This document shows, one piece after another, positions 1 through 64,000 of a DNA stretch of 64,000 nt (position 1 is the first letter of the stretch; each line of letters opens with the position of its first letter). The stretch comes from Rodentibacter genomosp. 1 (GTDB taxonomy: Bacteria; Pseudomonadota; Gammaproteobacteria; Enterobacterales; Pasteurellaceae). A program made the position numbers and the translations under genes. The DNA lies in contig NZ_MLHN01000011.1 in the NCBI RefSeq assembly GCF_001999285.1, positions 1 to 64,000 of the forward strand, written 5' to 3'. Below the pieces are notes generated by a model. It did not search any database, was not told the DNA's origin, and saw nothing but the letters and a program-made list of their open reading frames with translations.

Positions 1-558
1 CTTTTTCTGCGTCTTCTGCTGCTTTTACCAAGTTTTTCACGTTATCAGGGACGCTGTTGCCACTGCCACTGCCACCGCCACTGCTACCTCCGCCGATAGC
101 GGCACCGGCAATCGCCAATGGAGCTAAAGCCAATAACCACCAAGGGTTAAATGCCCAAAATGCAGTAGCTAGCTCTTCACCGCCTAATGCTTGAGCTGCA
201 GCAGATTGATCCGCTAATAAACTTACTGCATCAGATTGCACGCCGGATTCCGGAATATAGGCATAAATATTGCCATTTTCGTGTTGACCAACAATCAGAT
301 TGGTGGTTTCTTCACCATTATCTTCATAATAATTCTCGATAATGATATCAGGTAGTTGATCACCATTTTCCAAGCTAATCTCTAAATTTTTTCCTACACG
401 CTTGGTAATGATATTCTGTGGACCAAGACCTGTTGAATCGTCAATTAATTGATAATTGCTATTCTCTCTGGCTTGCAGAACAAGTTTTTCGCCATTTTCA
501 ATCTTATGGACTGAAACAACTTTTTTAGCACTTAAAACTTTTAATGTAGTTGACATAA
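1..558 (-). CDS. BapA-like large adhesin, N-terminal part only; start out of frame
   Basis: This is the 5' end of a gene that runs off the left edge. From 538 downward one frame is open to the window edge and reads as a BapA prefix-like domain. It starts VLSAKKVVSVHKIENGEKL, continues with a charged beta-rich stretch, then a hydrophobic segment (FWAFNPWWLLALAPLAIAG) and a Gly/Ser linker (GGGSSGGGSGSGN). This layout is typical of the N-terminus of giant type I-secreted, biofilm-associated repeat adhesins; the repeats would lie outside the window. The natural start is ATG at 556-558, preceded by AGGGG with a 5-nt spacer. From that ATG, however, an A6 tract (539-544) puts the reading frame out: it gives MSTTLKKF and a stop at 532-534. 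Four or seven A's would restore the frame. It is therefore either switched off, a pseudogene, or a sequencing indel. The domain call rests on resemblance only. Confidence 0.6.
539..544 (-). repeat. A6 homopolymer in codons 5-7 of the adhesin gene
   Basis: A run of six T on the plus strand (A6 in the coding strand) sits just after the start codon. It is exactly where the frame of the start codon and the frame of the conserved domain part company. Homopolymers at this position can slip during replication or transcription, but six bases is short for classical phase variation. Confidence 0.7.
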
Positions 559-634
559 ATTCCCCTATATCAATTGTTATTACTTTAAGATTCCAATAAT
601 CTCAAAGCCGTTAAAATTTATTAACTATCCGTTA

Positions 635-1516
635 TTAATTGCCGTATACTGCGATTTCTACACGACGGTTCGGTAAGTTACATTTATTACGTTCAGCACC
701 TTTAAATTGATCACAATTTGTCACAATTGGAGCGGATGAACCATATCCCTCTGCGCTAATTGGAACTTTAACACCTGATCTTTGAAGGCTTAGTTTCACA
801 CTTTCAGCACGTTTTTGGGACAATGTTTTGTTGTATGCCGCTGAACCAACCGGGTCTGCATGACCAATAACAGTCATACTCGCTACACCTGGCATCTGAT
901 TTACTTTCTGAGCAAATTCCGAAATACGTTGTTTGCTTTTCGGCAACATATCTTTGTATTCAGATTTGTTAAAAGCGAATAGCGCATCTGCATCTAATAC
1001 TGCAGTTTCAAGTAACTTAGGTTGGTTACAATCTTTAGTCGCAACGCGAGAAAGAGTTTGATTTTCTCTTGGTAATTTTGCAATTTCTTGTTCAGCAATT
1101 GCAGCATCCATTTGTGTGAAAGTCAGTTTACCATTAGCCGCTTGACCAACTTTAATATAACTAACTTTTGTAGCAGGTAAGTTATACTGCATACCAGCGG
1201 TACGATTACCAAATTTGCTACTAGATGTAAAAGAAGAAGAGAATAAAGATTTCCCAGCACACACCATTGTTGAGGTGTAAGCATTTGGTAATAATGATGC
1301 CTGATAATCTCCATTAACATAAATATTTACGGCAGGACCATTTACATCATTTTGGCGATAAAATACCGCTAATGATTTATCCTCATTAATTTGAGACGCA
1401 TTAATTTTGCTCTCGCTAAAATTCTGCCATACTTCTAACGGTTGATTATCTCCCCGTTGAGTAGCGCAGCCAGTTACTGCCAATACGACAGCTAAACCTA
1501 GTAGTGGTTTTTTCAT
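635..1516 (-). CDS. OmpA-family peptidoglycan-binding lipoprotein
   Basis: Predicted outer-membrane lipoprotein of 293 residues. The signal peptide ends in a lipobox (VTGC, Cys at about 17). The middle part (about 25-165) matches nothing I recognise. The last 120 residues form an OmpA C-terminal domain, with the helix NKTLSQKRAESVKLSL and the closing segment NRRVEIAVYG, which bind the peptidoglycan peptide. It lies 76 bp upstream of the adhesin start on the same strand. OmpA-like lipoproteins are often encoded beside type I secretion adhesins, so a role in anchoring or export of the adhesin is a reasonable inference but not shown. Start ATG 1516 has a GGAGG-type ribosome site (complement of 'cctccg', about 1527). 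Confidence 0.75.
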   Translation of the reverse strand: MKKPLLGLAVVLAVTGCATQRGDNQPLEVWQNFSESKINASQINEDKSLAVFYRQNDVNGPAVNIYVNGDYQASLLPNAYTSTMVCAGKSLFSSSFTSSSKFGNRTAGMQYNLPATKVSYIKVGQAANGKLTFTQMDAAIAEQEIAKLPRENQTLSRVATKDCNQPKLLETAVLDADALFAFNKSEYKDMLPKSKQRISEFAQKVNQMPGVASMTVIGHADPVGSAAYNKTLSQKRAESVKLSLQRSGVKVPISAEGYGSSAPIVTNCDQFKGAERNKCNLPNRRVEIAVYGN

Positions 1517-2112
1517 TTGTACTAACCTCCGTTACTATTCTAAGTTCCATAAGACACAGTATAACTACCGTAGCCTATTTTAAAATTCCTATAAACCTCT
1601 AGATTTCGCCAGCAACGATTAAAAATGTAAATAGGACACCATCTAACACTTCATCCTCATTTATCAATTGTTCACTGGATCTAACCTAAGAGTTAAGGAC
1701 AGCATATAATATGATATATCAATATACGAATATATCAATAAAAAACCTTATTATCGTTCAAAATACATACCAAATATGCTGTTATAATCCACAATCGAAA
1801 TTAAGAATAATAGCCTGTTCAAAAGAGCGAACCTCAGACAAGAAAATTGTATTCTAGTTCAATTTTTCCTGAACTTAACACTTTTTCGAGACTTAATATT
1901 TTAATTCCAAGTAACTCTTGTTAAGGTATATTGATAAATGGATGATAGCAAGAATCAGTGAAATCTTTCCTTTAGGAAACTTCATAGCAAGTTATATTCC
2001 TTCCTAGCAAAAGATAAAAGATACCGGACATTTCCTCAAGCAATTCAAAAAATTGCACTTCCTCGAATTTCCGCTATTATGTCTCAGTTTATTCCCTACT
2101 ACTTTGTTGATT
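1517..2112. other. 596-bp AT-rich intergenic region
   Basis: No reading frame here looks coding and I see no tRNA or known RNA. It must hold the promoter of the OmpA-like lipoprotein (leftward) and of the lipoprotein at 2113 (rightward). The part around 1711-1739 is very AT-rich with a near-direct repeat of ATATATCAATA. Nothing else can be supported. Confidence 0.4.
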
Positions 2113-2577
2113 ATGGATAAATTCAAGCTAATTTTCCTTTTTGCTACAGTATCAATTCTATTCGCTTGTACAGCGAAATCCCCTAATCCCCCTATTAAAC
2201 CCCATTTCTTAAAGGCAAATATCACACAAACAGAGCTAAATGATCCGACAGCTTATAAACGTTATTACTACGTTTGTAAAAATACTGAAACTCAATCTAC
2301 CTCTTATTTAACCACCTATTTTCCCCTTTCACGAGAAAGCCGAATACAAGAGAATTTTGGGATTTATTTTCAGTTAGACGGGGGGAAAGCTGTGCTATTT
2401 GATCATATTGAAAACCGAGCCTTAAATGCTCGAGCCTCAAGATTTGAAGTGATTTATCGATCTTATCAGCCAATAGAGGGAAACTTTGTTGATTTAATCG
2501 CACTCCAACATAACAGCATTTACTACAAAAATTATCAGGGAACACAAGTACAGTGGTTAAGTTGTAAAGAAAGTTGA
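2113..2577 (+). CDS. Hypothetical lipoprotein
   Basis: A 154-residue protein whose family I do not recognise. The start is placed at ATG 2113, not at the upstream in-frame ATG 2053, because from 2113 the protein begins with a clean lipoprotein signal: MDKFK, a hydrophobic stretch, then the lipobox LFAC with Cys at residue 19. The mature part has one further pair of cysteines (YYYVCKNTE near 57 and the C-terminal WLSCKES) that could form a disulfide. It stands alone between two leftward operons and has no obvious Shine-Dalgarno. It looks like a small Pasteurellaceae surface or periplasmic lipoprotein; function unknown. Confidence 0.55.
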   Translation: MDKFKLIFLFATVSILFACTAKSPNPPIKPHFLKANITQTELNDPTAYKRYYYVCKNTETQSTSYLTTYFPLSRESRIQENFGIYFQLDGGKAVLFDHIENRALNARASRFEVIYRSYQPIEGNFVDLIALQHNSIYYKNYQGTQVQWLSCKES

Positions 2578-2661
2578 ATAATGGAAGGAAAAAAAGCACT
2601 GAACTAGTTGATTTTTAGGAAGATTACTCCCCAATTTTCCCAATAATCTAAGAAGTTGGAA

Positions 2662-3399
2662 TTAGCTATCCAACTTATCTACACCCAGTACCTCTTTTCT
2701 CACTAAATCAAATTCGGCACGTACCCTAAAGGCTTTTGCAAGATTTTCAGCATTCAGCACTGCTTGTGTTTCACCATAGGCCAGCACTTTGCCTTTATCA
2801 AGCAAAATCACTTCATTACAAAATTTATACGCCAGTGATAAATGATGGATTGCCACTACACACGTCTGTTTGGGCGTGAGGGATTTAAGCTGTTCCATGA
2901 TATCAATTTGGTAATAAGGATCAAGCGGGGCAATTGGCTCATCGGCAAGCAATAATGGTGTATTTTTGATACAACAACGGGCCAGTTGTACACGAGCTTT
3001 TTCACCGCCTGAAAGTTGCTGAAAGGGTTTATCCAATAAGGCAGAAACAGAAAATCGGTCTGAAACCGACCGCACTTTTTCTTGCTCTTTTGCACGATTA
3101 AGGGGATAAAGTAAACCTAAGGCGATCACTTCGTAGGTAGAGAGATCCCATTGAATCATTGTATTTTGGGCTAAATACGCCAACTGTTCGCTTTTTTGAT
3201 GTGCTGTCATTTCGCTTAATTTACAAGTGTTTACCCAAATTTGACCGCTTGCAAGGGGTAAGATTCCTGCAATACTTTTCAACAAGGTCGATTTCCCCGC
3301 ACCATTTGCACCCATGATGCCGACTAATTTTCCTTGTGGAATATGGCAACTGACATTGCTTAAGCCGTAGGGCTGGCTCACCTTTTCAATATTAATCAC
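2662..3399 (-). CDS. FecE/BtuD-type ABC transporter ATP-binding protein
   Basis: ATPase of a metal-chelate (siderophore, haem or cobalamin) importer, about 245 residues. It shows Walker A GANGAGKST, the Q-loop LAQN, signature LSGGEKARVQLAR, Walker B LLLADEP and the H-loop histidine (VVAIHH). The start is taken as GTG 3397-3399, preceded by GGAGG with a 7-nt spacer; the 18-residue extension from ATG 3453 is lost from the family alignment and reads back through the permease gene. With this start it overlaps the permease stop by 8 bp, so the two are translationally coupled. It is the last gene of a three-gene leftward operon (binding protein, permease, ATPase). Confidence 0.8.
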   Translation of the reverse strand: MINIEKVSQPYGLSNVSCHIPQGKLVGIMGANGAGKSTLLKSIAGILPLASGQIWVNTCKLSEMTAHQKSEQLAYLAQNTMIQWDLSTYEVIALGLLYPLNRAKEQEKVRSVSDRFSVSALLDKPFQQLSGGEKARVQLARCCIKNTPLLLADEPIAPLDPYYQIDIMEQLKSLTPKQTCVVAIHHLSLAYKFCNEVILLDKGKVLAYGETQAVLNAENLAKAFRVRAEFDLVRKEVLGVDKLDS

Positions 3400-4366
3400 G
3401 GGCAAGCCTCCGTTGCTGCGAGAGTAAAATCCAAACCAGAACAGGTGCGCCAATCATAGCGGTGAGTGTGCCGATGTAGATGTGTGAGAAAAGCGGGAGA
3501 TATTGCACACTAAGATCAGAGATGACCAACAATAAAGCACCGATTAACGCACTACTCACATAAAGCTGGGACGGGCGTTTTTTGAGTAACATGCGAGAAA
3601 AATGAGGGGCAATTAAGCCGATAAAGCCTATCGTTCCCGTTTGCGGGATGGTTGCACCAACCAGCAATGCCACGCCAAATGCGGTGATAAAAAAACTCCG
3701 TTTGGGGTCAATGCCCATCGTGGTGGCGGTTTCTTCACCAAAGGTGAGAAAGTCGATATAACGCCGTTGCTGAAAAAGGCAAAAGCAACCTAGCAATAGA
3801 ATCGGGAGAGATAAAAGTAATGTATCCATTTTTGCCCACACTAACGAGCCTTGCAGCCAGCGATAGAGTTCCGCCAATGCCCACGGACTTTCGGCGTTGG
3901 AAAGTAAAAGTGCGATCGCCGAGCCGAGTAGCATATTCACCGCCACGCCACTTAAAATCATTACCATTGTGCCTCGTTTATAGGCAATGAGATAGACTAA
4001 AGCAAAACTGGCTAATGCCCCAAGAACACCACCGAATAACAACAAGCTTGCCGGAAGGGAAAAATAGTAGAGTAAAAAGACGCTAGCAGTGGTTGCGCCA
4101 CTCGCACTCCCGAGCAATCCCGGGCTGGCAAGGGGATTTTGAAAAACCGCCTGCATCGCATTGCCGGCAAGTGCTAAGCTTGCGCCTGTCAGTACAGCCA
4201 ATAATAGGCGAGGCAGGCGAATATCCCAAAGCACAAGGGAACGCATATCCGTCAGTACGCCATCTGCATTTTTTAGCCGAGTAAAATCACCGAGTTGGTG
4301 GTAAAGTGCCCATGCAACAATCAATGTTAAGGATAGAAAAAGCAATAAGTTAAGATATTTTTTCAT
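3392..4366 (-). CDS. FecCD/BtuC-type ABC transporter permease
   Basis: Inner-membrane permease of the FecCD family, 324 residues, with the usual nine to ten hydrophobic segments. Family marks are the stretch LPRLLLAVLTGASLALAGNA near residue 52, GIDPKRSFF (coupling loop) and GFIGLIAPH near 248. The length is normal for a single permease that works as a homodimer. It lies 83 bp after the binding-protein gene and overlaps the ATPase gene. Substrate cannot be told from the permease; Fe-siderophore, haem and B12 are all possible. Confidence 0.85.
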   Translation of the reverse strand: MKKYLNLLLFLSLTLIVAWALYHQLGDFTRLKNADGVLTDMRSLVLWDIRLPRLLLAVLTGASLALAGNAMQAVFQNPLASPGLLGSASGATTASVFLLYYFSLPASLLLFGGVLGALASFALVYLIAYKRGTMVMILSGVAVNMLLGSAIALLLSNAESPWALAELYRWLQGSLVWAKMDTLLLSLPILLLGCFCLFQQRRYIDFLTFGEETATTMGIDPKRSFFITAFGVALLVGATIPQTGTIGFIGLIAPHFSRMLLKKRPSQLYVSSALIGALLLVISDLSVQYLPLFSHIYIGTLTAMIGAPVLVWILLSQQRRLARD

Positions 4367-4449
4367 AAAAGTGCGGTCATTTTTCTTTATGTTTATGGGC
4401 GAATTTCCACTTTTTCACATCATACAGCAATTCTCTAAATATCATATTT

Positions 4450-5250
4450 TTAATTGACCTGACCTAGGCGATAGTATTGTTGATAAATTAATTCTGCCCC
4501 TTTCCACACACCATGATCAAAGCAATAAGTGTATTTCATTGGAATACGAAAGTGCGGTCGGTTTTTAAAAAGTTTTTTTAAAATCGGATGATTGAGCAAC
4601 TCCGTCTGTTCGTTATAACTTCGTTTGTCTGAGATTTCAATCAGTACATTCGGTTGGGTAAGCAACATTTTTTCGAGGGAAAAATTTTGTGCGGTAAAGG
4701 GGATTTTCAATGGGGTTAGTCCAAGCAGATTAAGCAAAGCGGAATATTGTGGAAAACCGCTTTCTACGACACCTGTATCTGACAACATTAAAGTATCTGT
4801 GAGGGATTGATTTAGCTTGAAATTTTGCGATTTCAAGGTTTTCACCAAATGCTCAGCATGAATTGCATTGTCTGTGATTTTTCCCAGTTTCAATATCAGT
4901 GCAAAGAATTCATCAGGGGTTTGTGGATCATCGTTAATGGGAATCACCTTTGCCCCCAGTTTTTTCAGTTCTTCCAGAAGCTGAGGATAAAATGTTTCAT
5001 TGATAAGTATGGTTTTATCTAAATAAGGTAATAATGCGGTGAGTTGTGGTTCAATCGCCGGTTTATCGGTATTGACTTTATCTAACATCATCAGTGGATT
5101 TTTGGAATAAGATGATTGTGCAACGATTTGTTCAGGACGGGCTAATTCTGCCAAAAGCCGATCACTGCATAGCGTCAGAGATATAAATTGTTCGCCAGAA
5201 GAGGAAAAAGAAAGAAAAAGTGCGGTAAAAAAAACAAAAAATTTAAACAT
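4450..5250 (-). CDS. Periplasmic binding protein of a FecB/BtuF-type importer
   Basis: Class III (helical backbone) periplasmic binding protein, 266 residues, with a cleavable signal (MFKFFVFFTALFLSFSSSGEQ) and no lipobox. The mature protein opens SLTLCSDRLLAELARPEQIV, typical of COG0614 members with CTDQLLL-type starts, and continues with the PQLTALLPYLDKTILI helix-strand unit. It is the first gene of the importer operon. It is shorter than many siderophore-binding proteins, closer to BtuF. The upstream 180 bp holds AT-rich sequence but no Fur box or cobalamin riboswitch that I can defend. Confidence 0.7.
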   Translation of the reverse strand: MFKFFVFFTALFLSFSSSGEQFISLTLCSDRLLAELARPEQIVAQSSYSKNPLMMLDKVNTDKPAIEPQLTALLPYLDKTILINETFYPQLLEELKKLGAKVIPINDDPQTPDEFFALILKLGKITDNAIHAEHLVKTLKSQNFKLNQSLTDTLMLSDTGVVESGFPQYSALLNLLGLTPLKIPFTAQNFSLEKMLLTQPNVLIEISDKRSYNEQTELLNHPILKKLFKNRPHFRIPMKYTYCFDHGVWKGAELIYQQYYRLGQVN

Positions 5251-5325
5251 AACCTATAATTCTGATACCACATCAATCGCAATATTATTTCATAAACTTC
5301 CGTTTTTACTTCATAAAACCTGAAT

Positions 5326-5347
5326 TTTTTCGAGCCAGATCGCAAAA
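5326..5347 (+). promoter_or_regulatory. CRP-S-like (Sxy/CRP) site upstream of comE1
   Basis: The sequence TTCGA-N6-TCGCA with T-rich left and A-rich right flanks matches the competence-regulon CRP-S site (TGCGA-N6-TCGCA) except for one base in the left half. It is centred about 100 bp upstream of the comE1 ATG. The C-G pairs in the half sites, in place of TGTGA/TCACA, are what mark CRP-S sites as Sxy-dependent. The gene behind it belongs to the known competence regulon, which supports the call. Confidence 0.6.
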
Positions 5348-5436
5348 GTGCGGTCGATTTCTTGTTTATTTTCATAGAAATAGAAAAATGTTGGCGTTGA
5401 TTTTATCAACATTCTCACCATTAACAAGGAAAGACT

Positions 5437-5778
5437 ATGAAATTAATTAAAACCTTAATTAGCTCAATCATTTTAGGAAGTACGTTATTTAGCGCAGGTT
5501 CATCACTTGCAGAAGATAAATCCGTAGCCTCTATAGGCACACAAACTTCGGTCAGCGAAAATGTGCCGGCACAAAATATTAGTGATAAGCTGAATATCAA
5601 TACCGCAACGGCAAGTGAAATTCAAAAATCCTTAACCGGTATTGGTGCCAAAAAAGCAGAAGCCATTGTGCAATATCGCGAAAAGCACGGGAATTTCACC
5701 ACAGCCGAGCAACTCCTTGAAGTACAAGGTATTGGCAAAGCTACCCTTGAGAAAAACCGAGATCGCTTAGTTTTTTAA
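5437..5778 (+). CDS. comE1: ComE1/ComEA-family competence DNA-binding protein
   Basis: Small secreted DNA-binding protein, 113 residues, thought to capture incoming double-stranded DNA in the periplasm during natural transformation. It has a signal peptide (about residues 1-25) and a low-complexity linker. From about residue 50 comes the ComEA helix-hairpin-helix domain: LNINTATASEI, then two HhH turns LTGIGAKKAEAIV and VQGIGKATLEK. Length and layout match H. influenzae ComE1. It is monocistronic, with a CRP-S-like site upstream and a hairpin terminator just after the stop. Presence together with the many uptake signals points to a naturally competent organism. Start ATG follows AAGGAAAG. Confidence 0.9.
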   Translation: MKLIKTLISSIILGSTLFSAGSSLAEDKSVASIGTQTSVSENVPAQNISDKLNINTATASEIQKSLTGIGAKKAEAIVQYREKHGNFTTAEQLLEVQGIGKATLEKNRDRLVF

Positions 5779-5781
5779 TTC

Positions 5782-5808
5782 AAAGGTCGCAATGAGCGAC
5801 CTTTTACT
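5782..5808 (+). terminator. Hairpin terminator after comE1
   Basis: Nine-base-pair stem AAAGGTCGC / GCGACCTTT with a 5-nt loop, followed by T-rich sequence. It sits 4 bp after the comE1 stop and faces the convergent protein E gene. Confidence 0.65.
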
Positions 5809-5819
5809 CTCTCCATAAA

Positions 5820-6287
5820 CTATTTACTATAATTCACACAAATAATCTGTGCGGCATTATAAAGTGTGGTATGAGGCGTTAAACGAATACTATACTTCTC
5901 TTGTTTTTTAGGTGCTGCACGTAGGCCTTCTCCCCAAAATTCATCATAGAAATCAGTACGAACTTGTGTTAGGCGATAATTTTTACAATTCAAAATCTTA
6001 TATTGGCGAACAGAACGTGCATAGCGTTTCGATTCTTTTGGGTAAACATATAAACCCTGTGATAAATTCACAATGGCATCAAAATGTACTTCTTGGGGTT
6101 CTTCGTGATCAACCCAGATTGAGTCTGTATCAATATAATAATTAACATCTTTAACTAAGCGAACATAACCTTTACGATCTTGTTTTGGCGGAGTTAACTT
6201 AACATCTTGATGTTCAATATTTTTTTGTGTCGGAACAGAGCAGGCGACAAGCAAAATGACAGGAAAGATTAAAATCAGCTTTTTCAT
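5820..6287 (-). CDS. pe: Protein E (surface adhesin lipoprotein)
   Basis: Homologue of Haemophilus surface protein E (PE, HI0178 family; adhesin_E domain), an outer-membrane lipoprotein that in non-typeable H. influenzae binds vitronectin and laminin. It has 155 residues, lipobox VAC with Cys near 16. The core contains the highly conserved stretches RLVKDVNYYIDTDSIWVD, RYARSVRQYKILNC and RTDFYDEFWGEGLRAAPKK, and Cys residues near 101 and 150 that can form the known disulfide. The protein ends ICVNYSK, so it lacks the last few residues I recall in the H. influenzae protein. The neighbour pflA is the same as in H. influenzae (HI0178-HI0179), which supports orthology. Ligand binding here is inferred. 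Confidence 0.85.
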   Translation of the reverse strand: MKKLILIFPVILLVACSVPTQKNIEHQDVKLTPPKQDRKGYVRLVKDVNYYIDTDSIWVDHEEPQEVHFDAIVNLSQGLYVYPKESKRYARSVRQYKILNCKNYRLTQVRTDFYDEFWGEGLRAAPKKQEKYSIRLTPHTTLYNAAQIICVNYSK

Positions 6288-6325
6288 TATTGACTCCTTA
6301 GCCTAATATTAGCCTCTGCTGTTGA

Positions 6326-7066
6326 TTAGAATTTAACGGTATGTCCGTATCCTTCCAAAATAGATTTTATATGCTCTAACGATTCTCGTGTTGGCGGCAT
6401 CACATCTTCAAGTTCATAATCAAACCCGAGAGTTTTCCATTTATGCGCACCAAGTCGGTGATAGGGTAATAACTCAACTTTTTCGATATTTTCCATTCCC
6501 TCAATAAATTGTCCGAGTAGATGGACATCATGATCGCTATCTGTGTAGCCCGGTACGACCACATAACGAATCCATGTTCTTTGATTACGCTTTTGTAAAT
6601 ATTTTGCAAACTCAAGCGTTCGTTTATTGGGTACACCGATCAAATTTTGGTGAACCTGATCATTTAATTCTTTTAAATCAAGTAATACGAGATCGGTTAC
6701 ATCCAGTAATTCATCAATAATATGATCATAATGGCGAACAAAACCATTGGTATCAAGGCAAGTATTAATCCCTTCTTTTTTACAAGCACTAAACCAATCT
6801 CGAACAAATTCCGCCTGAAGAATTGCCTCCCCCCCGGATGCAGTTACCCCTCCACCGGTTGCATTCATAAAATGGCGATAACTCACCACTTCTTTCATTA
6901 GTTCATCAACACTGATTTCTCTACCGCCATCTAAATCCCACGTATCACGGTTATGACAGTATTTACAACGCATAAGGCAGCCTTGCATAAATAAAATAAA
7001 ACGAATGCCCGGCCCATCAACAGTACCGCAAGATTCAAATGAATGGATTCTTCCTAAAACAGACAT
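6326..7066 (-). CDS. pflA: Pyruvate formate-lyase 1-activating enzyme
   Basis: Radical-SAM enzyme that makes the glycyl radical on PflB under anaerobic conditions. It has 246 residues from ATG 7066; the 14 residues before it (from 7108) are not part of the family. The 4Fe-4S motif is [11 protein letters not shown] (CxxxCxxC) near residue 30, preceded by [10 protein letters not shown] and followed by a GGE-type motif (TASGGEAIL). It lies 120 bp downstream of pflB, with a hairpin in the gap that may lower its expression relative to pflB. Confidence 0.95.
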
Positions 7067-7124
7067 AATAAACTCACAATTTAAAATATAGCTAAATTTT
7101 ATCAACACATCTGATAATAAAGAA

Positions 7125-7148
7125 TGAGCCTGATTTTATTCAGGCTCA
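7125..7148 (-). terminator. Hairpin between pflB and pflA
   Basis: Perfect 9-bp stem TGAGCCTGA / TCAGGCTCA with a 6-nt loop, downstream of pflB on the minus strand and upstream of pflA. The following minus-strand sequence is only moderately T-rich, so partial termination or 3'-end protection of the pflB message is likelier than a full stop. Confidence 0.55.
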
Positions 7149-7186
7149 CTATTTTTCCGCTAAAGTGCGGTTAATTTTTTAACGTT

Positions 7187-9499
7187 TTACATGGACTCCG
7201 TGAAAGTACGGGTAATCACATCTTGTTGCTGCTCTTTAGTTAAAGAGTTAAAACGCACGGCATAACCCGATACACGAATCGTTAATTGTGGATACTTATC
7301 CGGATTTTCCATAGCATCTAACAACATTTCACGGTTCAACACGTTGACGTTTAAGTGTTGACCACCTTCAATGGTTGCTTCGTGATGGAAGTAGCCATCC
7401 ATTAAGCCGGCAAGGTTACGACGTTGTGCTTCAGCATCTTTACCTAATGCGTTTGGTACGATTGAGAACGTATAAGAAATACCATCTTTCGCATAAGCAA
7501 ACGGAAGTTTAGCCACGGAAGTTAATGAAGCTACCGCACCTTTTTGGTCACGGCCGTGCATTGGGTTTGCACCCGGTCCAAACGGTGCACCGGCACGACG
7601 ACCATCCGGTGTATTCCCTGTTTTCTTACCATATACTACGTTAGATGTAATCGTTAGTACTGATTGAGTAGGTACAGCATTGCGATAAGTTTTGAGTTTT
7701 TGAATTTTCTTCATAAAACGTTCAACTAGATCACAGGCAATATCGTCTACACGATTGTCATTATTACCATATTGTGGGTATTCACCTTCGATTTCAAAGT
7801 CGATGGCAACATTAGACGCAACCACATTGCCTTCTTTATCTTTAATGTCACCACGAATTGGTTTCACTTTCGCATACTTGATGGCTGAAAGTGAGTCTGC
7901 CGCCACAGAAAGACCTGCAATACCACACGCCATTGTGCGGTACACATCACGATCATGTAATGCCATTAGTGCCGCTTCATATGAATATTTATCATGCATA
8001 TAGTGGATAATGTTTAGCGCAGTAACATACTGTTTTGCTAACCAGTCCATAAAGCTATCCATACGAGTCATTACGGTATCAAAATCTAATACTTCATCTG
8101 TAATTGGTGCAGTTTTAGGACCAACTTGCATACCTAATTTTTCATCAATACCGCCATTGATTGCATATAACAAGGTTTTTGCTAAGTTCGCACGGGCACC
8201 AAAGAATTGCATTTGTTTACCAACCACCATCGGTGATACGCAACATGCAATAGCATAGTCATCATTGTTGAAATCCGGACGCATTAAATCGTCATTTTCA
8301 TATTGAACTGATGATGTATCAATGGATACTTTGGCACAATAACGCTTAAAGTTTTCCGGTAACTGTTCAGACCATAAGATCGTTAAGTTTGGCTCCGGAG
8401 AAGTGCCCATATTATAAAGAGTATGTAAAATACGGAAGGTATTTTTGGTGACTAATGTACGACCGTCAATTCCCATTCCCGCAATGGTCTCCGTTGCCCA
8501 CATTGGGTCACCTGAGAATAATTGATCATATTCAGGTGTACGTAAGAAACGAACCATACGTAATTTCATCACTAAGTGATCGACTAATTCTTGTGCTTCT
8601 ACTTCGGTGATTTTACCTGCTTTTAGATCACGCTCGATATAAATATCAATGAAAGTCGCAGTACGACCAAATGACATTGCCGCACCATTTTGTGATTTGA
8701 TCGCAGCTAAATAAGCGAAATACATCCATTGGATCGCTTCTTGTGCATTCGTGGCAGGATTAGAAATATCGTAACCATAACTTGCTGCCATTTGTTTCAT
8801 TTGAGCAAGAGCACGGTGCTGTTCCGCAATTTCTTCACGTAAGCGGATCGTGGCTTCAAGATCGACACCGTTCTCAAGATTTTCCTGTAAAGAGGAGAAT
8901 TGAGCGTATTTATCTTTCATTAAGAAATCAACACCATAAAGTGCAACACGGCGATAATCCCCAATGATACGACCACGACCATAAGCATCCGGTAAACCGG
9001 TCAATACACCTGATTTACGGCAACGTAAAATATCCGGTGTATAAACATCAAATACCCCTTGGTTATGGGTTTTACGATATTCAGTAAAGATTTTCTTCAC
9101 TTCAGGATCAAGCTCACGGCCATAAACTTTACATGAACCTTCCACCATTTTGATACCACCGAATGGCATAATGGCACGTTTTAGAGGAGCATCGGTTTGA
9201 AGACCAACGATTTTTTCTAAATCTTTGTTGATATAACCCGGTGCGTGAGAAGTAATAGTTGATGGCGTGAATTCATCAAAATCTAATGGCGCATGTGTGC
9301 GGTTTTCGATTTTAATTCCTTCCATCACCGATTCCCAAAGTTTAGTGGTTGCCTCAGTCGGTCCTGCTAAGAAAGAATCATCACCCTCATAAGGCGTGTA
9401 GTTTTTTTGAATAAAATCACGCACATTGACATTTTCTTGCCAATCACCGCCGGTGAAGCCGGCCCACGCAACTTTTTGCGATTCATTAAGTTCTGACAT
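7187..9499 (-). CDS. pflB: Formate C-acetyltransferase (pyruvate formate-lyase)
   Basis: Cytosolic glycyl-radical enzyme converting pyruvate and CoA to formate and acetyl-CoA in fermentation. It has 770 residues with the start at ATG 9499: AAGGA lies 7 nt ahead of it, whereas the ATG two codons upstream is too close to that site. The active-site Cys pair is ACCVSPM (about 419-420) and the radical glycine lies in RVSGYAVRF, 25 residues from the C-terminus (about 745). The enzyme is complete with no odd residues. focA is upstream on the same strand, giving the classical focA-pflB order. Confidence 0.98.
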
Positions 9500-9543
9500 A
9501 GTCATTTCCTTTGTTAATTAATAAAAATAATTTGTTTCAATTG

Positions 9544-10395
9544 TTAGTGGGATTTTGTTAAGTAACGTTGGAATAAACCGATACAAATTGCACCGCCCAC
9601 AATATTCCCCAACGTGACTGGGATTAAATTCTTGACAATAAAATGATAAACATCTAAATCAGCATATCGATTCGCTTCAATACCTAACTGTTGCCAAAAT
9701 TCCGGGCTACTATAATGTGCAGTAATGATTCCCATTGGAATCATAAACATATTCGCAACACAGTGCTCAAAACCGGATGCAACGAATAAACCTATCGGCA
9801 TAATCATAATAAATGCTTTATCTACAACGGTTTTACCAGAATAAGATAACCAAACCGCTAAACACACCATGATGTTACATAAAATGCCTAAATTAAATGC
9901 TTCAAACCAAGTATGGTGAATCTTATGCTGTGCCGTATTAAGGATAGTCAACCCCCATTGCCCATTTGCCGCCATCGTTTGTCCACCAAACCAAATAAGT
10001 GCGACAATTATCAGACCTCCAACAAAATTACCTAAATAGACAGCAATCCAGTTACGAAGCATTTGCCATGTGGTAATCTTTCCTCCAACCCTAGCAATAA
10101 ATGTGAGTGTTGATGAAGTAAAAAGTTCAGATCCTAACAACACTACCATTATCACCCCGATAGAAAACACTAAGCCACCAACTAATTTAGTCATTCCCCA
10201 TGGCGCACCTGCAGATGCCGTTTGTGTCGTGGTATAAAAAACAAATGCTAATGCAATACACGCACCTGCGTTAATACCGGACATAAAAGAAAGAAACGGA
10301 CGCTTCTTCGCTTTATAAACAGCCGCATTTTCTGCGAAATCTGTTGCTTCAACCGGTGTTAATGCTACCGTGGAAGAGTTTTTAACATCCGACAT
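9544..10395 (-). CDS. focA: Formate channel FocA
   Basis: Inner-membrane formate/nitrite transporter family channel, 283 residues, which forms pentamers and moves the formate made by PflB. Family marks include GINAGACIALAFVFY near residue 40, LGSELFTSS near 84 and the NLGILCNIMVCLAVW stretch holding the helix-5 region. It starts at ATG 10395 behind AGGAG and lies 44 bp upstream of pflB, so the two are co-transcribed. Confidence 0.95.
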   Translation of the reverse strand: MSDVKNSSTVALTPVEATDFAENAAVYKAKKRPFLSFMSGINAGACIALAFVFYTTTQTASAGAPWGMTKLVGGLVFSIGVIMVVLLGSELFTSSTLTFIARVGGKITTWQMLRNWIAVYLGNFVGGLIIVALIWFGGQTMAANGQWGLTILNTAQHKIHHTWFEAFNLGILCNIMVCLAVWLSYSGKTVVDKAFIMIMPIGLFVASGFEHCVANMFMIPMGIITAHYSSPEFWQQLGIEANRYADLDVYHFIVKNLIPVTLGNIVGGAICIGLFQRYLTKSH

Positions 10396-10499
10396 AAAAC
10401 TCCTAAATATGATAATTCTTTTTTAGTACTACAATTGTGGGTATTCTACTCTCTTAGGTATGCTTTGCAAGATACTCCCCATAGCTATTTAAACAAAAT

Positions 10500-10513
10500 T
10501 TGATATTTTGCAA
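10500..10513. promoter_or_regulatory. Possible FNR box upstream of focA
   Basis: TTGAT-N4-TGCAA: the left half is a perfect FNR half site, the right half matches 3 of 5. It lies about 105 bp upstream of the focA start. Anaerobic activation of focA-pfl by FNR is established in related bacteria, but this site is weak on its own. Confidence 0.3.
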
Positions 10514-10541
10514 GTTTTGTTAAGTTTTTCTAATTTTGATA

Positions 10542-10570
10542 ACAAAAAAGGCTTGGAAAACCCAAGCCTT
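10542..10570 (-). terminator. Rho-independent terminator of the rpsP-rplS operon
   Basis: Nine-base-pair stem AAGGCTTGG / CCAAGCCTT with a 5-nt loop. On the minus strand it is followed by TTTTTTGTT. It starts 22 bp after the rplS stop. Confidence 0.85.
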
Positions 10571-10592
10571 ATATACATCTCTCTTTGCGAAA

Positions 10593-11072
<480 letters not shown>

Positions 11073-11097
11073 TTAACTAAACTATTTTTGCAAAACT

Positions 11098-11835
11098 CTA
11101 CTGTTGTTCCGCTTTCACTTCTTTCAACAGCTTACATTGTTCGTCAGTCAGAGCTAGGCCTTCCAATAGCTCAGGGCGACGGAGCCACGTTCTCTCAAGC
11201 GATTGTTTTAACCGCCATTTGCGAATTTCTTCGTGATTCCCTGACATCAGCACAGGTGGTACAGTTAAGCCTTCTAAAACTTCCGGTCTAGTGTAATGTG
11301 GACAATCTAATAAACCGCCTACAAAAGAATCTTCTTCTGCGGAAGCTTGTTTGCCTAATACACCGGGAATAAACCGCGCAACGGCATCAATTAATGTCAT
11401 TGCCGGCAATTCACCTCCGGTTAAAACGTAATCACCGATTGACCATTCTTCATCAATTTGAGTTTGAATCAATCGTTCATCAATCCCTTCATACCGCCCA
11501 CACACTAAAACCAATTTTTGATTCTGTGCCAGCTCTACGACACCGGATTGATCGAGTTTACGTCCTTGCGGTGAAAGATAAATCACCTTTGCACCTTCTC
11601 CTACAACCGCTTTTGCTGCGTGAATGGCATCCCGTAAAGGCTGCACCATCATTAGCATCCCCGGCCCACCACCATAAGGGCGATCATCGACCGTTTTATG
11701 CTTATCTCGTGTAAAATCACGAGGATTCCAACATTGCACTTGCAAGAGATTTTGTTTTACGGCTCTACCGGTTACCCCAAATTCCGTAATTGCTTTAAAC
11801 ATTTCGGGGAATAAAGTAATTATTCCGATCTGCAT
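11098..11835 (-). CDS. trmD: tRNA (guanine-37-N1)-methyltransferase
   Basis: Methylates G37 of tRNAs reading CNN and related codons, preventing +1 frameshifts. The protein has 245 residues and a trefoil-knot SPOUT fold. Diagnostic segments are [20 protein letters not shown] at the N-terminus, [12 protein letters not shown] near 52, [14 protein letters not shown] near 110 and [15 protein letters not shown] near 131 (SAM site). It is third in the rpsP operon, with 55 bp to rimM. Confidence 0.98.
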
Positions 11836-11890
11836 AATTCAGCCTTACTTTGTTTAAAACCGACGACATTACGTTCGAGCATACCTGAGA

Positions 11891-12418
11891 TTAGAAACCA
11901 GCGTCCCAATCCACTTCAATGGTTTTTGTGGTGAGATCGACTCTTTTAACTACTTGTTCATACAAAAACGGAATTAACCGCTCTTGTTTTCCAAAAGCAT
12001 CTTTGCTACCAGCTTTGACGACCAACACATCATTTGAACCGGTTTCCATCATTTCAGTGACTGTTCCCATCGTATAGCCTTGAAGATTGACCACTGAGCA
12101 ACCGATTAAATCATGCCAGTAATAATCGCCTTCTTCCAATTCAGGAAATACGGAAAGATCCACACCAATCTCAACATTTGCTAAAACTTGGGCTGCTTCA
12201 CGATCATCCGTACCTTTTAGCTTTACAATCAGCTCGTGATTATGATGACGCCAATTTTCAAGTTCTATTGGTTGCCATTCACCTTTGATTTTTAAAAACC
12301 AAGGTTGATAATCAAAAATGCTTTCAGCATATTCGGTTGATGAATAAATACGTAACCACCCACGGATACCATAGGTTGAGCCTAATTTGCCCACAACTTC
12401 AATACGTTGTTGTTCCAT
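11891..12418 (-). CDS. rimM: Ribosome maturation factor RimM
   Basis: 30S assembly factor that binds S19 and helps mature the head of the small subunit. It has 175 residues from ATG 12418 ([13 protein letters not shown]). AGGTG lies 6 nt ahead; the upstream GTG at 12427 overlaps that ribosome site and is unlikely. It contains the N-terminal RimM domain ([14 protein letters not shown]) and the PRC-barrel with YYWHDLIGC and the closing IPFLYEQVV. Second in the rpsP operon. Confidence 0.97.
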
Positions 12419-12448
12419 ATTCTTCACCTATCTCTACTCAAAAGCGAA

Positions 12449-12697
12449 TTAAGCGGCTTTTTGAGCTTCTTTTACCAAACACGCAACGCGATCAGATAAT
12501 GACGCACCTTGACCTACCCAGTGATTTACACGGTCTAAGTCAATGCGAAGACGTTCAGCATTACCTTGTGCAATCGGATTGAAGAAACCTACACGCTCAA
12601 TGAAACGACCGTCACGTGGTGAACGGCTGTCAGCGACAACGATTTGATAAAAAGGGCGTTTTTTAGCTCCGCCACGAGATAAACGAATGGTTACCAT
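12449..12697 (-). CDS. rpsP: 30S ribosomal protein S16
   Basis: Small-subunit ribosomal protein of 82 residues, normal length, beginning [20 protein letters not shown] and carrying the [16 protein letters not shown] segment. It is the first gene of the rpsP-rimM-trmD-rplS operon, so the operon promoter must lie in the AT-rich 170 bp upstream (12698-12870). Confidence 0.98.
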
Positions 12698-12870
12698 AAC
12701 CTTCCTCTAATTATTTGATTACTAAAAGAATATTTCTAAGCTCGAAAGTCACTTAAAAATATAGCTTACTTTTTTCTCTGTATATATAGACAAAAAGCCC
12801 GAAGATTTTACACTTTTTGAACAAAAAGGCAAGCTAAAACAGCGTTAGGAAAAAAGGAAATTTTACAGAC

Positions 12871-12907
12871 AAATTGACCGCACTTTAATGAAAAGTGCGG
12901 TCAATTT
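12871..12907. terminator. Inverted uptake-signal pair acting as terminator
   Basis: Two USS cores in inverted orientation make a 16-bp perfect stem (AAATTGACCGCACTTT and its complement) with a 5-nt loop, 25 bp after the gdhA stop. Flanks are T-rich on the minus strand. Paired uptake signals used as terminators are well known in Pasteurellaceae. Confidence 0.85.
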
Positions 12908-12931
12908 ATTCAATGTTTTTAAAAATAGAAA

Positions 12932-14281
12932 TTAATAAACGCCTTGTGCCAACATCGCATCAGCTACTTTCACGAAACCGGCTACATTTGCCCCTACCAC
13001 ATAATTGATGTTCTCTTGACCTTCTACCGTGCCATATTTTTTACAGTTTGCGTGAATATCCAACATAATGCGATGCAATTTTGCATCCACTTCTTCCGCT
13101 GTCCAATATAGGCGTTGTGAGCTTTGTGCCATTTCTAAACCTGAAGTCGCTACCCCACCTGCATTCGCCGCTTTACCCGGGCCGAATAATACACCGGCTT
13201 CTAAAAACGCATCGGTTGCTTCAATAGAAGTTGGCATATTCGCCCCCTCTGCGACTAATTTAACGCCATTTGCAATCAAGGCTTTTGCATCATCGATCTC
13301 AAGTTCGTTTTGAGTAGCACAAGGAAGAGCAATATCCACTTTCACTTCCCAAGGGCGTTTACCTTCTACATATTGCAAACCAAACAGTGCCGCATAATCT
13401 TTTACGCGACCACGTTTAACGTTTTTAATGTCCAAAAGTGCGGCTAATTTTTCAGATGTAAAACCTTCAGGATCGTAAACATAGCCAGAAGAATCGGAAC
13501 AAGTAACGACCTTAGCACCTAAAGCAAGGGCTTTTTCGATAGCATACTGCGCCACATTTCCTGAGCCTGAAACAGAAACCACTTTACCTGCGAAACTATC
13601 CCCTTTTTCGGCTAACATCGCTTGTGCAAAGTAAACCAATCCGTAACCTGTCGCTTCCGGGCGAATTAAACTCCCTCCGAAAGATAAGCCACGACCGGTG
13701 AAAACACAGGCGGCTTGATTTGATAATTTTTTCATATAACCGGCAAGGTAACCCACTTCACGACCGCCCACACCGATATCACCGGCAGGTACATCCGTAT
13801 CCGCCCCGATATGACGATATAATTCCGCCATTAATGCCTGACAGAAACGCATCACTTCTGCATCAGATTTCCCTTTAGGATCAAAATCCGATCCGCCTTT
13901 GCCTCCCCCCATCGGTAAGGTAGTTAGCGCATTTTTGAAAATTTGTTCGAAGCCTAAAAATTTTAAGATTGAAAGGTTCACAGACGGGTGAAAACGCATC
14001 CCCCCTTTGTAAGGCCCAATCGCACTATTAAATTGTACACGGAATGCGCGGTTCACTTGGACTTGCCCCTTGTCATCCACCCAAGCTACACGGAATTGAA
14101 ATGCACGCTCCGGTTCGACTAAACGTTCTAATAAAGCTTCAGAACGATATTTTGGATTGGCTTCCAAAAACGGCCAAATAGAAGTGAAAACTTCACGAAC
14201 CGCTTGTAAAAATTCAGGTTGATGACCATCACGCTGTGCGACTTTTGCTAAAAACTCGTCTAAAGATGAGACTGCTGACAT
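12932..14281 (-). CDS. gdhA: NADP-specific glutamate dehydrogenase
   Basis: Cytosolic hexameric enzyme that aminates 2-oxoglutarate with ammonia and NADPH. It has 449 residues. Conserved sites are GGMRFHPSVN, the catalytic-lysine segment PMGGGKGGSDFDPKGKSD near 125-142, DVPAGDIGVG, and the nucleotide fold VSGSGNVAQYAIEKA near 240. It is monocistronic, with a terminator on each side. A PurR-like operator lies about 50 bp upstream of the start and a CRP-like site further up. Confidence 0.97.
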   Translation of the reverse strand: MSAVSSLDEFLAKVAQRDGHQPEFLQAVREVFTSIWPFLEANPKYRSEALLERLVEPERAFQFRVAWVDDKGQVQVNRAFRVQFNSAIGPYKGGMRFHPSVNLSILKFLGFEQIFKNALTTLPMGGGKGGSDFDPKGKSDAEVMRFCQALMAELYRHIGADTDVPAGDIGVGGREVGYLAGYMKKLSNQAACVFTGRGLSFGGSLIRPEATGYGLVYFAQAMLAEKGDSFAGKVVSVSGSGNVAQYAIEKALALGAKVVTCSDSSGYVYDPEGFTSEKLAALLDIKNVKRGRVKDYAALFGLQYVEGKRPWEVKVDIALPCATQNELEIDDAKALIANGVKLVAEGANMPTSIEATDAFLEAGVLFGPGKAANAGGVATSGLEMAQSSQRLYWTAEEVDAKLHRIMLDIHANCKKYGTVEGQENINYVVGANVAGFVKVADAMLAQGVY

Positions 14282-14328
14282 ACTGTGTTTCCTTCTTAAT
14301 TTTGATGTTTATGTGTTTGTTTTATTAT

Positions 14329-14350
14329 GAGCAACCGTTTGCTAACGGTT
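14329..14350. promoter_or_regulatory. PurR-like operator / inverted repeat upstream of gdhA
   Basis: 14329-14344 matches the PurR consensus ANGCAANCGNTTNCNT at all fixed positions except the outermost two. It overlaps a perfect inverted repeat AACCGT-N6-ACGGTT (14333-14350). The site is about 48 bp upstream of the gdhA ATG, a normal operator distance. Regulation by PurR is inferred; another LacI-family repressor could use it. Confidence 0.4.
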
Positions 14351-14420
14351 GGCACACAATATGCAATGACTCGTTTAATATTGCAATGATTTTTTTAAGG
14401 AAAAAATGAATAAAAAACAA

Positions 14421-14453
14421 AAATCGAGAAAATATTTAACATTCTCTCGATTT
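14421..14453 (-). terminator. Rho-independent terminator of hemB
   Basis: Stem AAATCGAGAAAAT / ATTCTCTCGATTT (13 bp, one mismatch) with a 7-nt loop. On the minus strand it is followed by a T-rich tail (TTTTTGTTTTTTA). It lies 53 bp after the hemB stop. Confidence 0.8.
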
Positions 14454-14471
14454 TATTAGATAAAATTTAAT

Positions 14472-14493
14472 TTTAGTGATAAAGATCACATTT
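14472..14493. promoter_or_regulatory. CRP-like site between hemB and gdhA
   Basis: AGTGA-N6-TCACA with T-rich flanks matches the CRP palindrome at 9 of 10 core positions and also contains TGAT-N4-ATCA, the FNR core. It is upstream of the hemB terminator and about 200 bp from gdhA, an awkward place for a regulator of gdhA, so it may be a chance match. Confidence 0.3.
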
Positions 14494-14505
14494 TTACATA
14501 AAAAA

Positions 14506-15540
<1,035 letters not shown>

Positions 15541-15563
15541 TTACTGACTATTTATGACGAGAA

Positions 15564-15579
15564 AGGGGGCAATGCCCCC
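15564..15579 (-). terminator. Short GC hairpin between tatC and hemB
   Basis: Stem GGGGGC / GCCCCC with a 3-nt loop just after the tatC stop, followed on the minus strand by TTTCTCG. It may be a weak terminator or attenuator. Confidence 0.45.
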
Positions 15580-15584
15580 ATTTG

Positions 15585-16355
15585 TTATTCTGTTTTTTCT
15601 TCTGAATTTTTAACCGCACTTTCTTCAGTTTCATCTTTTGGTTGATAGAAACGAGCGACAAGCAAACCAAGTTCAAACAATAACCACATTGGCACAGCAA
15701 GTAATGTTTGAGAAAACACATCAGGCGGTGTAAGAATCATCCCGATAAAAAATGCGGCGACAATAATATAAGGGCGTTTTTCTGCAAGGGCTTTTACTGT
15801 CGTGACACCTGTCCAACAAAGTAAAATAATCGCAATCGGTACTTCAAAACATACTCCAAAGGCAAGGAATAAGGCCAAGGCAAAATCAAGGTAGCTACTA
15901 ATGTCCGTTGCAATCGCCACACCTTCCGGGGCGGTTTGCGTGAAGAAACCGAAAACAAAGGGAAACACCACATAATAGGCAAAGGCTACACCACAGTAAA
16001 ATAAAATCGTACTGGAAAATAGTAACGGATAAATCATTCGCTTTTCATGTTGATATAACGCAGGGGCAACAAATGCCCAAATTTGATAAAGCAAATAAGG
16101 TACCGAAATAAACACGGAAACAATTGCCGTCAATTTAATCGGTGTGAAAAAAGGGGTTTGAATATTCGTTGCTATCATCGTTGCCCCTTTCGGCATCACC
16201 TCTGTTAAGGGAGAAGCAACGAAATGATAAATATCATTAGAAAAATACACCAAACCAACAAAGATCACCGTAATACAAATCACACAACGCAATAAGCGGT
16301 TTCTTAATTCGACGAGATGGGTAATAAGGGGTTGAGATTCATCCACGTGATTCAT
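15585..16355 (-). CDS. tatC: Twin-arginine translocase subunit TatC
   Basis: Multi-spanning inner-membrane subunit that recognises twin-arginine signal peptides. It has 256 residues and six hydrophobic segments. Conserved parts are the N-terminal [15 protein letters not shown], the P-rich periplasmic loop, and [11 protein letters not shown] with the key Glu. The C-terminus is charged ([17 protein letters not shown]). Third gene of tatABC, 9 bp after tatB. Confidence 0.97.
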
Positions 16356-16364
16356 AAAAACTCT

Positions 16365-16916
16365 CTATGATTGGGATTTTGGAGCCGGGGCGACATCCAT
16401 TTCATCCGGTGGATAATAATCAGACAAGCGCTCGGTTAATTCAGCTTGTTCATGGGGTTCAAGTGCGGTCAGATCTGAAGGCGTTTTTTCATCGGTTTCT
16501 ACGCTTTCATTCTTTGTTAACATATCGCTTGAAACCGTATTTTCGTCCGGCTTAATATTTTCAGCCGCACTTTTAAGCTCTTTGATCTGTTCTTCCACCG
16601 TTGTCCCCGCTGCTGCGGCTTTTGATTCTAACTCGGCGCGCATTTTATCTGCCTGCGCCTTTAACTCTTCAACAGTTTTGCTTAGCTCAGGGGAAAGGGT
16701 TTGCAAATTCAGGGATTCCGCTTTCTTAATGCTATCCTGTAATTCTTGTAATTTCAGTTCTTGTTTTAATTCATTTTGAACATTGGCGGCTAACCCACGA
16801 ATGGTCTTCACCCAACCCATCACGGTTCTGATTGCGACCGGCAAACGTTTAGGACCTAGCACCACTAAGCCTACAATCATTAATAAAACAAGTTCGGAAA
16901 AACCAATATCAAACAC
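16365..16916 (-). CDS. tatB: Twin-arginine translocase subunit TatB
   Basis: Single-span membrane protein that joins TatC in the receptor complex. It has 183 residues: the N-terminal helix [20 protein letters not shown] with the conserved Glu at residue 8, hinge GPKRLP, then a long amphipathic and charged region. The C-terminus is acidic and Pro/Ala-rich and probably unstructured. It lies 3 bp after tatA. Confidence 0.95.
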
Positions 16917-16919
16917 GGG

Positions 16920-17150
16920 TTATGCCTGTTCTTTCTCTTTTGTTGCTTCAGTTTTCGCCGTTTCGCTGTTGTTATCTATGGATTTAAATTCTGCATCTTT
17001 GGCTTTTGGCTCATCATCTTGCATTGCCTTTTTGAAACCTTTTACCGCAGCACCAAGATCAGAACCCGCATTTCTCAATTTTTTCGTACCAAAAACCAAC
17101 AAAATCACCACTAACAAGATAATCATTTGTGCCGGAGATAAACCAAACAT
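16920..17150 (-). CDS. tatA: Twin-arginine translocase subunit TatA
   Basis: Small pore-forming subunit, 76 residues. It begins [21 protein letters not shown], followed by the FGTKKLR hinge and amphipathic helix with the conserved [15 protein letters not shown] segment. The C-terminal tail is charged. First gene of tatABC, with a plausible sigma-70 promoter about 50 bp upstream. Confidence 0.95.
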
Positions 17151-17191
17151 AATAAAACTCCCTTTCTAATAAGAATAAAAAATTTGGGCTG

Positions 17192-17220
17192 AATATACTC
17201 TTTTTGACCTCATTGAACAA
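17192..17220 (-). promoter_or_regulatory. Predicted sigma-70 promoter of tatABC
   Basis: On the minus strand TTGTTC, a 17-bp spacer and TATATT lie 42 bp upstream of the tatA start. Both hexamers match at 4-5 of 6 positions. Confidence 0.5.
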
Positions 17221-17288
17221 TAGCCAAAGCGAATTATTTTCTCACGCAAAATAGCAAGTGCGGTGGATTTTATATAAGAATTTAAAAG

Positions 17289-17316
17289 TTGGAAGAATGA
17301 GAAAAATTGTTATAAT
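17289..17316 (+). promoter_or_regulatory. Predicted sigma-70 promoter of psd
   Basis: TTGGAA, a 16-bp spacer and a perfect TATAAT, 31 bp before the psd ATG. Together with the tat promoter it makes a divergent promoter region. Confidence 0.5.
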
Positions 17317-17346
17317 CAGCGCTCAATTTTATAAGGAAAGATAAAT

Positions 17347-18216
17347 ATGCATTCAATTTCTTATTGGCAACGTTTAAAAGTTGCTTTTCAATATATGATG
17401 CCTCAACTTTATTTAACCCAATTTGCCGGTTGGTTTGCGAAGCAAAAATGGGGCAAAATCACCCATCTCGCTATCAAAGTCTTTGCGAAAAAATACAACA
17501 TTGATATGAGTATTGCGCAAAAAGAGCAATTTAATGAATATGAAAGTTTCAACGAATTTTTTATTCGTCCGTTAAAAGACAACGCTCGCCCAATTAACCA
17601 AAATCTGACCGCACTTTGCCTACCGGCAGACGGCCGTATTAGTGAATGTGGACATATTGATGATGACCGCTTATTACAAGCCAAAGGTCATTTTTTCCGT
17701 TTAGAGGATTTATTGGCAGAGGATAAAGAATTAGTCGAGTCCTTTAAAAATGGCGAGTTTGCCACCACCTATCTTTCACCCAGAGATTATCACCGTGTGC
17801 ATATGCCTTGCGATGGTACACTCCGTAAAATGATTTATGTTCCCGGCGATTTATTTTCGGTCAATCCGTTTTTAGCCCAACACGTGCCGAATTTATTTGC
17901 CCGTAACGAGCGGGTGATTTGTGTGTTTGATACGGAATTTGGCACGATGGTACAAATTTTAGTCGGCGCCACTATCACTGCAAGTATTGGGACAACTTGG
18001 GCGGGAGTAATTAATCCGCCACGTCATAATGAAGTGAAAACTTGGACTTATGAAGGTGAAAGTGCGGTGAAACTCACCAAAGGTCAAGAAATGGGTTGGT
18101 TCCAACTTGGCTCTACCGTAATCAATTTATTCCAAGAAAATCAAGTACGATTGGCAGATCATCTCAGTGTCGGCGAGCCGGTTCGTATGGGTGAAATTTT
18201 GGCATACAAAAAGTAA
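17347..18216 (+). CDS. psd: Phosphatidylserine decarboxylase
   Basis: Membrane-bound enzyme forming phosphatidylethanolamine from phosphatidylserine. It has 289 residues as a proenzyme. Self-cleavage at the LGST motif (WFQLGSTVINLF, about residue 252) gives the alpha chain with its pyruvoyl group. Other marks are NEFFIRPLKDNARP, LPADGRISECG near 95 and SPRDYHRVHMPCDG near 147. It is followed after 20 bp by fklB on the same strand. Confidence 0.97.
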   Translation: MHSISYWQRLKVAFQYMMPQLYLTQFAGWFAKQKWGKITHLAIKVFAKKYNIDMSIAQKEQFNEYESFNEFFIRPLKDNARPINQNLTALCLPADGRISECGHIDDDRLLQAKGHFFRLEDLLAEDKELVESFKNGEFATTYLSPRDYHRVHMPCDGTLRKMIYVPGDLFSVNPFLAQHVPNLFARNERVICVFDTEFGTMVQILVGATITASIGTTWAGVINPPRHNEVKTWTYEGESAVKLTKGQEMGWFQLGSTVINLFQENQVRLADHLSVGEPVRMGEILAYKK

Positions 18217-18236
18217 TTTTAACAAAGGAAAACAGC

Positions 18237-18860
18237 ATGAATTTTGAACAAATTAAACTAGAAAGTCTTTCTGAAAAAGGCAGTTATGGTATCGGTTTAC
18301 AAATCGGCCAACAATTATTAGACAGCCAAATGGAAATTGCCGTTGAAGCAGTCGCAAAAGGGATTTTCGATGCGTTAAATCATAATCAACCTGCATTGGA
18401 TATTAATGAATTAATGCTTTCTGTACAACAACTTCAACAACAAGCGGCACAAGCACAACAGGCTAAATTCAAAGTGATTGAAGAAGAAGGCAAGGGCTTT
18501 TTAGCGGAAAATGCCAAAAAAGCCGGAGTAACCGTAACTGACAGCGGTCTTCAATATGAAATCATCACGGAAGGTACGGGTGCGAAACCGTCAGCCACCG
18601 ATAAAGTGCGTGTTCATTACACAGGCACATTACCAAACGGCACTGTATTTGACAGTTCCGTATCACGTGGTCAGCCTGCGGAATTTCCGGTAAACGGTGT
18701 AATTCGTGGTTGGGTGGAAGCATTACAGATGATGCCTGTGGGTTCTAAATGGAAATTGACTATCCCACACGAGCTAGCCTATGGTGAACGTGGCGCAGGT
18801 GCTTCTATCCCTCCATTCTCTACTCTTGTATTTGAAGTAGAATTATTAGATATTCTTTAG
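18237..18860 (+). CDS. fklB: FKBP-type peptidyl-prolyl isomerase
   Basis: Peptidyl-prolyl cis-trans isomerase of the FklB (FKBP22) type, 207 residues. The N-terminal dimerisation domain (about 1-90, with a glutamine-rich helix QLQQQAAQAQQAK) is followed by an FKBP domain with DKVRVHYTGTLPNGTVFDSS, GVIRGWVEALQMMPVGSKW and IPPFSTLVFEVELL. No signal peptide is seen, so it is probably cytosolic. Probably co-transcribed with psd; a strong terminator follows. Confidence 0.92.
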   Translation: MNFEQIKLESLSEKGSYGIGLQIGQQLLDSQMEIAVEAVAKGIFDALNHNQPALDINELMLSVQQLQQQAAQAQQAKFKVIEEEGKGFLAENAKKAGVTVTDSGLQYEIITEGTGAKPSATDKVRVHYTGTLPNGTVFDSSVSRGQPAEFPVNGVIRGWVEALQMMPVGSKWKLTIPHELAYGERGAGASIPPFSTLVFEVELLDIL

Positions 18861-18900
18861 TCTAGTTAAACTACAACTAATACTTGACATAGTAAACAAC

Positions 18901-18936
18901 ATAGTTGATCGTGAATTTACGATCAACTATTTTTTA
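18901..18936 (+). terminator. Rho-independent terminator of psd-fklB
   Basis: Perfect 12-bp stem ATAGTTGATCGT / ACGATCAACTAT with a 6-nt loop, followed by TTTTTATTT, 40 bp after the fklB stop. The remaining 200 bp to 19138 shows nothing I can identify. Confidence 0.9.
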
Positions 18937-19138
18937 TTTAAAAAATCTTTAATAAACATCGTTTTATGATACTTCATCAATCTATTATGAACAGATAATC
19001 TTGATTCCTCGTTAAGCTTAAATAAGCGCTATTAAATTCCCATGTTTATAGAAATATTTGTCCCTTATTGTTAGTCATTATCGGAATGATCTTCTAGATA
19101 AATTTTATACTTTAGCACAAAGCCCCCCCTATTCCCCA

Positions 19139-20158
19139 CTATTGAATGGGAAAAAATACAAATTCCTGACATTGAAAAGTGACACTCACGGTAGATTGTA
19201 AAGGCAAATCTGTACTTTCATAAGCAATAAGATTAATGCCGTTAATAGCAATTTGATAACGGTAGTACTGCCCTAAAAAAAGTTTATCAATTACTGTCCC
19301 TTTCCCTGTTTGTTCAAGTTTGAGCAAAATTTGTTCTGGGCGAAGTAACCATTGATAACAGCCTGCGGTATAGTCCATTTCAGGAAAAAGGTGGTAAGTA
19401 CCAATCGGGCTTTTAAGGCTTCTGTCAGCTTGAATTTCACAATCAAGGTAATTTGTACTCCCGAGAAAATCTGCGACAAAGTGGTTGATAGGGTTGTGGT
19501 AAAGCTGAGTTGGCGTGCCGATTTGTACAATTTTTCCTTGATCCATGACGGCAATTTTATCTGCAAAAGCAAAAGCCTCTTCCTTACTATGCGTCACAAA
19601 AATTGCCGGTACTTTTTGATTTCTCAAAATTTGCTTAATTTCTTGGATCATCGCATAGCGCGTTTGGCTGTCAATATTAGAAAAAGGCTCGTCCAACAAA
19701 AGTAATTCAGGTTTGCAAGCTAAGGCTCTAGCGATTGCTACCCGCTGTTGCTGCCCACCGGATAACTCGTGTGGGAAGCGTTGTTCAAAGCCTTCTAATT
19801 TCACTACGCTCAACATTTGTTGAGTCACGCTTTTTTGTTCATTTTTTGTCAATTGACTCAACCCAAATTGGATATTTTCTGCAACAGTTAAATGTGGAAA
19901 AAGGGCATAATCTTGAAAAATTAAACCGATTTTACGTTGTTCCACAGGTATTGAGTTAATCACCTTCCCTGACAGTTTTACCACGCCTTGGGAAGTAGGA
20001 ATTAAACCGGCTATCGCTTTGAGTAAGGTTGTCTTACCACAGCCACTTGCACCGAGTAAACAAACAATCTCATTTTCTTCAACATCAAGATTAAGAGATT
20101 TTAAAATCTGATTTTGTTCAAACTTGCAGCTCAGTTGCTGCACTTCAAGTAATTTCAT
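19139..20158 (-). CDS. fbpC: Fe3+ ABC transporter ATP-binding protein
   Basis: ATPase of a ferric-iron importer, 339 residues. The nucleotide-binding domain has Walker A GASGCGKTT, Q-loop IFQDYALFPHLTV, signature LSGGQQQRVAIARAL, Walker B LLLLDEPFSNID and the H-loop FVTHSKEEA. A C-terminal TOBE-like regulatory domain follows from about 240 (DFLGSTNYLDCEI, WLLRPEQILL). The stop of the permease gene directly abuts its start (ATG 20158), so the two are coupled. Named by its partners in the operon; the H. influenzae and Actinobacillus equivalents are called hit and afu. Confidence 0.88.
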   Translation of the reverse strand: MKLLEVQQLSCKFEQNQILKSLNLDVEENEIVCLLGASGCGKTTLLKAIAGLIPTSQGVVKLSGKVINSIPVEQRKIGLIFQDYALFPHLTVAENIQFGLSQLTKNEQKSVTQQMLSVVKLEGFEQRFPHELSGGQQQRVAIARALACKPELLLLDEPFSNIDSQTRYAMIQEIKQILRNQKVPAIFVTHSKEEAFAFADKIAVMDQGKIVQIGTPTQLYHNPINHFVADFLGSTNYLDCEIQADRSLKSPIGTYHLFPEMDYTAGCYQWLLRPEQILLKLEQTGKGTVIDKLFLGQYYRYQIAINGINLIAYESTDLPLQSTVSVTFQCQEFVFFPIQ

Positions 20159-21808
20159 TTAACGCTCTTTTTGTGATTGAGAAATCAGTGAACGAGTGAG
20201 CCAAATCACAGGAATCAGCCCTACCAATACCAAGACAATTGCAGGCATCGCTGCCCGTTCTAACTGCTCGTCCGAAGTAAAAGTAAACACATAAGTGGCA
20301 AGCGTATCAAAATTGAAAGGTCGAAGTAACAATGAGGCATTGAGCTCTTTCATGCTTTCAATAAAGACCATTAAAGTTGCCGTAATCATTCCCTTAAAAA
20401 TCAATGGAATATGAATACGCTTAAACATTATCACCCCGCTTTTACCCATTGTTTGGCTTGCCATATCTAGTGTGGGAGAAATTCTTTCTAAGCAAGCCCC
20501 TAGACTCCCGATTGCCATGGCTAAAAAACGAATAGTATAAGCCAACACTAACGCAAATACCGAACCGGAGAAAATCAGTCCAACAGGTTTTAGTTCCAAA
20601 GATTTGAGTAGGCTATGTAGTTGATGATCAGCAAAAGTAAGAGGAGAAAGCAAACCAATAGCCAACACTGTACCAGGAATAGCATAGCCAAAGCTGGATA
20701 GGGCAAGTGAAAGTTGGGTCATTTTGCCAAAAAATGGTGTATTTCGAGATAGTCGATGAGCAAAGTGCAACAAAAGAGCTATACATACCGTAGTCATAGC
20801 CGCAATAGAGGATACCTTTAAACTATTTAAGGCAAACTTGACAAAATCTAAATTCCACGACTGTTCAAAATAGTCTATCGACCAAAAAATCAATCGTCCA
20901 AACGGAATAAAAAATGCCATCGCCAATAGACTCCAGCACCATACCAACGCTAAGCCACAACGCCATCCTGTCAGCGTTCTAAAATGGGTTTTCTTTTCAT
21001 AACCACGTTGATAGCTTTTCTGCTTTCGACGACTATATTGTTCAAGGCAGATAAACAGAAAAATCATCAGCAACATAAAGATTGAGATACGGCTTGCCGT
21101 ACCAAGATCGTGAAAACTCAACCATGAATCGTAGATTGCGGTTGTCAACGTAGGGAGAGCAAAATAGGCGACAGTACCAAAATCCCCCAAGGTTTCCATG
21201 GCGACCAATGCCATTCCTACCGCAATGGCTGGACGAATAAGTGGAAAAGTCACGCGACGAAAAATTTGGAAAGGTGATGCACCAAGCATTTTAGCACTAT
21301 GCTGCAAATTTTCTGATTGCTCTAAAAACGCGACCCGCACAAGGAGAAAAATATAAGGATATAGCACTAAGGCAAGAACAAAACAAGCACCGTAAAGCGT
21401 CCTAATTTGAGGAAACCAATAGTCCTGTGGCGTTTGCCAGCCGAAAAGATTGCGTAATAATGACTGAAACGCCCCCGAATAATCAAGTAAATCCGTATAA
21501 AGATAAGCGATTAAGTAAGCAGGCATGGCAAGAGGCAAGCAAAGCAACCACTGTAATGAACGTTGTCCCCAAAACTGAAAATTTGCCACCAACCATGCTG
21601 AGGGAAGAGCAAAAAATAATGCCAATGCGACAGTAGCAAGTACTAATAATATAGAGTTAGTCACATAGTGACCGAGCATGGTGTTCCAAAGATGAATAAG
21701 ATTATCTGTCTTACCGTCCATCGCATGGTAAGCAATTGCCAACAAAGGTAATAGGATAAAAAGTGCGGTCAAAATCGCAAAAAATTTCCAAAGTAAGTTA
21801 CGGGTCAT
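20159..21808 (-). CDS. fbpB: Fe3+ ABC transporter permease (fused double permease)
   Basis: Inner-membrane permease of 549 residues with about twelve hydrophobic segments arranged as two homologous halves. Each half carries an EAA-like coupling loop: SAKMLGASPFQIFRRVTFPL near 177 and ASQTMGKSGVIMFKRIHIPL near 450. This is the usual FbpB/HitB/SfuB form. It lies 182 bp after the binding-protein gene, with a strong hairpin between them, and abuts the ATPase gene. Confidence 0.9.
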   Translation of the reverse strand: MTRNLLWKFFAILTALFILLPLLAIAYHAMDGKTDNLIHLWNTMLGHYVTNSILLVLATVALALFFALPSAWLVANFQFWGQRSLQWLLCLPLAMPAYLIAYLYTDLLDYSGAFQSLLRNLFGWQTPQDYWFPQIRTLYGACFVLALVLYPYIFLLVRVAFLEQSENLQHSAKMLGASPFQIFRRVTFPLIRPAIAVGMALVAMETLGDFGTVAYFALPTLTTAIYDSWLSFHDLGTASRISIFMLLMIFLFICLEQYSRRKQKSYQRGYEKKTHFRTLTGWRCGLALVWCWSLLAMAFFIPFGRLIFWSIDYFEQSWNLDFVKFALNSLKVSSIAAMTTVCIALLLHFAHRLSRNTPFFGKMTQLSLALSSFGYAIPGTVLAIGLLSPLTFADHQLHSLLKSLELKPVGLIFSGSVFALVLAYTIRFLAMAIGSLGACLERISPTLDMASQTMGKSGVIMFKRIHIPLIFKGMITATLMVFIESMKELNASLLLRPFNFDTLATYVFTFTSDEQLERAAMPAIVLVLVGLIPVIWLTRSLISQSQKER

Positions 21809-21911
21809 TTAAACTCTTTTCCCATACAAGCCGTAGATTTAATCATCCGAGATAACATAATTCGCACATCAAAACTATATTTTATTGAGAATAATTATTT
21901 TAGACATTAAA

Positions 21912-21965
21912 AACGAGCTGCAACAAAGCTTCGGATGATTCCTTATTCTTTGTTAAAAGCTCGTT
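21912..21965 (-). terminator. Hairpin terminator/attenuator between fbpA and fbpB
   Basis: Arms 21912-21928 and 21948-21965 pair over about 15 bp with a small internal loop (AACGAGCT..AACAAAG). On the minus strand the stem is followed by TTTTTAATG. It begins 25 bp after the fbpA stop, so part of the transcripts should end here, giving more binding protein than permease. Confidence 0.7.
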
Positions 21966-21990
21966 CTATTTAATCAAGAAAACCTAATAA

Positions 21991-23007
21991 TTAAAATTCA
22001 TCAAATTTCACTTCATCAACTAATTTCAAGGCTTTCTCATAATTTTTGGCGATAGTTTCCAATTTTAAGGTATCCGGCGTGAATGTTCCCCAACCTTTAA
22101 CCAATTCGGAAGGTTCAACACCCGGTTTTACCGGATACTCATGATTGAGCTGCGCATAAAGTTTTTGGGCTTTTTCACCGCTTAAATACTCCACAAGTTT
22201 TACTGCGTTTTCTTTATTTGGTGCATATTTTGCGAGTGCAACTCCGCTGATATTAACATGCGTACCGTGTTTACCTGCTGGGAAATTAATCACTGCAGAT
22301 TCTGCCCAAGCTTTTTGTTTCTCATCATCTAACATTTTACCGTAGTAATAGCTGTTACCTAGTGAATAATCGCAAACACCCTCTTTAATTGCTTTCACTT
22401 GATCACGGTCACCCCCTTGGGGTTTTTGAGCAAGATTCGCTTTTAAACCTTCTAAAAAAGCTTTAGTTTTTTCTTCACCGTAATGTTCAATCATTGACGC
22501 AAAAAGCGAAACATTATAGGAATTTTTGCCTGAACGTACGCATACTTTACCTTTGAATTCAGGTTTGGCTAAATCTAAATAGTTAAAATCAGCAGGTAAC
22601 TTCCCTACCCGCTCTTTCGATGAGTAAATCACACGTGCACGTGTCGTTAAACCATACCATTTACCATCAGAATCACGATATTGTGCAGGAATATTTTCAT
22701 CTAAGACCTTAGAGGTAAAAGGTTGCGCTAAACCTTCATTCACAATTTGCATCACGCGTGAAATATCCACTGTCAATAACACATCAGCAGGACTTAATTC
22801 ACCTTCCTGCTTGACTCGTTCAACTAAACCTTTATCAGCGAAAATCACATTTACCTTAATACCGGTTTCTTTTTCAAAATCCTTAAGCATTGGTTCAATG
22901 AGGTACGGTTGGCGGTAAGAATAAACATTCACTTCACTTGTGGCAAATGCAGAGGTAGAAAATACTGCGGAAAGCGATAAGGCAAATGTTGCAAAAGATT
23001 TTTTCAT
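21991..23007 (-). CDS. fbpA: Fe3+ ABC transporter periplasmic binding protein
   Basis: Periplasmic ferric-binding protein (transferrin-like class), 338 residues with a clear signal peptide ending near ALA-type site SAFATS (about 22). The mature protein starts EVNVYSYRQPYLIEPML, where YSYR marks the FutA/FbpA group. The iron-binding tyrosine pair is in GNSYYYGKM near 220. Other conserved parts are PADVLLTVDISR and HGTHVNISGVALAKYAPN. It is first in the operon, preceded by a Fur-like box. Confidence 0.92.
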   Translation of the reverse strand: MKKSFATFALSLSAVFSTSAFATSEVNVYSYRQPYLIEPMLKDFEKETGIKVNVIFADKGLVERVKQEGELSPADVLLTVDISRVMQIVNEGLAQPFTSKVLDENIPAQYRDSDGKWYGLTTRARVIYSSKERVGKLPADFNYLDLAKPEFKGKVCVRSGKNSYNVSLFASMIEHYGEEKTKAFLEGLKANLAQKPQGGDRDQVKAIKEGVCDYSLGNSYYYGKMLDDEKQKAWAESAVINFPAGKHGTHVNISGVALAKYAPNKENAVKLVEYLSGEKAQKLYAQLNHEYPVKPGVEPSELVKGWGTFTPDTLKLETIAKNYEKALKLVDEVKFDEF

Positions 23008-23081
23008 TAGGCTTCCTCCATAGGAAAGAGATTGACAGAGTATTGAGATGTTGGGATTTTAAAAGGTTATACACTTCTCGT

Positions 23082-23100
23082 CAATAATAATTATTCTTAT
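23082..23100. promoter_or_regulatory. Fur box upstream of fbpA
   Basis: AATAAT-A-ATTATT is a perfect 6-1-6 palindrome of the Fur type (consensus GATAATGATAATCATTATC), about 75-95 bp upstream of the fbpA start. It fits iron repression of the importer. Confidence 0.65.
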
Positions 23101-23190
23101 TTGTAGATATGTTTTTTCCTATAAGATATTGATGTATCTTTATATAAAATGTACGACAATCGATTATTTATCCCTTACTTTCCCCATATA

Positions 23191-23219
23191 AAAAATAAGC
23201 GGCGATATTCACCGCCGCT
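23191..23219 (-). terminator. Rho-independent terminator of glyA
   Basis: GC-rich stem AGCGGCG / CGCCGCT with an 8-nt loop, followed on the minus strand by TATTTTTTATAT, 24 bp after the glyA stop. Confidence 0.8.
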
Positions 23220-23242
23220 AGCATACATCTGTCCCATAAATA

Positions 23243-24508
23243 TTAAGCAGGATAAACCGGAAGACGTTTACAAATTGCTAATACTTTTTCTTTGGTCGCT
23301 TCAATCACCTGTTCTTCGTTTTCTTTGCCAAGTACATCTAAAATATCACACATCCAACCGGCTAAATCACGGCAATCTTGTTCATTAAAGCCACGACGGG
23401 TTACTGATGGCGTTCCCACTCGAATCCCCGAAGTCACAAATGGTTTTTGCGGATCATTTGGCACCGAGTTTTTATTCACAGTGATGTTTGCTTTCCCTAA
23501 TGCCGCATCGGCCGCTTTACCGGTTAAGCCTTGTTTAATGAAACTCACCAAGAACAAGTGATTTTCCGTACCCTTTGATACCACATCAAAACCACGTTGT
23601 TTAAATACTTCTACCATTGCCTTCGCATTTTTCAACACATTGGCTTGATACACTTTGTATTCCGGCTCTAAGGCTTCTTTAAAGCATACCGCTTTTGCAG
23701 CAATAATATGAACTAACGGGCCACCTTGATTCGCCGGGAATACGGAGGATTGTAATTTTTTATAGATTTCTTCATCACCACAAGAAGAAAGAATTAAACC
23801 GCCACGTGGGCCGCCAAGGGTTTTATGGGTCGTTGTTGTCACAACGTGGGCGTGTGGTAATGGATTTGGATATAATCCCGCAGCAATTAATCCTGCGACG
23901 TGTGCCATATCCACAAATAAATATGCCCCAACTTCATCGGCAATTTCACGCATTTTCGCCCAATCAACAACTTGAGAGTATGCTGAGAAACCGGCAACAA
24001 TCATTTTTGGTTTAGCTTCCAATGCTTTTTGGCGCACATCTTCGTAATCAATCAAACCATCCGCAGTGATACCGTAAAGCACCGAGTTATAAATTTTACC
24101 TGAGAAACTCACTTTTGCACCGTGTGTTAAATGACCACCATGAGCCAAGTCCATTCCTAGGATAGTATCGCCTGCATTAATTAATGCACCGTACACTGCC
24201 GCATTGGCTTGAGAACCGGAGTGCGGTTGAACATTCACATAATCGGCACCGAATAACTCTTTTGCACGATCAATAGCGAGTTGTTCCACAATGTCCGCAT
24301 ACTCACAGCCGCCATAATAACGCTTGCCCGGGTAGCCTTCCGCATATTTATTGGTAAATTGACACCCTTGCGCCTCCATGACACGCGGGCTAGCATAGTT
24401 TTCAGACGCAATTAATTCGATATGTTCTTCCTGACGGCGGTTTTCATCTTGAATCGCTTGCCATAATACCGGATCGTAGTCAGCGATATTCATATTTTTA
24501 GTAAACAT
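23243..24508 (-). CDS. glyA: Serine hydroxymethyltransferase
   Basis: PLP enzyme interconverting serine and glycine while charging tetrahydrofolate with a one-carbon unit. It has 421 residues. The PLP lysine is in [15 protein letters not shown] (about 230). Other marks are [35 protein letters not shown] and [16 protein letters not shown]. It is transcribed alone and ends in a GC-rich terminator. purD lies 132 bp upstream on the same strand. Confidence 0.98.
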
Positions 24509-24640
24509 TGTGTTCTCCTGTTATGTGATTGCGATCTATAGTGTAACCGCTTATTGATTTAAACTTAATTAAAATTTAATACATATTTTTTCATCTAAGA
24601 AATGAAAAAGATTCATAAGAAAAGTGCGGTTATTTTCCTT

Positions 24641-25930
24641 TTATTTTTCCTGCTCACGCTGAACCGCACGATAACCAATATCACGACGATAAAAACGACC
24701 GTTCCATTGGATTTGTTCTGCGAGTTTCAGGGCTTTTTGTTGTGCCTCAAATACACTATCGCCTAAGGCTGTGGCACATAATACACGACCGCCATTGGTC
24801 AGTAATTTCCCCTCTTTGGCTTCTACGCCAGCTAAGAAAACTTTTTCATTTTCGACCGCACTTTGCGGCAAACCGATAATTTCATCGCCTTTACGATAAT
24901 CACCCGGATAGCCTTCCGCCGCTAATACAATGCCCAAGGAAGCCTTTGGATTCCATTGGGATTGAATTTCATCTAACTTGCCTTCACAAGCTTTAAGACA
25001 AAGCTCAACCAGATCGGACTCTAAACGCAACATAATTGGTTGGGTTTCCGGATCACCAAAACGGCAGTTAAATTCGATCACTTTCGGTTGGCCGTTCGGC
25101 ATAATCATTAAACCGGCATATAAGAAACCGGTGTAAACATTCCCTTCCGCCGCCATGCCGTTCACAGTCGGATAAATGACTTCCTGCATAATGCGATCGT
25201 GAATCTCAGGTGTCACCACTGGCGCTGGTGAATAAGCACCCATGCCCCCTGTATTCAACCCAGTATCATTCTCACCCACGCGTTTATGATCTTGACTGGT
25301 TGCCATCGGCTCAACATTTTTGCCATCCACCATCACAATAAAACTGGCTTCTTCACCCTCTAAAAACTCTTCGATCACCACTAGGCTCCCCGCCTCACCA
25401 AAGGCGTTGCCCGATAACATATCACGTACCGCCGCTTCCGCTTCCTGCAGGGTCATCGCTACAATCACGCCTTTACCGGCTGCCAAACCATCTGCTTTCA
25501 CGACAATCGGCGCGCCTTTTTCCCGCAAATATGCTAATGCCGGTTCGACCTCTGTGAAATTTTGATATTCCGCCGTTGGAATTTTGTGGCGGGCTAAAAA
25601 ATCTTTAGTAAACGCTTTCGAACCCTCTAATTGGGCTGCCGCTTGTGTTGGCCCGAAAATTTTTAATCCTGCCGCACGAAATGCATCCACCACACCAATA
25701 ACTAAGGGAGCTTCAGGCCCAACAATGGTTAAGTCGATTTGATTATCTTGCGCGAATTTAACAAGTGCCGGAATATCAGTAACAGCAATATTAACGTTTT
25801 CAATGTTGCTTTCCAGTGCCGTTCCTGCGTTGCCGGGTGCGACAAACACTTTTTTGGCTAGTGGAGATTGAGCCGCTTTCCAAGCAAGCGCGTGTTCACG
25901 ACCGCCGTTTCCGATGATTAAAATATTCAT
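24641..25930 (-). CDS. purD: Phosphoribosylamine-glycine ligase (GAR synthetase)
   Basis: Second step of purine synthesis: ATP-dependent joining of 5-phosphoribosylamine and glycine. It has 429 residues. It begins MNILIIGNGGREHALAWKAA and has the ATP-grasp domain with PIVVKADGLAAGKGVIVAMT near 142, LNTGGMGAYSP near 223 and VIEFNCRFGDPETQ near 287. In many gamma-proteobacteria it directly follows purH; here 573 bp of repeat-rich sequence lies between. Confidence 0.98.
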   Translation of the reverse strand: MNILIIGNGGREHALAWKAAQSPLAKKVFVAPGNAGTALESNIENVNIAVTDIPALVKFAQDNQIDLTIVGPEAPLVIGVVDAFRAAGLKIFGPTQAAAQLEGSKAFTKDFLARHKIPTAEYQNFTEVEPALAYLREKGAPIVVKADGLAAGKGVIVAMTLQEAEAAVRDMLSGNAFGEAGSLVVIEEFLEGEEASFIVMVDGKNVEPMATSQDHKRVGENDTGLNTGGMGAYSPAPVVTPEIHDRIMQEVIYPTVNGMAAEGNVYTGFLYAGLMIMPNGQPKVIEFNCRFGDPETQPIMLRLESDLVELCLKACEGKLDEIQSQWNPKASLGIVLAAEGYPGDYRKGDEIIGLPQSAVENEKVFLAGVEAKEGKLLTNGGRVLCATALGDSVFEAQQKALKLAEQIQWNGRFYRRDIGYRAVQREQEK

Positions 25931-26503
25931 GATGATCCTTATAATGTTTATGTTGTGGTTGTCAAAAGTGTTTTTTGATTTTATTCGGGTTTCGCCTGAA
26001 AGCGACCTACTTTCTTTTACTCGTGTAAAAGAAAGTAGGCAAAGAAAACACGCCCCAGTTAAATCACTAATCTTTGCTTTATTGTCATTTTCTTAACGCT
26101 AAATTTATAAACTCGCTACGCTCAAACAGTACAAATTTAGCTAAAAATGCCAAGTCGCAAAGGCGATTTATATGGGCCCCGAATTAATCGGCACATCATT
26201 TGAAAAGTGCGGTTAGTTTTAACAATATTTTTAAGATATAAGAATATCTAAAATTTTAACCGCACTTTAAATCAAAAAAGAACAAATCGGTTCCCTTCTT
26301 TTCCGCCTTTGCTGAATTGAATTTGTAGGAAATTTTCGTCTGTTTGAGCGTAGCGAGTTCAGAAAATTTCTGTGAAGCAAATCCAATGAGGCAAAGGAAA
26401 TAAGGAAAAGCGGGGTGCCTTTTCTTTTGGTTCGTTTTCTTTGGGCAAGCAAAGAAAATGAACTCGCTCTTTCAAAAATTGAAAGAGCGAAATACCATCA
26501 TAT
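25931..26503. repeat. Composite palindromic element between purH and purD
   Basis: The 573-bp gap is built from inverted modules. AACTCGCTACGCTCAAACA (26110-26128) recurs exactly, inverted, at 26341-26359. Each copy is the loop side of its own small stem (GCTAAATTT/AAATTTAGC at 26098-26106/26133-26141; GAAATTTTC/GAAAATTTC at 26329-26337/26362-26370). The outer ends carry related inverted stem-loops: TTTCTTTTACTCGTGTAAAAGAAA near 26010-26040 and a TTTCTTTGGGC..GCAAAGAAA stem near 26436-26458. In the middle is a separated inverted pair of uptake signals (about 26203 and 26263). No coding frame is convincing. It looks like a non-coding repeat or MITE-type insertion in a former purHD operon. Confidence 0.6.
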
Positions 26504-28102
26504 TTAGTGCCTAAAATGTCTCATCCCAGTCAACACCATCACCATCCCATGCTCATCCGCCGCATCAATCACTTCCTGATCACGCATTGAACCACCCGGA
26601 TGGATCACACATTGGATTCCCACTTTCGCCGCGGCATCAATGCCGTCACGGAATGGAAAGAAAGCATCGGAAGCCATGACACAGCCTGAAACTTCCAATC
26701 CCTCGTCCTGCGCTTTAATACCGGCAATTTTGGCGGAATAAACACGGCTCATTTGACCTGCGCCAATGCCGATGGTTTGGTTATTTTTGGCGTAGACAAT
26801 CGCATTGGATTTCACGAACTTCGCTACTTTCCAACAGAATAATAAATCTTTGAGTTCCTGTTCGGTTGGCTGACGTTTGCTCACGACTTTTAAATCGTCC
26901 AAACCGACCATGCCTAAATCCGCATCTTGTACCAATAAACCGCCATTGACACGTTTAAAGTCTAAACGCTGAGTACGTTCTTGCCATTCTCCGCATTCAA
27001 GCAATCGAACATTTTTCTTGCGTTTCACCACCTCGACAGCTTCTGCTGATACTTTCGGTGCAATAATCACTTCCACAAATTGGCGTTCTACAATTTCAGT
27101 CGCGGTTTTTCCGTCCAGTTCACGATTAAAGGCAATGATTCCACCGAAAGCGGAAGTCGGATCAGTTTGATAAGCACGGTTGTAGGCTTCCAAAATATCT
27201 TTTCCTAATGCCACGCCACAAGGATTAGCGTGTTTCACAATCACACAAGCGGGCTCATCAAATTCTTTCACACATTCAAGGGCAGCATCAGTATCAGCAA
27301 TATTGTTATAAGAAAGAGCCTTGCCTTGTAATTGTGTCGCCGTCGCCACGCTCGCTTCTTTCACGTTAAGATCCACATAAAACGCCGCATTTTGGTGAGC
27401 GTTTTCACCATATCGCATGGTTTGTTTTCGCACAAAATTTAGGTTTAACGTCCGTGGAAATTGACCGCACTTCGCATCAGAATCTTCTTCAGCTGCCACA
27501 TGATAAGGCTTAACAAGCTGACCGAAATAATTAGCAATCATTGAATCATACTGTGCGGTATGTTCAAAGGCTTTGATAGCAAGATCAAAACGGGTTTCCA
27601 GCGTTAAGCTATTTTGATGTTGATCCATTTCCGATAGGATTGCATTAAAATCCTGATTATTCACAACAATAGCAACATCTTTGTGGTTTTTCGCAGCAGA
27701 ACGCACCATAGTTGGCCCGCCGATATCAATATTTTCCACTGCATCTTCTAATGTGCAATCCGGCTTTGCAACGGTTTGTGCAAAGGGATATAAATTGACC
27801 ACCACCATATCAATACCTTCAATACCATGCTGTTGCATGATGGCGTCATCCATACCACGACGACCTAAAATCCCCCCGTGAACTTTCGGATGTAAGGTTT
27901 TCACACGACCATCCATCATCTCAGGAAATCCCGTATAGTCAGAGACCTCCGTCACAGGCAAACCATTTTGTTCTAAGAGTTTTGCCGTGCCGCCGGTAGA
28001 AAGCAATTTTACGCCACGTTGCACAAGCCCTTGAGCAAATTCCACGATACCGGTTTTATCTGAAACACTTAATAAAGCCTGACGAATAGGACGATCTGTC
28101 AT
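26504..28102 (-). CDS. purH: Bifunctional AICAR formyltransferase / IMP cyclohydrolase
   Basis: Last two steps of IMP synthesis, 532 residues. The N-terminal IMP cyclohydrolase (MGS-like) domain contains [20 protein letters not shown] and [18 protein letters not shown]. The C-terminal AICAR transformylase domain contains LRYGENPHQ-type [13 protein letters not shown] and [14 protein letters not shown] near 282, plus the end motif [21 protein letters not shown] textbook PurR box lies 50 bp upstream. Confidence 0.98.
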
Positions 28103-28151
28103 TACATTTTCCTTTCATAAATAGGTTAAAAAAATAAGCGCGCAGATTATA

Positions 28152-28167
28152 ACGCAAACGGTTGCGT
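28152..28167. promoter_or_regulatory. PurR box upstream of purH
   Basis: ACGCAAACGGTTGCGT fits the PurR consensus ANGCAANCGNTTNCNT at every fixed position and is a near-perfect palindrome, 50 bp before the purH ATG. Confidence 0.85.
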
Positions 28168-28239
28168 AAATATAGAAAAGATTAAAGAAAATCAGTTGAA
28201 AGAGAAAGTGCGGTCAAAACAGAAAGCATTTTAGAGAAA

Positions 28240-28259
28240 AGCCCACATAACGTGGGCTA
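28240..28259 (-). terminator. Terminator after the doxX-family gene
   Basis: Seven-base-pair stem AGCCCAC / GTGGGCT with a 5-nt loop, followed on the minus strand by TTTTCTC. It lies 30 bp after the stop of the doxX-family gene. Confidence 0.6.
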
Positions 28260-28288
28260 GCGAGGGATATAAAGGATAAAACTAAACC

Positions 28289-28690
28289 TTAGTTTTTGTT
28301 AAATTTATTGTCTAATGCCAATGCTCCGGCACCTGCAAAAACAAAATAGAAGAAAACAACAGAATAAAGCAACGCCAATTCGCCACCATTTGCGAGTGGG
28401 AAGAATAATCCCCCTTTCGCCGCATGCATAAAGAAGTAAGCATACGCCATTTGCCCAGATAAAATAAAGGCCGCAGGGCGGGTAAATAGACCTAACAACA
28501 CTAAAATACCGCCGACAATTTCAATCACCCCTCCGACAATCATTAGTGGGTCGGCAACCGCACCATTACCACCGGTCATCGAAATAGGAAATTCCCAAAA
28601 TTTAGCAGTGCCATGCAAAATAAACATATAAGCGGCAACAACACGTAATAACGCCAAAGCATAAGGACGAAATTTTTCAAGATTGTTCAT
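28289..28690 (-). CDS. DoxX-family membrane protein
   Basis: Small inner-membrane protein of 133 residues with four hydrophobic segments. The start ATG 28690 follows AGGAAAC; the longer frame from 28729 adds an unlikely 13-residue tail. Typical DoxX features are LRVVAAYMFILHGTAKFWEF, GGVIEIVGGILVLLGLFTRP and a C-terminal FFYFVFAGAGALALD. DoxX proteins occur in many bacteria and some have been tied to redox or quinone functions, but the role here is not known. Transcribed alone. Confidence 0.85.
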   Translation of the reverse strand: MNNLEKFRPYALALLRVVAAYMFILHGTAKFWEFPISMTGGNGAVADPLMIVGGVIEIVGGILVLLGLFTRPAAFILSGQMAYAYFFMHAAKGGLFFPLANGGELALLYSVVFFYFVFAGAGALALDNKFNKN

Positions 28691-28802
28691 AAAGTTTCCT
28701 TGTTTAAAAATAAATGAAAAAGTGCGCAAATCATAACGACTAAGGTTTTATCAAACAAGCGCAAAGTTTGAAAAAGACTTTTTACTTTAGGTTAAAAATA
28801 AC

Positions 28803-30539
28803 TTAATTCCCCACTTGATTTATCCAATTCAAAAAGTGCTCCGCATCCATAAAACCGGTTATGCGGCTACCTGAAATTTCCTTCCCTGAACGGTCCAAAA
28901 ATAAAATTGTGGGTAAACCTAATACCTGATAGCGTTCCATAATAGCTTTATTTTCAGCACTGTTTTTTGTCATATCTACTTGCAGTAACAAAATTTTTTC
29001 AAAAGCATTCTGCACCCTTTTATCGCTAAAGGTATAACGTTCAAACTCTTTACAAGCTACGCACCAATCCGCATATAAATCCAGCAAGGCCATGTTATGG
29101 GGATTTTTCGCTAATGCCTCATCTAATTCTTGTAAATTTTGAATACGTTGAAATTTTATATGAGAAATTTCCGGATTATTGAGCGCACTTTGCAGACCGG
29201 ATTGCTCTTGCCAGATGAGATTTTGCAAAGGCTGTACTGCCATCATGGCACAAACGAATGAAAGTACCTTCACTGCATAACCCAGACCATTTTTAGGCAT
29301 TTGCAAAGCAAACCAAACAAAGAAAGAACTTGCTAATAACGCCCATAAACGAGGTTCCCACGCCTCAGGCAAAATACGGGAAAGCAGAAATACCGGCAAG
29401 GCGAGCATCACAAAGCCAAAACTGTGTTTAACCGTATTCATCCACTCCCCTGATTTTGGCAAAATTTTATTACCGAATAAGGTGATAAGAATAAGCGGGA
29501 TTCCCATGCCCAGCGCCAATAAATAGAGAGTGATTGCTCCCGTCACCAAATCACCGCTTTGCGCCACATAAAGCAATGCACCGGAAAGTGGTGCCGAAGT
29601 GCAAGGCGAAGCAACCAAACCGGCGATCATTCCCATTAAAAATACCCCACCAAACGCACCAGAAGTTTGTTTTTGGCTCAATACATTGAGCTTGGTTTGC
29701 AAGGAACTTGGTATTTGTAAGGTGAATACACCAAACATAGATAGTGCAAGCAATGTAAACAACACAGAAAGCACAATCATGACATAAGGATGTTGCAAAG
29801 CAATTTGGAACGGTAATCCGATTGCAGCCACGGCAAGCCCAAGCAAGGTATAAGTGAGCGCCATACCTTGCACATAAAGAAAACTAAGAGAAAAAGCCCG
29901 TAGCATATTTGGGCGTTGTTGCTGACCAATGACAATAGAGGAAAGCAAAGGCAACATCGGTAATACACAAGGAGTAAAAGCTAGCCCCAGCCCAAGTAAG
30001 AAAAAACCGAATGCCGCATATTTACTTTGGAATAAGCCTGCCGCTAAACGATCTTGTTCCGCTAAAAGTGCGGTTGAATTTTGCGGTGTTTTTTCTTCCA
30101 CAGAAACAATGGGTAAATCCCCTACTTTCAAGATTTTGACTTCCGGCGGATAGCAAAATCCTTCCGTACACCCCTGATAGGAAATCTCAATATTCTGATT
30201 ATCCCTAAAGGTTTCGCCGGAAACGTAAGCCACTAAAGGCTTAGTAAAAACGGCGACTCTTCCAAAATAAGGATCTTCGTGTATTTCTGCATTTTGGTTG
30301 AAATTCATTGAAAGGGATTGAGGCTCAGAGCCTATTTTTGCGCTGATTTTATCTTGGTAAAGGTAGTAGCCTTCTGCGATATCCCAACGAATAGAAAGTT
30401 GTTTTTTATCTTGTGAAATCTGAGCTGAAAGAGGAAACGCGTCATCAACATTTAAAAAAGACGCTTTATTATTGAATAACCCAGCTTGGCTTGCAAATGC
30501 ACTAAAAACCAACACAAGCAAAAGAAAGTATTTTTTCAT
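28803..30539 (-). CDS. dsbD: Thiol:disulfide interchange protein DsbD
   Basis: Inner-membrane protein carrying electrons from cytosolic thioredoxin to periplasmic DsbC, DsbE/CcmG and similar partners. It has about 578 residues from ATG 30539 (MKKYFLLLVLVFSAFASQAG signal). Three domains are seen: periplasmic alpha with CTEGFCYPP near 130-135; eight-span beta with FTPCVLPMLPLL and SPCTSAPLSGALL; and a thioredoxin-like gamma domain with DWCVACKEFE near 495 (CVAC). All six catalytic cysteines are present. No strong ribosome site is seen, and a start four codons upstream is possible. Confidence 0.95.
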   Translation of the reverse strand: MKKYFLLLVLVFSAFASQAGLFNNKASFLNVDDAFPLSAQISQDKKQLSIRWDIAEGYYLYQDKISAKIGSEPQSLSMNFNQNAEIHEDPYFGRVAVFTKPLVAYVSGETFRDNQNIEISYQGCTEGFCYPPEVKILKVGDLPIVSVEEKTPQNSTALLAEQDRLAAGLFQSKYAAFGFFLLGLGLAFTPCVLPMLPLLSSIVIGQQQRPNMLRAFSLSFLYVQGMALTYTLLGLAVAAIGLPFQIALQHPYVMIVLSVLFTLLALSMFGVFTLQIPSSLQTKLNVLSQKQTSGAFGGVFLMGMIAGLVASPCTSAPLSGALLYVAQSGDLVTGAITLYLLALGMGIPLILITLFGNKILPKSGEWMNTVKHSFGFVMLALPVFLLSRILPEAWEPRLWALLASSFFVWFALQMPKNGLGYAVKVLSFVCAMMAVQPLQNLIWQEQSGLQSALNNPEISHIKFQRIQNLQELDEALAKNPHNMALLDLYADWCVACKEFERYTFSDKRVQNAFEKILLLQVDMTKNSAENKAIMERYQVLGLPTILFLDRSGKEISGSRITGFMDAEHFLNWINQVGN

Positions 30540-30605
30540 AGGTAAAAACATAAATTGAGAGAAGAAAAAATTCTAGCATAAAGAAATTCTAAAAACTAAA
30601 AAAGT

Positions 30606-30619
30606 ATGATTTAGATCAT
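30606..30619. promoter_or_regulatory. FNR-like box between dsbD and arcA
   Basis: ATGAT-TTAG-ATCAT is a perfect palindrome that differs from the FNR site TTGAT-N4-ATCAA only in the outer bases. It is about 105 bp upstream of arcA, whose FNR activation is known in E. coli. It is 67 bp from dsbD on the other side. Confidence 0.45.
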
Positions 30620-30721
30620 AAAATAAAAAGATCATAAAAAATAACCGCACTTTTCCGTTGTTACAACAATGTTACAAAGATAAAATAAACCATCTCTCAA
30701 ATTAATTAAAAGGATTGAAAT

Positions 30722-31435
30722 ATGGCAACGCCCCAAATTCTCCTCGTTGAAGATGAAGCTGTTACCCGTAATACCTTAAAAGGCATTTTTGAAGCAGAAG
30801 GCTACAGCGTTCTTGAAGCACAAAATGGTGCTGAAATGCATGAGATTTTAAAAAATAACATAGTTAATCTAGTCGTCATGGATATTAACTTACCCGGTAA
30901 AAATGGGCTCTTACTCGCTCGGGAATTACGTGAATATGCCAACTTACCGTTAATCTTCCTAACCGGACGTGACAATGAGGTAGATAAAATTTTAGGGTTA
31001 GAAATTGGGGCTGATGATTACCTTACGAAACCTTTTAATCCTCGAGAATTAACCATTCGTGCACGCAATTTGTTACATAGAGTCATGCAACAAACTGAAA
31101 AAGAAAACCACAAAGAACGTGAATTTTACCGATTCAATGGTTGGATGCTCAATTTAAATAGCCATAGTTTGATCACACCTGAAGGTGCTGAATTCAAGCT
31201 CCCCCGTAGCGAGTTTCGGGCAATGTTACATTTCTGTGAAAACCCAGGAAAATTACAAAGCCGTCAAGAATTGTTAAAAAAGATGACAGGACGTGAGCTA
31301 AAGCCTCAAGATCGTACTGTGGACGTCACGATTCGCCGTATTCGTAAACATTTTGAAGATCACCCAAACACCCCCGAAATTATTGTGACGGTTCATGGTG
31401 AGGGGTATCGGTTCTGTGGGGAAATTGAATCATAA
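30722..31435 (+). CDS. arcA: Two-component response regulator ArcA
   Basis: DNA-binding regulator of aerobic/anaerobic respiration, partner of the sensor ArcB (not in this window). It has 237 residues. Receiver domain (1-120) with acidic pocket E10-D11, phosphoacceptor Asp54 (VVMDINLPG), Thr at FLTGRD and Lys103 (LTKPF). The OmpR-type winged helix follows from about 135 ([37 protein letters not shown]). Monocistronic. Confidence 0.97.
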
Positions 31436-31465
31436 AACGGTCATCCATTCTTAACTACACCCAAT

Positions 31466-31490
31466 GGGCGAGCTTTTAGTTCGCCCTTAT
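31466..31490 (+). terminator. Probable terminator of arcA
   Basis: Stem GGGCGA / TCGCCC with a 9-nt loop, then TTATTTCG, 30 bp after the arcA stop. Confidence 0.5.
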
Positions 31491-31597
31491 TTCGCATAAA
31501 ACAACAGAGCCCAGGTATTACACAACAAAAAACTGTTTGCTGTAACTCACTCAACAAAGATTGTTATTGTCATAAAATCAACATAACAGGAAACGAG

Positions 31598-32698
31598 CTA
31601 TAAAATAATCATATCATCACGGTGAAGGGCAACCGCGCCATATTCATAGCCTAAAATCGCTTCAATTTCTTGAGATTTTTTTCCCTTGATTAACAATAAC
31701 GCATCACTGTTATAGCGTGGCATACCAAGTGCAATATTTTTGCCTGCCTGATTGCGAATTTTCACGACCTCACCACGGGAGAAACATCCTTCCACCGCCA
31801 CAATTCCAGCAGGCAAAAGCGATTTATTTTGCACAAGCATGGCTTGCTCTGCACCGTCATCAATGGTGACCACACCGGCTGAAGGCGCAGCAAATAACCA
31901 TTGCTTACGACTTTCTAAACGATCGGTATGATGGGCGGTGAACTTCGTACCAATATCCTGTTCGTGTGCCAAATCCACAATCACATTTGAACGGTTACCC
32001 GGAGCAATAATCGTTTCAATACCGGAACGTGTTGCCACATCTGCCGCGATGATTTTCGTACTCATCCCCCCTGTGCCAAGATTCGTACCGCTGCCACCGG
32101 CTATCGAACGAATATGATCGGTGATTTTATCCACCACCGGAATGAGTTTTGCATTGGGATTTTTACGTGGATCGCTATCAAATAAACCCTGTTGATCTGT
32201 TAAAAGATAAAGTTGTTCCGCTTGCACCAAAATTGCGACCAACGCAGACAAATTATCGTTATCCCCGACTTTAATTTCCGCCGTTGCCACCGCATCGTTT
32301 TCATTAATAACAGGGATAATGTGATTATCCAAAAGCGCATGCAACGTATCACGGGCATTAAGAAAGCGCTCGCGATCTTCAATATCCGCACGAGTCAGTA
32401 AAATTTGACCGATATGAATATCATAAATCGCAAACAATCTTTCCCACGCTTGAATGAGCTGACTTTGCCCCACAGCGGCAAGTAATTGTTTCGATGCAAT
32501 GGTTGGCGGTAATTGCGGGTGGTTCAAATAATGGCGACCTGCGGCAATGGCACCGGAGGTCACAATCACAATACGAAAGCCCTCATGATGAAGTTGTGCA
32601 ATTTGTCGCACAATTTCCATCATATGTGGCGAATTTAATTTGGGTGAACCTTGGGTTAAGGTGCTGGTACCGAATTTCACAACAATGGTTTTATTCAT
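31598..32698 (-). CDS. proB: Glutamate 5-kinase
   Basis: First enzyme of proline synthesis, phosphorylating the gamma-carboxyl of glutamate. It has 366 residues: an amino-acid-kinase domain ([59 protein letters not shown]) and a C-terminal PUA domain from about 275 ([20 protein letters not shown]). proA is not next to it, so the proBA pair is split here. Confidence 0.96.
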
Positions 32699-32817
32699 TT
32701 TATTAACCCTTTTTAATTATCAAAAAATGCCACATACGTTAGCACTAAACTCATCAAAAAGCATTAAATTTATATTGTGCTGTGATATATTGTTCAGCAA
32801 TTCAACAAGGAGCTTTT

Positions 32818-33300
32818 ATGACGTTCAGTTTAATTGTCGCAACAACCCTTAACCATGTAATCGGCAAAGACAATCAAATGCCTTGGCATCTACCGGCTGA
32901 CCTTGCTTGGTTTAGAAAAAATACTACCGGAAAACCTGTCATTATGGGGCGTAAAACCTTTGAGAGTATTGGTCATCCCCTACCCAAGCGGGCCAATATC
33001 GTATTGTCTCGCCAGCCTTATGAATATGATGGCATAGTTTGGAAAAATAGCCTTGAAAGTGCGGTTGATTTTGTCAAAGATTCGGAAGAAATTATGCTAA
33101 TTGGCGGGGGTGAACTCTTTAAACAATATTTACCCCAAGCAGATAAACTCTATTTAACCCAAATTCAAGCGGAAATCGACGGCGATACCTTTTTCCCCAA
33201 CTTAAATTGGGCTGAATGGCATATTGAATTTGAAGAATACCGAGAGAAAGACGAGAACAATCCTTACGATTGTCGGTTTTTGATTTTAGTGAGAAAGTAA
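32818..33300 (+). CDS. folA: Dihydrofolate reductase
   Basis: NADPH-dependent reduction of dihydrofolate to tetrahydrofolate. It has 160 residues from ATG 32818, with AAGGAG 5 nt ahead. Family marks are IVATTLNHVIGKDNQMPWHL (Met20 loop), the active-site acid in LPADLAWFRKNT, PVIMGRKTFESIG and MLIGGGELF. Length is normal. An uptake signal lies inside the gene (33057-33066). The gene is convergent with clpB and separated from it by an inverted uptake-signal terminator. Confidence 0.97.
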   Translation: MTFSLIVATTLNHVIGKDNQMPWHLPADLAWFRKNTTGKPVIMGRKTFESIGHPLPKRANIVLSRQPYEYDGIVWKNSLESAVDFVKDSEEIMLIGGGELFKQYLPQADKLYLTQIQAEIDGDTFFPNLNWAEWHIEFEEYREKDENNPYDCRFLILVRK

Positions 33301-33330
33301 AAAAGTGCGGTCATTTTTAACCGCACTTTT
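33301..33330. terminator. Bidirectional terminator made of an inverted uptake-signal pair
   Basis: AAAAGTGCGGT / ACCGCACTTTT form an 11-bp perfect stem with an 8-nt loop, directly after the folA stop and just before the clpB stop. T tracts follow on both strands. Confidence 0.88.
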
Positions 33331-33342
33331 TGTATTTGGAAT

Positions 33343-35913
33343 TTATTGTCTTGCGACAACCTTGCCATCAGCATAATCCACAGTCACCACACTGCTTGGC
33401 AGTAATTGACCGGAAAGGATTTGTTGTGCCAATGGATTTTCGATCTCTTGCTGAATCGCACGTTTTAACGGGCGTGCGCCATAAACCGGGTCATAGCCTA
33501 CTTCACCAATGAAATCAATGAGTCCTTCGCTGAATACAATTTCATAACCACGGCTTTCCATACGTTTTGCCAGACGTTCTAATTGAATGCTTGCAATGGC
33601 ACGGATATTTTCTTTCGCCAACAGGTGGAACACCACGGTTTCATCAATACGGTTGATAAATTCCGGACGGAAATGTTGCCCCACCACCGACATCACCCTA
33701 TTTTTCATTTCCTCATAGCCTTCGCCTTGATGTTCCTGAATTAAATGGGAACCCAAGTTTGAGGTCATAATCACCACCGTATTACGAAAATCGACGGTTC
33801 TGCCTTGTCCATCGGTTAAACGCCCGTCATCCAACACTTGTAACAAAATATTGAAGACATCAGCGTGCGCTTTCTCGACTTCATCAAGTAAAATCACAGA
33901 ATAGGGACGACGACGTACTGCTTCGGTTAAATAACCGCCTTCTTCATAACCCACATAACCCGGAGGGGCACCAACTAAACGGGAAACACTGTGTTTTTCC
34001 ATAAACTCCGACATATCAATACGCACCATGGCATCATCACTGTCAAAGAGGAATTTTGCCAAAGTTTTACACAATTCCGTTTTCCCTACACCGGTCGGCC
34101 CTAAGAATAAGAAAGAACCAATCGGGCGGTTTGGATCCGACAATCCGGCACGACTACGGCGAATCGCATTGGCTACGGCATCCACCGCTTCGTTCTGACC
34201 AATCACACGTTTGTGCAATTCTTCTTCCATTCGCAACAGTTTTTCTTTTTCCCCTTCCATCATTTTGGACACTGGAATCCCTGTGGCTTTGGAAAGCACT
34301 TCCGCAATTTCTTCATCGGTCACACGATAACGTAATAAGCTCATTTCTTTGCCTTCGCTCGTTTCAGCCTGAGCAAGCTGTTTTTCCAATTCAGGAATGC
34401 GACCGTATTGTAGTTCCGACATTTTGTTTAAATCACCGGCACGGCGTGCTTGCTCCATTTCGGTTTTCGCCGCATCCAGTGCTTGTTTAATATGCTGTGA
34501 ACCCGAAAGAGCGGCTTTTTCAGATTTCCATACTTCCTCTAATTCCTCATATTCACGTTCTTTATCGGCAAGTTCTTTTTCTAAGGTTTCCAAACGTTTA
34601 CGGCTCGCCTCATCTTCTTCTTTTTTCAGTGCTTGTTGCTCCAATTTTAATTGGATAATGCGACGTTCAAGACGATCAAGCGGTTCTGGTTTGGAATCAA
34701 TTTCCATACGAATACTGGATGCCGCCTCGTCAATTAAATCAATGGCTTTATCCGGCAATTGGCGATCGGAAATATAACGATGTGAAAGGGTCGCCGCCGC
34801 CACAATAGCCGGGTCGGTAATATCCACATGGTGGTGAATCTCATAGCGTTCTTTTAAACCACGTAAAATCGCAATGGTGTCTTCCACGCTTGGCTCATCC
34901 ACAAACACTTTTTGGAAACGACGCTCCAATGCCGCATCTTTTTCAATATATTGACGATATTCATCCAGGGTTGTCGCCCCTACACAGTGCAATTCCCCCC
35001 GTGCCAAACTCGGTTTTAACAAGTTACCGGCATCCATGGCACCATCGGTTTTACCGGCACCTACCATAGTATGAATTTCATCAATAAACAGAATGACCCG
35101 ACCTTCTTCTTTTGCCAATTCATTCAATACCGCTTTCAAGCGTTCCTCAAATTCACCACGATATTTTGCGCCCGCAATCAACGCGCCCATATCTAAAGAA
35201 AGAACACGTTTATTTTTCAATCCTTCCGGCACTTCCCCATTGACAATACGCTGTGCCAAGCCTTCTACAATGGCTGTTTTTCCCACACCCGGTTCACCAA
35301 TTAAAACCGGGTTATTTTTCGTGCGGCGTTGTAAAACTTGAATGGTTCGACGGATTTCTTCATTACGTCCGATCACCGGATCAAGTTTGCCGCTTTCTGC
35401 CCGTTTGGTTAAATCAATGGTATATTTTTCAAGAGCTTGTCTGCTTTCTTCTGCATTCTGATCGTTCACGCTTTGTCCTCCACGAATTTGTTGAATCGCT
35501 TGTGCAATTTGTTCTTTTTTCGCCCCGCACTTGGTTAAAATGTCTTTTAATGAACCGCGTTCTTCCAGTGCAGCAAGCAAAAACAATTCGCTTGAAATAA
35601 ATTTATCCTGTCTTTGTTGGGCGAGTTTATCGCATAAATTCAATAAGTTAAGTAATTGACGGGAAATTTGCACATCCCCCCCATTGCCGGAAACTTGCGG
35701 CAATTTATTGAGTTCGCTATTTAACTCATTACGCAATAAGGCAACATTTACCCCGCTTGCGGTTAAAATCGGGGCAACCGAGCCATCTTGTTGGTTTAAA
35801 AGTGCGGTCAATAAATGCACCGGTTCGATAAATTGATTATCTTTGCCAAGAGCAAGCGATTGTGCCTCACTCAAGGCTTGTTGAAATTTTGTGGTAAATT
35901 TTTCTATGTTCAT
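33343..35913 (-). CDS. clpB: Chaperone disaggregase ClpB
   Basis: Hexameric AAA+ protein that works with DnaK to pull apart aggregates after stress. It has 856 residues. Order: N-terminal Clp repeat domain (1-145); first AAA+ domain with Walker [10 protein letters not shown] near 206 and ILFIDEIH; coiled-coil middle domain (about 405-525, [20 protein letters not shown]); second AAA+ domain with GPTGVGKTE near 605 and [11 protein letters not shown]. No ClpP-binding loop is expected. A heat-shock sigma-32 -35 match, CTTGAAA, is at 35991-35997 on the minus strand, but I see no convincing -10 partner. Confidence 0.98.
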
Positions 35914-36051
35914 TTTTTCTTTTCCCTCTTAACTTACATTCAATTTGGCTTTTGCCATTCACATCGAGTAAGTAAGATCATTTGGAATGATTTCAAGGGG
36001 AAAAACAAGATATTTTTGATTTTACCTATCAATTAAATTGAAATGATAGAT

Positions 36052-36618
36052 TTATCCAACCAAAATATCAAAGAGAGGCACATCCCAATGTTCAATAGGC
36101 AATGTGTCAATTTGCTGACAAGTGTGAGCTAAACCAATAGGAAGAAAGGCTTTTTGTTGCCAATTTTGCAAGGTTCGATCATAAAAACCACCGCCCATTC
36201 CGAGACGATTACCTTGTTTATCAAATGCAACTAAGGGGGTAAAAAGCATATCCAACTCATTGAGCGGCAACACATTTTGAACATTCAATTTCGGCTCCCA
36301 AATGCCAAAATGATTTTGTACCATCGGGGTATCGGGCAAGTATTGTAAAAAAAGTAAGTGATTTTTTGCGAAGGGATGCAAAACGGGCAAAAACACGTTT
36401 TTATTTTCTTTCCAAAGCATTTTTATTAGGGCTTGGGTCGAAATTTCACCATCAAAAGAAAGATATAATGCAATATTTTTTGCTTGATGATATTCAATCA
36501 AATTAAGGGCCTGTTGCGTAATGGTTTGTTCTGCCTGCTGCTGTTGAAGTGCGGTTAAATTCGAACGAGTTTTTCGAATCTGACGACGAATTTGCTGACG
36601 TTGTTGCTGAATATTCAT
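36052..36618 (-). CDS. fau: 5-formyltetrahydrofolate cyclo-ligase
   Basis: Converts 5-formyl-THF to 5,10-methenyl-THF with ATP (YgfA family). It has 188 residues from ATG 36618 (MNIQQQRQQIRRQIRKT). A frame from 36702 would read back through the 6S RNA gene and is rejected. Conserved parts are ALYLSFDGEISTQALI, VFLPVLHP, and the C-terminal MLFTPLVAFDKQGNRLGMGGGFYDR, with the GMGGGFYDR loop. It lies directly downstream of ssrS, the standard gamma-proteobacterial arrangement. Confidence 0.93.
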   Translation of the reverse strand: MNIQQQRQQIRRQIRKTRSNLTALQQQQAEQTITQQALNLIEYHQAKNIALYLSFDGEISTQALIKMLWKENKNVFLPVLHPFAKNHLLFLQYLPDTPMVQNHFGIWEPKLNVQNVLPLNELDMLFTPLVAFDKQGNRLGMGGGFYDRTLQNWQQKAFLPIGLAHTCQQIDTLPIEHWDVPLFDILVG

Positions 36619-36633
36619 AGAAGAGAAAAAGGA

Positions 36634-36839
36634 AAGAACCCAGAGTGCCGTTGCGGGTAGTAGTCCTTGAACCCGATGGTTCAAGGAAATCGATAAGGCC
36701 ATTTTTAGGTTTCTTAATTCCTTTATGATTCAGATGAAAAATAAAGGCAAAGCCTACACACCAATGACGGGAAACCGATTTATAAGATTTTAAGTATCGG
36801 CTCAGGGACATAACCCACTGACGAGCACTCCAGGAAATT
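36634..36839 (-). ncRNA. ssrS: 6S RNA
   Basis: Regulatory RNA of about 205 nt that binds sigma-70 RNA polymerase in stationary phase. On the minus strand the conserved segments appear in order: a 5' arm TTTCCTGGAGTGC; GTCCCTGAGCCGATA about 35 nt in; then, after the AT-rich bubble, CCTTGAACC-N2-GGGTTCAAGG; and a 3' arm GCACTCTGGG that pairs back with the 5' arm. Position between zapA and fau (ygfA) is the same as in E. coli. End points are approximate, by about 5 nt. The sequence on this strand contains no gene of its own. Confidence 0.88.
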
Positions 36840-36915
36840 CTTATGCGGCTATACTAGCGGAAAGCACCATTTTTTGCCAGTCTTAATTTTTTAAAATTGT
36901 GATATTGTTCACAAA

Positions 36916-37212
36916 TTATTCTCTTGTTGAGCGAATACTCCCCAAAGAATGATCTAACTGTTGAATCCGCGTTTTCAGTACATCTTCAATTTGTGCATTT
37001 TTATTCTTTTCCTGCGTAAGCTCAAAACTTAAATTTAATGCAACAATAGACAATACGCGATCAAGTTGAATCAATCCTGTTTTTTCTTTCATTTCAGATA
37101 CCAAGGCATCTAAATGGCGTGCGGCTTGGCGCAATGCCTCTTCTTGATCTTGAGGCACATTTAAACGTAATACTTGCCCTAATACGACAATTTCAACCAG
37201 TTTTAATGACAT
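36916..37212 (-). CDS. zapA: Cell division protein ZapA
   Basis: Small coiled-coil protein that binds and bundles FtsZ at the division ring. It has 98 residues from ATG 37212 (MSLKLVEIVVLGQVLRL), with AAGGGA ahead; the longer frame from 37323 crosses the divergent promoter region and is rejected. The N-terminal head is followed by DQEEALRQAARHLDALV and a C-terminal coiled coil (about 45-90). It stands directly upstream of ssrS and divergent from polA. Confidence 0.93.
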   Translation of the reverse strand: MSLKLVEIVVLGQVLRLNVPQDQEEALRQAARHLDALVSEMKEKTGLIQLDRVLSIVALNLSFELTQEKNKNAQIEDVLKTRIQQLDHSLGSIRSTRE

Positions 37213-37332
37213 GGTATTCCCTTCAAGTGATATTTTTGAGTGCGAAATATTATGCCATAGGCAAACTTTCCCGTCATATATTTTGCTCATCATCACTAAT
37301 CCTATCCGTTCGCGCCCTTTCAAGATTTACGC

Positions 37333-37338
37333 TATAAT
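37333..37338 (+). promoter_or_regulatory. Predicted -10 box of polA
   Basis: A perfect TATAAT 34 bp before the polA ATG. The -35 region is poor, so activity is uncertain. Confidence 0.4.
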
Positions 37339-37371
37339 GCGCTCACTTTAATTATATTAAACGAGATTTTT

Positions 37372-40170
37372 ATGGCACAAATCGCAGCAAACCCACTGGT
37401 CTTAGTGGACGGTTCTTCTTATTTATATCGCGCGTTTCACGCATTCCCCCCATTAACCAATTCTGCCGGTGAACCAACCGGTGCGATGTACGGTGTGTTA
37501 AATATGCTGAAAAGCCTGATATCTCAGGTGCAACCAAGCCACATAGCGGTGGTGTTTGATGCCAAAGGGAAAACCTTCCGTGATGAATTGTTTGAACAGT
37601 ATAAATCCCACCGCCCACCTATGCCGGACGATCTCAGAAAACAAATTCAACCGCTCCACGATATGATTCGTGCCCTTGGTATTCCGCTTTTAGTGGTAGA
37701 AGGCGTAGAGGCAGATGATGTGATCGGCACCCTCGCCGTACAAGCCTCCCGTGCGGGAAAAAATGTGCTGATTAGTACGGGGGATAAAGATATGGCACAG
37801 TTGGTTGATGAGAATATTATGCTCATCAATACCATGAACAATAGCTTATTAGATCGCGAAGGTGTCATTGAAAAATACGGTATTCCGCCGGAACTCATTA
37901 TTGATTATCTGGCACTGATGGGCGATAGTTCGGATAACATTCCCGGTGTAGCCGGTGTAGGTGAGAAAACTGCGCTTGGGCTGTTACAAAGGATTGGTAG
38001 TATGACCGATATTTATGCCAATCTCGACAAAGTCGCCGAATTACCGATTCGTGGGGCGAAAAAACTCGGCGAGAAATTATTGGCTGAAAAGCAAAATGCA
38101 GATTTGTCTTACACCCTTGCGACCATTAAAACCGATGTCGCATTAAGTATCACACCTGATGAATTATTGCTTGGGGAAAGCGATAATGACCGATTAATTG
38201 AATATTTTGGCCGTTATGAATTTAAACGCTGGCTGAGTGAAGTGATGAACGGTTCGGATTCTATCACACAGGTTAACGACCAAGCAGTTAAGATCAACCC
38301 ATATCAAGCTACACCAACGGTTTCTGCTGAAAGTTCGGTTGAAAATCAGCCCAAATTTCAAATTGATCGCAGCCAATATGAAACCCTTCTGACGGAAGCC
38401 GATTTAAGCCGTTGGATTGATAAATTATCAAAGGCTGATTTATTCGCCCTAGACACGGAAACCGACAGTCTCAATTATATGGCGGCGAATCTCGTCGGGC
38501 TTTCTTTTGCCCTAGAAAATGGCGAAGCCGCTTACCTTCCGTTGCAATTAGATTATCTTGGTGCGCCAAAAACTCTTGAAAAAACAACCGCACTTTCTGC
38601 CCTCAAACCCATTCTTGAAAATGCCGACATAAAAAAAGTGGGACAAAATATCAAATACGATCTGACTATCTTGGCACGTAACGGCATTGAGGTGCAGGGT
38701 GTGGCATTTGATACCATGTTGGAATCCTATGTGTTAGATAGCACCGGTCGCCACAATATGGATGATCTTGCCAAACGCTATTTAGGGCATCAAACCATTC
38801 GTTTTGAAGACATTGCGGGCAAAGGTAAAAATCAACTGACTTTCAATCAAATCCCCTTAGAAAAAGCCGCCGAATACGCTGCCGAGGATGCTGATATCAC
38901 CATGAAACTCCACCAAGTTTTATGGGAAAAATTACAAGCTGAACCGAGCCTAACCACACTTCTTGAGAATATTGAATTGCCATTACTCAGTGTCCTTTCC
39001 CACATGGAACGAACCGGTGTGTTAATTGACAGTGATGCATTATTTGTACAATCTAACGAAATCTCCGCAAGATTGACCGCACTTGAAACGCAAGCCTATG
39101 AACTCGCCGGACAAACCTTCAATCTCGCCTCCACCAAACAATTACAAGAGATTTTGTTTGATAAGTTGGGCTTACCCGTTTTACAAAAAACGCCGAAAGG
39201 TGCCCCATCCACAAATGAGGAAGTGTTGGAAGAATTGGCTTACAGTCATGAATTACCAAAAGTCTTAGTAGAACACAGAGGGCTGAGTAAACTCAAATCC
39301 ACCTATACGGATAAATTGCCGCAAATGGTGGAGCCTAACACAGGGCGTGTCCATACCTCCTACCATCAAGCCGTGACTGCCACAGGGCGTTTATCCTCCA
39401 GCGATCCGAATTTACAAAATATCCCGATCCGCAATGAAGAAGGTCGCCGCATTCGTCAGGCTTTTATTGCGCGTGAAGGTTATTCTGTGGTGGCGGCCGA
39501 CTATTCTCAAATCGAGTTACGCATTATGGCGCATTTATCACAGGATCAAGGGTTGATTAACGCCTTTGCCCAAGGCAAAGATATTCACCGATCCACCGCT
39601 GCGGAAATCTTCGGTGTGCCATTGGATGAGGTCACAAGTGAACAACGCCGCAATGCGAAAGCCATTAACTTTGGTCTGATTTATGGTATGTCTGCCTTTG
39701 GGCTTTCCCGTCAGCTTGGTATTCCACGTGCTGATGCACAAAAATATATGGATTTATATTTCCAACGTTATCCAGCAGTACAAACCTTTATGCAGGATAT
39801 CCGAGAAAAAGCCAAAGCACAGGGCTATGTGGAAACCCTATTCGGTCGCCGTTTATATTTGCCGGATATTCACTCTAGCAACGCTATGCGTCGCAAAGGG
39901 GCAGAACGGGTTGCCATCAACGCTCCAATGCAAGGTACGGCGGCAGATATTATTAAACGTGCAATGATTAAACTCGATGAACTTGTTCGCCATGATCCTG
40001 ATATTGATATGATTATGCAGGTCCACGATGAATTAGTGTTTGAAGTGCTGTCGGAAAAAGTGGAATTTTTTAGTGAACTCATCAAACAAAATATGGAAAC
40101 TGCTGCTGAACTTGTCGTACCTCTGATTGTAGATGTCGGCCTCGGGAAAAATTGGGATGAAGCCCATTAA
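37372..40170 (+). CDS. polA: DNA polymerase I
   Basis: Repair and Okazaki-fragment polymerase, 932 residues. The N-terminal 5'-3' exonuclease domain includes [18 protein letters not shown] and [18 protein letters not shown] near 184. The 3'-5' exonuclease domain keeps its metal acids ([10 protein letters not shown]361 and E363), so proofreading is probably active, unlike in many short PolA. The polymerase domain has [34 protein letters not shown], the O-helix [20 protein letters not shown] and the catalytic [10 protein letters not shown]. Complete. Confidence 0.98.
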
Positions 40171-40215
40171 TGTTCAATAAAGGCATAAATTATTCATAAC
40201 TTAATTTTAAAAAAG

Positions 40216-41523
40216 ATGATGAACCAAGAAAGATTACAGCAAATTGAAAAGCCACTACTTTATATCGTCAAACGTGATGTTGTGCCAGCATTGGGCTGTA
40301 CCGAACCGATTTCTCTCGCCCTGGCTTGTGCAACAGCGGCAAAATACTTAGGTAAAACGCCTAGCAAAATTGAGGCTAAAGTTTCCGCCAATTTGATGAA
40401 AAACGGTTTAGGTGTCGCCGTACCGGGAACAGGTATGGTGGGCTTGCCCATTGCGGCGGCAATCGGTGCCTTGGGCGGTGATCCTGAAGGTGGGTTGGAA
40501 GTGTTAAAACAGATCACCGCACAACAGGTTTCAGCTGCAAAAGCCATGCTTGATCAAAAACGGGTGAGTGTCGATATTCACCCAACGGATCATATCCTCT
40601 ACTCCGAAGCCGTGCTTTTCGCAGATAAGGATTGGGTCAAAGTCGCTATTCAAGATCAACATACCAATGTGATTTTGATTGAAAAAAATGGCGAGATCCT
40701 CTTTGAAAAAACCGAAAATGAATGTGCCGATACTGATCCTTATGAAATTTTCAAACAGGTCACCGCTCGTGAAATTTTTGAATTCTCCTGCGAGGTTGCC
40801 TTAGATAAAATTCGCTTTATCGGACAAGCCGCCGAACTCAATCGAGCCCTTTCCAATGAAGGCTTACGGGAGAATTACGGCTTACATATTGGGCGAACCT
40901 TGCGTAAACAAGTAGGGAGCGGTTTAATTTCAGACGATTTACTCAGCAAAATTATGATCGAAACCACAGCGGCTTCCGATGCCAGAATGGGCGGTGCTAC
41001 CTTGCCAGCCATGAGTAATTCCGGCTCCGGAAATCAAGGTATTGCGGCGACTATGCCCGTTGTGGTGGTGGCCGATTATTTGAATGCCGATGAAGAAAAA
41101 CGCCTCCGAGCCTTATTTTTATCACATTTAATGGCGATTTATATTCACAGTAAACTGCCGAAATTATCCGCACTTTGTGCCGTCACCACCGCCTCTATGG
41201 GAAGCTGTGCTGGCATTGCTTATTTATTAACGGGGAAATTTGAAACTGCCAGCATGGGCATTTGCAGTATGATCGGCGATATCAGCGGCATTATTTGTGA
41301 TGGTGCAGCAAACAGTTGTGCAATGAAAGTCTCCACCAGTGTGGCATCAGGTTATAAATCCGTACTTATGGCAATGGATGAAACTCACGTTACCGGCAAT
41401 GAAGGCATCGTTGAACACGATCTGGATCGCACTATCGACAACCTCTGCGCCATCGCTTCAAAAAGTATGCAACATATCGATCGCCAAGTCATTGAGATTA
41501 TGGTGAACAAACCTTGTCCTTAG
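40216..41523 (+). CDS. cyuA: L-cysteine desulfidase family protein (CyuA/YhaM, UPF0597)
   Basis: Predicted 4Fe-4S enzyme of 435 residues in the cysteine desulfidase / serine dehydratase-alpha-like family, which breaks L-cysteine to pyruvate, ammonia and sulfide. Conserved segments are PALGCTEPISLALACA near 25, VPGTGMVGLPIAAAIGALGG near 74 and three C-terminal cysteines (SMGSCAGIAYLL, IICDGAANSCAMK) fit for the cluster. ATG 40216 or ATG 40219 could start it. It follows polA by 45 bp and is followed by a palindromic repeat and a thiosulfate-type uptake pair, so a sulfur theme is possible. Activity is inferred from the family. Confidence 0.75.
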   Translation: MMNQERLQQIEKPLLYIVKRDVVPALGCTEPISLALACATAAKYLGKTPSKIEAKVSANLMKNGLGVAVPGTGMVGLPIAAAIGALGGDPEGGLEVLKQITAQQVSAAKAMLDQKRVSVDIHPTDHILYSEAVLFADKDWVKVAIQDQHTNVILIEKNGEILFEKTENECADTDPYEIFKQVTAREIFEFSCEVALDKIRFIGQAAELNRALSNEGLRENYGLHIGRTLRKQVGSGLISDDLLSKIMIETTAASDARMGGATLPAMSNSGSGNQGIAATMPVVVVADYLNADEEKRLRALFLSHLMAIYIHSKLPKLSALCAVTTASMGSCAGIAYLLTGKFETASMGICSMIGDISGIICDGAANSCAMKVSTSVASGYKSVLMAMDETHVTGNEGIVEHDLDRTIDNLCAIASKSMQHIDRQVIEIMVNKPCP

Positions 41524-41661
41524 TTTTTTTGTTTATTTGTAGGGACACACTGAGTGTGTCTGATGATAATATATTGAAATAATTTTATTTCGGACACACG
41601 CAGTGTGTCCCTACATATCGTTGAAATTTCTATTTTTGTGTATTTGCTACATAATACTGGA
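41524..41661. repeat. Palindromic repeat element, copy 1
   Basis: A large hairpin starts just after the cyuA stop: arms 41538-41560 and 41593-41615 (TGTAGGGACACACTG..GTGTGTC) pair with few mismatches, and each arm is itself partly palindromic. After it come CATATCGTTGAAAT and TTTGCTACATAATACTGG. The same order recurs at 43121-43266. The left terminal repeat seen in copy 2 is missing here, cut by the end of cyuA. Confidence 0.8.
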
Positions 41662-41780
41662 TTTTTCGACCGCACTTTTATTCCCAAATTACATATCAAT
41701 TAACTAAAAGTTCTTGGCATATTCTCGTTGAATTTATTAAAAATAACTCATTCTTTTTCTAGATTATCTTAGGGGGGGCT

Positions 41781-42821
41781 ATGCTTTTGACTGGGTTATT
41801 CTGTGGTATTTTGCTTGGGTTTGTGATGCAACGGGGGCGATTTTGTATTACCGGCGCATTCCGTGATTTATATGTGACAAAAAGCAATAAAATGTTTGTT
41901 GCTTTGTTGATTGCTATCACCGTGCAATCTATCGGTTTTTTTATTTTAAAAGAAGTCGGCTGTCTGAATATTGAGCCTGCCAAAAATTTTGAATTTGTTG
42001 CCGTTATAGTGGGCTCTTTTGTATTTGGTATCGGTATTATTTATGCCGGTGGCTGCGCAACAGGGACTTGGTATCGTGCGGCAGAAGGTTTAATTGGTAG
42101 CTGGGTGGCGTTGTTCATGTATATGCTGTTTAGTGCGATGATGCGTACAGGTCCACTTGGTGAATTCAACCAAACATTACGCAGTGTAAAAATAGACGAA
42201 CGCAGTATTTATGAAAGTGTTGGAATATCTGCATGGTGGCTGGTAGCACTACTAACCCTTGTCACTGGCTATTATGCGTATAAACACCTTGCAAAACCAC
42301 AGGTGAAAATCGCCACACTAAAACCGAAGAAAACCGGCATTGCCCATATTTTATTTGAAAAACGTTGGCATACCTTTGTTTCCGCCATATTAATCGGTTT
42401 GATTGCATTTGCAGCTTGGCCGTTAAGTGTGGCAACCGGACGAATTGGCGGTTTAGGTATCACCACGCCATCGGCAAACATTATACAATATCTCATCACC
42501 AATGAGACAAAATTCATCAATTGGGGCGTATTCTTGGTATTAGGGATCTTTATCGGTTCATTCATTGCCGCAAAAGGCAGCAACGAATTTCGTCTCCGCC
42601 TACCGGATACTCAAACCATGATACGTAGTGCGTTCGGTGGTTCGTTAATGGGTATAGGTGCGAGCTTAGCCGGTGGTTGCTCAATAGGCAATGCCCTTGT
42701 CGCCACTGCTTATTTTTCATGGCAAGGTTGGGTATCCCTTCCATTAATAGTACTTGGCACTTGGTTTGCCGCTTACTTCACCATCATCCGTCCACAACGA
42801 TTAAAAACTGCAAACGCTTAA
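41781..42821 (+). CDS. YeeE/YedE-family thiosulfate transporter (TsuA-like)
   Basis: Inner-membrane protein of 346 residues with nine or so hydrophobic segments, COG2391. The three cysteines known to matter in thiosulfate transporter TsuA are present: Cys22 (QRGRFC), Cys92 (YAGGCATGTWYR) and Cys300 (LAGGCSIGNAL). Start ATG 41781 follows GGGGGG. It lies 14 bp upstream of a TusA-like gene, the usual tsuA-tsuB pairing. Uptake of thiosulfate or a related sulfur or selenium compound is inferred; the exact substrate is not determined. Confidence 0.82.
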   Translation: MLLTGLFCGILLGFVMQRGRFCITGAFRDLYVTKSNKMFVALLIAITVQSIGFFILKEVGCLNIEPAKNFEFVAVIVGSFVFGIGIIYAGGCATGTWYRAAEGLIGSWVALFMYMLFSAMMRTGPLGEFNQTLRSVKIDERSIYESVGISAWWLVALLTLVTGYYAYKHLAKPQVKIATLKPKKTGIAHILFEKRWHTFVSAILIGLIAFAAWPLSVATGRIGGLGITTPSANIIQYLITNETKFINWGVFLVLGIFIGSFIAAKGSNEFRLRLPDTQTMIRSAFGGSLMGIGASLAGGCSIGNALVATAYFSWQGWVSLPLIVLGTWFAAYFTIIRPQRLKTANA

Positions 42822-42835
42822 ATTAGGAGAAAAAA

Positions 42836-43057
42836 ATGATTGTCAAATTACCAACACTGGGTTTAGTTTGTCCCTTCCCCTTAGTGGAAGCAAAAGCCGA
42901 AATGGCAAAACTCAATAAAGGCGATGGGCTTGAAATTGAATTCGATTGTACTCAAGCCACAGAAGCAATCCCAGCTTGGGCAGCAGAGGAAGGTTATGAA
43001 GTGACGAATTTTGAACAAATCGGCGATGCAAAGTGGACAATTACTGTCTTGAAATAA
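42836..43057 (+). CDS. TusA/SirA-family sulfur carrier protein (TsuB-like)
   Basis: Small cytosolic sulfur carrier, 73 residues. The persulfide-forming Cys is in LGLVCPFPLVEAKAEM (Cys12, CPxP motif). Fold and length are normal for TusA. GGAGA precedes the ATG, and it is co-transcribed with the YeeE-type gene. In characterised pairs (TsuB with TsuA) the carrier supports thiosulfate uptake and passes on the sulfur. It is distinct from the housekeeping TusA of tRNA thiolation, which is not in the window. Confidence 0.85.
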   Translation: MIVKLPTLGLVCPFPLVEAKAEMAKLNKGDGLEIEFDCTQATEAIPAWAAEEGYEVTNFEQIGDAKWTITVLK

Positions 43058-43093
43058 CACGATGAAGTGCGGTTAAAAAACAAGGAAATTTTT

Positions 43094-43266
43094 CAGTATT
43101 ATGTAGCAATTGCATAAATCTGTTTTTTTGGTGGTTTGTAGGGACACACTGCGTGTGTCCGTTATAAAATCAAAATGATTTCAATATGTTAAAATCCGGA
43201 CACACGCAGTGTATCCCTACATATCGTTGAAATGTCTATTTTTGTGCATTTACTACATAATAATAC
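43094..43266. repeat. Palindromic repeat element, copy 2 (complete)
   Basis: A 173-bp imperfect palindrome in the same orientation as copy 1. Outer inverted ends are CAGTATTATGTAGCAA (43094-43109) and TTTACTACATAATAAT (43249-43264). The inner hairpin arms are 43137-43160 and 43198-43221 (TGTAGGGACACACTGCGTGTG and complement). It has no coding capacity. Terminal inverted repeats and a pair of copies suggest a MITE-like element; no target-site duplication is clear. Confidence 0.75.
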
Positions 43267-43298
43267 CGAAATTTTTAACCGCACTTTAAGTAAAAAAA

Positions 43299-43775
<477 letters not shown>

Positions 43776-43829
43776 TCATGAATGAATAAAAGTTGAGCTA
43801 TCATAACAAGTTGATGATATGAAATAAAG

Positions 43830-43859
43830 TTACCAATCACATTAAAACATCTGTATAAT
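43830..43859 (+). promoter_or_regulatory. Predicted sigma-70 promoter of pnp
   Basis: TTACCA, an 18-bp spacer and a perfect TATAAT. Transcription would start near 43866, leaving a leader of about 140 nt before the GTG start, room for the autoregulatory leader known for pnp. Confidence 0.5.
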
Positions 43860-44008
43860 GCCTAAGCTTTATTTTCTGTATTAGCGTGCGGCTAACAAAA
43901 GACATTTTTCTGATATATGTATTCCTACATTTCTTTGAAATTTCTTTTGCTAGTCGCAATCTGGAAAATAAAGCGTTGTTTTTAATATCAAAATTAAAGG
44001 AAAACATT

Positions 44009-46138
44009 GTGAATCCAATTGTTAAACAATTTAAATATGGTCAGCACACCGTCACATTAGAAACCGGTGCGATTGCCCGTCAAGCTACTGCCGCCGTCAT
44101 GGCAAGTATGGATGACACCAGCGTGTTTGTTACCGTTGTAGCCAAAAAAGATGTAAAAGAAGGTCAAGATTTCTTCCCATTAACCGTTAATTATCAAGAA
44201 CGTACTTATGCTGCCGGTCGTATTCCTGGTGGTTTTTTCAAACGTGAAGGCCGCCCCTCCGAAGGCGAAACCCTCATTGCCCGCTTAATCGACCGTCCTA
44301 TCCGTCCATTATTCCCGGAAGGTTTCTTCAATGAAATTCAAGTGGTGGCGACCGTTGTTTCTGTCAATCCACAAATTAGCCCGGATTTAGTGGCGATGAT
44401 TGGTGCTTCTGCGGCTTTATCGCTATCGGGCGTCCCTTTTAACGGTCCTATCGGTGCGGCACGTGTTGGTTTTATCAATAATCAATTCGTGTTAAACCCA
44501 ACTATGGCTGAACAAAAACAAAGCCGTTTGGATCTTGTTGTAGCTGGAACGGATAAAGCCGTATTAATGGTGGAATCTGAAGCGGATATTTTAACAGAAG
44601 AACAAATGTTATCTGCAGTGGTATTCGGTCATCAACAACAACAAGTTGTGATTGAAGCGATTAAAGAATTTACCGCAGAAGCCGGTAAACCTCGTTGGGA
44701 TTGGGTTGCACCTGAACCAAATACCGATTTAATCAATAAAGTAAAAGCTATCGCAGAAGCGCGTTTGGGTGATGCCTATCGTATTACAGAAAAACAAACC
44801 CGCTATGAGCAAATTGATGCGATTAAGGCTGATGTTATCGCACAAATTACGGCAGAAAACGAGGAAATCAGTGAAGGTAAAATCGTTGATATTTTCACCG
44901 CCCTTGAAAGCCAAATCGTCCGTGGTCGTATCATTGCCGGCGAGCCACGCATTGATGGCCGTACCGTAGATACCGTACGTGCTTTAGATATTTGCACCGG
45001 TGTGTTACCTCGCACTCATGGTTCAGCAATTTTCACCCGTGGTGAAACTCAAGCCTTAGCCGTGGCGACGTTAGGTACTGAGCGTGATGCCCAAATTATT
45101 GATGAATTGACCGGTGAGCGTTCCGATCATTTCTTATTCCACTATAACTTCCCTCCGTACTCTGTCGGTGAAACCGGTATGATCGGCTCACCAAAACGTC
45201 GTGAAATCGGTCATGGTCGTTTAGCAAAACGTGGTGTAGCAGCCGTGATGCCAAGCCTTGCTGAGTTCCCTTATGTAGTACGTGTGGTATCTGAAATCAC
45301 TGAATCTAACGGTTCTTCCTCTATGGCTTCCGTATGTGGTGCGTCTCTTGCCCTAATGGATGCCGGTGTACCAATTAAAGCGGCAGTAGCCGGTATTGCA
45401 ATGGGGCTCGTGAAAGAAGAAGAAAAATTCGTTGTTCTTTCCGATATTCTAGGTGATGAAGATCATCTTGGCGATATGGACTTTAAAGTGGCCGGTACCC
45501 GTGAGGGTGTCACCGCACTTCAAATGGACATTAAAATTGAAGGAATTACCCCTGAAATTATGCAAATCGCTTTAAATCAAGCGAAAAGCGCACGTATGCA
45601 CATTCTTGGCGTCATGGAACAAGCCATTCCAGCACCTCGTTCTGATATTTCTGACTATGCACCACGTATTCATACGATGAAAATCGATCCGAAAAAAATC
45701 AAAGATGTGATTGGTAAAGGTGGAGCAACTATCCGTGCATTAACCGAAGAAACCGGTACTTCAATTGATATTGACGATGATGGTACGGTAAAAATTGCCG
45801 CAGTCGATAATAATGCGGCAAAAAATGTGATGGCTCGCATTGAAGAAATTGTGGCGGAAGTCGAAGCAGGTGCAATTTATAAAGGCAAAGTGACACGCTT
45901 AGCAGATTTTGGTGCATTCGTCGCTATCGTAGGCAATAAAGAAGGATTAGTTCACATTTCACAAATTGCGGAAGAGCGTGTGGAAAAAGTGAGTGATTAT
46001 CTTCAAATAGGCCAAGAAGTCGATGTGAAAGTCGTCGAAATCGATCGTCAAGGTCGTATTCGCCTGACAATGAAAGAACTTACACCAAAACAAGATGCTG
46101 AAAACATTCAAGAAGAATCTACTGAAGAGTTAGAATAA
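44009..46138 (+). CDS. pnp: Polyribonucleotide nucleotidyltransferase (PNPase)
   Basis: 3'-5' phosphorolytic exoribonuclease, part of the RNA degradosome, 709 residues. The start is GTG 44009 ([15 protein letters not shown]), with AAAGGA 7 nt ahead; a frame open from ATG 43886 adds 41 residues with no family match. It has two RNase PH domains (first: [20 protein letters not shown]; second: [19 protein letters not shown] and [11 protein letters not shown]), then KH ([18 protein letters not shown] near 560) and S1 ([17 protein letters not shown] near 625). nlpI and deaD follow, the usual gamma-proteobacterial order. Confidence 0.98.
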
Positions 46139-46154
46139 TCTTGATAACTTAATC

Positions 46155-46195
46155 AAAACTTGGTGGTGTAACACCATCAAGTTTTGTTATTTTTT
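46155..46195 (+). terminator. Terminator after pnp
   Basis: A 14-bp stem AAAACTTGGTGGTG / CACCATCAAGTTTT with one wobble pair and a 3-nt loop, then GTTATTTTTT. It lies between pnp and nlpI and may let some transcription through. Confidence 0.7.
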
Positions 46196-46219
46196 AATTA
46201 GTCACACAAAAGAAAGCAA

Positions 46220-47164
46220 ATGCAGTATTTTCGGTTATTTCACCGTTGTCTAGCCTATTTATTTAGCTTATGTGCAATATTGTTTCTTACCGGTTGTATT
46301 CAATCCAATGGTACTTTTGTGTCTAAAAATTTTGTAGTACTTGCTGAACAAAATCCTAATGTTCACTTTGAACAAGAAGTGATGATTGTACGAATCAGTC
46401 AAGTATTGCTTGTTGGAAAAATGAGTAACGAAGAACGGGCGTCATTACATTTTGAACGTGGTGTTCTATATGATTCCCTCGGTTTATGGGGACTCGCACG
46501 TTATGATTTTATCCAAGCTCTAGCACTACAGCCTAAAATGGCTTCGGTATATAACTATCTAGGGCTTTACTTATTGCTTGAGGAAGATTACGACGGGGCA
46601 TTGGAAAGTTTCAATGCTGTGTTTGAATTAGATCCAGGCTATGACTACACCCACCTTAATCGTGGTTTAAATTTTTATTATGTAGGACGCTATAATCTTG
46701 CCGAGCAAGATTTCTTACAGTTCTACCAAGCCGATATAAAAGATCCTTATCGTGTCTTATGGCTGTATTTGAATGAACAAAAATTAAAACCACAAGATGC
46801 CCATAAAAACCTTGTTGAACGAGCAAAAGGGCTATCAAAGGACTTCTGGGGTACAAATATCGTTCAATACTACTTAGGGCACATTTCTTTGGAAGAATTA
46901 CAGCAGCGTGCCGGCGAATTTGCTGAAAATGCACAACAATATGCTGAAATTCTTACGGAAACCTATTTTTATCTAGCAAAACAAAAACTCAATGTAGGGC
47001 TGGTTGATGAAGCGGCGGCTTTATTTAAACTGGCTATGGCGAATCAGGTTTATAACTTTGTTGAGTATCGTTTTGCCTCTTTTGAGCTAATGAAACTAAA
47101 ACCTGCTCAAACAGAACAGGAAAAAGAAGTAAAAAGTGCGGTAACAAAAACTGGAAATTTTTAG
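46220..47164 (+). CDS. nlpI: Lipoprotein NlpI
   Basis: Outer-membrane TPR lipoprotein, 314 residues, an adaptor for peptidoglycan endopeptidase turnover through Prc in E. coli. The signal ends in lipobox LTGC (Cys near 26). TPR units follow: ERASLHFERGVLYDSLGLWG, AYNYLGLYLLLEEDYDGALE-like (VYNYLGLYLLLEEDYDGALE) and YTHLNRGLNFYYVGRYNLAEQ. Placement between pnp and deaD supports orthology. An uptake signal falls at the very end of the gene and pairs with an inverted one after the stop (47133-47175). Confidence 0.92.
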   Translation: MQYFRLFHRCLAYLFSLCAILFLTGCIQSNGTFVSKNFVVLAEQNPNVHFEQEVMIVRISQVLLVGKMSNEERASLHFERGVLYDSLGLWGLARYDFIQALALQPKMASVYNYLGLYLLLEEDYDGALESFNAVFELDPGYDYTHLNRGLNFYYVGRYNLAEQDFLQFYQADIKDPYRVLWLYLNEQKLKPQDAHKNLVERAKGLSKDFWGTNIVQYYLGHISLEELQQRAGEFAENAQQYAEILTETYFYLAKQKLNVGLVDEAAALFKLAMANQVYNFVEYRFASFELMKLKPAQTEQEKEVKSAVTKTGNF

Positions 47165-47233
47165 ACCGCACTTTATTCAAAAGTTAAACCGAAAGCCCTC
47201 TTTGAGCTTTCCTTTTTATATTCGAGTATTTTA

Positions 47234-49033
47234 ATGACTGACAAAATCACCTTTAATGACTTAGGCTTACCTGACTTCATCTTAAAAGCAGTTTTTGACC
47301 TAGGTTTTGAAACCCCTTCTCCAATTCAACAAGCCTGTATCCCTCACTTGCTCAACGGCAAAGATGTGTTGGGTATGGCTCAAACCGGTAGTGGCAAAAC
47401 AGCGGCATTCTCCTTGCCACTATTAGCTCAAATTGATACAAGCGAAAAATATCCTCAAATGTTAGTGATGGCACCAACCCGTGAACTTGCCATTCAAGTA
47501 GCTGACGCTTGCGAGCAATTTGTCAAACACGCACAAGGCGTACGTATCGTAACCCTTTACGGTGGGCAACGTTATGACATTCAACTACGCGCATTAAAAC
47601 AAGGTGCACAAGTCGTCGTAGGCACACCGGGGCGTATCCTTGATCATATTCGTCGTGGCACGTTAGATTTATCCGAACTTCGTTTCATTGTATTGGATGA
47701 AGCTGATGAAATGTTACGAATGGGCTTTATTGACGATGTGGAAACGGTCATGGCTGAATTACCTGAGCATCATCAAACCGCTCTTTTCTCCGCCACAATG
47801 CCGGAACCCATTCGTCGAATCACCAAGCGTTTTATGAATGATCCGCAAGAAGTGAAAATTAAAGTCAATAACGAAAATGCACCGGATATTGAGCAAAATT
47901 GTTGGTATGTCCATGGTGTACGCAAAAATGAAGCACTACTTCGTTTCTTAGAAGTAGAAGATTTTGATGCGGCCATTATCTTTGCCCGTACTAAAACAGC
48001 TACGTTAGATATTACTGAATTATTAGAGAAAAACGGTTTCCGTTCTGCCGCACTTAACGGCGATATGACCCAGCAACTGCGTGAACAAACCCTTGATCGC
48101 TTACGTAACGGCAGTCTTGATATTGTTGTCGCCACAGATGTTGCCGCACGTGGTATTGACATTGAACGGATCAGCCTAGTCGTGAACTACGATATTCCGC
48201 TTGACGCGGAATCTTACGTACATCGTATCGGTCGTACCGGTCGTGCCGGTCGCTCCGGTCGTGCATTGTTGTTTGTAGAACCACGTGAACGCCGTTTACT
48301 CCGCAATATTGAACACCTGATGAAAAAACCGATTAATGAGGTAGAACTACCGAATCACTTAATATTGCAAGAATGCCGCCGTAAAAAATTCGTGGCGAAA
48401 ATCACCAAACAACTTGAACATCACGATTTAGAACAATATCGTAGCCTATTAGAAGATTTATTCACTGCTGATCAAGATCAGGAGGATATTGCGGCTGCAA
48501 TGCTTATGTTGCTTCAAGGTAAACAAAAATTAATCCTTCCACCTGATCCGCCAATGGAAAAACGTCGCCGTAATGATCGTGCCGAACGTCGTGAAAATCC
48601 TCGTTCAGCAGAGCGTCGTGGAGAACGAAAAGGTTACGGCAACCCACAACCAATGGATTTATACCGTATTGAAATCGGCAGAATGGATGGCGTTGAAGTT
48701 CGTCACATTGTTGGCGCAATTGCAAATGAGGGGGATATTAATAGCCGATATATCGGTCATATCAAACTTTATGATGATCACTCCACAGTGGAATTGCCAC
48801 AAGGAATGCCAAAAGAATTACTTCAACAATTCGGTAAAACCCGTGTGCTAAACAAGCAAATGAGAATGTCATTCCTTGGTGCGGTAAAATCAGAAAACTC
48901 ACGTGAACGTGATGATTTCGGCGGAAAACGGCGAGGTCGTGGTAACGATAATGGTGATCGTGGCGGGCGTAAATTTAATGAAAAAAATAACCGCACTTTT
49001 AACGAGAAACCTCAAAGAGGTCGTCGCACTTAA
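47234..49033 (+). CDS. deaD: Cold-shock DEAD-box RNA helicase DeaD (CsdA)
   Basis: ATP-dependent RNA helicase for ribosome assembly and mRNA decay in the cold. It has 599 residues. Motifs in order: Q motif [10 protein letters not shown], Walker [13 protein letters not shown] near 57, PTRELA, DEAD box VLDEADEML near 160, SAT, then [16 protein letters not shown] and [19 protein letters not shown] DeaD-specific RNA-binding domain follows at about 470-560 ([20 protein letters not shown]). The C-terminal tail is Arg/Gly/Asn-rich and probably unstructured. A USS lies near the stop. Confidence 0.97.
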
Positions 49034-49113
49034 TATAGATAGAGGGTAGGGATAGCCCCTCCCCTTTGCCACGAAAAATTCGTTTCAAACTTTTATAAAT
49101 AAGGAAAACGTAT

Positions 49114-50535
49114 TTGAAAGGTTTATTTTTACGCATTATCGCGGCTTTTGCTTTGCTCCTTTGGGCAATAGATATGGTTTTTCCTTGGCAAAAAATCATG
49201 CAATCGGAAGAAAATCATTATGCTGCAATTCAATCACGCGGTAAGCTCATTGTCGGCACAATTAATAACCCTATTTATTATTTCATTGATTCCAAAGGGG
49301 AATCAGGCTTGGAATATGAGTTAACAAAAAATTTTGCTGATTATTTAGGCGTAGAACTTGAAATAAAAACGCTTGAAAATACAGATTCCCTTTTCAGCTC
49401 ACTTGAAAACAATCAAATTGATTTAGCTGCAGCCAATTTACTTTTTCATCCTAAACGCGCTGAACAATTTCAAATTGGGCCCGCTTATACCTCCGCTTCT
49501 TGGCAATTAGTCTATAAAAAAGGGGAAAATAGACCAAAAGATTTAAGCATGGTAAAACAGGAAATAGTCATTTCGGGCGGTCAGGAATTAGATGAATTGC
49601 TCTCACAATTTCAACAAAAATTTCCCACATTACAATGGAAAAACAATAAACAATTCACACAAGAAGAATTACTCATACAAGTCTCAGAAGGCAAAATTCC
49701 CTACACTATCGCAAATTCTATAGATGTCGCCATGGTGCAGCAAATTCGTCCTAATATTGCTATCGCCTTTGATTTAACTGATGAATCCAGTGTGCATTGG
49801 TATCTTGCTAATAATTCTTATAATGAGCTACAAGCCGGCTTATTGGATTTTATGAATAATGCTTTAGAAACCGGCCTGATTGATCGTATTGAAGAAAAAT
49901 ATTTCCGCCATATTGCTCAATTTGATTATGTCGATAGCCGTGCTTACTTGGAAGCTATTGAAAAAATTCTCCCACAATATCAACCGCTCTTTGAAAAATA
50001 TAAAGGGAACTTGGACTGGCGTTTATTAGCTGCCGTTGCCTACCAAGAATCCCACTGGAACCCTGATGCCACGTCTCCCACCGGTGTAAGAGGAATGATG
50101 ATGCTCACCAAAGATACCGCAGAGCGTATGAAAATCACCAATAGAACAGACCCCGAACAAAGTATAAAAGCAGGTTCAGAATATTTACATTGGTTAGTTT
50201 CACAAATGCCTGATAGTATTGCGCAAGAAGATCGTATTTGGTATGCGCTTGCCGCCTATAATATGGGACTAGGCCACCTCGTGGATATTCGTCGTTTAAC
50301 AAAAAAATTAGGTGGAAATCCGGATAATTGGCTTGATGTAAAAAATAACTTGCCATTATTAGCCGAAAAACGTCATTATAATAGCCTAAAATATGGCTAT
50401 GCCAGAGGTTATGAAGCCTATCAATATGTGGAAAATATCCGCCGTTATATGAATAATATTGTGAATTATCATCGGGTTCAGAGCAACCAAAATAGCACAG
50501 GGCTTGAAAATGAAATAGACAATAGAGAGGAATAA
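49114..50535 (+). CDS. mltF: Membrane-bound lytic murein transglycosylase F
   Basis: Outer-membrane-associated peptidoglycan lyase making 1,6-anhydromuropeptides, 473 residues. The start is TTG 49114, with AAGGA 8 nt ahead, since no ATG precedes the signal sequence ([20 protein letters not shown]). An SBP_bac_3 domain (about 40-265, [15 protein letters not shown]) is followed by an SLT domain with catalytic Glu in [20 protein letters not shown] near 311, and [13 protein letters not shown]. Fifteen bases separate it from the ribosome site of a small ORF downstream. Confidence 0.92.
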
Positions 50536-50554
50536 AAATAAGGAGAAAATAGAT

Positions 50555-50704
50555 ATGCTAAAACGTAAAACCTTTCTGAAAAAAGTAAAATCACGCGATA
50601 TTTCTGTTTCCCGTAACTCACGTATCAGACGGCTAAAACACCGTAAACAAAAACAATTTGAACGACATACAATGCAATTTGTTCTACAAGAATTTGGTAG
50701 CTAA
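50555..50704 (+). CDS. Small very basic protein, unknown
   Basis: A 49-residue ORF that I do not recognise. It begins MLKRKTFLKKVKSRDISVS and about one third of its residues are Lys, Arg or His (RIRRLKHRKQKQFERH in the middle); it has no Cys and no membrane segment. The evidence that it is real is a strong ribosome site (AAGGAG, 8 nt before the ATG), a 19-bp gap after mltF on the same strand and a clean bidirectional terminator 22 bp after its stop. Such composition suggests RNA, ribosome or nucleic-acid binding, but that is inference. Confidence 0.65.
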   Translation: MLKRKTFLKKVKSRDISVSRNSRIRRLKHRKQKQFERHTMQFVLQEFGS

Positions 50705-50726
50705 ATAAAGCTTTCGCAAAAAACAT

Positions 50727-50753
50727 AAAACCCCGGCTGACTATCGGGGTTTT
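50727..50753. terminator. Bidirectional terminator
   Basis: Nine-base-pair stem AAAACCCCG / CGGGGTTTT with a 9-nt loop. TTTTTTCTC follows on the plus strand and ATGTTTTTTG on the minus strand. It ends both the mltF unit and the convergent bamD gene. Confidence 0.85.
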
Positions 50754-50761
50754 TTCTCTAT

Positions 50762-51553
50762 TTATTTAGTTGTGGCTGGCACGGTCAGCTCAGGATCTTC
50801 CGGTTTCTCCACTTTCATAAACTGCTTATCTTTATTTGCATCAATAATTTGTTGGGTTTGATTTGCTAAGTTTTCTAAGCCCATTTTTTTATAGGCATCA
50901 CGCATTAGGAATAAACCTTCATAAGTGGCAAGAGTGTCGGGATATAATTGCAACATCCCAACAACACGATTCGCTACGGCAACATCTGCATTACGTTTTG
51001 CATAAAATTTGGCTATTTCTAATTCATGGCGAGCCAAGGAATCTTTAATATAAGCCATACGTCCTAACGCATCTTGTGAATAAGGGCTGTTTGGAAAAGC
51101 CTGTACTAAACTTTGGAAATTTGAAAACGCAGTTTTTAACGAGCTTGTTTCTCGCGTTGCACGATCAATCCCAAAAAAATCTTGAATCGCATTATCTGCT
51201 GTCGCAGCGTTAGTTAAACCCGCCATATATACGGCATAATCACGATTTTGACTTTGTGGAAATTGGTTTAAAAAACTATCTACAGTAACTAATACACCTG
51301 TGTAATCCTGAGATTTATAGTTCGCATACATCAAATCCAACATTGCCTGTTCTTGGTAAATACTTCCAGGAAAACGTTCGGTTGTCGCATTTAAATAACG
51401 AATAGCTTCGGAATAACTCCCTTCTTGTAAAGCTGTTGCACCTTTGTTATAAAGCTCACCCACTGTTGCCTGTTCTACTTCTTTATTTCCACTTGAACAG
51501 CTCACCACAAAGGCAGCCGCCGCAATCAACGCTAATGATTTTATTTTACGCAT
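50762..51553 (-). CDS. bamD: Outer membrane assembly lipoprotein BamD
   Basis: Essential lipoprotein of the BAM complex that folds outer-membrane beta-barrels, earlier called ComL. It has 263 residues from ATG 51553 (MRKIKSLALIAAAAFVVSCS; lipobox VVSC, Cys near 19). A frame open from 51670 adds 39 residues without a signal and overlaps the rluD start. TPR repeats follow: ELYNKGATALQEGSYSEAIR, RFPGSIYQEQAMLDLMYANY and AFPNSPYSQDALGRMAYIKD. Divergent from rluD. Confidence 0.94.
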   Translation of the reverse strand: MRKIKSLALIAAAAFVVSCSSGNKEVEQATVGELYNKGATALQEGSYSEAIRYLNATTERFPGSIYQEQAMLDLMYANYKSQDYTGVLVTVDSFLNQFPQSQNRDYAVYMAGLTNAATADNAIQDFFGIDRATRETSSLKTAFSNFQSLVQAFPNSPYSQDALGRMAYIKDSLARHELEIAKFYAKRNADVAVANRVVGMLQLYPDTLATYEGLFLMRDAYKKMGLENLANQTQQIIDANKDKQFMKVEKPEDPELTVPATTK

Positions 51554-51661
51554 TGTTTTTTCCTTAATTTTTACGAAAGCCAATAAATCAGATACAATTG
51601 GCAAGTATTCTATATAACATTGGTAAATAAACCAACTTTTAAAACGATTGAGACAAATTTT

Positions 51662-52636
51662 ATGCCACAAATTACCCTTTCAGCTGAGGTTAAGCCTGAA
51701 CAAGCAGGACTGCGTTTAGACCAAGCTCTCGCCGAATTGTTCCCCGAATATTCCCGTTCACGGCTCAAAACATGGATTGAAGCGGATCTCGTTAAAATTA
51801 ATAACCGTATCGCCAATGTCCCTCGAGAAAAACTACTCGGTGGTGAACAAATTGAAATTACCGTTGATGTAGAAGATGAAACCCGCTTTGAACCAGAAAA
51901 TATTCCATTGAATATTGTGTATGAAGATGAGGACATTATCGTTATTAACAAACCAAAAGATCTCGTGGTTCACCCTGGTGCCGGTAATCCAAATGGTACG
52001 GTATTGAATGCCCTTCTTTATCATTATCCGGCTATTGCTGAAGTACCTAGGGCAGGTATCGTACACCGTTTAGATAAAGACACAACAGGTCTCATGGTTA
52101 TCGCAAAAACCATCCCTGCACAGACCAAACTAGTGCGAGATTTACAAAAGCGAAAAATTACACGTGAATATGAAGCCGTCGCTTCAGGTATCATGACAAA
52201 GGGTGGCACGGTAGATCAACCTATGGCTCGTCATGCAACCAAACGGACACTGATGGCCGTTCACCCTATGGGGAAACCGGCTGTCACGCACTATCGCATT
52301 ATGGAAAACTTCCGTAATTATACACGTTTACGTTTACGTCTAGAAACCGGCAGAACCCATCAAATCCGTGTTCACATGGCACACATTGCCCATCCTTTAT
52401 TAGGCGATCAAACTTATGGCGGTCGCCCCCGTCCCCCCAAAAATGCCAGTGAAACCTTTATGGGAGTATTGCGTAATTTTAAACGCCAAGCTCTACACGC
52501 TGTTATGCTACGTTTAGCCCACCCAATTACCGGTGAAATCATGGAATGGTATGCCCCTCTGCCTGATGATTTTGTTGAATTAATCAGTGCATTAAAAGCA
52601 GACTATATTGAACACAAAGAAGAATTGGATTACTAG
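51662..52636 (+). CDS. rluD: 23S rRNA pseudouridine(1911/1915/1917) synthase
   Basis: Makes the three pseudouridines of helix 69 in 23S rRNA. It has 324 residues from ATG 51662. An N-terminal S4 domain (GLRLDQALAELFPEYSRSRL) precedes the catalytic domain with active-site Asp in VHRLDKDTTGLMVIAKT near 140, and RLETGRTHQIRVHMAH and HPLLGDQTYGG. pgeF starts one base after its stop, a very common pairing (bamD divergent, rluD-pgeF). Confidence 0.97.
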   Translation: MPQITLSAEVKPEQAGLRLDQALAELFPEYSRSRLKTWIEADLVKINNRIANVPREKLLGGEQIEITVDVEDETRFEPENIPLNIVYEDEDIIVINKPKDLVVHPGAGNPNGTVLNALLYHYPAIAEVPRAGIVHRLDKDTTGLMVIAKTIPAQTKLVRDLQKRKITREYEAVASGIMTKGGTVDQPMARHATKRTLMAVHPMGKPAVTHYRIMENFRNYTRLRLRLETGRTHQIRVHMAHIAHPLLGDQTYGGRPRPPKNASETFMGVLRNFKRQALHAVMLRLAHPITGEIMEWYAPLPDDFVELISALKADYIEHKEELDY

Positions 52637-52637
52637 T

Positions 52638-53372
52638 ATGAAAGCAATTTTTCCCAAATGGCAGGTTCCGTCCAATATTCATGCTTTTACCACAACGCGT
52701 GCCGGTGGTGTAAGCCAAGCTCCATTTTCAAGCTTTAATTTAGGTGATCATGTGGGAGATGAAAAAAGTGCGGTCAAAACAAACCGCACTTTATTGGTGG
52801 AATCGTTCCATTTACCCCATTCCCCTTTATTTCTCACTCAAACTCATAGCACTAATGTCATCCAATTACCTTATTCCGGCAATAACTTTGACGCCGATTC
52901 GGTTTATACCAACCAACCCAAACAAGTCTGTGCCGTGATGACAGCAGATTGTTTGCCTGTGCTTTTTACGACCAAACAAGGCAACGAAGTGGCTGCGGCT
53001 CATGCAGGTTGGCGGGGGCTATGCGATGGAATATTAGAAGAAACAGTGAAATATTTTCATACCGAGCCACAAAATATCATAGCTTGGCTCGGACCGGCTA
53101 TTGGCCCAAAAGCATTCCAAGTAGAAAAAGATGTCATTGAGCAATTTATGAAATTTGATCCTCATGCGGAAAATGCTTTCCAGCCAGATCCAAACCAACG
53201 AGGAAAATACTTCGGAAATCTTTACCAAATTGCTATACAGCGTCTGAACAAACTAGGAATCGTAGAAATTTCCGGCGGAGAACACTGTACATTTTACGAA
53301 AAAGATCTGTTCTTTTCTTATCGACGAGAAGGAAAAACGGGAAGAATGGCAAGTGTGATTTGGTTTGAATAA
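52638..53372 (+). CDS. pgeF: Peptidoglycan editing factor PgeF (YfiH family)
   Basis: Cytosolic multicopper-oxidase-like-fold protein (DUF152), 244 residues. In E. coli it removes wrongly built peptidoglycan precursors; older names are laccase or polyphenol oxidase. The start is ATG 52638, one base after the rluD stop. Metal-site residues are in LTQTHSTNVI (His), VMTADCLPVLF (Cys) and AAAHAGWRGL (His), all present. An inverted pair of uptake signals lies inside the gene and encodes KSAVKTNRTLL, a segment likely added or shaped by USS accumulation. Confidence 0.92.
   Translation: MKAIFPKWQVPSNIHAFTTTRAGGVSQAPFSSFNLGDHVGDEKSAVKTNRTLLVESFHLPHSPLFLTQTHSTNVIQLPYSGNNFDADSVYTNQPKQVCAVMTADCLPVLFTTKQGNEVAAAHAGWRGLCDGILEETVKYFHTEPQNIIAWLGPAIGPKAFQVEKDVIEQFMKFDPHAENAFQPDPNQRGKYFGNLYQIAIQRLNKLGIVEISGGEHCTFYEKDLFFSYRREGKTGRMASVIWFE
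52765..52792. repeat. Inverted uptake-signal pair inside pgeF
   Basis: AAAGTGCGGT (52765-52774) and its complement (52783-52792) are separated by 8 bp and lie in the coding sequence. The same structure works as a terminator elsewhere in this window, but here no T tract follows on the plus strand. Confidence 0.8.
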
Positions 53373-53389
53373 TAAATGAATTATCTAAA

Positions 53390-53425
53390 AAAACAGGGAT
53401 GGAAATATTGTTTCATCCCTGTTTT
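53390..53425. terminator. Bidirectional terminator between pgeF and brnQ
   Basis: Twelve-base-pair stem AAAACAGGGATG / CATCCCTGTTTT with a 12-nt loop, followed by T-rich sequence on both strands. Not built from uptake signals. Confidence 0.85.
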
Positions 53426-53458
53426 CATTCATAACCTTTCTAAACTAAAAAGGATTAA

Positions 53459-54757
53459 TTAGGCTGATCGTTTCCCTAAAAATAATGATAAGACTAGTGC
53501 GATAAAAGCCGGTATCAACCACCCCATTCCCTCTGCATAAAGCGGCAAATAATTTAAGATATTTTCAATCCCTTGAGGTAATAAATCTATATTTTTTAAA
53601 CTATCACAAGCACTAAAGCTCACTGTGACAAGTAGTGTGAAATAGTAGCTAAAGGTGATATTAGGTAACTTATTACGAATAATCTGCAAAAATACCAACA
53701 TAATTGCAACAGGATAAATTAACAATAATGCAGGAATAGTAATACGTAGTAATTCCGTTAAACCGGTCTGAGCCACCGTTATTGTCAAAGCAGTAAATAC
53801 CATTACCCAAAATGAATAGGACAAACGAACATGAAATTTAGAGAAATAATCAGCACAAGCACTGGTGACGCCAACAAGCGTTGTGAGATTCGCCAAAATA
53901 ATAATACCTGACATAATCCAAGTGCCACCGGCACCAAATAAGGCATTAACATAGCGAGAGAAAATTTGTCCACCATTCGTCGCCCCTTCGGAAACTTGTG
54001 CACTGGTTGCGCCTAAGTAAAACAGTGCAAAATATAAAGCTGCTAATAAAAATACCGATATCAAACCGGCAGAAATCGTGTATTTCACCACATTTTGTGT
54101 AGAAGATACATTTCTCACAGCCAACGCTCGTGCCACAATGCCCCCAAATGCAATTGCAGCTAAAACATCCATTGTTTGATAACCACTAATTAACCCTGAT
54201 GTCATTGCAGAATTTGTCACATAAGCCTTAGTTGGTTCAACAATATCAGAGAGTGGTGAAATAACAACATTCACAGTAACGACGACTAAGAGTACTAATA
54301 ATGCCGGCGTCATAAATTTTCCCACTGTCGAAATAATCGTATTTGGGCGAAGCATAAAAAGCATACCGACAATATTAAAAATAAAAGAGAAAACAAAATG
54401 CGTATAAGGGCTATCTTCCACAATATTTAGCGGTAACCACGCCATCTCATAGGCAACGTTAGTCACTCGCGGCATCGCAAATAAGGAACCAATGACTAAA
54501 TACAATGTGGCTAAAAAAACTACCTCAGCCCATTTAGGCAAATCACGGGTAAGTTCCTCACCTCGCCCTACCATGGCAACAACAACCAAGGTAATAAATG
54601 GCATAAATACACCGGTTAATATAAAACCAAAAGAAGCCGTTGCCCAATTTGTACCGGCGGTAAATCCTTCCATTGGCGGAAAAATAACATTTCCTGCGCC
54701 TAAAAAAAGCGCAAAAATCATCATACCTAAAACAATAATATCTTTACGAGTAAACAT
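53459..54757 (-). CDS. brnQ: Branched-chain amino acid:cation symporter BrnQ
   Basis: Inner-membrane carrier for leucine, isoleucine and valine (LIVCS family), 432 residues with about twelve hydrophobic segments. It begins MFTRKDIIVLGMMIFALFLG followed by AGNVIFPPMEGFTAG, the family hallmark. Also typical are TISTVGKFMTPALL and GYQTMDVLAAIAFGGIV. Transcribed alone, away from nhaA. The ion (Na+ or H+) is not deducible. Confidence 0.95.
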   Translation of the reverse strand: MFTRKDIIVLGMMIFALFLGAGNVIFPPMEGFTAGTNWATASFGFILTGVFMPFITLVVVAMVGRGEELTRDLPKWAEVVFLATLYLVIGSLFAMPRVTNVAYEMAWLPLNIVEDSPYTHFVFSFIFNIVGMLFMLRPNTIISTVGKFMTPALLVLLVVVTVNVVISPLSDIVEPTKAYVTNSAMTSGLISGYQTMDVLAAIAFGGIVARALAVRNVSSTQNVVKYTISAGLISVFLLAALYFALFYLGATSAQVSEGATNGGQIFSRYVNALFGAGGTWIMSGIIILANLTTLVGVTSACADYFSKFHVRLSYSFWVMVFTALTITVAQTGLTELLRITIPALLLIYPVAIMLVFLQIIRNKLPNITFSYYFTLLVTVSFSACDSLKNIDLLPQGIENILNYLPLYAEGMGWLIPAFIALVLSLFLGKRSA

Positions 54758-54987
54758 AATCTTCTCAGTTCATAAAAAGGAAGTCATTCTACTACAAAAG
54801 TATAGAAGAACCCTAACGCTCAGACGCAGAAATGTGAACTCAGTCACATTGTCAATCTCACCTAAAAATATCAATAAAAATAACCGCACTTATCTCGATA
54901 TTTTCCTCAAGAAATAAAAATGTGGTAGTATCCTTGCTATCGTTATTTTTTTGTTATATTTGTTTTAAATTTTTTGGAGGATCTTTA

Positions 54988-56151
54988 GTGTTACAGCTTT
55001 TACAACGATTTTTTAAACTGGAATCTGCCGGTGGAATTTTGCTACTTCTTGCTGCGCTTATTGCAATTTTGTTTGCCAATTCACCTTTAAATAGTGCTTA
55101 TCATGACTTCTTGAACCTTCCTGTCAGTATCCAAATCAGCAGTTTCGCAATTAATAAAACCCTCATTCATTGGATTAATGACGGTTTTATGGCGGTATTT
55201 TTTGTTCTAGTAGGATTGGAAGTAAAGCGTGAATTGTTAGAGGGTTCGCTTTCCAGTTATCAACAAGCCGTTTTCCCAGCAATCGCTGCAGTCGGCGGTA
55301 TGCTAATCCCTGCATTGGTTTATATTTTGATTGCACACGACGACCCAACCTTAGCCAATGGTTGGGCTATTCCAATGGCAACGGATATTGCCTTTGCACT
55401 AGGGGTTATGGCGCTATTAAGCAAGCAGGTTCCTCTACCGTTAAAAGTCTTTTTATTAGCGCTTGCGATTATTGATGATTTGGGGGCTATTGTCGTCATT
55501 GCGTTATTCTTCTCCCACGGATTAAGTATTCAAGCCCTCATTTTCTCCGCAATCGCAATCATTCTACTCATTGCGTTAAACCGTTTTAAAGTCACCGCAC
55601 TTTGTGCTTATCTGGTGGTTGGCACAATCTTATGGGCATCTGTATTAAAGTCCGGCGTGCATGCCACACTAGCCGGCGTTATTATCGGTTTCTGTATCCC
55701 TCTCAAAGGTGAAAAAGGCGAAACACCATTAGAAGATTTTGAGCATTTACTTGCGCCTTGGACTTCATTCCTTATTTTACCGTTATTTGCCTTTGCCAAT
55801 GCGGGGGTAAGTTTTGAAGGGTTGGATTTCTCTATGCTGAGCTCACCTTTATTACTCGCCATTGCCTTAGGTTTGACTATCGGTAAACCGGTCGGTGTGT
55901 TTGTCTTCAGTTATCTTTCGGTGAAGTTGAAGATCGCTAAGTTACCGGAAGGAATTAATTTTAAACAAATTTTTGCCGTCGCCATTCTATGTGGTATCGG
56001 ATTCACGATGTCCATGTTCCTGGCAAGCCTTGCTTTTGAGGCGAATGCCGGTGAAAGTGTAAATACCCTTTCCCGTTTGGGTATTCTAATCGGTTCCACA
56101 ATCTCTGCCATCGTTGGGTATATCTTCTTAAAACAAACCACAAAAGCATAA
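54988..56151 (+). CDS. nhaA: Na+/H+ antiporter NhaA
   Basis: Inner-membrane sodium/proton exchanger, 387 residues from GTG 54988 ([19 protein letters not shown]), with GGAGGA 7 nt ahead; the 22 residues that could be added from ATG 54922 lie before this ribosome site. The ion-binding Asp pair is in [18 protein letters not shown], and [31 protein letters not shown] and [16 protein letters not shown] are conserved. A USS is embedded near 55594. An inverted USS terminator follows. Confidence 0.96.
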
Positions 56152-56160
56152 TATCTTCTA

Positions 56161-56190
56161 AAAAGTGCGGTTAATTTTGACCGCACTTTT
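56161..56190. terminator. Bidirectional inverted uptake-signal terminator
   Basis: AAAAGTGCGGT / ACCGCACTTTT, 11-bp perfect stem with an 8-nt loop, between the convergent nhaA and lysR-type genes. Confidence 0.88.
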
Positions 56191-56200
56191 ACTTTACTTC

Positions 56201-57100
56201 CTATTTGACTTTAAATAATTTCAACAGCAAATCAAAAATATAATTTTCCACCGTTGAATAATTATTTTTCTTCAATCGGCACAGTGTGACCCGCCATAAA
56301 ATCGGTTCGTTAATTTTACGACAGACAAATTCCGGCGATTGATATTGTTCGGCGATGGGATAAGGTAAGATTGTTAATAGATCGTGATTGAGTTTTACCG
56401 CACTTAGCATAAAGTCCCAAGAGCCGGATTCAATCACAATATTCGGATAAATGTTATGTCGTTCGAAATGTTCTTTCAATTGATGGGAGATCATAAAATT
56501 CTTATCAAAGATGGCCATTTTTTGTTTATTTAAATCCCGCCATTCAATTTTTTCTTTATTTGCTAGCGGATGATTCGGCGATAAAAAGAGAGAAAGTTCC
56601 GAATGATGAATGGCAAAAGAATCAATGATATTTTTAGAGATCCCCTCCGGATAAAGCAAAACGGCAAGATCCACTTGTTCCAGTAATAATTCGCTTTTTA
56701 ATGCAAAAGCGCCTTGCTCCTTTACAGTAATATTGATAGTAGGGTTATTTAGAATAAGTGAAGGAATCACATCAGAAAAGACAACGGATAAGATTAAAGG
56801 CGGAATACCAATCGTGATATTACCAATCAGTTCCGTGTTCTCGTTATGTAAATTGCGGTGCATGTCGTTATATTTAGCAATAATTTCCTTCGCATCGTGG
56901 TAATAATTTTCACCGATATAAGTCAGCCCCATTATTTTTCCGTTTGAACGTTTAAATAATTGAATTTCCTCTCTTTGTTCAAAATCAGAAATCATCATAC
57001 TGAGCGTAGGTTGAGAAATATATAAATTTTGAGCCGTTTTACTCAAATTAAAGTTATTTTCAACAATCGCAATGAAATAGCGTAAATGCCGAATATCCAT
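56201..57100 (-). CDS. LysR-family transcriptional regulator
   Basis: Regulator of 299 residues with the usual N-terminal winged helix ([39 protein letters not shown]) and a C-terminal effector domain from about 90. It is divergent from the ketone-body cluster with a 312-bp gap between the two starts, the standard layout of a LysR activator and its target. The H. influenzae ato genes also have a LysR neighbour. The coinducer is probably acetoacetate, 3-hydroxybutyrate or a CoA ester; this is inference. Confidence 0.88.
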
Positions 57101-57412
57101 TTGATGTCCTCTGTAAGGGTGACAAACTTTATAAACCGATTCTATATTTTGTATAAATTAAATTTATAGCATTCTAAAAAATCTGTATTTCTCCTGCTAA
57201 ATACCTTCTGATATTCTGCTTTGCAAGTTTTGTAAACAGGAGGAAAAAACACCTTAGTGTAACAATTAATTCCTACTTTATACCTGAAGTTAGGCTGCAT
57301 TTCCAGTATTTATGCCGTCACTAAATAGAAAGTTATATTGTTTGTTTTATTTTAAACGAACAGCGTCTTTATTATAAAAATTTTTGATTAAAACATTAAT
57401 TTGGAGAAAACT
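57101..57412. promoter_or_regulatory. Divergent regulatory region with candidate LysR operator
   Basis: This 312-bp gap separates the lysR-type gene and atoD. At 57152-57168, TATAAATT-A-AATTTATA is a 17-bp interrupted palindrome holding the T-N11-A layout of LysR sites, 52 bp upstream of the regulator start, fit for autoregulation. No clear -35/-10 pair for atoD can be picked out from the AT-rich remainder, and no RNA gene is seen. Confidence 0.4.
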
Positions 57413-58063
57413 ATGTCAAAAATTATCCCCATTACTGAATTAAAGAAACATTTCTTTGACGGCATGACGTTGATGTCGGGCGGTTTTATGGGCGTCGGTA
57501 CGCCTGAAAAAATCGTACAAGCTCTTTTAGAGAGTGAGATTCGCAATATTCACCTGATTTGTAGCGATACTGCCCAAGTGCATAATGGAGTTGGGCCATT
57601 GATTGTGAATAATCGGGTAAAGAAAGTATCGGCTTCTCATATCGGCACTAATCCTGAAACGGGCAAAAAAATGATTGCCGGCGAAATTGAGGTTGAGTTA
57701 ATTCCACAAGGCACCTTTGCAGAGCGGGTGAGAGCCGGTGGTGCTGGATTAGGCGGTTTTTTAACACCGACTGGGGTCGGCACGGTAGTGGAAGAAGGTA
57801 AACAAAAAATAGAGCTTGATGGCGTGACTTATTTGTTAGAGCGTCCGTTGAAAGCGGATATTGCCATCCTGAAAGCCGATATTGCTGATGAGGCGGGCAA
57901 TCTGATTTATAACGGTGCGGCACGCAATTTTAATCCGCTAATGGCATTGGCAGCGAAAACCGTGATTGTCGAAGCGGAACAAATCGTCAAAGCCGGTACG
58001 CTCGATCCCAATCAAATTATGACCCCTGCAATGTTGGTTGATTACCTTGTTTCTAGCCATTAA
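57413..58063 (+). CDS. atoD: Acetoacetate CoA-transferase subunit alpha
   Basis: Alpha subunit of a 3-oxoacid/acetate CoA-transferase, 216 residues from ATG 57413 with GGAG ahead. It activates acetoacetate with CoA from acetyl-CoA or a similar donor. Family marks are [40 protein letters not shown] near 108 and the C-terminal [10 protein letters not shown]. First gene of the cluster; the beta-subunit gene follows after 11 bp. Confidence 0.95.
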
Positions 58064-58074
58064 AGGAGAACATT

Positions 58075-58746
58075 ATGAACGCAAAAGAATTAATTGCCCG
58101 CCGTATTGCTATGGAGCTAAAAGACGGCGATATCGTGAATTTAGGTATCGGCTTACCAACCTTAGTCGCGAACTATTTACCGGATAATGTTGATATTACC
58201 CTGCAGTCAGAAAACGGTTTTTTAGGTTTAACCGCTCACGATCCGCAAAACGATAATCCGAATATCGTGAATGCTGGCGGACAACCTTGTGGTATTAAAG
58301 CCGGTGGAGCATTTTTCGACAGTGCATTTTCATTCTCTCTCATTCGTGGCGGTCACGTTGATGCCTGCGTGCTTGGCGGGTTAGAAGTGGATCAACAGGC
58401 AAATCTGGCAAATTGGATGGTACCCGGGAAAATGGTGCCGGGTATGGGAGGTGCAATGGATTTAGTGACCGGAGCGAAAAAAGTCATTATCGGAATGGAA
58501 CATTGTGCGAAATCCGGCAGCTCAAAAATTCTCAAGCAATGCAGCCTACCTTTAACTGCGGTAAACAAAGTCAAAATGATTGTCACCGAATTGGCAGTAT
58601 TTGAATTTGAACAAGACAAACTTGTGTTAAAAGAACACGCACCGGATGTGGATTTAGACACCATCAGACAGAAAACAGAAGCTGATTTTATCGTTGCCGA
58701 TGATTTCAAACCGATGGTGATCAGTCAAAAAGGATTACTCCTATGA
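58075..58746 (+). CDS. atoA: Acetoacetate CoA-transferase subunit beta
   Basis: Beta subunit, 223 residues. The catalytic Glu that forms the glutamyl-CoA thioester is in TLQSENGFLG near 46. Also conserved: VNLGIGLPTLVANYLP, GGHVDACVLGGLEVDQQANL and PGMGGAMDLVTGAKKVI. It overlaps atoE by 4 bp (ATGA-type junction), so translation is coupled. Confidence 0.95.
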   Translation: MNAKELIARRIAMELKDGDIVNLGIGLPTLVANYLPDNVDITLQSENGFLGLTAHDPQNDNPNIVNAGGQPCGIKAGGAFFDSAFSFSLIRGGHVDACVLGGLEVDQQANLANWMVPGKMVPGMGGAMDLVTGAKKVIIGMEHCAKSGSSKILKQCSLPLTAVNKVKMIVTELAVFEFEQDKLVLKEHAPDVDLDTIRQKTEADFIVADDFKPMVISQKGLLL

Positions 58747-60086
58747 TTAACCGAATTTCCCGTTGTATGACAACATTAGTCAGTCGATATATGCCAGAAC
58801 CGCTTGTTTTAGCGGTTCTGCTAAGTATAGTGATTTTTTTCTGTGCGTGGGGATTCACCGATAATACGCCCGTGCAATTAGTCAATATGTGGGGAGACGG
58901 TTTTTGGAATTTGCTCTCATTCAGTATGCAAATGGCAATGGTCGTGGTGACGGGCAACGCCCTTGCCTCCGCCCCACAAATTCGCCGCTTTCTCGGTATA
59001 ACGGCATCGATCGCTAAAACGCCCGCCCAAGGTGTAATGTTAGTAACCTTTATGAGTGCCCTTGCCTGTGCGATTAACTGGGGATTTGGTTTGGTGGTGG
59101 GGGCAATGTTTGCCAAAGAAGTCGCCAGACGTATTCGAGGTACGGATTATGCGCTCTTAATCGCCTGTGCTTATATCGGCTTTATGACCTGGGGCGGTGG
59201 ATTTTCCGGTTCAATGCCACTCCAAGCCGCCACCCCGAATAACCCTATTGCCCATCTTATTAGTTCAGAATCCAATCCTTTAGGTATCGTACCTGTCAGC
59301 CAAACCTTATTCACCGGCTATAACATTTTTATCATCTTAATGTTGTTAGTCAGTTTGCCTTTTATTACACGGATGATGAATCCCAAAGGCGAAGACGTTC
59401 GCAATGTTGATCCGAAATTATTACAAGCGGATCCGGATTTCAGTAAGACTTTAGACGAAAACGCCACCTTTGCCGAACGTATTGAAGAAAGCCGTTTGTT
59501 AGCCTATGTGATTGCAGGTACCGGATTTAGTTATCTCGCCCTCACTTTTTTCAAAAACGGATTTAGTTTGACGATTAATTCGGTCAATTTAATTTTCTTG
59601 ATGACAGGGATTTTATTGCACGGCTCCCCTGCCGCCTATGTTCGAGCGATTACCAATGCCGCTCGTAGTACCGCAGGCATTTTAATTCAATTCCCGTTTT
59701 ATGCCGGTATGCAATTAATGATGGAACATTCCGGATTAGGCGGCATGATTACCGAGTTTTTCGTCAATATCTCCAGCAAAGACACCTTTCCGCTTTTAAC
59801 CTTCTTTAGCTCTGCTTTAGTGAATTTTGCCGTGCCGTCGGGCGGCGGGCATTGGGTCGTTCAAGGGCCGTTTGTTATCCCTGCCGCACTTTCGCTTGAG
59901 GCGGATTTAGGTAAATCGGTGATGGCGATTGCTTATGGCGATATGTGGGCGAATATGGCACAACCGTTTTGGGCGTTGCCGGCACTTGGTATAGCAGGGC
60001 TCGGGGTAAGGGACATTATGGGCTATTGTATGACCGCCCTGATTTTTACCACCCCAATTTTTGTCATCGGACTCTATTTCTTATAA
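58743..60086 (+). CDS. atoE: Short-chain fatty acid transporter AtoE
   Basis: Inner-membrane short-chain fatty-acid permease, 447 residues, with about twelve hydrophobic segments. Typical stretches are WGDGFWNLLSFSMQMAMVVV, ALACAINWGFGLVVGA and VNFAVPSGGGHWVVQGPFVI. It overlaps atoA at its start and lies 18 bp before atoB. It probably imports acetoacetate or butyrate; the second permease at the end of the cluster may serve hydroxybutyrate. Confidence 0.94.
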   Translation: MINRISRCMTTLVSRYMPEPLVLAVLLSIVIFFCAWGFTDNTPVQLVNMWGDGFWNLLSFSMQMAMVVVTGNALASAPQIRRFLGITASIAKTPAQGVMLVTFMSALACAINWGFGLVVGAMFAKEVARRIRGTDYALLIACAYIGFMTWGGGFSGSMPLQAATPNNPIAHLISSESNPLGIVPVSQTLFTGYNIFIILMLLVSLPFITRMMNPKGEDVRNVDPKLLQADPDFSKTLDENATFAERIEESRLLAYVIAGTGFSYLALTFFKNGFSLTINSVNLIFLMTGILLHGSPAAYVRAITNAARSTAGILIQFPFYAGMQLMMEHSGLGGMITEFFVNISSKDTFPLLTFFSSALVNFAVPSGGGHWVVQGPFVIPAALSLEADLGKSVMAIAYGDMWANMAQPFWALPALGIAGLGVRDIMGYCMTALIFTTPIFVIGLYFL

Positions 60087-60104
60087 ATCAACAAGGAGAA
60101 CATA

Positions 60105-61286
60105 ATGGAAAATATTGTCATTGTGAGTGCGGCTCGAACCGCTATCGGGCGTTTTGGCGGTGGATTGGCGAGTACAAGTGCGGTCGATTTGGGAGCTATT
60201 GTCATTAATGAAGTGTTAAAACGTGCCAATCTAGATGTGGCAAAAGTCGATGAAGTCATTATGGGCAACGTGCTGCAAGCCGGTCTCGGGCAGAATCCGG
60301 CTCGTCAAGCGGCACTGAAAGCCGGTATTGGTGAAGATATTTCGTCTTTTACAATTAATAAAGTGTGCGGTTCAGGCTTAAAAGCCGTGGTACTTGGGGC
60401 ACAAGCCATTGCGACAGGTGATGCTGAGGCTATCGTGGTAGGCGGAATGGAGAATATGAGCCAAGCCCCCTATGTGCTAGACAGCAAAGTTCGTTTCGGT
60501 GCCAAAATGGGTAACCTAACCCTAAGAGATACAATGGTGGAAGACGGTTTAACTTGTGCGATCAATCATTACCATATGGGTATTACGGCGGAAAACATTG
60601 CGGAACAATATCAGCTCAGTCGAGAAGAGCAGGATCAATTTGCCCTTCGTTCACAAACCTTAGCAAAACAAGCGATTGAATCTGGTGCGTTTTCTGCAGA
60701 AATTGTACCGGTGAGTGTGAAAACCCGTAAAGGTGAAACCCTGTTTAGCCAAGATGAGCATCCAACTTTTGACACTACCGCCGAAACCCTTGCCAAACTT
60801 CGTCCTGCATTTATTAAAGATGGCACAGTTACTGCCGGCAATGCGTCCGGTTTAAATGACGGAGCAGCGGCATTGCTGTTAATGAGTGAGAGTAAGGCAA
60901 AAGCGCTGGGATTAACACCGTTAGCCCGTATTCGCAGCTATGCCGCCTCAGGCAATGATCCGAAAGTAATGGGCTTAGGGCCTGTTCCCGCAGTCAAAAA
61001 AGCCTTGAAGAAAGCCAACTTAGCCTTAGACCAAATCGATTTAATTGAAGCGAATGAAGCCTTTGCCGCTCAAGCACTGGGTGTTGCCAAAGAGCTCAAT
61101 TTAGATTTAACCAAAACCAATTTGAATGGCGGAGCAATCGCTCTCGGTCATCCGATTGGTGCCAGTGGTGCCAGAATTTTAGTCACCTTACTGTACGGAT
61201 TACAAGCCAAAAACCAAAAATTAGGTTTGGCGACCTTATGTATCGGCGGCGGGCAAGGCATTGCAATGATTGTTGAACGTCTTTAA
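60105..61286 (+). CDS. atoB: Acetyl-CoA acetyltransferase (thiolase)
   Basis: Degradative thiolase splitting acetoacetyl-CoA into two acetyl-CoA, 393 residues. The nucleophilic Cys is in [12 protein letters not shown] near 88, with [12 protein letters not shown], the [17 protein letters not shown] loop near 345 (His) and the second Cys in [11 protein letters not shown] near 378. GGAG precedes the ATG. Complete. Confidence 0.97.
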
Positions 61287-61316
61287 ACCTCAATTTTTAT
61301 TCAATAGGAGCTCTCT

Positions 61317-62078
61317 ATGTTAAATAACAAAATTGCGATTGTGACCGGTGCGGCAAGCGGTATCGGTTTAGCAGTCAGCCAAAGCCTTGCACAAGCAGGT
61401 GTCAAGCTGGTGATGGCGGACATCAATCAAGCCCTTTTAGAACAGGAAGCCAAAAAGCTACAAGCGGCACATATTGTGGCGGATTTATCCAAACGGTCGG
61501 AATGTAAAGCTGTTGTCGATTATGCAGTTGCCGAGTTTGGTGGGGTGGATATTCTAGTGAATGTTGCGGGGATTCAAACGGTTTCACCCATTGCGGATTT
61601 CCCTGAAGATCGTTGGGATTTTATGCTGAATGTGATGCTAACCGCGCCGTTTTTACTCACCAAATATAGTTGGCCTTATATGCAAAACAAGGGTTGGGGA
61701 CGGGTTATCCACTTAAACTCCATTCACGGTTTAGTCGCATCAGAGTTTAAATCTGCCTATGTTTCCGCCAAACACGGGTTATCCGGTTTGACCAAGACGG
61801 CGGCATTAGAAGGAGGGGCATACGGTATTACGGTGAATTCGATTTGTCCTGCCTATGTGAGAACCCCGTTAGTCGATAAACAAATTGCCGATCAAGCCAA
61901 ACATCATGGCATTTCTGAGCAAGAAGTCGTGAGTCAAATTATGTTGCAAAAAGCAGCGGTTAAACGGCTCATTGAACCGGCTGAGATCGGTGAATTTGTT
62001 AAATTCCTCTGTTCCGATGCCGCCGCATCCATTTCAGGGGCTTGTTTACCGATGGATGGCGGTTGGACAGCCGGCTAG
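61317..62078 (+). CDS. 3-hydroxybutyrate dehydrogenase
   Basis: Short-chain dehydrogenase of 253 residues, predicted to oxidise D-3-hydroxybutyrate to acetoacetate with NAD+. Cofactor loop VTGAASGIGLAV near 10; NVAGIQ; catalytic Ser in IHLNSIHGL, and Tyr and Lys in AYVSAKHGLSG near 152. The end QVVSQIMLQ-type region with LCSDAAASISGACLPMDGGW is close to bacterial BdhA/HbdH. The specific call rests on this and on the ato context; it is 30 bp after atoB and is followed by a terminator. Confidence 0.85.
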   Translation: MLNNKIAIVTGAASGIGLAVSQSLAQAGVKLVMADINQALLEQEAKKLQAAHIVADLSKRSECKAVVDYAVAEFGGVDILVNVAGIQTVSPIADFPEDRWDFMLNVMLTAPFLLTKYSWPYMQNKGWGRVIHLNSIHGLVASEFKSAYVSAKHGLSGLTKTAALEGGAYGITVNSICPAYVRTPLVDKQIADQAKHHGISEQEVVSQIMLQKAAVKRLIEPAEIGEFVKFLCSDAAASISGACLPMDGGWTAG

Positions 62079-62086
62079 TACCTCAT

Positions 62087-62127
62087 AGCACAACTCACTG
62101 CAAGCGGTGAGTTGTGCTGTCTTTTTT
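62087..62127 (+). terminator. Rho-independent terminator between the dehydrogenase and the GntP permease
   Basis: Perfect 12-bp stem AGCACAACTCAC / GTGAGTTGTGCT with an 8-nt loop, then GTCTTTTTT, 9 bp after the stop of the dehydrogenase gene. The permease beyond needs readthrough or its own promoter in the 55 bp that remain (an AT-rich TATAAA lies at about 62159). Confidence 0.85.
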
Positions 62128-62182
62128 CAATCAAGAACAAGCAGTACTCAACGTTCATTATAAAAATAATTGGGAGAACCCT

Positions 62183-63508
62183 ATGCTCAGTTTAATCGGC
62201 ATTTTTGTAGGATTAGTTTTGCTTATGTTTTTAGCCTTTCGAGGCTATTCGATTGTTTGGATTGCCCCGTTGTGTGCAGCGATTGTTGCCTTCACAGGCG
62301 GGCTAGATATTTTAGATGCCTATTTAGGCAGTTATATGAATGGCTTGGTCGGCTTTGTTAAAGCCTGGTTCCCTGCTTTTCTATTGAGTGCCGTATTCGG
62401 CAATTTAATGGATGTCACAGGCGGTGCAAAATCCATTGCGGTTTGGCTAACCAAAGTGATGGGATCGAAAAGTGCGATCGCCTCTATTGTGTTAGGCTGT
62501 GCATTATTGACCTATGGCGGCGTGAGTTTATTTGTGGTGGTGTTTGCCGTTTATCCCCTTGCGTTAGCGGTCTTTAAGGAAGCCAATATCAGCCGCCGAC
62601 TAATTCCCGGCACCATTGCTTGCGGGGCATTTACCTTTACGATGACCGCATTGCCCGGTTCACCGCAAATTCAAAACTTAATTCCGACCCAATATTTTGG
62701 CACAGACGCCATGGCGGCACCGATAATGGGCTTAACTGCCTCGGCTATTTTATTTTTCGGCGGGGTGGCGTATCTCGAATATCGCCGTAAAAAATATGCG
62801 GCAAACGGTGAGTATTTTATCGAAGCGGATAATGCGATTGCGACAGAACCGCAGGAACGGCTGCCTAGCCCATTACTGGCAATTCTGCCGTTAGTAAGTG
62901 TGATTGTGGTATTAAATTTTGTGCCGCCGTTAATTGGTTTTAAAAACGGCGATCCGAAAAATATCGTACTGGCGTTATTAGCGGGAATCAGTTTAGTGAT
63001 TTTGCTCAATTTGAAACAACGTAGCCACTTTATTCCCGCTATCGGCAAGGGGGCAAATGGTGCGGTAGGGGCGATTATCAATACCGCAGCGGCTGTCGGC
63101 TTTGGCAGTGTGGTGAGAATGGCACCGGGTTTTGAACATTTAACGGCAATGATCTTAAACATCCCGGGCAGTCCGTTAATTTCATTGTCGGTTGCAGTTA
63201 ATGTTTTAGCCGGTGCAACGGGATCGGCTTCCGGTGGAATGGGCATTGCGTTAGAAGCGTTAGGGGAAAAATATCTTGCGATAGCCAAACAGGCAAGTAT
63301 TTCGCCTGAAGCGTTTCACCGTATCGCCTCACTATCTTCCGGCGGTTTGGATACAATGCCCCATAATGGTGCGGTCTTAACATTACTTAGCAATACGGGA
63401 ATGACGCATAAAGATTCTTATCTTGAGATTGCCGTTACCTCATTTATTATGCCGATTGTAGCCACAATCATTGTCATCTTACTCTTTAGTGTATTTGGCA
63501 TTTATTAA
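62183..63508 (+). CDS. GntP-family permease (probable hydroxybutyrate/organic acid importer)
   Basis: Inner-membrane carrier of 441 residues from ATG 62183 (GGGAG ahead); the 23 residues possible from 62114 lie in the terminator tail and are rejected. About twelve hydrophobic segments. GntP-type marks include FRGYSIVWIAPLCAAIVAFT, LLTYGGVSLFVVVFAVYPLA and the C-terminal LSSGGLDTMPHNGAVLTLL. GntP members next to hydroxybutyrate dehydrogenase genes are usually taken as 3-hydroxybutyrate importers, which fits here; gluconate is less likely, with no gluconate gene nearby. Confidence 0.85.
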   Translation: MLSLIGIFVGLVLLMFLAFRGYSIVWIAPLCAAIVAFTGGLDILDAYLGSYMNGLVGFVKAWFPAFLLSAVFGNLMDVTGGAKSIAVWLTKVMGSKSAIASIVLGCALLTYGGVSLFVVVFAVYPLALAVFKEANISRRLIPGTIACGAFTFTMTALPGSPQIQNLIPTQYFGTDAMAAPIMGLTASAILFFGGVAYLEYRRKKYAANGEYFIEADNAIATEPQERLPSPLLAILPLVSVIVVLNFVPPLIGFKNGDPKNIVLALLAGISLVILLNLKQRSHFIPAIGKGANGAVGAIINTAAAVGFGSVVRMAPGFEHLTAMILNIPGSPLISLSVAVNVLAGATGSASGGMGIALEALGEKYLAIAKQASISPEAFHRIASLSSGGLDTMPHNGAVLTLLSNTGMTHKDSYLEIAVTSFIMPIVATIIVILLFSVFGIY

Positions 63509-63554
63509 ACATTTATCTTGTTGGGCTGAAAACATTCAGTCCAAAACATTCTAT

Positions 63555-63602
63555 AAATTGACCGCACTTTATACCTAAACGGCTAGCAAGTTCGGTCAAT
63601 TT
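63555..63602. terminator. Possible terminator between the GntP permease and uvrA
   Basis: AAATTGACCG (63555-63564) and CGGTCAATTT (63593-63602) pair across a 28-nt loop that holds an uptake signal. The loop is long, so the call is weak. Confidence 0.35.
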
Positions 63603-63604
63603 TT

Positions 63605-64000
63605 CTAAGGTTTTGCTAAAATCGGTTTCAAGAATCTCGCCGTATGAGAGCCTTCCACTTTTGCCACCTCTTCCGGTGTGCCGGTGGCAATGATCTGACC
63701 GCCTCCGCTCCCTCCTTCCGGTCCGAGATCCACAATCCAATCAGCGGTTTTAATCACATCTAAATTATGCTCAATGACAACAATGGTATTGCCCTGATCA
63801 CGCAAGCGGTGCAACACTTCAAGTAATTGTTTAATATCAGCAAAATGCAAACCTGTGGTCGGTTCATCCAAAATATAAAGGGTTTTCCCCGTATCCCGTT
63901 TGGAAAGTTCGGTAGCCAGCTTGACACGCTGTGCTTCCCCGCCGGAAAGTGTCGTGGAAGATTGCCCTAAACGAATGTACGATAACCCTACATCCATTAA
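63605..64000 (-). CDS. uvrA: Excinuclease ABC subunit A, C-terminal part
   Basis: Only the last 131 or so codons are in the window; the gene continues off the right edge. UvrA is the damage-recognition ATPase of nucleotide excision repair. The visible piece is the end of the second ABC domain: signature [18 protein letters not shown], Walker [15 protein letters not shown], the H-loop [10 protein letters not shown], and the C-terminal [20 protein letters not shown]. The C-terminus appears intact. Confidence 0.97.

Follow-up and report, generated by a model that had tools for sequence, protein, structure and literature searches.

The window analysed here, a 64,000-nucleotide stretch of Rodentibacter genomosp. 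1 DNA, contains a pair of sulfur genes flanked by two copies of a short repeat in the same orientation, 1.6 kb apart (a 66-nt match at 94% identity and a further 38 nt at 89%), as the initial annotation had recognised. The genes, then described as YeeE-type and TusA-type, belong to the YeeE/TsuA and TusA/TsuB families by PF04143 and PF01206; their best NCBIfam models are TsuA/YeeE and TsuB/YeeD, both scoring under the curated cut-offs. The left-hand repeat, copy 1, follows immediately on the stop codon of the upstream gene, as had been stated; the name cyuA previously given to that gene finds no match among NCBIfam models, and we refer to it by its match to SDH_alpha (PF03313). The DNA between the SDH_alpha-family gene and yeeE varies strongly among species (L046, L048), being only 257 bp long in the window and containing a second YeeE-like gene plus one further gene in H. 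parainfluenzae. The features of the locus are as follows.

41524..41659, + strand: copy 1, a MITE truncated on the left that adjoins the stop codon of the SDH_alpha-family gene
41539..41561, + strand: REP palindrome 1 of copy 1
41592..41614, - strand: REP palindrome 2 of copy 1, inverted
41669..41677, - strand: core of the DNA-uptake signal (USS; ACCGCACTT), 9 bp off the right end of copy 1 and directed towards it
41781..42821, + strand: yeeE/tsuA-family sulfur transporter gene (PF04143), outside the mobile element
42836..43057, + strand: tusA/tsuB-family sulfurtransferase gene (PF01206), outside the mobile element
43065..43073, + strand: USS core AAGTGCGGT, 20 bp off the left end of copy 2 and directed towards it; relatives with an empty site have it too
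43086..43093, no strand: target duplication AAATTTTT left of copy 2, 0/8 mismatches
43094..43268, + strand: copy 2, complete 175-bp MITE with ends CAGTATTATGTAG... and ...CTACATAATAATACCG
43138..43160, + strand: REP palindrome 1 of copy 2, GTAG head
43198..43220, - strand: REP palindrome 2 of copy 2, inverted
43269..43276, no strand: target duplication AAATTTTT right of copy 2, 0/8 mismatches
43278..43286, - strand: USS core (ACCGCACTT), 9 bp off the right end of copy 2 and directed towards it

Both repeats share ends of the form CGGTATTATGTAG..., which in copy 2 can also be written as C(A/G)GTATTATGTAG, and they are indeed MITE-like, with terminal inverted repeats (TIRs) and, for copy 2, a target duplication. 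The inverted repeats of copy 2 had been noticed before; the element is longer than was then thought, spanning 43094-43268. The interior of the window MITE holds two inverted GTAG-headed palindromes, a GTAG-type REP doublet. With up to three mismatches allowed, the palindrome GGACACACNNNGTGTGTCC occurs five times in the window against 0.10 expected, four of the five inside copies 1 and 2, and the repeats are real and far above chance. Copy 1 lacks ~28 bp of the element's left end and has its right limit at 41659; its left end was probably lost together with the DNA between copy 1 and the upstream gene. The two USS cores flanking copy 2 form the stem of the hairpin 3' of tusA, and copy 2 together with this USS pair folds essentially as one predicted long hairpin (-92.1 kcal/mol, z -12.8). 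Being nearly palindromic and lying in the loop of the USS hairpin, copy 2 lengthens that hairpin, so that on the folding model the terminator 3' of tusA is probably kept despite the insertion, and the host may lose little.

Comparison with relatives gives the state of the locus before insertion. The copy 2 site is empty in five of them (L040, L042, L045, L047, L048), where two inverted USS form a hairpin between tusA and yhcH as the clean site (R. pneumotropicus, R. heidelbergensis, R. rarus, R. myodis and H. parainfluenzae). In R. mrazii the same site is filled by a shorter element, and the copy 1 site holds an apparent remnant of ~24 bp, recognised by eye; this sharing suggests that both insertions probably predate the split of the R. 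mrazii lineage from the window species. The USS core next to copy 1 is likewise found upstream of yeeE in several relatives.

Further copies, sought along with their target-site duplications at the suggestion of the initial annotation, are abundant. At least 81 BLAST matches to the element lie on both strands of the same genome (40 of 110 candidates scored), together with 174 matches to the palindrome, also on both strands, against 0 for the control, and element matches are present in 13 of the 15 genus genomes, this one counted. Duplications are good at a majority of the own-genome elements that have both ends: 17 of 28 have at most 2 mismatches in 8 positions, eight of these having none (raw count; one duplicate L001 row was dropped from the own-genome set), while 11 of 28 have no good duplication. 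Across 21 elements, the TIRs and REP arms are best conserved (mean pairwise identity 0.72-0.81), the shell interior and spacer less so (0.44-0.58, the spacer value being depressed by its two orientations). The elements are thus short, non-coding, dispersed in many copies and bounded by TIRs, as expected of MITEs; copy 2 adds a target duplication and a clean empty site, and the ends are common to transposase-bearing elements of the same genome (C11:4251; C6:4827).

Across the family, 87 of 140 genomes and 30 of 43 genera have the 25-bp end, and a reversed control pattern has no match in the same 140 genomes. The same ends bound elements of 1.5-10 kb in Pasteurellaceae, the window's own genome included, some of which carry IS1595-family transposases and restriction-modification genes. 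The matches listed contain at least about 20 convergent TIR pairs, 13 of which were taken, 12 of them 1.5-10 kb long and one a 163-bp MITE. Perfect 8-bp duplications flank 11 of these 13 TIR-bounded elements from other genera (2 of 13 lack a good one), and the AT-rich 8-bp target duplication typical of IS1595 is present. Transposases of the IS1595-type DDE class were identified by PF12762 and PF12760 in L195 (two genes) and L267, and by PF12762 in L268; NF033547 matches the L195 transposase above cut-off. L195 has two IS1595-family transposases, one towards each end, and carries an N6 methylase with an HSDR_N domain and a specificity subunit. Other cargo comprises Eco57I/type IIG genes (L201, L202), a cytosine methylase (L192), type III restriction genes (L196) and a DUF4143 ATPase (L197). 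In the window's own genome, an IS1595 transposase with N6-methylase and specificity fragments extends up to a matching end at C11:4251, an apparently split IS1595 transposase up to the end at C6:4827, and an AAA ATPase with RloB and AbiLi/AbiLii model matches up to a third matching end on C25. These three elements are apparently cut by contig ends, one end each being visible for those on C11 and C6. An interpretation of the own-genome solo ends as lone TIRs was dropped, as the ends on C6, C7, C11 and C25 adjoin transposon-type genes near contig starts. Ends of the IS1016-subgroup type (GGGGCTGT) were not found on these elements, which end in CGGTATTATGTAG.

Three elements of ~3.3 kb with the same ends and perfect duplications (L193 in G036, L198 in G031, L204 in G032) show no transposase-like reading frame, and their cargo, which in L193 comprises DoxX, MbnB/TglH/ChrH-type and DUF2063 genes by Pfam and in L198 and L204 was judged by similar reading frames, has therefore apparently been moved in trans. 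Six others (L192, L195, L196, L200, L201, L203) have a transposase-like frame towards each end, confirmed by Pfam in L195, plus small uncharacterised genes; three small genes of L195 have no Pfam match, and one such gene of the two-transposase elements could be a target selector. G001 and G003 contain 49 and 57 ends, respectively, with at most one mismatch and yet no IS1595 transposase match, and their MITEs seem to have outlived their own transposase.

The REP doublet inside the window MITE agrees with the GTAG REP/REPIN class in its GTAG head and palindrome, its inverted doublets and its many copies. It is one of several found between the same ends, the others being GTAGGGTGCGTTA (G001, G003), GTARGGTGGGCAA (G003), GTAGGGGCGGGG (G021, G057, G060) and GTAGGGGCGNACCGATGTG (G016, G017). 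Among the own-genome loci examined, at least one recognisable shell end accompanies 37 of 45 doublets and none accompanies 8 of 45, at a loose threshold of 4 mismatches in 15 and with L189 counted twice; several of the eight carry decayed shell pieces by eye. The reading of core-only copies as free REPINs was set aside, although independent movement of the core is conceivable. Genes with a Y1_Tnp domain, which marks the wider RAYT/IS200 group and not RAYTs alone, are present in 15 of 15 genus genomes, the own-genome match having an internal stop. The window REP was found beside none of the 20 such genes examined, a part of those listed (21 loci, ~1.5 kb on each side, up to 5 mismatches), and a RAYT-driven origin of the whole element was discarded on that account. 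Repeated capture could explain the variety of REPs; alternatively, they may be of use to the MITE, for example by keeping termination at the invaded hairpin.

Two other readings of the locus compete with insertion of independent MITEs. The initial annotation had compared the arrangement to a composite transposon built from MITEs, in which the two copies would be the ends carrying the yeeE-tusA pair, and had suggested looking in relatives for a clean absence of 41524-43266. The same-orientation copies 1.6 kb apart are what such an element would have, and the wider family does carry cargo, apparently even where a transposase is missing (L193, L198 and L204, as described above). However, what is missing from most of the relatives checked is the repeats, and the gene pair is kept there. 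Among the 14 other genomes of the genus, 12 have the yeeE-tusA pair in full; no BLAST match to the element lies within ~1.5 kb in 11 of these, and the remaining one, G005, has an element downstream of tusA; BLAST is blind to short remnants, as in G008, where an old element end can be seen by eye upstream of yeeE. G011 keeps only the tail of tusA, with no element at that locus by BLAST, and G009 has no match at all to the gene pair. The pair also lies beside yhcH-pnp in H. parainfluenzae (L048), and each copy has its own USS. With the outer left end of copy 1 missing, the pair has neither a complete outer boundary nor a shared duplication; two intact outer ends, a shared duplication and absence of the whole block in relatives, the marks of a composite transposon, are all wanting. 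Relatives with the pair and without the repeats rule out a mobile sulfur operon, and we give the composite transposon next to no chance. Loss of the operon by recombination between the two direct copies is possible, with no instance seen in the genus genomes compared.

The second reading, plain REP or terminator-type repeats with an immobile outer shell, would account for the GTAG-headed palindromes in inverted pairs, for the very strong predicted hairpins (z -12.8 and -10.1) and for the 30 of 45 own-genome doublets at the loci examined in which one or both shell ends are not recognisable. Repeats common at unrelated gene ends had been foreseen as pointing this way, and the dispersal of the repeat through the genome bears this out in part. 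Against it stand the clean empty site and 8-bp duplication of copy 2, which coincide exactly with the shell ends, and the occurrence of the same ends around large elements with duplications of their own, which together make an immobile shell very unlikely, if somewhat less far-fetched than a composite transposon.

Under the favoured reading of separate MITE insertions, the choice of landing site becomes the central question, and here the position of the USS is informative. In the window, USS cores lie 20 and 9 bp from the ends of copy 2 and 9 bp from copy 1. The background frequency of a facing USS within 40 bp, per side, is 4-8% at AT-rich intergenic positions of five genomes, 6% with tighter AT matching and, at sites up to 100 bp from ORF 3' ends, 9% over the pooled genomes and 8-11% in each, all based on crude ORF calls. 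By comparison, 11 of the 13 TIR-bounded elements have a facing USS on at least one side, 6 of the 13 lying in the loop of a USS pair, and so do 10 of 12 single ends of transposase-bearing genus elements, this first test being made on sequences in which the pattern had already been spotted by eye. Own-genome MITEs show a weaker effect: of 17 well-duplicated copies, 3 sit within strict USS pairs (0.7% expected) and 11 near a USS in any orientation (17.7% expected). Significance tests throughout assume independent sites, an assumption that does not hold completely.

The distances themselves are quantised. Across 40 ends, 29 facing cores fall at 9 bp (8), at 16-20 bp (18, of which 10 at exactly 18) or at 27-29 bp (3), with one core facing away and 11 ends lacking a facing core. 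The only fresh test used 40 further ends, hand-picked from the matches listed (G015-G063) before their flanks were read; previously used ends were left out and part of the unused ones taken, and some are dependent, two from G022 sharing a flank and one each from G028 and G029 looking orthologous. A facing USS within 40 bp was present at 21 of them, 19 at 16-20 bp, one at 27 and one at 37, so that 20 of 21 distances fall inside the windows of 9, 16-20 and 27-29 bp; 19 of 40 had no facing core within 40 bp, which suggests that the rule is a preference, or that those ends have decayed or moved. At 45 MITE sites with good duplications (L199 being counted both here and among the original 40 ends), 28 have a facing USS and 32 of 34 distances fall in the same windows. 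In this MITE set 15 cores face away, 6 of them at 11 bp, which a simple rule leaves unexplained. Both classes of USS, Hin-type and Apl-type as distinguished in the part of PMC1626085 at hand, serve as landing sites. Among the genomes sampled for background, G036 and G055 are of the former type and G017 and G022 of the latter, and the flanks read from these four conform to the type of their genome. Three genus loci with GGGGCTG-type ends served as a small control; their 5 readable flanks (a fourth locus gave no ends) hold a single facing USS up to 90 bp away, at a distance of 70 bp, and none in the phased windows.

Such an association could arise indirectly if insertion simply preferred AT-rich terminator hairpins, USS cores having AT-rich 3' flanks, and some insertions do lie, by eye, in hairpins that are not USS (for example L197, L153 and L244). 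Yet the enrichment persists against both AT-matched and ORF-3'-end backgrounds, and a mere taste for hairpins sits poorly with distances stepped at 9, ~18 and ~28 bp and with cores that face the end (29 facing and 1 away; in the fresh set, 21 facing within 40 bp). We therefore regard an indirect link as improbable, although a good deal more credible than either alternative to MITE insertion. A related rival is that bending by the AT tracts alone sets the cut position.

Taking together the anatomy of copy 2, its empty sites and duplication, the ends it has in common with transposase-bearing elements and the phased USS spacing, all read directly from the sequences, we consider it highly probable that copies 1 and 2 are two independent, ancient MITE insertions at two USS, from a family whose ends also bound larger elements, some with IS1595-family transposases, and whose 8-bp AT-rich target is chosen relative to the USS. 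Copy 2 would have landed at a USS belonging to the hairpin 3' of tusA. A duplication in the first AT tract 3' of the core would leave the element end 9 bp away, one in the second tract ~18 bp and, sometimes, one further on near 28 bp. An IS1595 transposase would move the MITE in trans, and it or a partner protein would read the USS; as the AT-tract steps approximate one helical turn, the transposase or a core-bound partner may place the cut on one face of the helix.

Taken by itself, the locus is unremarkable, with two old MITEs, and the interest lies in the positional rule and the transposon family behind it. More tentatively, and with rather more doubt than confidence, we propose that a Pasteurellaceae-wide transposon family lands on the uptake signal and rides natural transformation by way of USS-linked junctions, with GTAG hairpins that may keep terminators working. 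Many insertions would keep one or two USS close by, ~10-30 bp beyond their ends, and competent relatives could favour the junction DNA in uptake and recombine it by way of its flanks. Natural transformation might in this way be the vehicle for a transposon several of whose members carry restriction-modification or other anti-phage genes, and the MITEs would be small members of the same system that acquired GTAG hairpins repeatedly. If correct, USS-phased insertion would bear on how mobile elements spread among naturally competent bacteria and choose where to land, and would link transposition to transformation as a simple, testable rule. It would also account for a dispersed repeat family, two members of which, bracketing genes, can mimic a composite transposon.

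IS1397, which inserts in E. coli BIMEs, is an insertion sequence with a repeat-specific target. The elements described here resemble it in preferring an abundant, intergenic, palindromic host repeat; unlike IS1397, their preferred repeat is a DNA-uptake signal, and insertion is phased in steps of ~9-10 bp from the core. A second comparison is with ISApl4 (IS1595 family, IS1016 subgroup; 712 bp, 14-bp ends GGGGCTGTACTAGA), with which, as far as the accessible portion of PMC12561309 describes it, our elements share an IS1595-family DDE transposase, 8-bp AT-rich target duplications and residence in Pasteurellaceae. They differ in their ends (CGGTATTATGTAGCANNTGCACAAA), a zinc-ribbon domain, restriction-modification or other cargo, and a transposase on either side (identified by Pfam in L195 and from similar frames in others). 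The GTAG-class REP doublets or REPINs covered in the available sections of PMC3733652 and PMC3116915 have the same GTAG head, palindrome, inverted pairing and high copy number; here, in contrast, an IS1595-type MITE shell encloses the doublet, the REP sequence held by the same ends varies across species, with five or more versions, and a cognate RAYT with the same REP was missing (0 of 20 Y1_Tnp genes examined). A precedent for nesting, in the same available section of PMC3733652, is the presence of GTAG-15 dimers inside long palindromes in A. variabilis. Many of our target sites are inverted USS pairs with terminator-like hairpins, like the USS dyads Hin-1 and Pam-1 of PMC2267715, an account that in its accessible part describes dyads and not insertions into them. 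No report of USS-targeted transposons was found in the open-access literature, to which the search was confined, and none appears in the portions available of PMC3733652, PMC12561309, PMC2267715, PMC4943601, PMC3339403, PMC1626085, PMC8777487, PMC6992377 and PMC1939737.

Two minor features of the repeats were also observed. The spacer between the REP arms occurs in either orientation relative to the shell, with 10 elements each way in the window's own genome (one double L001 entry removed) and 3 and 8 among 11 elements from other genomes (L228, a palindrome of another type, being disregarded); the spacer perhaps flips by inversion between the REP arms. Upstream of pnp, a stretch of 31 bp at 43918-43948 of the window is 84% like the right half of the element (a 19-mer with 3 mismatches) and is possibly a third, decayed copy.
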